Source: a virus. Taken from it: a stretch of DNA of 21,666 bases. The position numbers and the translations under genes are program-made. Below, one piece after another: positions 1 to 21,666 of this stretch. The notes below the pieces were generated by a model. The model saw only the letters and a program-made list of their open reading frames with translations, did not search any database and was not told where the DNA came from. Position 1 is the first letter of the stretch. Each line of letters opens with the position of its first letter. The stretch spans positions 1 to 21,666 of IMG/VR virus record IMGVR_UViG_3300025305_003741, one strand, 5' to 3'.

Positions 1-154
1 ATATTATCTTGAGCTCAACTGTGAAAAAGATATGATTCTTATTATATCCCAACAGATCCGGTAAACCAAAAGAGGCTGAAGATTCAAGGCGAGTCCACTT
101 AATTTGTGGTGTAGATTTTTTCAAATCATGCCACAATTTAGTTTCTGGTCTCAT
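1..154 (-). CDS. PD-(D/E)XK (VRR-NUC/resolvase-like) nuclease, partial
   Basis: The reading frame opens at ATG 154 and runs off the left edge of the window, so only about 51 residues are visible. They carry the pattern of a small PD-(D/E)XK nuclease: Glu24 in an R-L-E segment, the sequence SFGLPDLLG with Asp33, and VELK with Glu47 and Lys49. This spacing fits VRR-NUC or Holliday-junction-resolvase-like phage enzymes, which cut branched or damaged DNA in recombination. It is the last visible gene of a leftward run and lies 24 nt after the preceding gene. The missing C-terminus prevents a firmer family call. The nuclease fold is inferred from the motif alone. Confidence 0.6.
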   Translation of the reverse strand, partial: MRPETKLWHDLKKSTPQIKWTRLESSASFGLPDLLGYNKNHIFFTVELKII

Positions 155-178
155 CCAATTTTTATGCTAACTGTGTTG

Positions 179-424
179 TTATACTTTTAACTTTGGTTTG
201 CTCATTTTCCAGGATTCCACAGTAGAAATTTCCAAAACAATTCGGTGGCTTTCCCTAGCTCCAATCACATTATTTTGCAAAAGGTAAATACTTTTTATGT
301 CAAAAAATCCATCTGGTGATCTAAACTCACCACGAGGTAATTTAACTTGAACCCTTGCACTTTGACACACAGGAGATTTCAAAAAATTTTCTAGTTGCTT
401 GGCTAGTTCTTTTCCGCTAATCAT
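179..424 (-). CDS. Conserved-looking small phage protein, unknown function
   Basis: An 81-residue protein. ATG 424 is preceded by GAGG about 8 nt upstream, so the start is good. It has a helical N-terminus, then a region with alternating hydrophobic residues (KLPRGEF, FDIKSIYLL, RIVLEIST) that suggests a small mixed alpha/beta or beta domain. There is no signal peptide, membrane segment or cysteine cluster; a single Cys is visible. It sits 3 nt after the NifU-type gene in the leftward operon and is probably co-translated with it. I do not recognise a family and assign no function. Confidence 0.7.
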   Translation of the reverse strand: MISGKELAKQLENFLKSPVCQSARVQVKLPRGEFRSPDGFFDIKSIYLLQNNVIGARESHRIVLEISTVESWKMSKPKLKV

Positions 425-427
425 ATA

Positions 428-769
428 TTATTCCTCTATCTTGTGTCTCACTAATTTTTCCCAATCAGGCTGTTTATCTTTTGGAAAATAGGGAGAGTAA
501 CCCTGCCCTTCAGCCTCCTCATCGTCCTGACCAACAATTGCTTTAACTTCTGGCACATAATGTTTCAAAGTATTCTCGACACCACGCTGCAAAGTAATCT
601 TTGACATCGCACAACCTGAACAGCTACCTGATAGTTTTAGAGTAGCCACGCCAGTATCGCCGGCAAAATCAATAAAACCAATAGCCCCATTATGAGCCGC
701 AACGGACGGAGCAACTTTCTCTTCCAAAACAGTCTTAATATCCTTAACAATCTCATCATGTCCTCTCAT
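428..769 (-). CDS. NifU C-terminal-domain (Nfu-type) Fe-S carrier
   Basis: This 113-residue protein is a single NifU C-terminal domain (Nfu family), which in cells assembles or carries a 4Fe-4S cluster between two protomers and passes it to client enzymes. The diagnostic segment is LSGSCSGCAMSKITLQRGVE, with the CxxC pair Cys50/Cys53. It is followed by the family-typical stretch LKHYVPEVKAIV. Residues 86-113 form a charged tail outside the usual domain. There is no IscU-like N-terminal or A-type domain, so it resembles minimal Nfu proteins. It overlaps the upstream gene by ATGA. A phage copy could support host Fe-S maturation or a phage Fe-S enzyme; that role is inference. Confidence 0.92.
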   Translation of the reverse strand: MRGHDEIVKDIKTVLEEKVAPSVAAHNGAIGFIDFAGDTGVATLKLSGSCSGCAMSKITLQRGVENTLKHYVPEVKAIVGQDDEEAEGQGYSPYFPKDKQPDWEKLVRHKIEE

Positions 770-954
770 TTTCTTACTAGTTTTCCTTCCCTAAAAGATT
801 TCACTTGTATATGTCCCTTCTTATTAAAGTAAGTACACCAACCACTAAACTTAGGGTACTTCAACAATAAGCTTTTGAAAAGTTTCTTCCAACTCATAGC
901 CTTCATAATCTCAGCTTCTCCACCTTCTTGAGTGACAGTATATTCATATCTCAT
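766..954 (-). CDS. Small basic protein, unknown
   Basis: A 62-residue basic protein. It starts in a TAATG overlap with the stop codon of the coiled-coil gene and ends in an ATGA overlap with the NifU-type gene, so translation is coupled on both sides. Its middle is aromatic and lysine-rich (KKLFKSLLLKYPKFSGWCTYF), and the C-terminus is GHIQVKSFREGKLVRK. It has one cysteine and no membrane segment. I do not recognise it. The double overlap is the best evidence that it is a real gene. Confidence 0.65.
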   Translation of the reverse strand: MRYEYTVTQEGGEAEIMKAMSWKKLFKSLLLKYPKFSGWCTYFNKKGHIQVKSFREGKLVRK

Positions 955-1376
955 TACATTCCAGACTTTCTCATTTGGTTTACCTTATCTTCAATCTGTG
1001 CTGCTAATTTTTTATTATCAGCCATAACTTCTAAATACTGTTGTTCTAGCCTATGATTTTCGTTTACTAAAAATTTATAGTCAGGCTTTTCAAAATAATC
1101 TTTGCTCTTTACAGTTTCAACTAAATCAGCAATTCTATTATAACACTCACTATTTTCTTTCCTTAACCTATCCATACTGTTCTGAAGTTCTTCAATCTTT
1201 TTCTTTGCATCTCTCATTTCAGGTGATGAGTCAATAGTAATGGTTTTAACAATTGTAAGTTCTCCCTCAGCTTCTTGGCGAGATTTATGCTCTGCATTAT
1301 ATTTATTTTTTAAATCCTCATTCTCTTGGGCTAGTATTTCCACGAGATCAGGATAGGCTTTTTCCTTTATTGTCAT
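954..1376 (-). CDS. Coiled-coil protein, first gene of a leftward operon
   Basis: A 140-residue, highly charged protein with heptad-like spacing of Leu, Ile and Val from about residue 12 to the end, predicted as one or two long coiled coils broken near residues 45-52 and 92-100. It has no signal peptide and no recognisable enzymatic motif. It is the promoter-proximal gene of the operon that also carries the NifU-type and nuclease genes. A sigma70-like promoter ends 6 nt before its ATG, so the transcript may be leaderless. Possible roles such as scaffold or oligomerisation partner are guesses; no function is assigned. Confidence 0.7.
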   Translation of the reverse strand: MTIKEKAYPDLVEILAQENEDLKNKYNAEHKSRQEAEGELTIVKTITIDSSPEMRDAKKKIEELQNSMDRLRKENSECYNRIADLVETVKSKDYFEKPDYKFLVNENHRLEQQYLEVMADNKKLAAQIEDKVNQMRKSGM

Positions 1377-1397
1377 ACTTGCATTTTAGGATAACAT
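1370..1397 (+). promoter_or_regulatory. Weak sigma70-like promoter for the terminase small-subunit gene
   Basis: TTGTCA (1370-1375), a 16-nt spacer and TAACAT (1392-1397) precede the rightward ATG at 1414. It overlaps the leftward promoter almost completely, so the two would compete for polymerase. The match is moderate and the assignment is tentative. Confidence 0.3.
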
Positions 1398-1411
1398 TTG
1401 CTAAAAGTCAA
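1383..1411 (-). promoter_or_regulatory. Sigma70-like promoter for the leftward operon
   Basis: Read on the minus strand this is TTGACT (1411-1406), a 17-nt spacer, and TAAAAT (1388-1383). The A of the ATG at 1376 lies 7 nt past the -10 box, where transcription would normally start. The mRNA of the coiled-coil gene would therefore be leaderless or nearly so, which fits the absence of a Shine-Dalgarno sequence. Confidence 0.6.
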
Positions 1412-1413
1412 AC

Positions 1414-1947
1414 ATGGGTTTACCAAAAAGATTAACAGAAAAACAACGAAAATTCGCAGAACTTATCGTCTATAATGAAGGCAGAAAGACAGGAAGAGAT
1501 TGTGCTTTAGAAGCTGGATATGCCGAAGGAAGTGCAATGGTTGAGGCTAGTCGTTTGCAAAATCCTAAAAGATTCCCACTTGTTGCAATGTATATTGGTG
1601 AACTTAGACAAGAAGTTCAGAAAAAATATGCAGTAGATTATCAAAGACATATTGCAGAACTTGCAAAACTTCGTGATGATGCAGCAAAAAAGGGTGCTTG
1701 GAGTGCAGCCATTAATGCAGAACATATGAGAGGTAAGGCAGGAGGGCTTTACATTGAACAAAAAATTATAAGAACAGGCAAGTTAGAAGACTTGTCTGAA
1801 GAACAGTTAGATGCCGAACTCAAGAAGGTTATAGACGACTACTCCCCCATTTTAGAGGGAGTCGAAGTCAAAGAACTTAGAGAGAAGGTAAAACAAAAAA
1901 CCAAAGATACACGGCTGAAATTACTCCAACAAAAAGATAAAATTTAA
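1414..1947 (+). CDS. Terminase small subunit-like protein (Terminase_2 type)
   Basis: A 177-residue protein. Its N-terminus, LTEKQRKFAELIV followed by the ALEAGY motif and the ASRLQNPK segment, matches the helix-turn-helix region of Terminase_2/TerS-type small subunits, which bind the packaging site on phage DNA and direct the large subunit. The C-terminal half (about residues 60-177) is helical and charged, as expected for oligomerisation and large-subunit contact. It is one of only two rightward genes here, and no large terminase, portal or capsid gene follows; the next gene is convergent 9 nt away. Either packaging genes lie elsewhere, or this is a stand-alone TerS-like DNA-binding protein. 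No clear Shine-Dalgarno precedes the ATG. Confidence 0.75.
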   Translation: MGLPKRLTEKQRKFAELIVYNEGRKTGRDCALEAGYAEGSAMVEASRLQNPKRFPLVAMYIGELRQEVQKKYAVDYQRHIAELAKLRDDAAKKGAWSAAINAEHMRGKAGGLYIEQKIIRTGKLEDLSEEQLDAELKKVIDDYSPILEGVEVKELREKVKQKTKDTRLKLLQQKDKI

Positions 1948-1956
1948 AATCTTCCA

Positions 1957-2274
1957 TTATCCTATCCAATTATATTTAAAAGCAACACCATTGTAATTTA
2001 AACCAAATTGAGTCTTCCAACCCAAATGATTCAAAGTAACCTTAAAGGATTTTGTTAGTTTAAGATTATCAAATCCATACTTTTTAAAAGTATCTTTAAA
2101 TATCTTACTATATTCATCAAAATCTTCGTATTCCCTTTCGTCTGACCATCTTTGTTTAAGATAGTAAAGATTTTTAGAATTTTCCTCTAGACACTTATCT
2201 AGATTCTTTCTAACAACATTTAACTTTTCCTTTCTTTCTAATGGTAACTTATTTAACCAATCATTAAACACCAT
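1957..2274 (-). CDS. Small helical protein, unknown
   Basis: I start this 105-residue protein at ATG 2274 because AAGGAGA lies 6-7 nt upstream; a longer frame to 2310 would run further into the neighbouring gene. It is helical and charged in the first two thirds, and ends with an aromatic segment (LGWKTQFGLNYNGVAFKYNW). There is no signal peptide or cysteine motif. It overlaps the upstream gene by 11 nt, indicating coupled translation, and is convergent with the terminase-like gene. I do not recognise the family. Confidence 0.65.
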   Translation of the reverse strand: MVFNDWLNKLPLERKEKLNVVRKNLDKCLEENSKNLYYLKQRWSDEREYEDFDEYSKIFKDTFKKYGFDNLKLTKSFKVTLNHLGWKTQFGLNYNGVAFKYNWIG

Positions 2275-2476
2275 TATTTTTCTCCTTTCCTTTAAACATT
2301 GGAATTTCATAGTCGTAATTCATTTCTGAACTTGGACATCTCATATTCCAAACATCAAGTTTATTATATGCAGACAATAAATCCTTATCAGCATTCTTGT
2401 CTTGAATATAATTTTGTAAGATTTGAACAACTTCAAAACACTCTTCGGTCGTCATCACTATTTTATGTTTAGTCAT
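2264..2476 (-). CDS. Small protein, unknown
   Basis: A 70-residue protein starting at ATG 2476, preceded by AAAGGAAT about 7 nt upstream; in-frame upstream codons lack such a site. It opens with KHKIVMTTEECFEVVQILQNYI, a helix pair, and has a low-complexity C-terminus rich in Lys, Gly and Asn. The TATAAT box at 2501-2506 on the same strand may serve it. Function unknown. Confidence 0.6.
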   Translation of the reverse strand: MTKHKIVMTTEECFEVVQILQNYIQDKNADKDLLSAYNKLDVWNMRCPSSEMNYDYEIPMFKGKEKNNGV

Positions 2477-2503
2477 TTTTATTCCTTTCATTAGTATGGG
2501 ATT

Positions 2504-2531
2504 ATAAGGGAACAATAAGGCAGAAATAAGG
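2504..2531. repeat. Three ATAAGG repeats at 11-bp spacing
   Basis: ATAAGG occurs at 2504, 2515 and 2526, an exact 11-bp period close to one DNA turn. On the minus strand the left copy overlaps a TATAAT box (2506-2501) upstream of the gene starting at 2476. The phasing suggests protein binding on one DNA face; this is inference from spacing only. Confidence 0.35.
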
Positions 2532-2543
2532 CAAGAATTACTG

Positions 2544-2870
2544 TTATTCTATTTTAATCATCTTTTTTACACAAGCCCAAGGTATCATTGTTCTATCCCC
2601 AAATGTAATTTCCTTAGTGTCAGCATCTCTGTCGTATGATGCAAATACCTTAACGTGATGTCCATCTTTAGAAAACAACCAACCCTCATTAATGGGATTC
2701 GCTAGTTTCATTCGATGAAATTCTTTTTCATCAGCCCAACCTGAATCACTAATTATATCAATCCACTCAATCCGATATTTTGAATATGGGATGTCGTTTG
2801 GTTGTGTAGGTTCCACGAGTTTTCTTTTTCTTCTCGGTTTTCTTCTCTTGGGTTTTCTTTTCGTTGCCAT
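2544..2870 (-). CDS. Small protein with a very basic N-terminus, unknown
   Basis: A 108-residue protein from ATG 2870; the in-frame ATG at 2909 would extend it. Residues 1-18 are almost entirely Lys, Arg and Pro, suggesting nucleic-acid binding or a flexible arm. Residues 25-108 look like a compact domain with many Trp and Asp (IEWIDIISDSGWADEKEF, HHVKVFASYDRDAD, MIPWACVKKMIKIE). It is the first gene downstream of the iteron-like array and the T7-promoter-like motif. Its 5' part overlaps a second open frame (2767-2967) by about 100 nt. Which of the two frames is translated there, or whether both are joined by a frameshift, cannot be settled from sequence alone. Confidence 0.6.
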   Translation of the reverse strand: MATKRKPKRRKPRRKRKLVEPTQPNDIPYSKYRIEWIDIISDSGWADEKEFHRMKLANPINEGWLFSKDGHHVKVFASYDRDADTKEITFGDRTMIPWACVKKMIKIE

Positions 2871-2967
2871 AATAATAATCCGGGTTGTGTATCCGGTTGA
2901 ACATATCAAAGAAATTCTCTCCAGTCACCCTATAGTGATTTTTCAAAGGAAAATTTTTTTTATTCAT
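2767..2967 (-). CDS. Candidate overlapping small ORF
   Basis: A 66-codon frame whose first 37 residues (2967 to about 2857) look like real protein, including KNHYRVTGENFFDMFNRIHN and NPDYYYGN. It then runs through the same Lys-rich DNA as the next gene in another frame and stops at 2767. There is no good Shine-Dalgarno at 2967. It could be a separate short gene, or its N-terminal part could be joined to the 2544-2870 frame by a +1 shift in the A-rich stretch at about 2835-2865. Equally, the T7-like motif at 2928-2938 lies inside it, so it may be untranslated leader. Low confidence. Confidence 0.3.
   Translation of the reverse strand: MNKKNFPLKNHYRVTGENFFDMFNRIHNPDYYYGNEKKTQEKKTEKKKKTRGTYTTKRHPIFKISD
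2925..2947 (-). promoter_or_regulatory. T7-promoter-like motif
   Basis: On the minus strand the sequence TCACTATAGGG (2938-2928) is identical to the -8 to +3 core of the T7 RNA polymerase promoter, and +5/+6 also match; the upstream half from -16 to -9 mostly does not. It points leftward at the gene starting at 2870. Related but weaker TATAG-containing sites lie at about 3072 and 3153. No phage RNA polymerase gene is in the window. Confidence 0.3.
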
Positions 2968-2991
2968 AAAAAGTGCAGTAAAGCCCCTGTA

Positions 2992-3240
2992 TAGCATACA
3001 TTAGCATAAAAAAAGGATAAAAGATCACCAAGATCACCTTAGTGATCACCTCTAAACCATCAAAAAAGTGAGCTATAGTGTAATTATCACCCCATCACCC
3101 AAATCACCCCATCCTAGAAAAATAATTTTTAATTTTTAGAGTGGGAGCGTTCTATAGGTGATTTGGTGATAATCTAGGTTTTAAGCCATTTCTTGGGTGA
3201 TTTTGGGGTGATCTTTGGTGATCTCCTTATTTTAAGCCAC
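2992..3240. repeat. Mirror-symmetric ATCACC iteron-like array (non-coding)
   Basis: This intergenic stretch holds eleven exact copies of one hexamer. Six are ATCACC on the plus strand (starting 3024, 3033, 3045, 3086, 3094, 3103) and five are its complement GGTGAT (3157, 3165, 3196, 3207, 3217). The two halves mirror each other about position 3132: each has an inner cluster spaced 8-9 bp and an outer cluster spaced 9-12 bp, so the outer arms could pair as a long stem. The AT-rich centre (3110-3155) has no copy. A direct repeat TAGCATA (2992, 3002) and a repeat TTTTAAGCCA (3179, 3230) flank the array. An origin, partition or operator site are all possible; the function is inference. Confidence 0.8.
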
Positions 3241-3247
3241 TTTTTGG

Positions 3248-3562
3248 CTAAATCGGCGTTCCCTGGTCCTTGATCCGTACACCTTGGAGCTCGTCAGGTT
3301 TACCAAGGGGATAGGTCGGTTCAATCATGAACTGTTCCCCTGTAGCATCGTTGACACAGCCAAAGGCCAGCCAATCCCAGTTAAACTCTCCCTTGACGAC
3401 GAAATCCCAGGTCACGTCGTAGGTTCCGTTGTCCCTAGTTTGTAAAGTTAGCTCCTGCTTGCACGCTTCCATCGACTCAAAGGACCGCTGTAACTCGAAC
3501 GTCTGCTGCGTGGCAATCGGATCTTGTCCAATCAGGTAGGCCAATATCAGTATTTTAAACAT
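3248..3562 (-). CDS. Small exported protein, unknown
   Basis: A 104-residue protein beginning MFKILILAYLIG, a short hydrophobic start that may be a weak signal peptide or anchor. AAAGGAAAAC precedes ATG 3562. The body is polar with two cysteines (about 34 and 69) that could pair outside the cytoplasm, and a Trp-rich centre (VTWDFVVKGEFNWDWLAFG). The layout (hydrophobic start, Cys after a F/W-rich segment, second Cys in an F-x-C context) loosely resembles the exported peptide at 9619-9840. Codons are clearly GC-richer than in the genes further left, like the adjacent methyltransferase. Function unknown. Confidence 0.65.
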   Translation of the reverse strand: MFKILILAYLIGQDPIATQQTFELQRSFESMEACKQELTLQTRDNGTYDVTWDFVVKGEFNWDWLAFGCVNDATGEQFMIEPTYPLGKPDELQGVRIKDQGTPI

Positions 3563-3574
3563 GTTTTCCTTTCT

Positions 3575-3596
3575 ATTTAGGTATTATTTAGGTATT
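3575..3596. repeat. 11-bp tandem duplication
   Basis: ATTTAGGTATT occurs twice head to tail (3575-3585, 3586-3596). The duplication covers the stop codon of the 31-residue membrane peptide and the space before the ribosome-binding site of the next gene. It may have set the current stop codon or spacing; no wider meaning is evident. Confidence 0.7.
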
Positions 3597-3679
3597 AGGC
3601 TTAATATCCAAAGGGTCAAAATGAACCCAGCTATCCAAACACCAATAAATAATATTTTCTCTATTAAACGATTCTTCAT
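3584..3679 (-). CDS. 31-residue single-TM micro-protein
   Basis: ATG 3679 overlaps the stop codon of the preceding micro-gene (ATGA), so the two are translationally coupled. Residues 1-8 are basic (MKNRLIEK), and about 9-29 form one hydrophobic span (ILFIGVWIAGFILTLWILSL) ending PK. This composition is that of a short inner-membrane peptide, N-terminus probably inside. It lies between the methyltransferase gene and an exported-protein gene. It could be a small holin-like or regulatory membrane peptide; nothing in the sequence decides this. Confidence 0.55.
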   Translation of the reverse strand: MKNRLIEKILFIGVWIAGFILTLWILSLIPK

Positions 3680-3777
3680 TTCTTCTTCCTTAAAACATCT
3701 AGAAATAGCCAAAGGATGACTCCTCCAATTAGGCTCATCAATAGCAGCATTCCCATAGCTTTAATTATTATCAGCAT
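3676..3777 (-). CDS. 33-residue single-TM micro-protein
   Basis: ATG 3777 immediately follows the TAA (3780-3778) of the frame nested in the methyltransferase gene, and lies 17 nt inside the methyltransferase frame itself. The peptide is almost wholly hydrophobic (residues 1-26, including MGMLLLMSLIGGVILWLFL) with a basic C-terminal DVLRKKK, typical of one membrane span with the C-terminus inside. It overlaps the next micro-gene by ATGA. Its exact abutment to the nested frame is additional support that the nested frame is translated. Function unknown. Confidence 0.55.
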   Translation of the reverse strand: MLIIIKAMGMLLLMSLIGGVILWLFLDVLRKKK

Positions 3778-5089
3778 TTATGATTGCCCTTCCGATTTCT
3801 TCCGCGATTTGCGGGACGATAGCATTGCCCAATCCTTTAAGTCGGTGTACCCTGCCGAATACCCCATGAGCCACTCGACCCACATCGGGTTCAACGCTCC
3901 ACCACCCTTGATCCATTGTTCCTTGTTGTCCCTCGCTACTGTCTGTGGCAAAGAACTTCTGTGAGAGTTCACGACCGCTTTTCCTGAATCCTTCCAATCT
4001 CTCGCTGTGGGTGTCGGCCAGTTTCTCACTGCTAGTGTTAGAGGTGTTCCTCCCTGTTTGTATTTCTTGGTTCTCTCCGTTGCTGAATCCTGTGTTGGTG
4101 TCGGCCACATTAGATTCGGATGAGCTACTTGATCGTTGATGCTGATTGGCATTTTCTTTTCTAATTTCATCTTCATTCTTTTCTCGGAGCTCGGTCCTCT
4201 GTCGCAATGTGCGTCTGGAGTTCTCCACATCTTCATTTCTTCCAATCTCACTGCGTCGTCCAAGTTCAGACCAAATCTTTGTTTTCCATCCTTCGACAAT
4301 CTTCCCTGTGGAGTAATTCTCTCTGCTTTGTTGATGAATGTTTTTGCTCTCGGTGTCGGCCACATTCTTACTTCCCGATAGGTCTTGCCGTCTAAATTCA
4401 TTTCTTTGATTAGTTCGGGATTCTGTAATACTCCGAGTGTTGCTCTCTTCCCTAGACCTAGACTCCCATCTTTGTTGTTTCGGTTGATCTTTCTTAACGT
4501 TCCGTTCTTCGTCATTCTGAATCTGTCGTCTTTTCCAATTATCGCTCCCGCTCCTGCATCCGAGCTCACTGGAGTTGGTAGCAATGATCCAGACTCTTTC
4601 TCTCCGATGGGGAGCACCGACGCCTGCAGCTGGAATAATGAACGGTTGAACTTCGTATCCTTCACTTTCCAAGTCAGTGCACACAGCCTCGAAGACCACG
4701 CCGTCTTGGATGTTAATAATTCCTCTGACATTCTCGCCAATAACGAACCTCGGTTTGAATGCCTTGATAATGCGAAACATCTCTGGCCAGAGATGTCTGT
4801 CGTCACTCGTTCCTTTTTGTTTGCCTGCGACCGAGAACGGTTGGCACGGGAAACCTCCTGTGATGACATCGGGAGATGGAATTCCATCTGCCTCGAATCC
4901 TTCTTTCGTGATTTTTTTGACATCGTCATATATCTTAACTCCTTTCCAATGTTTTTGCAGCAACAGTTTGCAGTATTTGTCGATCTCGCAAAAGGCTACG
5001 GTTTCAAAATTTCCTGTTCGTTCTAGTCCTAAACTAAAACCTCCTATGCCACTAAAGAGATCTAGAATTTTTAATATGGGTTTTGTCAT
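3761..5089 (-). CDS. DNA (cytosine-5-)-methyltransferase
   Basis: This 442-residue enzyme transfers a methyl group from S-adenosylmethionine to cytosine C5 in DNA. Starting at ATG 5089, motif I is DLFSGIGGFS (10-19), motif IV GGFPCQPFS with catalytic Cys82, motif VI GENV (118-121), motif VIII HRRERVW (161-167), and the final motif GLGNAIVPQ (419-427). All key residues are present, so it is probably active. The target-recognition region between motifs VIII and X is long (about 230 residues), hydrophilic, and has repeated VADT/LADT segments. It overlaps the GcrA-like gene by 38 nt. A frame starting at 5188 exists, but motif I normally lies near the N-terminus. It may protect phage DNA or alter host gene control. 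A 383-codon frame is nested inside. Confidence 0.95.
   Translation of the reverse strand: MTKPILKILDLFSGIGGFSLGLERTGNFETVAFCEIDKYCKLLLQKHWKGVKIYDDVKKITKEGFEADGIPSPDVITGGFPCQPFSVAGKQKGTSDDRHLWPEMFRIIKAFKPRFVIGENVRGIINIQDGVVFEAVCTDLESEGYEVQPFIIPAAGVGAPHRRERVWIIATNSSELGCRSGSDNWKRRQIQNDEERNVKKDQPKQQRWESRSREESNTRSITESRTNQRNEFRRQDLSGSKNVADTESKNIHQQSRENYSTGKIVEGWKTKIWSELGRRSEIGRNEDVENSRRTLRQRTELREKNEDEIRKENANQHQRSSSSSESNVADTNTGFSNGENQEIQTGRNTSNTSSEKLADTHSERLEGFRKSGRELSQKFFATDSSEGQQGTMDQGWWSVEPDVGRVAHGVFGRVHRLKGLGNAIVPQIAEEIGRAIINADNN
3778..4929 (-). CDS. Nested overprinted gene inside the methyltransferase frame (repeated xPTP motifs)
   Basis: A 383-residue frame lying wholly inside the methyltransferase gene, same strand, shifted +1. 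AAAGGAG (4945-4939) stands 9 nt before ATG 4929, and the TAA abuts the next micro-gene's ATG. The protein is basic, with a CALTWKVKDTKFNRSLFQLQ segment (about 83-102), then five spaced motifs: LPTP (117), MWPTP (189), MWRTP (234), MWPTP (274) and NWPTPTARDWKDSG (303). It ends with LNPMWVEWLMGYSAGYTDL (346-364). From memory, proteins with this architecture occur in databases, usually called cytosine methyltransferase. No methyltransferase motif is in this frame. It may be a real overlapping gene or a conserved shadow of constrained DNA. Function unknown. Confidence 0.6.
   Translation of the reverse strand: MTMSKKSRKKDSRQMEFHLPMSSQEVSRANRSRSQANKKERVTTDISGQRCFALSRHSNRGSLLARMSEELLTSKTAWSSRLCALTWKVKDTKFNRSLFQLQASVLPIGEKESGSLLPTPVSSDAGAGAIIGKDDRFRMTKNGTLRKINRNNKDGSLGLGKRATLGVLQNPELIKEMNLDGKTYREVRMWPTPRAKTFINKAERITPQGRLSKDGKQRFGLNLDDAVRLEEMKMWRTPDAHCDRGPSSEKRMKMKLEKKMPISINDQVAHPNLMWPTPTQDSATERTKKYKQGGTPLTLAVRNWPTPTARDWKDSGKAVVNSHRSSLPQTVARDNKEQWIKGGGALNPMWVEWLMGYSAGYTDLKDWAMLSSRKSRKKSEGQS
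4939..4945 (-). promoter_or_regulatory. Ribosome-binding site of the nested frame
   Basis: AAAGGAG on the minus strand, inside the methyltransferase codons for Lys-Gly-Val after HW. It lies 9 nt before the ATG at 4929 of the nested frame. Few start sites in this window have so strong a match, and it has no purpose for the methyltransferase, whose start is about 150 nt upstream. Confidence 0.55.
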
Positions 5090-5423
5090 AATGCATTTTA
5101 CAATACGAGGATTTATTCCAATGTTCCCTTCCACAAAAAAGTTGTGGATCAGTGAGTTTGTCCCATAAGGGAAATTTGCATTGACCATTGGTTAAACTTT
5201 CTAGTGGAGTTGGGTTTTCTGGTTCAATCACTATAGGTAAAGACTCCCGTGGACGTTTAATTCCATGTGCTCCACCCCGTTTTCTTGGAGTGAAATTAAG
5301 CCGATTCGCTTTTCCAATAATTGCATTCTTGCTAACACCAAATACTTCAGCAATTTCGGTAGCTGCATCACCCTGTTCCCATAGTTCTTTTAGTTTTTCT
5401 ATTTTTTTATCAGTCCAGTTCAT
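5052..5423 (-). CDS. gcrA-like: GcrA family cell-cycle regulator
   Basis: A 123-residue protein with the GcrA layout. Residues 1-42 form the N-terminal DNA-binding helix-turn-helix (MNWTDKKIEKLKELWEQGDA, then IAEVFGVSKNAIIGKANRL). A basic linker with Pro follows, and a C-terminal segment LTNGQCKFPLWD carries Cys82, Cys97, Cys108 and His111, a likely metal-binding ribbon. In Alphaproteobacteria GcrA works with sigma70 polymerase at promoters carrying CcrM-methylated GANTC sites. It overlaps the nuclease gene upstream by ATGA and the cytosine methyltransferase downstream by 38 nt. A phage copy could redirect host cell-cycle transcription; that is inference. It is the best evidence for an alphaproteobacterial host. 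Confidence 0.92.
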   Translation of the reverse strand: MNWTDKKIEKLKELWEQGDAATEIAEVFGVSKNAIIGKANRLNFTPRKRGGAHGIKRPRESLPIVIEPENPTPLESLTNGQCKFPLWDKLTDPQLFCGREHWNKSSYCKMHYDKTHIKNSRSL

Positions 5424-6115
5424 ATTTTCTTTTTAATTTGTTCATAATATTGATCCACTCGTTTTAAAAATTCGTGTTGATACTTGACAAACTCTTTTCC
5501 CTTAATAACAAAACATTGAAACTCCGTGGATGGGGGTGGAGTACACATTAAAATAACCCCTTGATCTATTTTAGTTCTATGCACATAATTATGAGCCATT
5601 CCATAAGCTCCAAGCTGTATGCAATAATCCTCGATCCATTCCCTTCTTTTTAATTTGTTACTTTGCTTAAAGTCTATTATACTTTCACGCGAATTATAAA
5701 TTCCCACCACATCAGTCGCTCCCGCATATAAATTAGGGTAGTATAGGGTCACTTCTGACCCCCAAACCTCTGTAAGCTGCTCCTTGAGCCCTTCATCGAT
5801 GACTTTTTGAGCCATGATCCGTGAGACCTGACCCATTTCAGTCATATCAAGATGCCCCTTGCCTGCAATATACTTCTCTAAATGGGTATGCATTGCCGTT
5901 CCTCTTGTGGCAGCACTATCCCTTATATCATCAGCCTTCTTAGTTCCAACCCGTTCTCTCCATTCAGCAAGCTTCTGTTTCTTTTCTTCAGGCATTGTGG
6001 CTTGAAGGATCGTCGTTACACTCGGTAGCTTTTGTTTACCAATGTCGTAGTGTCGAAGTCCATCGGTCGAGCTTCGGCTGCAGGGAGGATATTTAAATTT
6101 TCTATTTAGTTTCAT
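5420..6115 (-). CDS. RecB-like PD-(D/E)XK exonuclease
   Basis: A 231-residue protein from ATG 6115, the start supported by an ATGA overlap with the small gene upstream. The catalytic pattern of RecB-type nucleases is visible: SEVTL (Glu121), GATDVVG (Asp135), IIDFKQSNK (Asp148, Lys150), and IQLGAYG with Gln167 as the motif-III-like residue. The N-terminal half is helical, with the ATRGTAMHTHLEKY segment typical of phage exonucleases of this type. Such enzymes degrade one strand to prepare phage or host DNA for recombination, or break down host DNA. The frame could open earlier at 6160, but that would overlap the upstream gene more. It is the gene just before the GcrA-like gene. Confidence 0.85.
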   Translation of the reverse strand: MKLNRKFKYPPCSRSSTDGLRHYDIGKQKLPSVTTILQATMPEEKKQKLAEWRERVGTKKADDIRDSAATRGTAMHTHLEKYIAGKGHLDMTEMGQVSRIMAQKVIDEGLKEQLTEVWGSEVTLYYPNLYAGATDVVGIYNSRESIIDFKQSNKLKRREWIEDYCIQLGAYGMAHNYVHRTKIDQGVILMCTPPPSTEFQCFVIKGKEFVKYQHEFLKRVDQYYEQIKKKI

Positions 6116-6261
6116 AATTTTGTAGGGTGGATGCCATACCAGCAGTGATGATTGCTGCATCCATGAGGATGCATAAGGTTAAAAGGTGCTAGTATAGCTT
6201 TAACCAGAGACCACCCAGGGTTCCCTGTCAATGTTCCTTGTAACCTAACTCTAAATTTCAT
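6112..6261 (-). CDS. 49-residue His/Cys-rich small protein
   Basis: ATG 6261 opens a 49-codon frame whose stop overlaps the nuclease start (ATGA). The first half is basic-hydrophobic (MKFRVRLQGTLTGNPGWSLV). The second half is striking: HPHGCSNHHCWYGIHP holds five His and two Cys, enough to bind a metal ion. The spacing between the previous frame's stop (6263) and this ATG is 1 nt, so it fits the tight operon pattern. No known family recognised; metal binding is inferred from composition. Confidence 0.6.
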   Translation of the reverse strand: MKFRVRLQGTLTGNPGWSLVKAILAPFNLMHPHGCSNHHCWYGIHPTKL

Positions 6262-6262
6262 A

Positions 6263-6352
6263 TTAAATCCATCCAAACGTTTTCATTAGTAAATATAACA
6301 CAATGAAAATGAACATCATAAACAAAACAACTTCTTCTGGAAAATTTTTCAA
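6263..6352 (-). CDS. 29-residue single-TM micro-protein (TTG start)
   Basis: TTG 6352 overlaps the stop codon of the upstream gene (TTGA), and the frame stops at 6263, one nt before the next gene's ATG. Residues KNFPEEVVLF lead into one hydrophobic span (MMFIFIVLYLLMKTFGWI). An internal ATG (6319) is an alternative start giving 18 residues. The TTG start makes it less certain than the other micro-genes, but it fills the gap exactly. Confidence 0.45.
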   Translation of the reverse strand: MKNFPEEVVLFMMFIFIVLYLLMKTFGWI

Positions 6353-6585
6353 TTGAGTTTTTTATTGGGTTCATAGGGTTTAACTTCTGTATTTAATAAA
6401 ACAGTTTGAATCATTTTTTTGTATTCATCGTCGGTGAGATGAGTCTTATAAAGACGCATCGCAACTGCCATATAGGTGGCTGCCACCATTTGAATGGGAT
6501 ATTGTTTCTCGTAAATGACAGCATCTCTAAAAATTTCATTATATATTTCCTCTAATTCTTTTTTTTCATCATTTTCATCAGACAT
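6349..6585 (-). CDS. Small acidic helical protein, unknown
   Basis: A 78-residue protein. The first half is acidic (MSDENDEKKELEEIYNEIF); the second has an amphipathic helix (PIQMVAATYMAVAMRLYKT) and ends TEVKPYEPNKKLN. It overlaps the upstream gene by 8 nt and the TTG-start micro-gene by 4 nt. There is no cysteine, signal peptide or known motif. It may be one of the small accessory proteins common in marine phages; I assign no function. Confidence 0.7.
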   Translation of the reverse strand: MSDENDEKKELEEIYNEIFRDAVIYEKQYPIQMVAATYMAVAMRLYKTHLTDDEYKKMIQTVLLNTEVKPYEPNKKLN

Positions 6586-6907
6586 CGATGAACCTCTCTG
6601 TATTTAATGCATGTAAGTTATCGTTTTCGTTCTCCTTAATTTTCTTTTGCAGATACCACTCGTGTCGTTTAGCTTTAACATCGGGTCTTGCATTGTATTT
6701 TCTAATATATTCCTTTTTAACTTCAGTAACTTGGGGTTGCGAGTGATAATCCTTTTGGTATTTCTTTCTATTTTTTACACGTTTTGCAATGACTTCAGGT
6801 CTTTTGTAATAAACTTCTCTCATATAAATTCTTTTTTTCTCTTTATTTTCTTCCTTGTCGTAGTATTTCTTACGAGCTCTATATCTACTTTCTGCATATT
6901 TGTGCAT
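6578..6907 (-). CDS. Basic Tyr/Lys-rich repeat protein
   Basis: A 109-residue, very basic protein built of about 18-residue repeats with the pattern Y-x2-(R/Q)-P-x-V-x3-(K/R): YKRPEVIAKRVKNRKKY, HSQPQVTEVKKEYIRKY and NARPDVKAKRHEWYLQKK. Such repeat arms are common next to HNH or intron-type nucleases in phages and probably wrap nucleic acid; no nuclease domain is present here. It overlaps the next gene by 8 nt. Function is inferred only as nucleic-acid binding. Confidence 0.7.
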   Translation of the reverse strand: MHKYAESRYRARKKYYDKEENKEKKRIYMREVYYKRPEVIAKRVKNRKKYQKDYHSQPQVTEVKKEYIRKYNARPDVKAKRHEWYLQKKIKENENDNLHALNTERFIDV

Positions 6908-6908
6908 T

Positions 6909-6980
6909 TTAAAAAATCAACACTAAAAATATTCCAAATCCGACTAATACAAGTAGCTGCCATAGAAATAAATGAAGCAT
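6909..6980 (-). CDS. 23-residue single-TM micro-protein
   Basis: ATG 6980 overlaps the stop of the preceding membrane-protein gene (TAATG), and its TAA at 6909 lies 1 nt before the ATG of the repeat protein. The whole peptide is one hydrophobic span (HLFLWQLLVLVGFGIFLVLI). Exact fitting between two starts and stops supports a real gene; composition alone would be weak in AT-rich DNA. Confidence 0.5.
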   Translation of the reverse strand: MLHLFLWQLLVLVGFGIFLVLIF

Positions 6981-7171
6981 TAATACCTCTTAAAAACCAA
7001 TCTCCACGCCCAAGAACGAAGAATAGAAACACACATAAAAATAACGGCGATGTGAAAGCTTTCCCAAACGGTGGGGTACATTCCAAAGAATGGAAAAACA
7101 AATAATTGCAGTGCGGTTGCTAAAATTAGACCTGAACCCACATCAATGAAACTTTCAATTAGTTGTCGCAT
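6980..7171 (-). CDS. Two-TM small membrane protein (DUF7220-like)
   Basis: A 63-residue protein starting at ATG 7171, preceded by AGGTGA; in-frame ATGs at 7183 and 7180 are too close to that site. It has two hydrophobic spans (about 11-30 and 37-54): FIDVGSGLILATALQLFVFP and FHIAVIFMCVSILRSWAW, then RLVFKRY. The central F-P-x-F-G-M-Y turn and the S-I-x-R-S-x-x-x-R end match, from memory, a very common phage family of small two-span membrane proteins (DUF7220 or similar). It overlaps the upstream gene by 17 nt. Role unknown. Confidence 0.75.
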   Translation of the reverse strand: MRQLIESFIDVGSGLILATALQLFVFPFFGMYPTVWESFHIAVIFMCVSILRSWAWRLVFKRY

Positions 7172-7535
7172 AAAAATCATCACCTAATTTAATTTCAAAA
7201 TCTTCTTTATCTTCCTTGCCATCATCATCTGTTCCATACTCTTTGACAACTGCACGACCTGTTTCTGTTTCTTTCGTATTTTCTGTTCCCCAATTTTTGA
7301 CATAATAGTCATACGTTTTACCAACGTCATCACCATCTTTGTCAATTTCAAGGGTAGCCCCACCAAGATATACTTTCTTATCAATTAAATCGCTTTTGTC
7401 TTTTGCTAAAACTTTATATTTAACTGTAAAAATTATATCTTCTTCTACTTCAAATTCTTTTAAACCCACATCTTTTTCGTCGGTGTCAGGTTTACATTCG
7501 AACTTAAATTTACTTGTCCAATCGTCCCAGCCCAT
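7155..7535 (-). CDS. Acidic beta-rich protein, unknown
   Basis: A 126-residue, strongly acidic protein behind a near-perfect AGGAGGT at 9 nt from ATG 7535, one of the best ribosome-binding sites in the window, suggesting high expression. Alternating hydrophobic residues (DIIFTVKYKVLAK, KVYLGGATLEID, YDYYVKNW) suggest a beta-sandwich. The C-terminus is rich in Asp, Lys and Glu with Gly-Thr-Asp repeats. One cysteine. It could be a small virion or capsid-decoration-like protein, but nothing decides this. Confidence 0.7.
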   Translation of the reverse strand: MGWDDWTSKFKFECKPDTDEKDVGLKEFEVEEDIIFTVKYKVLAKDKSDLIDKKVYLGGATLEIDKDGDDVGKTYDYYVKNWGTENTKETETGRAVVKEYGTDDDGKEDKEDFEIKLGDDFYATTN

Positions 7536-7536
7536 A

Positions 7537-7785
7537 TTATTTTACCTCCTTTTCTATCCAGTCTTTCTTTTCACTATTAAAAACTACTTCCTTAATAGTT
7601 GTATCTACATCTTCAATATCTTCCTTATCTTCTTTAATACAGATACACTCAGAACTTTGGTTTTGATTTTCTGCAAGATAAAGTGCATCTTTTTCAGTTT
7701 GGTTTGGGATTAAGTAAGTGTCATTATGTCGTACATCATAACTCAATGTTACTTTCCAATCTTTTTTTTCTTCTTTATTTTGCAT
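7537..7785 (-). CDS. Small acidic protein, unknown
   Basis: An 82-residue protein starting at ATG 7785 with AAAGGATT about 7 nt upstream. It has a beta-like beginning (WKVTLSYDVRHNDTYLIP), a Cys-x-Cys in ECICIKED, and a charged acidic tail. It stops 1 nt before the next gene's ATG and overlaps the preceding gene by 11 nt. No family recognised. Confidence 0.65.
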   Translation of the reverse strand: MQNKEEKKDWKVTLSYDVRHNDTYLIPNQTEKDALYLAENQNQSSECICIKEDKEDIEDVDTTIKEVVFNSEKKDWIEKEVK

Positions 7786-8023
7786 CTTTAATCCTTTCTG
7801 CTATGTATTCATAAATAGGGGTATTGCCTCCTGCTCCACCTGATTTTATTTTTTTCTGTACTAATGAAATCTTATCTCCTGATTCTAGAGATCTTACGTA
7901 CTCAGAAAAGTCTCTTATTTTTTTATCATATCCCGATTCTTCAGCCAAAAAACCTCTGTGATAGACAATTCTATCACCATGTTTTGCTTTTTTTATAAAC
8001 TGATCCATTTCTTCAATTGTCAT
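7775..8023 (-). CDS. Small conserved-looking protein, possibly winged-helix-like
   Basis: An 82-residue protein with AAAGGAG 7 nt before ATG 8023. The pattern is MDQFIKKAKHGDRIVYHRGFLAEE, a helix, then GDKISLVQKKI and YEYIAERI. From memory this matches a small protein recurrent in marine phages (K-x-G-D-x-I-V-Y-x-x-G near the start, V-Q-K-R/K near the end). The helix-strand-helix-hairpin order would fit a small winged helix, but that is a guess. A GGAGG-like Gly stretch (SGGAGGN) is unusual. Confidence 0.7.
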   Translation of the reverse strand: MTIEEMDQFIKKAKHGDRIVYHRGFLAEESGYDKKIRDFSEYVRSLESGDKISLVQKKIKSGGAGGNTPIYEYIAERIKDAK

Positions 8024-8189
8024 TTTTTTCTCCTTTATATTGTTTTTTCGTTTTTGCTTGGCTACTCAGAATTGCATTGTACTCATTGAAGTAGGGATTC
8101 AAATCACTACAAGGAATCCCTCTTCTTTTACTCCAATAATTAATGGCTTTTATTCTTCTGTCTTGCCAACTTGTTATTTTTTCTTTCAT
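8013..8189 (-). CDS. 58-residue basic small protein
   Basis: ATG 8189 opens a 58-codon frame ending in the start region of the next gene (11-nt overlap). It is basic and helical, KITSWQDRRIKAINYWSKRR, then GIPCSDLNPYFNEYNAILSS and a Lys/Gln-rich tail. No Shine-Dalgarno is seen; an alternating TA run lies just upstream. The frame, its overlap and normal amino-acid composition support a gene. Function unknown. Confidence 0.6.
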   Translation of the reverse strand: MKEKITSWQDRRIKAINYWSKRRGIPCSDLNPYFNEYNAILSSQAKTKKQYKGEKNDN

Positions 8190-8222
8190 ATATATATATT
8201 TAACGATAAAATTATGTCTTAA

Positions 8223-8381
8223 TTATGGCTTTTTATCGGTATTTTCTGCCTTATTTCCTTCTTTCTTTTTAGGTGATGCTAAACTAGCCAACATCGCTAT
8301 TAATGGAGCGACTTCACCATAAGGTCTATTCCACATATAAGATAACAATTGTTTCCTTTGTTCTTCGGTTAATGTGAACAT
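8223..8381 (-). CDS. 52-residue small protein, unknown
   Basis: ATG 8381 directly follows the TAA of the lipoprotein gene, with GGAAGGAG spanning the junction as the ribosome-binding site. An N-terminal helix LTEEQRKQLLSYMWNRPYGE leads to a hydrophobic patch (VAPLIAMLASLA) and a Lys-rich tail. Similar peptides with a helical L-x-x-x-Q-x-x-x-I-L then RPY-x-E-V-A seem common in marine phages by memory. No function known. Confidence 0.7.
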   Translation of the reverse strand: MFTLTEEQRKQLLSYMWNRPYGEVAPLIAMLASLASPKKKEGNKAENTDKKP

Positions 8382-8945
8382 TTATCTCCTTCCTTTTCTT
8401 TTTTTCTTTGTTTTTCTTTTTTTCTTAACTTTTCCTGTTTTTTTAGTCTTGCTTAAAGATATAACACCATAAGCTGAACTAAGTACAAATGCTCCAACGG
8501 CTAATGCTAAGAAAAAAGATAGATAGCAAAGTGTAAATGCTATCGTCTGTTGTTTTTCTACTTTACTCTTATCCTTTTCTATTACTTTAGGTTCTGCTTC
8601 TATTGAGGAAACTAACACTTCTTCTTTAACTTTTGTTATAGGTGCATATTCTCCTGTTAAATTTCCGGAATAATATTTTTTATTGTAAATTTTAATTTCA
8701 GATTGTCCTGTTTCGAAGGTAGCTTTAGCTGTTTTAATGGAGGCTTTGGCTGTTTCATAAAGGTGGGTTTTAACATCTTTTTTTGTTGCAACCGTAGTTA
8801 TTAAATCAAAACCATTGTATGCCTTAGCATAGGAATTATGGCTTACCGCAAAACCCGTAGTGCTTGATACTATAGCAATCGGACCACCACAGCCACTTAT
8901 AAGAGTGGATATTAAAATTAAGAAACCAATTTGTTTTTTCATCAT
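8382..8945 (-). CDS. Membrane lipoprotein with C-terminal TM and basic tail
   Basis: A 187-residue protein. The N-terminus is a lipoprotein signal with lipobox LISGC (Cys19), so it should be lipid-anchored after export. Residues 20-130 are polar and probably periplasmic (AVSHNSYAKAYNGFDLITTV, then TKKDVKTHLYETAKASIKTA). A hydrophobic span follows at about 136-163 and a very basic tail of Lys and Arg at 166-187, putting the C-terminus in the cytoplasm. Lipid anchor plus TM with a cytoplasmic basic tail is unusual; a spanin-like or host-envelope role is possible but unproven. It overlaps the Zn-ribbon gene by ATGA. Confidence 0.8.
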   Translation of the reverse strand: MMKKQIGFLILISTLISGCGGPIAIVSSTTGFAVSHNSYAKAYNGFDLITTVATKKDVKTHLYETAKASIKTAKATFETGQSEIKIYNKKYYSGNLTGEYAPITKVKEEVLVSSIEAEPKVIEKDKSKVEKQQTIAFTLCYLSFFLALAVGAFVLSSAYGVISLSKTKKTGKVKKKRKTKKKRKGRR

Positions 8946-9112
8946 AAACCTGCTTTCCTAGCTTCCTTTAACTGTATATCATTTTCAGTTATAGGTATAC
9001 ATAAAGGACAAGGCTGTGTAATCCAAACTTTTCGTTTTTCCTCTGTATCTTCCCAAATCTGCCTAATTTTTATATGGTCGTTTCCCTTACATAGTTCGCA
9101 CATTTTGATCAT
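8942..9112 (-). CDS. 56-residue zinc-ribbon protein
   Basis: ATG 9112 lies 4-5 nt after GGAGGG. The protein has two knuckles, CELC (5-8) and CPLC (35-38), separated by a short beta-like segment (HIKIRQIWEDTEEKRKVWIT), so one zinc ion is probably bound. Such ribbons are common in phage nucleic-acid-binding or protein-interaction peptides. It overlaps the upstream gene by 26 nt and the lipoprotein gene by ATGA. Function unknown. Confidence 0.75.
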   Translation of the reverse strand: MIKMCELCKGNDHIKIRQIWEDTEEKRKVWITQPCPLCIPITENDIQLKEARKAGL

Positions 9113-9395
9113 AAACCCTCCACCCTTTATCTTTTAGTACTTTATTTTTTATTTTTTCTCTTACATATGCATGATTTCTTCCTGCAAATTCGCAAATATT
9201 TTGAAATTCCTTGCTACCACCCAATAACCAACTGCGGGCAGAATCTTTAGAAATGTTGTCCGCAGTTTTAAAAGCATCGTGAACGGCTTGAGTTAAAACA
9301 GCAACAAAAAGTTTTTGTTCGGGTTCCATGACATGATTATATTCGCCGAAAGAACTTGTAAATAAATTTCGAAAACTATTGTTTGATCTTCCCAT
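9087..9395 (-). CDS. Conserved small phage protein (SARSWLL...ICEFAG motif)
   Basis: A 102-residue helical protein. Its core (about 27-85) has the pattern LFVAVLTQAVHDAFK, then SARSWLLGGSKEFQNICEFAG and HAYVREKI. From memory, a small family with W-L-x(5)-F-x(2)-(I/V)-C-x(2)-A-G recurs in many phages of Gram-negative hosts; its role is unknown. It overlaps the regulator gene upstream by 20 nt and the Zn-ribbon gene downstream by 26 nt. The N-terminal Ser/Asn/Phe-rich stretch is not part of the core. Confidence 0.75.
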   Translation of the reverse strand: MGRSNNSFRNLFTSSFGEYNHVMEPEQKLFVAVLTQAVHDAFKTADNISKDSARSWLLGGSKEFQNICEFAGRNHAYVREKIKNKVLKDKGWRVYDQNVRTM

Positions 9396-9561
9396 TCGCT
9401 TTTGCTGCTTTCTCTATCTTTCTAATTTTATCTTTTGCCAAAAACTCAATTGTTTTTGACAATGACAAAGGAATATCAAATACTTCTTTACTCAGCATCT
9501 GAATGTCCTTATAGGTTTCCTTAGATAAGGAAACATTTTTATATCTTGTTATATCTGTCAT
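9376..9561 (-). CDS. Ribbon-helix-helix-type DNA-binding protein
   Basis: A 61-residue protein with AAGGAG 6 nt before ATG 9561. The layout ITRYKNVSLSKETYKDIQML, then LSLSKTIEFLAKDKIRKIEK fits the short strand plus two helices of an RHH (CopG/Arc-like) repressor. Such proteins bind operators as dimers and often repress their own promoter. It is the first gene behind a consensus sigma70 promoter whose -35 is overlaid by the palindrome TGTCAATGACA, so auto-repression and control of the divergent rightward gene are plausible. The assignment rests on pattern only. Confidence 0.6.
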   Translation of the reverse strand: MTDITRYKNVSLSKETYKDIQMLSKEVFDIPLSLSKTIEFLAKDKIRKIEKAAKANGKIKQ

Positions 9562-9591
9562 TTATTCTCCTTATTATGTATTTTATGGGAT

Positions 9592-9619
9592 ATTATAATG
9601 ATTTATTAAGAACTGTCAA
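9592..9619 (-). promoter_or_regulatory. Consensus sigma70 promoter for the leftward operon
   Basis: On the minus strand TTGACA (9619-9614), 16-nt spacer, TATAAT (9597-9592): both hexamers match consensus exactly. It would transcribe the RHH gene and the operon to its left with a leader of about 25 nt. The -35 overlaps the ATG of the rightward gene at 9619. Confidence 0.75.
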
Positions 9620-9624
9620 TGACA
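9614..9624. promoter_or_regulatory. Candidate operator palindrome
   Basis: TGTCAATGACA is an 11-bp perfect palindrome (TGTCA, central A, TGACA) on the -35 box of the leftward promoter and over the rightward gene's start codon. An RHH-type regulator is encoded immediately downstream. Binding there would block both directions. Inference from position. Confidence 0.35.
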
Positions 9625-9840
9625 AAATTTATTTTAGTTCTGCAAATTTGCAGTGCTCTTTACACACCCTGTTTACATCCTATTCAAGATCCAACACTCT
9701 ATGATACTTGGCAGAATTGCGGTATTGCTGGGTATGAACAAGGGTTGGACGTTTTTAAAAGTTTGGAATCAAAAACCATTGAAGATAGTAGAATATATGT
9801 TAAATTTAAATGTGAAGAAGTGAAATCTCCCAATATTTGA
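9619..9840 (+). CDS. Small exported cysteine-containing peptide, unknown
   Basis: A 73-residue protein; one of only two rightward genes. MTKFILVLQICSALYT is a short hydrophobic start, probably a signal peptide or anchor, followed by PCLHPIQDPTLYDTWQNCGIAGYEQG and an end VKFKCEEV. Four cysteines in total, three of them likely outside the cytoplasm. Similar short proteins (M-K-x-hydrophobic, W-x-x-C-x-x-A-G-Y, F-x-C near the end) seem to recur in marine phages from memory. It has no clear ribosome-binding site because its ATG lies within the leftward promoter. Confidence 0.65.
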   Translation: MTKFILVLQICSALYTPCLHPIQDPTLYDTWQNCGIAGYEQGLDVFKSLESKTIEDSRIYVKFKCEEVKSPNI

Positions 9841-9857
9841 CAATGTGGCAGAATTGT

Positions 9858-9877
9858 GGTAAGAAAAATTTCTTACC
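9858..9877. terminator. Perfect palindrome after the rightward gene
   Basis: GGTAAGAAA, two A, TTTCTTACC: a 9-bp perfect stem with a 2-nt centre, 17 nt past the stop codon of the rightward gene and in the convergent intergenic region. It lacks a long T run, so it may be a weak terminator, a processing site or a protein-binding site. Confidence 0.4.
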
Positions 9878-9929
9878 TACTATTATCCCTCTATTCTAAT
9901 TTAAATTTCCCTCGGAGTAGGGGGTTTGA

Positions 9930-10004
9930 CTATCCTCCCCAACCATGAGTATCATCATGAACGACACAATTTGAAGGTGGATATAATGGGTTGGGTTTGT
10001 TCAT
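9930..10004 (-). CDS. Candidate 24-residue peptide
   Basis: ATG 10004 opens MNKPNPLYPPSNCVVHDD and ends THGWGG, an unusual non-random composition for such AT-rich DNA, with Pro, Cys, His and Trp. It is the only leftward frame with protein-like character in the 270-nt convergent gap. No Shine-Dalgarno is evident, so it may be spurious. The rest of 9841-10109 holds only palindromes. Confidence 0.3.
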   Translation of the reverse strand: MNKPNPLYPPSNCVVHDDTHGWGG

Positions 10005-10062
10005 ATTCTTTACATAATTGACTATTAGCAACGATGCAAGAAAAATGTTGGAATTCCTTGTT

Positions 10063-10105
10063 AATTTGTAATTTTTTGTAAAGAAATTTTTTACAAATTG
10101 TAAAA
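10063..10105. terminator. AT-rich inverted repeats, probable leftward terminator
   Basis: AATTTGTAA (10063-10071) pairs with TTACAAATT (10091-10099), and a second perfect palindrome TTTTACAA-A-TTGTAAAA covers 10089-10105. The two overlap, so they form alternative hairpins. They begin 5 nt after the basic-peptide gene ends (10110) in the convergent gap, a usual place for a terminator. The stems lack G+C, so protein binding is an alternative. Confidence 0.4.
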
Positions 10106-10109
10106 GTTG

Positions 10110-10241
10110 TTAACCTTGGCCACGTGATTTTTTTCTGTGAGGGATTCGCTTAGAATAAGCTTTTGCGTGTCTGCCAGGTCTCTTTTTATGAGTTCGTTTC
10201 TTATAGTTAGAGGCACCGAATAGTGGCTTCTTACGAGCCAT
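10110..10241 (-). CDS. 43-residue basic peptide (RPGRH-x-K, RGQG type)
   Basis: ATG 10241 opens MARKKPLFGASNYKKRTHKK, then RPGRHAKAYSKR and a C-terminal KKSRGQG. It is extremely basic and must bind nucleic acid or an acidic partner. From memory, short peptides with the signature K-P-x-x-G-x-x-x-Y-K-K-R...R-P-G-R-H-x-K...R-G-Q-G are widespread in marine phages, with unknown function. It overlaps the Zn-ribbon gene upstream by 11 nt and is the last gene of its operon. Confidence 0.75.
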   Translation of the reverse strand: MARKKPLFGASNYKKRTHKKRPGRHAKAYSKRIPHRKKSRGQG

Positions 10242-10443
10242 TTTTTAAATCTAGCTTGGAAGAGAAAGTATTTGATCCAATTGGAAGATAACTAATAACA
10301 CCGTTTACCTTCTGCTCTAGATTTTCACCACAATTAACACAACGATATCTATCTGTAACTATGGAAATCATTAATGTTGGTTGATCACAAGTTGGGCATC
10401 TTCCTGTGACAACTTCGGTTCTTAGATCTATTTTATTAAACAT
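10231..10443 (-). CDS. Zinc-ribbon small protein
   Basis: A 70-residue protein with CPTC (16-19) and CVNC (35-38) separated by a beta-like segment DQPTLMISIVTDRYR, a classical treble/ribbon knuckle pair for one zinc. The C-terminal part GENLEQKVNGVISYLPIGS looks conserved among marine phage proteins as I recall them. Starts in a TAATG overlap with the coiled-coil gene stop. Probably binds nucleic acid or a partner protein; no specific role. Confidence 0.75.
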   Translation of the reverse strand: MFNKIDLRTEVVTGRCPTCDQPTLMISIVTDRYRCVNCGENLEQKVNGVISYLPIGSNTFSSKLDLKNGS

Positions 10444-10742
10444 TATTGAGTACTTAGTGGATTAGAAGTATTTATTTTAATTTCTTCTATTTGAAGTTTT
10501 AAGAGTTCAATTTCTGTAGCATTAACTGCTGAAGATTTACTATTATCAGCAATTTTTTGACCATTATCAGTAATTTTTTTATCCAACGGTGCTAAATTTA
10601 CTGTTTCTTGCTTAATATTAGATAGTGCTTCTAATTGAGTTGTAATTTCGCCATATTTAACAAAGCCCCCACCAATAGCTACAATAGCAGCTATCAATGC
10701 AGCTATACCCGCGAGTTGATCTTTTAATTTAAATTTACCCAT
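10443..10742 (-). CDS. Small membrane-anchored coiled-coil protein
   Basis: A 99-residue protein: short basic start MGKFKLKDQ, one TM span at about 10-29 (LAGIAALIAAIVAIGGGFV), then a polar coiled coil (about 31-90) with IELLKLQIEEIKIN. This topology, N-terminal TM with a coiled coil outside, resembles i-spanins and XhlA-like proteins but matches none decisively. It overlaps the large exported-protein gene by 8 nt and the Zn-ribbon gene by TAATG. A role in lysis or virion attachment is possible. Confidence 0.65.
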   Translation of the reverse strand: MGKFKLKDQLAGIAALIAAIVAIGGGFVKYGEITTQLEALSNIKQETVNLAPLDKKITDNGQKIADNSKSSAVNATEIELLKLQIEEIKINTSNPLSTQ

Positions 10743-12459
10743 TTTTTAATAATTCCAATTCTTTTAATAATCTCTGTTTTTTAAGATTAATTTTATGTAA
10801 GGCTTTTGCCTTAATTGCCACTTTATCATTTTTAATGTAGCTTGCAAGACTAACATTATCGTAAATTTGTCTATTATCAAAGATGTTTAATTGGTCTAAA
10901 TAAATATTTTTTGGCTTATAAAATATTGCATTTTTATATAAAGAAAGAGAAGCCTGTTCACTAGCCATAGCTTCTAATTTTATAAGATTTTTGATTTGTA
11001 GATTTTTAGCAATGTCCTTGATGTTAGCATCAACTTTATCCATTACTCTGTCAATATTTTTAACGAGAGCTTTTTCCGATTGTATCTTTTTTTGTTCGGA
11101 AGCACTTGCTGACGAAACCTTTGTAGGGCTTTCGCTATTGGATTCCTCTTCAGCAACTTTTTCTTGCGCTTCTTTTTTTTCGGCAACCGATTCTTCTTTT
11201 ATCTCTTCTTCTTTTTCTTCTTCGATTGCTTCTTCTTTTTCTTGTTTTTCTTTGATTTTTTCTTTTTCATTTGTGTTTTTTACCACTTTAGTGGTGGTAT
11301 TTGCAACTGTTTCTTTTTCCTCCATTATTGTTTCTTCTTCAATAATTTCTTCTTCCTGTGCAACCATTTCCTCTTCTTCAGAAACCATTGGTAAGAAAGT
11401 TTCGACGATCTCGTTTGTTTCCTCATAAAATTCCTCCACAGGTTCTTCCATTACTATTTCCTCTTCTACAAACTCTTCTTCAAAAGACATTTCTTCTTCC
11501 ATAAAAAATTCTTCAAAAAATTCTTCTGAGAATGAAAATTCCATAGTTGTTGTTTCCATTTCAAATACTGGTTCGTCAAAGGTCATCTCTTCATTAAATG
11601 AAAATTCTTCTTCTTCAAAATAGAACTCTTCCATATCTTCAAACACTTCTCCCTGTAAATCTTCTAGTGTTTCTTCTATGTCTTCTAATGCTGTTGATGT
11701 TTCTGTATCTAGGACGGTATTGTCATACGTCATGGTAAGTTTAGCACCTAAAAGATTCGGTCCACCCCTGCTTGCCGTACCCGTGTTATTATCAGTGCCA
11801 CTCCAGGACCAGTCTAATTTATTGGCTCCTGTATTATTAAATACTACTGTGTCATTGTATTGACCACATGCTGCAGATACACCTGCTAATGACGATGATG
11901 GATAACCATTACAATTTCCCTTGAATCCATCTATGTCTGTTCTTATTTGAGTTGTGGTAGATAAAACTGTTCCACTTGAATCTTTTACTTTAATGGTAAT
12001 TGTATGAGAGTCTGTAGCTCCACTATCACCTTCACAGTTTCCAGCTTCATGGTCACAGTTTGCGATATCAATATAATTATTAAGAGTAATCCCATTGTCC
12101 AACATATCCTGAGTACGAGTATTATTAGTTAAATTGATATCATCGGCGGATAATGTTGCCGTGCCTGTAACTTCAAAATCTCCACCCACACTCCATTTAT
12201 AGCCACAATTAGCTTGAGAAGTGGCACATGTAACTGTAAATCCATTTACAACAGTACCATTGGATACATAACCAGAACTACCAGGATTAATTTGGTCTGT
12301 AGAACTAGAATTCCAATCTACTCCATCTCCAGCATTGGGTAAAAGATTTCCTGTAGTTATATCTTCGGCTTTAACAGTATTAGAAAAACAACTTGCTACA
12401 GCATAGCAACAGAAAAATAGTATTGCGATCGCTTTAATTTTTATTTTGGTTGTGTCCAT
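10735..12459 (-). CDS. Large exported protein with Glu/Met/Phe-rich repeat region
   Basis: A 574-residue protein. Residues 1-32 are a signal sequence; a lipobox-like VASC (Cys24) makes a lipoprotein possible, and VKA-ED at 31-32 a normal cleavage site. Residues 33-250 are Ser/Thr/Asn/Gly-rich with several Cys, typical of a beta-rich extracellular or virion domain (ITTGNLLPNAGDGVDWNSSS). Residues about 255-440 are extremely acidic and built of Glu with Met and Phe (FSFNEE, FSFSEE, MSFEEE variants). Residues 440-574 form a helical coiled-coil tail. I do not recognise it; a surface or tail-adhesion protein is an inference from export and composition. Confidence 0.75.
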   Translation of the reverse strand: MDTTKIKIKAIAILFFCCYAVASCFSNTVKAEDITTGNLLPNAGDGVDWNSSSTDQINPGSSGYVSNGTVVNGFTVTCATSQANCGYKWSVGGDFEVTGTATLSADDINLTNNTRTQDMLDNGITLNNYIDIANCDHEAGNCEGDSGATDSHTITIKVKDSSGTVLSTTTQIRTDIDGFKGNCNGYPSSSLAGVSAACGQYNDTVVFNNTGANKLDWSWSGTDNNTGTASRGGPNLLGAKLTMTYDNTVLDTETSTALEDIEETLEDLQGEVFEDMEEFYFEEEEFSFNEEMTFDEPVFEMETTTMEFSFSEEFFEEFFMEEEMSFEEEFVEEEIVMEEPVEEFYEETNEIVETFLPMVSEEEEMVAQEEEIIEEETIMEEKETVANTTTKVVKNTNEKEKIKEKQEKEEAIEEEKEEEIKEESVAEKKEAQEKVAEEESNSESPTKVSSASASEQKKIQSEKALVKNIDRVMDKVDANIKDIAKNLQIKNLIKLEAMASEQASLSLYKNAIFYKPKNIYLDQLNIFDNRQIYDNVSLASYIKNDKVAIKAKALHKINLKKQRLLKELELLKNG

Positions 12460-13079
12460 TTGACCTTCTTATTTGTAGATGTGTCTACTGGAAGAGGTGT
12501 AGAATCTATAATAGGTGCAATTGTTTCTCGTTTTTTCATACGTTTAACATATGCTTTATAATCAGGTCTTTCAAAATCATATTTAGTCCAAAGGGCTAAA
12601 GCTTCTTTTCCAATCTTACCATCGATGGGACAGGGTGTTCCTGCTTGTATCATACTTTCAAATACTCTTTCATCTTGGCATAAGATTGCGACTGCTGCAA
12701 CTTTCATACCAAAGTCGTTTAAAATCCTAGCTAATTTAAGCCGTTCACAATTTTTGTCAATAAAATGTTTTCCTGCACTAACCCCAATGCCAAATGTTTG
12801 TACACCTGCTGAAGCTCCAACAGCACAAACATCTTGTGTCATTGAATTATAGGAAGGTGCTCCCGCAGTTGGAGGTGATGATCTTATGTCAGAATTTGAG
12901 GTGTTATTGGTGGTTGTTGTGGATTCAGAACCTGATTGATACGTAGTTGTCGATTCTGAAGTATATCCACCTTCAATAGCGGTATTGGTTCCAGAAACGT
13001 TAGTTTGGGTTGATCCGGCGATTGTTTTTGTTGAAAAAAATAATACAGTTAAAAAAACAAGTAGGAATCTTATTGACAT
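12441..13079 (-). CDS. Exported protein, marine-phage type, unknown
   Basis: A 212-residue protein from ATG 13079 (GGAG 10 nt upstream; the ATG at 13088 is too close). Signal peptide MSIRFLLVFLTVLFFSTKTIA. Residues about 23-75 are a Ser/Thr/Asn-rich linker. The folded part has the motif DVCAVGASAGVQTFGIGVSA, then NCERLKLARILNDFGMKVAA, ILCQDERVFESMIQAGTPCP and KIGKEALALW. From memory this Cys-containing domain recurs in uncultured marine phages. It overlaps the acidic-protein gene by 19 nt, so both exported proteins are co-produced. Function unknown; a virion or envelope protein is likely. Confidence 0.75.
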   Translation of the reverse strand: MSIRFLLVFLTVLFFSTKTIAGSTQTNVSGTNTAIEGGYTSESTTTYQSGSESTTTTNNTSNSDIRSSPPTAGAPSYNSMTQDVCAVGASAGVQTFGIGVSAGKHFIDKNCERLKLARILNDFGMKVAAVAILCQDERVFESMIQAGTPCPIDGKIGKEALALWTKYDFERPDYKAYVKRMKKRETIAPIIDSTPLPVDTSTNKKVKWTQPK

Positions 13080-13216
13080 GATCCACATTCTCCAGTGTCA
13101 TCAATAACTAAACCTTCAGGTTCTTTACACTCACAATTGTCACATTTACAATCAGAATGATCTGCTTCTATACAATGACATAGGTGATTACATTTTTTAC
13201 AAAATCTATTTTCCAT
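13070..13216 (-). CDS. 48-residue protein with ten cysteines
   Basis: ATG 13216 opens a 48-codon frame with Cys at 6, 9, 13, 15, 23, 25, 28, 30, 44 and 47, plus His at 11, 14 and 20 (for example FCKKCNHLCHC and CKCDNCECKE). Ten Cys in 48 residues with CxC and CxxC spacing looks like a small metallothionein or a multi-zinc knuckle. It overlaps the 31-residue gene by 11 nt and the exported-protein gene start by 10 nt, in the tight style of this operon. No known family can be named. It may be cytoplasmic, since no signal peptide is seen. Confidence 0.75.
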   Translation of the reverse strand: MENRFCKKCNHLCHCIEADHSDCKCDNCECKEPEGLVIDDTGECGSCQ

Positions 13217-13301
13217 CTTTTTTTTCAGGCAATCCACTTCCTAGCCATTTAACAAACTTCGTCCACGGCCAACAAATAATGCCTATTATTTTTTTAATCA
13301 T
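13206..13301 (-). CDS. 31-residue amphipathic membrane-associated peptide
   Basis: ATG 13301 has GGAG 7 nt upstream and overlaps the preceding gene's stop by 8 nt. The peptide (MIKKIIGIICWPWTKFVKWL, then GSGLPEKKDGK) has a hydrophobic, Trp-rich centre with Lys spaced along it, suggesting an in-plane membrane helix rather than a full span. A longer in-frame opening to 13415 would overlap the upstream gene and lacks a ribosome site, so I choose the short form. Confidence 0.65.
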   Translation of the reverse strand: MIKKIIGIICWPWTKFVKWLGSGLPEKKDGK

Positions 13302-13947
13302 CTTTGGTCTCCTCAATATTGTAGAAGAATCTATCAGAATCTTCTGTTTTCCATTTTCGACTATTTTCAACAGTCCAATCATTGGTTTGTACCTTCCAAT
13401 CAGTCGGAACTTCATCTTTCACCGTAAAAGATGGTACGTTCCATATTAATCTATTGTTTGGCTGAGCTGCATAGTTGCCATTTTCAAGGGCTAGTATGTG
13501 CGCGCACTTATGTTCGTGCGGGATTTCCGAATGATCTGTATCGACTATATTACTCTCTGGGTGTGCCCAGTCAACTGTAAAAAGATAGTTTCCATAATGC
13601 CATCTCTTATCTTTTCCTATATATTTTCCAGATTGTCCACTTAAGATATCGTAAGTAGTAATAGCAGGATAGTAACTGAAACAATTCCAAAGCTCCAACT
13701 CGTCAAGTCGCATCTGAGGAACTTTTTTGACATCAAAGCCTCTTTGGATAAAGGCGCTAATCGGTAAACGATAGAAGACAGCACCATTTTCCATAATTGC
13801 ATGAAAGAGTATTGCACTCCCTGAAAGCGATGCCATCCCAAAGATGATACAGTCTTCAGCTTCTCCCACATGTCCGGAAAGGTCATAGAGATATTCCCTT
13901 CTGATCTGCGAATATATCGCAGGAATATTCGCATTTAAGTAAGCCAT
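13294..13947 (-). CDS. Conserved marine phage protein, unknown
   Basis: A 217-residue protein starting MAYLNANIPAIYSQIRREYL. Dense conserved-looking blocks follow: EAEDCIIFGMASLSGSAILF, NGAVFYRLPISAFIQRGFDV, LELWNCFSYYPAITTYD, GNYLFTVDWAHPESN and HKCAHILALENGNYAAQPNN. From memory this block order is one of the more strongly conserved hypothetical proteins in SAR11-type marine phages. The C-terminal 40 residues are Trp-rich repeats (DWKVQTNDWTVENSRKWKTE). No catalytic motif I can name. A cytoplasmic globular protein is suggested by lack of signal peptide. Confidence 0.8.
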   Translation of the reverse strand: MAYLNANIPAIYSQIRREYLYDLSGHVGEAEDCIIFGMASLSGSAILFHAIMENGAVFYRLPISAFIQRGFDVKKVPQMRLDELELWNCFSYYPAITTYDILSGQSGKYIGKDKRWHYGNYLFTVDWAHPESNIVDTDHSEIPHEHKCAHILALENGNYAAQPNNRLIWNVPSFTVKDEVPTDWKVQTNDWTVENSRKWKTEDSDRFFYNIEETKDD

Positions 13948-13974
13948 CCAACATAAAATCCTAGTATGTAATTA

Positions 13975-14067
13975 TTAAAGTGCTACTATAATTAATATAA
14001 TAACAACAACGGCTACGCCAATCACAATTTTTCTGTGATCTTGCCACAAGTGTTTAAGTGTTTCCAT
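13975..14067 (-). CDS. 30-residue single-TM micro-protein
   Basis: A perfect AGGAGG lies 4 nt before ATG 14067. Residues 1-13 are polar and basic (METLKHLWQDHRK) and 14-30 a hydrophobic span (IVIGVAVVVIILIIVAL). It fills the gap between the polymerase gene (stop 14076) and the 217-residue protein. Of all micro-genes in the window it has the best ribosome-binding site. Type II membrane peptide; function unknown. Confidence 0.75.
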   Translation of the reverse strand: METLKHLWQDHRKIVIGVAVVVIILIIVAL

Positions 14068-14075
14068 GTTTCCTC

Positions 14076-15932
14076 CTAATGTATTTGACCCCAGTTTTCA
14101 CCAGATTCATAATCTACCTTATTTGGTACTTCTAGTTTAACTGCTGATTCCATAATATCAACAATTTGTTCTGCTTCTTTATCATCTTTTATCGAAATAT
14201 CCAACTCATCATGTATTTGAATATGAGGTATAATATCCGCTTTATAGAGTTCTACCATAGCTTTTTTTGTCATATCTGCCGCAGATCCCTGTATTAATTT
14301 ATTTAAAGCCTTATAAGTGAAAGCTCTCCTGATCCCTGGTCCGTGTTCCTGAAGTGCTGCTTCGTGTGTTAATGGCTTATGGATACCGAATACTGCAGGT
14401 TCCCATAAATGAAAACGGCATAATCGTCCAAGCAAAGTTCGTATCTGTCCACGATTTTGAGCTCTTCTTGATACAGTTTCCATAAGTTGTTTAACAAAAG
14501 GAACTTTATTGTGGTAAGTTGCAAATAGTTCTGCTGCCTTATTTTTACTCACTCCCAATTCAGCTTGTAACTTGGCTTTACCCATTCCATAAAATAATCC
14601 TAAATTAATAGTTTTAGCTTGAATACGAGGTATCTCTGCCATATCAGCTACTATCTTATGAAAGTCTGCTTCTCCTTCTTTGTAGGATTCTAAGACATCA
14701 TAAACACCAGGTAAATTTTGAAGAGATGCGTAGTGTACTACGAGTCTTGGTTCTTGTTGCGAATAGTCAAAACACCCCCACTTACATCCTTCTTCAGGGA
14801 TGAATAGACTTCTAATTAAAGGTCCAAGATCCTTGTTTCTTGCAGGAACTTGCTGGAGATTTGGATTCTGATACGAGAATCTTCCCGTAACCGTTCCTCC
14901 ATTATCGGATCTCAGTTGATTAATTTCTGAATGTATTCTTCCATGATGTTCGTGTTTTAAAATAGTATCAATGAACGTGGTATGGGCTTTATTAATTTCT
15001 CTAGCTTGAGCAATTTTTTTTACTAAAGGATGCCGATGATTTTGTAAAAAGTTTTTAGTAAAAGAAGGTGCCTCTGTTTTTTCAGTTCGTTCATAGGGCA
15101 GTTTTAACTTGTCGAATATTTTTGCAACAGAAGTCGCAGCCCATATTTGTGGTTCGATGTTTGTTTCTTTTTTAATTTCTAGTAATAACTGTTCTTCTTT
15201 TGTTGCTAGTTGTTTCTTAGTTTGGTTCGCTTTTTCAACTTGTACACGAACTCCCTTAAAACGCATATCAACTAGACAGGGAAATAAATCTGTTTCTAAA
15301 TTAAAAATTGATTCAACGTCTTGGTTAATAATTTCTTGTTTTAGCTTTTGCCAAAGATCATAAGTAACTCTGGCATCTTTTTCTGCATAGTTGCCTACAT
15401 AGAGAGCTGGAAGTCTCCACATTTCTGCTTTAGGATCAATGCCCCATTCTTTAGCAGCGGTTTGAAGAGCGAGTTCATCTTTTCCATATCCTAAATATTC
15501 TTTACTGACACTATTTAAATCGTATCGCATTCTATTTTCATCAACGAGGGATGTGGCGATCATCGTGTCAACGATTAATCCATTAATTTCCATACCCATC
15601 GAACGAATCCAACAAACGTCATACATAGCGTTGTGAAATATTTTAACGGCATTATTTTTTAAGAGATCTCTAAACCAAGGTAAAACTCTAGTAGGTTCCA
15701 TATTACCTCCACCCTCGTGATCGAAAGGGAAGTATCTACAATAATCATTGGTAGCAACTGAAATACCTACAACCTTACCTTCTTGGATAACAGCTCCTGA
15801 ACCCATATGATGATTTAAATTAGGATCACAGGTTTCTAAATCGATAGCTATTTCGTCATAGCTATTTAAATTAGGTAGTTCTGTGGGTTTAACCCACTCT
15901 TTCTGTGCTTCAAATTTTGGAGTTATCACCAC
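14076..15932 (-). CDS. polA-like: DNA polymerase I (family A) with 3'-5' exonuclease
   Basis: A 618-residue replicative polymerase. The exonuclease domain (1-200) shows all catalytic residues: IDLE (Asp31, Glu33), FHNAMYD (Asn101, Asp105) and YAEKD (Tyr182, Asp186). The polymerase domain has motif A DYSQQEPR (Asp389, Glu394), motif B Arg436-Lys440-Leu444-Tyr448 (QAKTINLGLFYG) and motif C HDE (574-576). No 5'-nuclease domain is present, as usual for phage PolA. The residue equivalent to E. coli Phe762 is Leu444; published marine surveys link Leu762 to slower, possibly temperate replication. A GTG codon serves as start, 23 nt inside the nuclease gene. It anchors the replication module. Confidence 0.97.
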   Translation of the reverse strand: MVITPKFEAQKEWVKPTELPNLNSYDEIAIDLETCDPNLNHHMGSGAVIQEGKVVGISVATNDYCRYFPFDHEGGGNMEPTRVLPWFRDLLKNNAVKIFHNAMYDVCWIRSMGMEINGLIVDTMIATSLVDENRMRYDLNSVSKEYLGYGKDELALQTAAKEWGIDPKAEMWRLPALYVGNYAEKDARVTYDLWQKLKQEIINQDVESIFNLETDLFPCLVDMRFKGVRVQVEKANQTKKQLATKEEQLLLEIKKETNIEPQIWAATSVAKIFDKLKLPYERTEKTEAPSFTKNFLQNHRHPLVKKIAQAREINKAHTTFIDTILKHEHHGRIHSEINQLRSDNGGTVTGRFSYQNPNLQQVPARNKDLGPLIRSLFIPEEGCKWGCFDYSQQEPRLVVHYASLQNLPGVYDVLESYKEGEADFHKIVADMAEIPRIQAKTINLGLFYGMGKAKLQAELGVSKNKAAELFATYHNKVPFVKQLMETVSRRAQNRGQIRTLLGRLCRFHLWEPAVFGIHKPLTHEAALQEHGPGIRRAFTYKALNKLIQGSAADMTKKAMVELYKADIIPHIQIHDELDISIKDDKEAEQIVDIMESAVKLEVPNKVDYESGENWGQIH

Positions 15933-16281
15933 GTTCTACTTTCCACTTTCTATAGCCATCTATCCATTTCTCTTGTTTAATTTCTGTGAAAGTTATTCCT
16001 TTAGGAGGGTGGTAATGTCCTTCCATACGTTCATCAATATAAAAAAGTTTGACACCTAGTTTTTTCTGTAAAGCAGTTAAACTGCGATGGATGGGATATC
16101 CATCTCTTTTTCTTTTTAAGTAGGTTTTAATATCTAATAATTCTGTAATTCCATCAGGATGAGTTATAGAAATATCATAGGGACCATGTTGTTCTACATT
16201 TTTACAAACGACACACCCTTTTTTTAAAAAATAAATAATTGCTCTTTTTTCGTTAATTGTTCCCTTGGTGCTTGTTTTCAT
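15910..16281 (-). CDS. PD-(D/E)XK nuclease-like protein
   Basis: A 123-residue protein with the small PD-(D/E)XK pattern: INEKRAIIYFLKKGCVVCKN (Glu11), GPYDISI (Asp36) and LLDIKT (Asp50, Lys52), followed by a basic stretch LKRKRDGYPIHRS. This matches small phage and intron-type endonucleases or Holliday-junction resolvase-like proteins of the replication module. It overlaps the SET gene upstream by ATGA and the polymerase downstream by 23 nt. The second Cys pair (23, 26) is not clearly a metal site. Substrate unknown. Confidence 0.65.
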   Translation of the reverse strand: MKTSTKGTINEKRAIIYFLKKGCVVCKNVEQHGPYDISITHPDGITELLDIKTYLKRKRDGYPIHRSLTALQKKLGVKLFYIDERMEGHYHPPKGITFTEIKQEKWIDGYRKWKVERGDNSKI

Positions 16282-16574
16282 ATATTATAAAATGTGTAAC
16301 GTATCGTGATCTCTTCTCCCTTTTTGAGATCGCGTAAAGAAACGAGTGACCACTTCTTAGTATATTTTTCATCACGCAATTCTACTTTCACCACGTTAGG
16401 GGTGTTGGAATGATTAATGAATCCACCAAGTGGTGTTCTAAGAATTTCTTCCCCAATTTTAATGTGAGTAATACCAAGATTAGTTCCTTGGGCGATTCCT
16501 TCTTTGGCGAAGAGTCCTAAGCCATTGACTTTACTTTGTTTTATAGTGAGTGATTCGGGTAAAGGTTTATACAT
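16278..16574 (-). CDS. Minimal SET-domain protein
   Basis: A 98-residue protein almost wholly made of the SET core: LTIKQSKVNGLGLFAKEGIA at the N-terminus (G-x-G-L-F-A), GGFINHSNTPN (50-60) for the N-H-S signature that binds S-adenosylmethionine, and LRDLKKGEEITIRYTF (80-95) for the G-E-E-I-T-x-x-Y active-site end. No pre- or post-SET region and no SET-I insert. SET proteins methylate lysines on proteins; here the target is unknown, perhaps a host or phage DNA-binding protein. It lies in the replication operon with 1- and 4-nt overlaps. The conserved Tyr is present, so activity is plausible. Confidence 0.88.
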   Translation of the reverse strand: MYKPLPESLTIKQSKVNGLGLFAKEGIAQGTNLGITHIKIGEEILRTPLGGFINHSNTPNVVKVELRDEKYTKKWSLVSLRDLKKGEEITIRYTFYNI

Positions 16575-16780
16575 CAGCTATAATCCCTCTCGATGATCAT
16601 TTCACAATAGTGAATTGCTTTCAATATATCTTCCTTCCCATTCTTTTCTTTATGCCTACAAATATATTTTATAGCACTGCCTTCTGCAAAGAGCAACTTA
16701 TTCTCATTAATAAAGGTACTAGGCTGGATCTTCATTTTTCTATAATGAGATCCTCCTATTTGTTTATCGTATGCACTCAT
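16574..16780 (-). CDS. DUF3310 (phage nucleotide-kinase-like) protein
   Basis: A 68-residue protein from ATG 16780; the upstream in-frame codons overlap the micro-gene and are out of family. The signature YDKQIGGSHYRKMKIQPSTF is the N-terminus of DUF3310 proteins, and the rest (LLFAEGSAIKYICRHKEKNG, then LKAIHYCEMIIE) matches the family's helices. DUF3310 has been annotated as a phage nucleotide kinase-like family; a role in nucleotide metabolism is likely but not proven. Start overlaps the micro-gene stop by ATGA. Confidence 0.88.
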   Translation of the reverse strand: MSAYDKQIGGSHYRKMKIQPSTFINENKLLFAEGSAIKYICRHKEKNGKEDILKAIHYCEMIIERDYS

Positions 16781-16863
16781 AGAATATACCAAAGGTTCAA
16801 TACAAAGCAGCATGCCCAAACAACCACAACTGTTTTCCACCAATGTTTTTTTATTAATATCAT
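16777..16863 (-). CDS. 28-residue single-TM micro-protein
   Basis: AAAGGAG lies 8 nt before ATG 16863. The ATG overlaps the helicase stop (ATGA), and its own stop overlaps the DUF3310 start in the same way. The peptide is MILIKKHWWKTVVVVWACCF, then VLNLWYIL: a basic head and one Trp/Val-rich span with a Cys pair. Double ATGA coupling plus a good ribosome site make it among the best supported micro-genes here. Function unknown. Confidence 0.75.
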   Translation of the reverse strand: MILIKKHWWKTVVVVWACCFVLNLWYIL

Positions 16864-18335
16864 ATTTTATACTCCTTTCTTCTGTCTTTTCCCCTAATTA
16901 AGAATAGATTTTGTTTTGCTCTTGTTACACCTACGTACCAAACACGATGTTCTTCGTCCTGTTTGGAAATTGATTTTTTTGATGCCTTCAAGGTGTTCGC
17001 TGTTTGATCTTGTAGTAAAGCTACATTCTCTGCTTCTCCACCTTTAGCTCCATGAATAGTTGATATCTTAACTCTAGGAGGTACTCTTAAATCTTCACCG
17101 TTGATTCGCATTGATCGGATGTAGGCAGACATTTGAGGCGAAACTGCCGTGAAAACATCATACCAAGAACCTTTCTCCTTTATTCCAACTTCTTCTAAAG
17201 TAAATTCTTTATCTAGGGTTTCTTTAAATTGCTTATCCATTCTTTCAAAAATACGTGTGATTTCTATAGTGTTTAATTTTCCGCCTTTTCTCCATTTTTC
17301 CCAGTTTAAAATATCTCTATATAAACTTTCGCTGATGCTTCTACCACTTTTGCTTTCAAAGTAAATTCCTTTTTTCTTTAAGATAGGAATAAGTCCTCTG
17401 ATGAGTTCATTGGTTCTAGCTAAGATCAACCAAGTTCCTTTTGACATATCTAGTTGATTGATGGAAAAAACTAAATTAATCGAACCTAGTTCATCCCTAG
17501 GTTTGTATGTTTTATTAATACGGTTATCTATTTTAGAGATTATTTTAAGGGCTATTTCTTGTACTTCTGTGGGTATCCTATTGGATTGGGTTAAAGGAAT
17601 TTCTTTTGCATCGAAATTAATAAAGGATTCTACATCAGCCCCCGCCCAACCAAAAATAGCTTGGTCGTCATCTCCAGCAACATAAATGTCTTTAGAGTAT
17701 TCCTGTAGTTTTTTAACCATGCCCCATTGTATGAGAGATAGATCTTGTGCTTCATCGATAAAAATGACATCAAATTCTGGACAATGACCACAGTTTATGA
17801 ATTTTTGTATCATATCCGTGAAGTCAATTAAGTGATAGGTCTTCTTATAAGAATCAATTTCTTTAGAAATGATATCTAATTTATCTCTTTCTATTTTTCC
17901 TAAATGTTCGTTATGGTCTAATTGATCTAAAGCACTAATTTTTTTTACTCTAGCCAGATTAACTATATTTAAGTATTCACTATTTGAGGTAAATATTCCG
18001 TTGTATTCATTTTTTTCATAATTTGCATAATTAATTCTTACTCCGATCGTTTCTCCTATAGAACGGTAATGTTCTTCCTGAATAACATCTTCTTCTCTTA
18101 ATCCTAGATAATTAAAAGTAAAAGAATGAAGAGTTTGAAAATATTTTAAATCTTTTTTATTAAGGTTTGGAAATTCTTTCAGAAATCTATCTCTTGCCTC
18201 ATAGGCAGCTTTACGAGTGAAAGCAAAATAACCAATACGAGCTAGAGGTGTTCCATTATCAATATATTCTTTTACTTTTTCTAAGAGGGTGTGTGTCTTT
18301 CCTGTTCCAGGAGGACCGATAACTTTATAATTCAT
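16860..18335 (-). CDS. UvrD/Rep-like superfamily 1 helicase
   Basis: A 491-residue SF1 helicase. Motif I GPPGTGKT (7-14), motif Ia FAFTRKAAYEAR (38-48), motif II DEAQD (194-198), motif III GDDDQAIFGWAGA (221-233), motif V STIHGAKGGEAENV (425-438), and motif VI YVGVTRAKQNL (467-477). It is shorter than UvrD/Rep (about 670-720) and lacks a full 2B insert, like several phage SF1 helicases. ATP-driven unwinding ahead of PolA is its likely task. Starts in a TAATG overlap with the primase stop. I cannot decide polarity from sequence. Confidence 0.95.
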   Translation of the reverse strand: MNYKVIGPPGTGKTHTLLEKVKEYIDNGTPLARIGYFAFTRKAAYEARDRFLKEFPNLNKKDLKYFQTLHSFTFNYLGLREEDVIQEEHYRSIGETIGVRINYANYEKNEYNGIFTSNSEYLNIVNLARVKKISALDQLDHNEHLGKIERDKLDIISKEIDSYKKTYHLIDFTDMIQKFINCGHCPEFDVIFIDEAQDLSLIQWGMVKKLQEYSKDIYVAGDDDQAIFGWAGADVESFINFDAKEIPLTQSNRIPTEVQEIALKIISKIDNRINKTYKPRDELGSINLVFSINQLDMSKGTWLILARTNELIRGLIPILKKKGIYFESKSGRSISESLYRDILNWEKWRKGGKLNTIEITRIFERMDKQFKETLDKEFTLEEVGIKEKGSWYDVFTAVSPQMSAYIRSMRINGEDLRVPPRVKISTIHGAKGGEAENVALLQDQTANTLKASKKSISKQDEEHRVWYVGVTRAKQNLFLIRGKDRRKEYKI

Positions 18336-19900
18336 TAAAAGTTATCCTCTTCACGTTTAATGGGCTTATACTCTATTTGATCTACGTGTAATTGTTTTAT
18401 TTTAATAACTTTTTCTGTCTTGCCATCAATATTAAAAGAATGATTAAATATTGCTCCAAATTCTTTCTTCATTATATAAGCTGTTTCTTCTTCAGAAAAT
18501 TTCCAACGATTGCCTAACGAATCATAGAAAGATTGAAATTTAAAATAGTGAAATCCTTTATCTGTGTAGCAAGAACCACTTCTGATTTGAACTCGTTGTT
18601 TAGCTTGAGAACTATTAACGCAAAATTCATATAAATGATTATATAATTTATCAACATCAGAAGTTCCCGCTGCGGGTTTTACTTCAGTCGCAGAAGCTCT
18701 CATTGCATTTATTTTAGAAATAAAATCATTAAATTTTAGACGTTCAGGATAAAAACCAGCAACTTCCCAGCACAATGCTGCGAACTGCTCTTGTTTACAA
18801 AATATATTTTTATCTCTAACTACAGCAGGTTTTAATTTTCCATCCTGTGCTTCAATATTAAAATGATACCTACGTGGATTTCCTAAAATAATTTCAAAAT
18901 CACTTATCATTGGGAATGCAACATTTGAATCGGATCTAATACCAAATGTTCTACTTGCGCATAATGTTCTTTGACAAACAGGGGCTATTGGATCTTCATG
19001 ACAAGTATGACTTGCTGTTTCTTTTCTCCAAGCTTTTAATTTTTTTTGTAATTTTTCGTTACTAAAAGGGTGCTCAAAATATTTAGTATTTGCTTGCATA
19101 GCCTTATCTTCCCATTCTTCTTTATATTTCTTTTTAGCAAAGACCATATAGTTATATAAAAATCGATCTCTACCATCATCTAATTTTGATTTTGATAAAC
19201 AACCTAAACAAGGGGGTCCATCATTAAATTCTGGATCTGCTCCTAGTAATATTTTTCTTCTTGATTCTTCAACCAAGTTATCCAAAGTTTTGCCGTCTAT
19301 TCTAGAATTTTTAACTAATTCAATAAATTGTTCTAAACTTAGTTTATGATTATTTTTATCAACAGCATAACGACTAGTTTTTTTACAATTAAAATAAGGA
19401 AGATTGATAAAATTACCTGGAGAATATTGATCCCCAATTTTTTCAAGTTTAGATTGTTTTGGGAAGACTTCAGTTTTCGGGTCTAATTTTAAAGGTAGTA
19501 AGAAAGATTGTAAAGCTTCTCTTAAATCAGCTGCTAGGATAGGTTCTTCTAAAAAGATATAACAATGCAAGCCTCCGCTTTTAGATAAACAAGGAATTAA
19601 AGGAAGTCCATATTGTTGAAAGTAAGCTAAATAAGTTTCAATTTTAAATTCACTATAATTTTTTGGATCGATGTCTATGCACCCAAAAGATGCTGTTCTG
19701 TCAATTCTGCAAGGTTGAATGCCAATGGATATTTTGCCGTTTAGGTGTAATTGGTAGTCTTGAGTGGTGATGTTTCTTCCTGCCCATTCGTATCTAGGTT
19801 TGACTTTATTTCTTTCTGTGTCGACCTCGATGTTAGACATGTCGGCTTTGCCAAAGTCTAAATCAAACCCACTGAATATTTTTATAAAATCGTTTATCAT
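18335..19900 (-). CDS. AEP-family primase (TOTE-primase-like)
   Basis: A 521-residue protein with archaeo-eukaryotic primase (AEP) motifs: CIDIDPK (Asp76, Asp78), SKSGGLHCY (106-114, His112), and EVFPKQS (from 144) with GNFINLPYF (162-170), which fits the TOTE-type AEP group. Then Cys231/Cys234 and Cys300/Cys309/Cys314 form one or more metal or Fe-S sites in a helical second domain. No helicase domain is fused. It would make primers for PolA. It is followed by the helicase (TAATG). A hairpin and a 14-bp palindrome lie upstream. The start region is duplicated (ATGATAAATGATAAAC); I take ATG 19900. Confidence 0.85.
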   Translation of the reverse strand: MINDFIKIFSGFDLDFGKADMSNIEVDTERNKVKPRYEWAGRNITTQDYQLHLNGKISIGIQPCRIDRTASFGCIDIDPKNYSEFKIETYLAYFQQYGLPLIPCLSKSGGLHCYIFLEEPILAADLREALQSFLLPLKLDPKTEVFPKQSKLEKIGDQYSPGNFINLPYFNCKKTSRYAVDKNNHKLSLEQFIELVKNSRIDGKTLDNLVEESRRKILLGADPEFNDGPPCLGCLSKSKLDDGRDRFLYNYMVFAKKKYKEEWEDKAMQANTKYFEHPFSNEKLQKKLKAWRKETASHTCHEDPIAPVCQRTLCASRTFGIRSDSNVAFPMISDFEIILGNPRRYHFNIEAQDGKLKPAVVRDKNIFCKQEQFAALCWEVAGFYPERLKFNDFISKINAMRASATEVKPAAGTSDVDKLYNHLYEFCVNSSQAKQRVQIRSGSCYTDKGFHYFKFQSFYDSLGNRWKFSEEETAYIMKKEFGAIFNHSFNIDGKTEKVIKIKQLHVDQIEYKPIKREEDNF

Positions 19901-19916
19901 TTATCATTTTTTTGTC

Positions 19917-19948
19917 CTAGGCGGTTTGAGTCTCCCGCTGCCGCCTAG
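19917..19948. promoter_or_regulatory. GC-rich hairpin before the primase gene
   Basis: CTAGGCGG (19917-19924) and CCGCCTAG (19941-19948) form a perfect 8-bp stem with a 16-nt loop. On the minus strand it ends 16 nt before the primase ATG. No T run follows in either direction, so it is more likely a leader structure or protein site than a simple terminator. Confidence 0.5.
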
Positions 19949-19952
19949 TATC

Positions 19953-19966
19953 TTTACGTACGTAAA
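19953..19966. promoter_or_regulatory. 14-bp perfect palindrome
   Basis: TTTACGTACGTAAA, perfect over 14 bp, between the SSB-like gene stop (19973) and the primase hairpin. It contains ACGT twice. Likely a protein-binding site, such as a replication or operator site; not a promoter by itself. Confidence 0.5.
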
Positions 19967-19972
19967 AGAATC

Positions 19973-20737
19973 TTAGAAGTGAGTAGATTCAGATTTTTTA
20001 TTTTCTGAATTGTGTTTAGCGACAATAGCTCCTTTGCCAATACTTTCAGCAAAAGCTTTTGCTTGTTCGTAAAGCGGAGTATCCTCCACTTGACTAACTT
20101 TGCTAACTTCCCAACCAAACCATGTTCCTTTATCATTTGACTGCTGCACAGTTCTTAAACGATAAATATGGCTGAAAGATGATGGAGTAAAAAGACCGTT
20201 TTTGCCTTTAAGTCTAACCCCTGCCATCATTGAATTCCATTTTCGACTCGTTTTAAGCTGAGTTGATTTCATATTGATCAATGCAGTAGTAGGAGCATCC
20301 CCCAATACGATTACAAAATGACTTGCTGTTTTTTCAATATAATTACCATTTGGTAATCTATCTTTAAAATCAGCTCCTCTAGTTGTTTCACTAAGAATGT
20401 CACTTGACGATGGATAGATATTCACTGGAGCACCGGAACCTTCCCCAATATTTTGCCACTCTACATATTCTAATTTGTAGAAGCATGGTAAAACTTGAAT
20501 ACCTTTCTCTCCATTATGGAGTTCTCCAGAAACGGTATTGTATATCATTCCTGGTTCTGCACCTTGAACGTATTTTCCGTCTCTTTTATTAACCTCAGGA
20601 GATAACTGTCCTAAGATTTTGAGAAAAGGTAAAGCTAAATCTTCTTGAGTAAGATTGCCCAAACCTTTTCTTGCATCATCCTCAAGTACACTCATTTGAG
20701 GAAGATTACTTTTCTTCGTTTCTAGTTCTTGTTTCAT
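19973..20737 (-). CDS. Conserved replication-module protein, candidate ssDNA-binding protein
   Basis: A 254-residue protein. Blocks include LTQEDLALPFLKILGQLSPE, GKYVQGAEPGMIYNTVSGEL, GIQVLPCFYKLEYVEW, ASHFVIVLGDAPTTALINMK, RKWNSMMAGVRLKGKNG, and SFSHIYRLRTVQQSNDKGTW, then a polar tail rich in Lys and Ser. From memory this family is frequent in podo- and siphophage replication modules as a putative ssDNA-binding or recombination accessory protein. The beta-rich core and charged tail fit an OB-like SSB, but no fold proof can be read here. The gap to the upstream gene is 5 nt. Confidence 0.6.
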   Translation of the reverse strand: MKQELETKKSNLPQMSVLEDDARKGLGNLTQEDLALPFLKILGQLSPEVNKRDGKYVQGAEPGMIYNTVSGELHNGEKGIQVLPCFYKLEYVEWQNIGEGSGAPVNIYPSSSDILSETTRGADFKDRLPNGNYIEKTASHFVIVLGDAPTTALINMKSTQLKTSRKWNSMMAGVRLKGKNGLFTPSSFSHIYRLRTVQQSNDKGTWFGWEVSKVSQVEDTPLYEQAKAFAESIGKGAIVAKHNSENKKSESTHF

Positions 20738-20742
20738 GTTTC

Positions 20743-21300
20743 TTATTTCCTTTTTATTGTAGTACGGTTTCCTGCGTACACGTTAAATAAGTCAGAGGGT
20801 ATCTCTCGTCCAGATTCGATACGCTCTCTGACCAATGCTTTGAGAGTCATGGGTTCAACCTTTAATTTCTGGACAGGCTGATACCCTTGACCCTGCGCAA
20901 GGACAGCATATTGTACTGCCTTGTTGTCTTCGTTACGACCAAAAGAAACAGTAACCTCATTTTTAATAAGATCACCTAGGCCGTTATCTCGAAGCCATTT
21001 AAATGCTTCTTCTTTCCTTGAAATAGGAATTGAAGCACCGTAGACGGGTTTAACTTCAACTGAAGATCCGTCTGCTAATTTTAGTGAAGATAAAGACATC
21101 TCTGTCATCATTGTAGGAATAATTTCCTCTGATAACATCGCAGCACTCTTCTTTTTATTCTTAAGTGCATCTTCATCTTGTTTAATCTCGTTTTCCAATC
21201 CTTGTAATTTTAAAACTTGATCTGAAAGTTTATTCACATCTTTAGTTTTATCAATGGATTGAGTTTGATCTTTTTCAAACATTTCATTTAATTTATTCAT
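20743..21300 (-). CDS. Coiled-coil replication-module protein, unknown
   Basis: A 185-residue protein. Residues 20-55 form a coiled coil (LSDQVLKLQGLENEIKQDED), then a globular part with SLSSLKLADGSSVEVKPVYG, EEAFKWLRDNGLGDLIKNEV, VSFGRNEDNKAV and a C-terminal TLKALVRERIESGREIPSDL. From memory this protein recurs beside the SSB-like gene in marine phages; its function is not known to me. Starts in an ATGA overlap with the upstream gene. Codon use is slightly GC-richer in the second half. Confidence 0.75.
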   Translation of the reverse strand: MNKLNEMFEKDQTQSIDKTKDVNKLSDQVLKLQGLENEIKQDEDALKNKKKSAAMLSEEIIPTMMTEMSLSSLKLADGSSVEVKPVYGASIPISRKEEAFKWLRDNGLGDLIKNEVTVSFGRNEDNKAVQYAVLAQGQGYQPVQKLKVEPMTLKALVRERIESGREIPSDLFNVYAGNRTTIKRK

Positions 21301-21659
21301 ATTTTTTGTCTTTCCTCAAAAGGGCATTGTTTTTCAGCACTTCTGAACATTCCAATTCCACAGGGAAGAGAACTTTCTTTGGGTTTAATATTTTTTCTTT
21401 TTCCTTCAAGGCTTATATCACAAACAGGACACACACCTCTTGCTGATAAATTACCTGAAGAACCTGCTACACGATCAACCATTTTCCAAGACTTAGCCCT
21501 AATATTTTTAGCCACGAATTTTAAGCCTTCTATAATAGTATGAGGTGCTTCTTTTGATTTTGAAGCTGTAATGATTGCCTGTTTATAACATAAATAGGCT
21601 TTAGATTCAGCTTTCATATCTTTAATTTCTTTTTCAAGTTGTTTTACTTTTTCATTCAT
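21297..21659 (-). CDS. Helical protein with C-terminal zinc-ribbon-like site
   Basis: A 120-residue protein. The N-terminus is a helix (MNEKVKQLEKEIKDMKAESK). The C-terminus has Cys77, Cys80 (CPVC), Cys100 and Cys112 in a spacing of 2, 19 and 11, which could hold one zinc. A fifth Cys (24) is isolated. It is the rightmost gene of the leftward operon visible; its promoter must lie beyond the window. Function unknown. Confidence 0.65.
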   Translation of the reverse strand: MNEKVKQLEKEIKDMKAESKAYLCYKQAIITASKSKEAPHTIIEGLKFVAKNIRAKSWKMVDRVAGSSGNLSARGVCPVCDISLEGKRKNIKPKESSLPCGIGMFRSAEKQCPFEERQKI

Positions 21660-21666
21660 TTATTTT

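Follow-up and report, generated by a model that had tools for sequence, protein, structure and literature searches.

A gene nested in the +1 frame of a phage C5-methyltransferase gene as a proposed subunit for target recognition and motif IX

We analyzed a viral stretch of 21,666 nucleotides (IMGVR_UViG_3300025305_003741, positions 1-21,666; hereafter the window) that carries a cytosine C5-methyltransferase (C5-MTase) frame, here called alpha, and a nested +1 frame, here called beta. The alpha ORF lies at 3761-5188 on the minus strand, as do all features described below for the window. It encodes 475 aa from its first ATG and matches PF00145 (E 1.3e-54); its true start is probably Met34, near position 5089. 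The catalytic domain (aa 38-203, positions 4580-5077) contains the C5-MTase motifs I, IV (PCQ), VI (ENV), and VIII, placed by the alpha alignment and by alignment to M.HhaI. It is followed by a linker rich in R, E, S, and N (3908-4579), which is fast-evolving at alpha codon position 1 and, in the alpha alignment, of low complexity and highly variable length. No target-recognition domain (TRD) or motif IX was seen in this linker, based on the alpha alignment and on codon-position and four-fold-site analyses. The motif X region (RVHRLKGLGNAIVPQIAEEIGRAI; 3782-3853) was recognized from near-invariant alignment columns and the motif X profile. Directly upstream of alpha is a gene for a GcrA-like protein (5052-5423; PF07750, E 8e-23), the end of which overlaps the probable alpha start. 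GcrA of Caulobacter responds to DNA methylation, which makes this neighbor suggestive. Elsewhere in the window, a 574-aa ORF (10735-12459) among replication genes (DNA polymerase, helicase, and primase) had no match in PHROGs.

Beta is a 383-codon frame at 3778-4929, wholly within the alpha ORF, on the same strand, and shifted by +1, as originally predicted. Support for the gene comes from the selection tests described below and from a match to phrog_1008 (E 1.8e-22). Its ATG at 4929 follows the Shine-Dalgarno sequence AAAGGAG (4939-4945) at the predicted spacing of exactly 9 nt, and this site is kept in relatives. The N-terminal region (aa 1-115; 4585-4929) lies opposite alpha motifs IV-VIII and was delimited using the beta alignment and the synonymous constraint on alpha. 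It includes a conserved LTWKxKxTxxxRLLFQL hairpin, with strands at 83-91 and 97-105 in the AlphaFold2 model. Five cassettes follow, identified by cassette clustering: cassette 1 (LPTPVSSDAGAG...; 4363-4581), cassette 2 (WPTPRAKTFINK...; 4228-4362), cassette 3 (WRTPDAHCDRGPSSEKRMKMKLEKKMPISINDQVAHPNLM; 4108-4227), cassette 4 (WPTPTQDSATERTKKYKQGGTPLTLAVRN; 4021-4107), and cassette 5 (WPTPTARDWKDSGKAVVNSHRSSLPQTVARDNKEQW; 3913-4020). Cassette 3 is of the most widely shared type in our sample, with 84 copies at varying array positions. The five xPTP/RTP motifs already remarked on in this frame are LPTP at aa 117, WPTP at 190, WRTP at 235, WPTP at 275, and WPTP at 304. At the C-terminal end is a segment assigned to motif IX (LNPMWVEWLMGYSAGYTDL; 3838-3894), which overlaps the pre-X segment of alpha. 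We propose that beta is a subunit that would provide target recognition together with motif IX. The beta TAA (3780-3778) adjoins, as had been noted, the ATG (3777) of a 33-codon micro-ORF with a single transmembrane segment (3676-3777; MLIIIKAMGMLLLMSLIGGVILWLFLDVLRKKK), which overlaps the end of alpha and is possibly translationally coupled to beta.

The C-terminal signature LNPMWVEWLMG (aa 346-356; consensus LNPxWVEWLMGxP) is present as originally predicted, but the accompanying statement that the methyltransferase does not need it did not hold, as the signature corresponds to C5-MTase motif IX and is absent from the methyltransferase frame. In a phmmer comparison with M.HhaI, only aa 39-204 of alpha were covered, spanning motifs I-VIII. 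At a related locus with both motif IX and motif X in alpha's frame (L224), PF00145 covers profile positions 2-323 of 324. Compared with solved structures, the L224 segment rLnPdwvewlMGfPsSw...lGNaVV aligns with residues 270-317 of M.HhaI, kLhPrecarvMGyPdSy...fGNsVV, which we take to be the HhaI motif IX-X segment. We assign the homologous beta signature to motif IX because of this alignment and because the window's alpha matches M.HhaI over motifs I-VIII only, with motif X at its end. Taken by itself, this alignment of motif IX is weak (conditional E 0.0011), and the assignment draws on position and on the single-frame relatives. The succession of motif IX and then motif X is thus provided by alpha and beta jointly (X in alpha, IX in beta), not by alpha alone. 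By these alignments, alpha is without motif IX and beta carries it.

Related loci came from viral contigs searched with the nested protein (80 loci), from a search with the alpha alignment (a further 80, the best 80 of the matches listed, picked by similarity to alpha and not by the nested frame), and from bacterial genomes scanned with the nested profile (another 80). The alpha-chosen loci lean to near relatives of the window's alpha, because they are the best of the matches listed. A check suggested with the original prediction was to look for stop codons in the nested frame of homologues; among these best 80 of the matches listed, the frame ran without a stop, beginning well ahead of the end of motif VIII and continuing past the C-terminal signature's last residue, at all 77 loci that could be classified. 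Over all sets together, motifs I-VIII and X share one frame and the signature lies in the +1 frame at 247 of 265 classified loci. Among nested loci, the shift is always +1; motifs IX and X are successive in different frames at 24 of them, and motif IX overlaps the pre-X segment at 223.

Other arrangements were also found. At eight loci (L226, L186, L270, L272, L273, L276, L277, and L280), alpha stops right after motif VIII, and an overlapping second ORF contains the cassettes, motif IX, and motif X. Three loci (L204, L224, and L247) hold motifs I-VIII, IX, and X in a single frame, with PTP cassettes in a +1 ORF, so the division of labor between the frames is not universal; two of these come from Rickettsiales and one from an alphaproteobacterial metagenome-assembled genome. 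Motif IX is also in alpha's frame at L207 and L225. This continuum of IX and X arrangements suggests that nesting could derive from a split gene. On a Bacteroides finegoldii plasmid (L256, 2477-3649), a 190-aa alpha, a 353-aa beta, and motif X form three separate ORFs, which could be an organization in three pieces or the result of decay. The frame arrangements of L129, L220, L235, and L237 were left out as evidence, as they may reflect assembly errors or decay.

The layout occurs in many kinds of phage. We read it directly in coliphage Bas70 (BASEL collection), Rhodobacter phage RcWhiteOak, Lactobacillus phage Lc-Nu, Bacteroides phage BS-TP4, and a Klebsiella prophage-like plasmid; Paenibacillus larvae phages Lily, Bloom, and Diva have it too, and marine phages are among the carriers. 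Among 300 genomes sampled from one bacterial host's class, the nested protein was encoded in 17, the seed genome included. Wherever flanking sequence sufficed, beta was found beside or inside such an alpha. The suspicion that the nested frame is widespread and misnamed under a methyltransferase label was borne out by PHROGs family phrog_1008, "DNA methyltransferase," which beta matches with E values down to 8e-53 (coliphage Bas70). It is the nested-frame product that matches, it shows no catalytic motif, and the label is inherited. Annotators of the P. larvae phages recorded the nested frame either as an "internal gene" with no function given or as an additional methyltransferase. In E. coli Ec1117 (L260, 1189-2358), RefSeq gives two incomplete pseudogene pieces named "DNA cytosine methyltransferase," yet alpha is an open frame of 404 codons, accompanied by a nested frame of 343 aa. 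This pseudogene call is an annotation artifact that may be common.

We then asked which frame is under selection, and where, using 80 disjoint, codon-aligned locus pairs, with equal scoring of both frames and a tally of differences at each codon position. Before the nested start (motif I) and after the signature (motif X), the third position of alpha is the fastest, as in an ordinary gene. From motif VIII to the signature, alpha position 1 (beta position 3) is the fastest and alpha position 3 (beta position 2) the slowest, in 60 of the 64 decided pairs. Four-fold divergence of alpha is 0.362 outside the overlap; it drops to 0.229, 0.171, and 0.161 across motifs IV-VIII, to 0.071 in the cassettes, and to 0.038 at motif IX, and is back at 0.312 at motif X. 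The expected synonymous-site constraint on the methyltransferase within the overlap is therefore strong. In the cassette region of viral pairs, amino acid divergence is 0.26 for alpha versus 0.13 for beta. The selected frame switches along the gene, and in the cassettes it is beta that is conserved instead of alpha; by these measures, beta is the main product of the DNA there. The original description of beta as overprinted on the methyltransferase was right that the nested gene is real, but in the cassettes the direction is reversed, because beta is the selected frame there and alpha merely a stop-free passenger. Beta is under protein-level selection and is therefore almost certainly translated.

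The length of the open frame is also beyond chance, as had been claimed for the 383 stop-free codons. The longest +1 open run in the window is 405 codons, and permuting the synonymous codons of alpha, with protein and codon usage kept, did not restore it in any of 20,000 trials. At nine other loci, the corresponding counts were 0 of 3,000 at eight and 60 of 3,000 at L006. In the opposite direction, the arrays (motif VIII to signature) of 216 loci contain no alpha-frame stops, versus 943.6 expected from synonymous permutation of beta. Motif X is encoded past the array, so alpha must stay open across it. At four loci that serve as natural controls (L013, L023, L105, and L132), beta runs 391-694 nt past the alpha stop, and 13-34 alpha-frame stops are found in these extensions. 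A conserved start site, another suggested check, was recovered as well: a Shine-Dalgarno-like site with a start codon was present at 55 of 78 loci versus 20.7 expected, leaving about 30% with no obvious site by the simple pattern used.

To describe the arrays, we defined cassettes as units starting with [W/L/F/I]xTP between motif VIII and motif IX of beta, which gave 609 units at 212 loci. Each beta has 1-7 or 9 cassettes with a median length of 40 residues, and greedy clustering at 60% identity yields about 240 types; single-linkage clustering merged most units and was dropped. Identical cassette types recur at differing positions and copy numbers, and at 84 loci a cassette of the window exceeds the catalytic domain in similarity by more than 10 points. 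The tandem [W/L][P/R]TP cassettes are most likely TRDs, by analogy with the multispecific Bacillus phage methyltransferases (PMC8936443), which they match in position, size, tandem repetition, and exchange. Some betas have a helix-turn-helix-like extension, which matches in frame the mid-region of the N6/N4-methyltransferase of Staphylococcus phage Alsa_2 (35% identity, E 6e-9). This domain (...TTVEHWFR...SYPSIEDWN...) lies at approximately 960-1362 in L023, 4099-4489 in L105, and 3979-4396 in L132; it is cassette type 19 in L024, L029, and L049, and the Alsa_2 copy is at L261 1501-1725. It points to the exchange of a recognition-type domain between methyltransferases of unrelated classes.

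Family and structure searches returned little for beta. Pfam, NCBIfam, and PDB sequence searches gave nothing credible, and a profile-profile comparison found no relation between beta and alpha, ruling out a recognizable alpha duplicate. AlphaFold2 models of beta alone had pLDDT values of 60.4 (window beta) and 57.0 (a compact two-cassette beta), and because this confidence is too low we make no claims about the fold. The models matched no solved fold; the sole weak structural match, cyanase (Z 2.3), was disregarded, as the model is too uncertain. Low confidence would be expected if beta folds only on alpha and is compatible with this idea, although it lends no positive support.

Taken together, these results make it very probable that alpha and beta are the two polypeptides of a phage C5-MTase, alpha being catalytic (motifs I-VIII and X) and beta contributing the cassettes and motif IX. 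Alpha would be the catalytic large-domain half, with SAM-binding motif I, PCQ in motif IV, ENV in motif VI, motif VIII, a disordered linker, and motif X. Beta would be initiated separately on the same mRNA, inside alpha and in the +1 frame, at its own Shine-Dalgarno site, and would form the small-domain half, with cassettes of about 40 residues in tandem, each probably a TRD, and then motif IX. The two chains would assemble into a single methyltransferase. Each cassette would recognize one sequence, and swapping cassettes would alter methylation specificity, allowing the phage to escape host restriction. The idea that the nested product is a partner of the enzyme thus gains support from the sequences, with the amendment that beta looks like the enzyme's own recognition half rather than an unrelated product.

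The TRD could instead reside in the alpha linker, with beta supplying motif IX only, as stated for M.EcoHK31I. The portion of PMC3404938 that deals with M.EcoHK31I puts a predicted TRD in the larger subunit, and alpha is kept open across the cassette region. However, selection in this region acts on beta, with a divergence of 0.07 at alpha four-fold sites and, in viral pairs, the 0.26 versus 0.13 amino acid divergence given above, and the linker is of low complexity and very variable in length, making this alternative unlikely. It is quite unlikely, too, that a programmed +1 frameshift after motif VIII produces a fusion of motifs I-VIII, cassettes, and motif IX, while full-length alpha gives motif X. 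Such a frameshift would fit the order of the parts on the DNA, the constant +1 relation of nested loci, and the presence of motif IX in alpha's frame at L207 and L225, but it would require neither the conserved Shine-Dalgarno site and start about 350 nt upstream of the cassettes nor the constraint on beta already evident opposite motifs IV-VIII.

An independent protein with another job (e.g., a nuclease, toxin, or anti-defense factor) that merely shares the locus would explain why beta has no match in Pfam, NCBIfam, or PDB; we consider this very improbable, as beta carries motif IX, joined at eight loci by motif X in the same ORF, nested alphas are without motif IX in their own frame, and beta adjoins or sits inside such an alpha wherever flanks sufficed. 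Finally, part of beta lies opposite the strongly conserved motifs IV-VIII, enough to conserve some +1 translation, but a nested frame that is only a by-product of the conserved methyltransferase protein and its codon usage, with no protein made, is ruled out by the position-specific tests and the switch in selected frame, by the failure of all 20,000 permutations to restore the open run, by the conservation of beta where alpha drifts in the cassettes, and by the betas that extend 391-694 nt beyond the alpha stop with more cassettes or an extra domain, and it retains almost no probability.

With alpha and beta read as two parts of one methyltransferase, we lean somewhat toward a broader view, in which the locus represents a widespread class of phage C5-MTases with a specificity subunit built as a shuffled cassette array inside the catalytic gene. 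Each cassette would be selected both as a recognition unit and as a stop-free linker, and specificities would be exchangeable while the subunits are genetically inseparable. If so, many phage "DNA cytosine methyltransferases," as annotated, are half an enzyme, and clones, models, and predictions made from the main frame only omit the recognition domain. The cassettes would then be a natural library of recognition units that could be linked to methylation motifs. The nested pair is also long and well supported, the selected frame clearly switches along it, and the arrangement spans many phages and has been mostly overlooked by annotation. BASEL coliphage Bas70 (gene Bas70_0036) is a tractable phage for tests. 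We found no report of this overlap in the literature searched, where M.EcoHK31I appears only in brief mentions; the precedent is the two-polypeptide M.EcoHK31I, and the apparent novelty lies in having a cassette array in the nested frame, in the shuffling of that array, and in how widely it occurs.

M.EcoHK31I and M.EaeI are both two-polypeptide C5-MTases, and beta of M.EcoHK31I is encoded inside alpha in another frame. In the window, too, the gene for the small subunit lies within that for the large subunit and is read in another frame. In the M.EcoHK31I account within PMC3404938, the large polypeptide has motifs I-VIII and X along with the predicted TRD, and the small polypeptide has motif IX. 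Alpha and beta of the window are divided in the same way, with motifs I-VIII and X but not IX in alpha and motif IX in beta, based on the profile frames and the HhaI motif IX alignment through L224. In contrast to M.EcoHK31I, beta of the window adds a tandem array of shuffled cassettes, its counterpart in alpha is an apparently empty linker, and the enzymes described here are mostly orphan phage enzymes. M.AquI alpha/beta is naturally split near the end of motif VIII, and the eight relatives with cassettes, motif IX, and motif X in one ORF resemble its small subunit. The window differs from M.AquI, as its small subunit carries motif IX without motif X, which is found in alpha, and the whole of beta is nested in the alpha ORF.

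M.BatI, an orphan C5-MTase of a Bacillus prophage, was reported to be active as a clone, with a gene 20-30% smaller and a recognition region judged to be smaller than a single TRD (PMC8936443). Its motif I is CxGxxG (PMC8936443), a form shared by the alphas of L005 and L270. The missing part of M.BatI may be nested in its gene, making this enzyme a previously published candidate. Abolishing methylation by C86G does not remove the toxicity of the batIM clone in E. coli (PMC8936443); a nested beta product could be involved in this toxicity, if batIM contains one. The multispecific C5-MTases of Bacillus phages SPR, phi3T, rho11, and H2 have tandem recognition domains between motifs VIII and IX (PMC8936443). 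The window also has several TRD-sized units between motifs VIII and IX, namely its five cassettes, but in the +1 frame. Whereas the Bacillus phage enzymes are single polypeptides, the array and the catalytic motifs of the window are in different frames and thus in different polypeptides.
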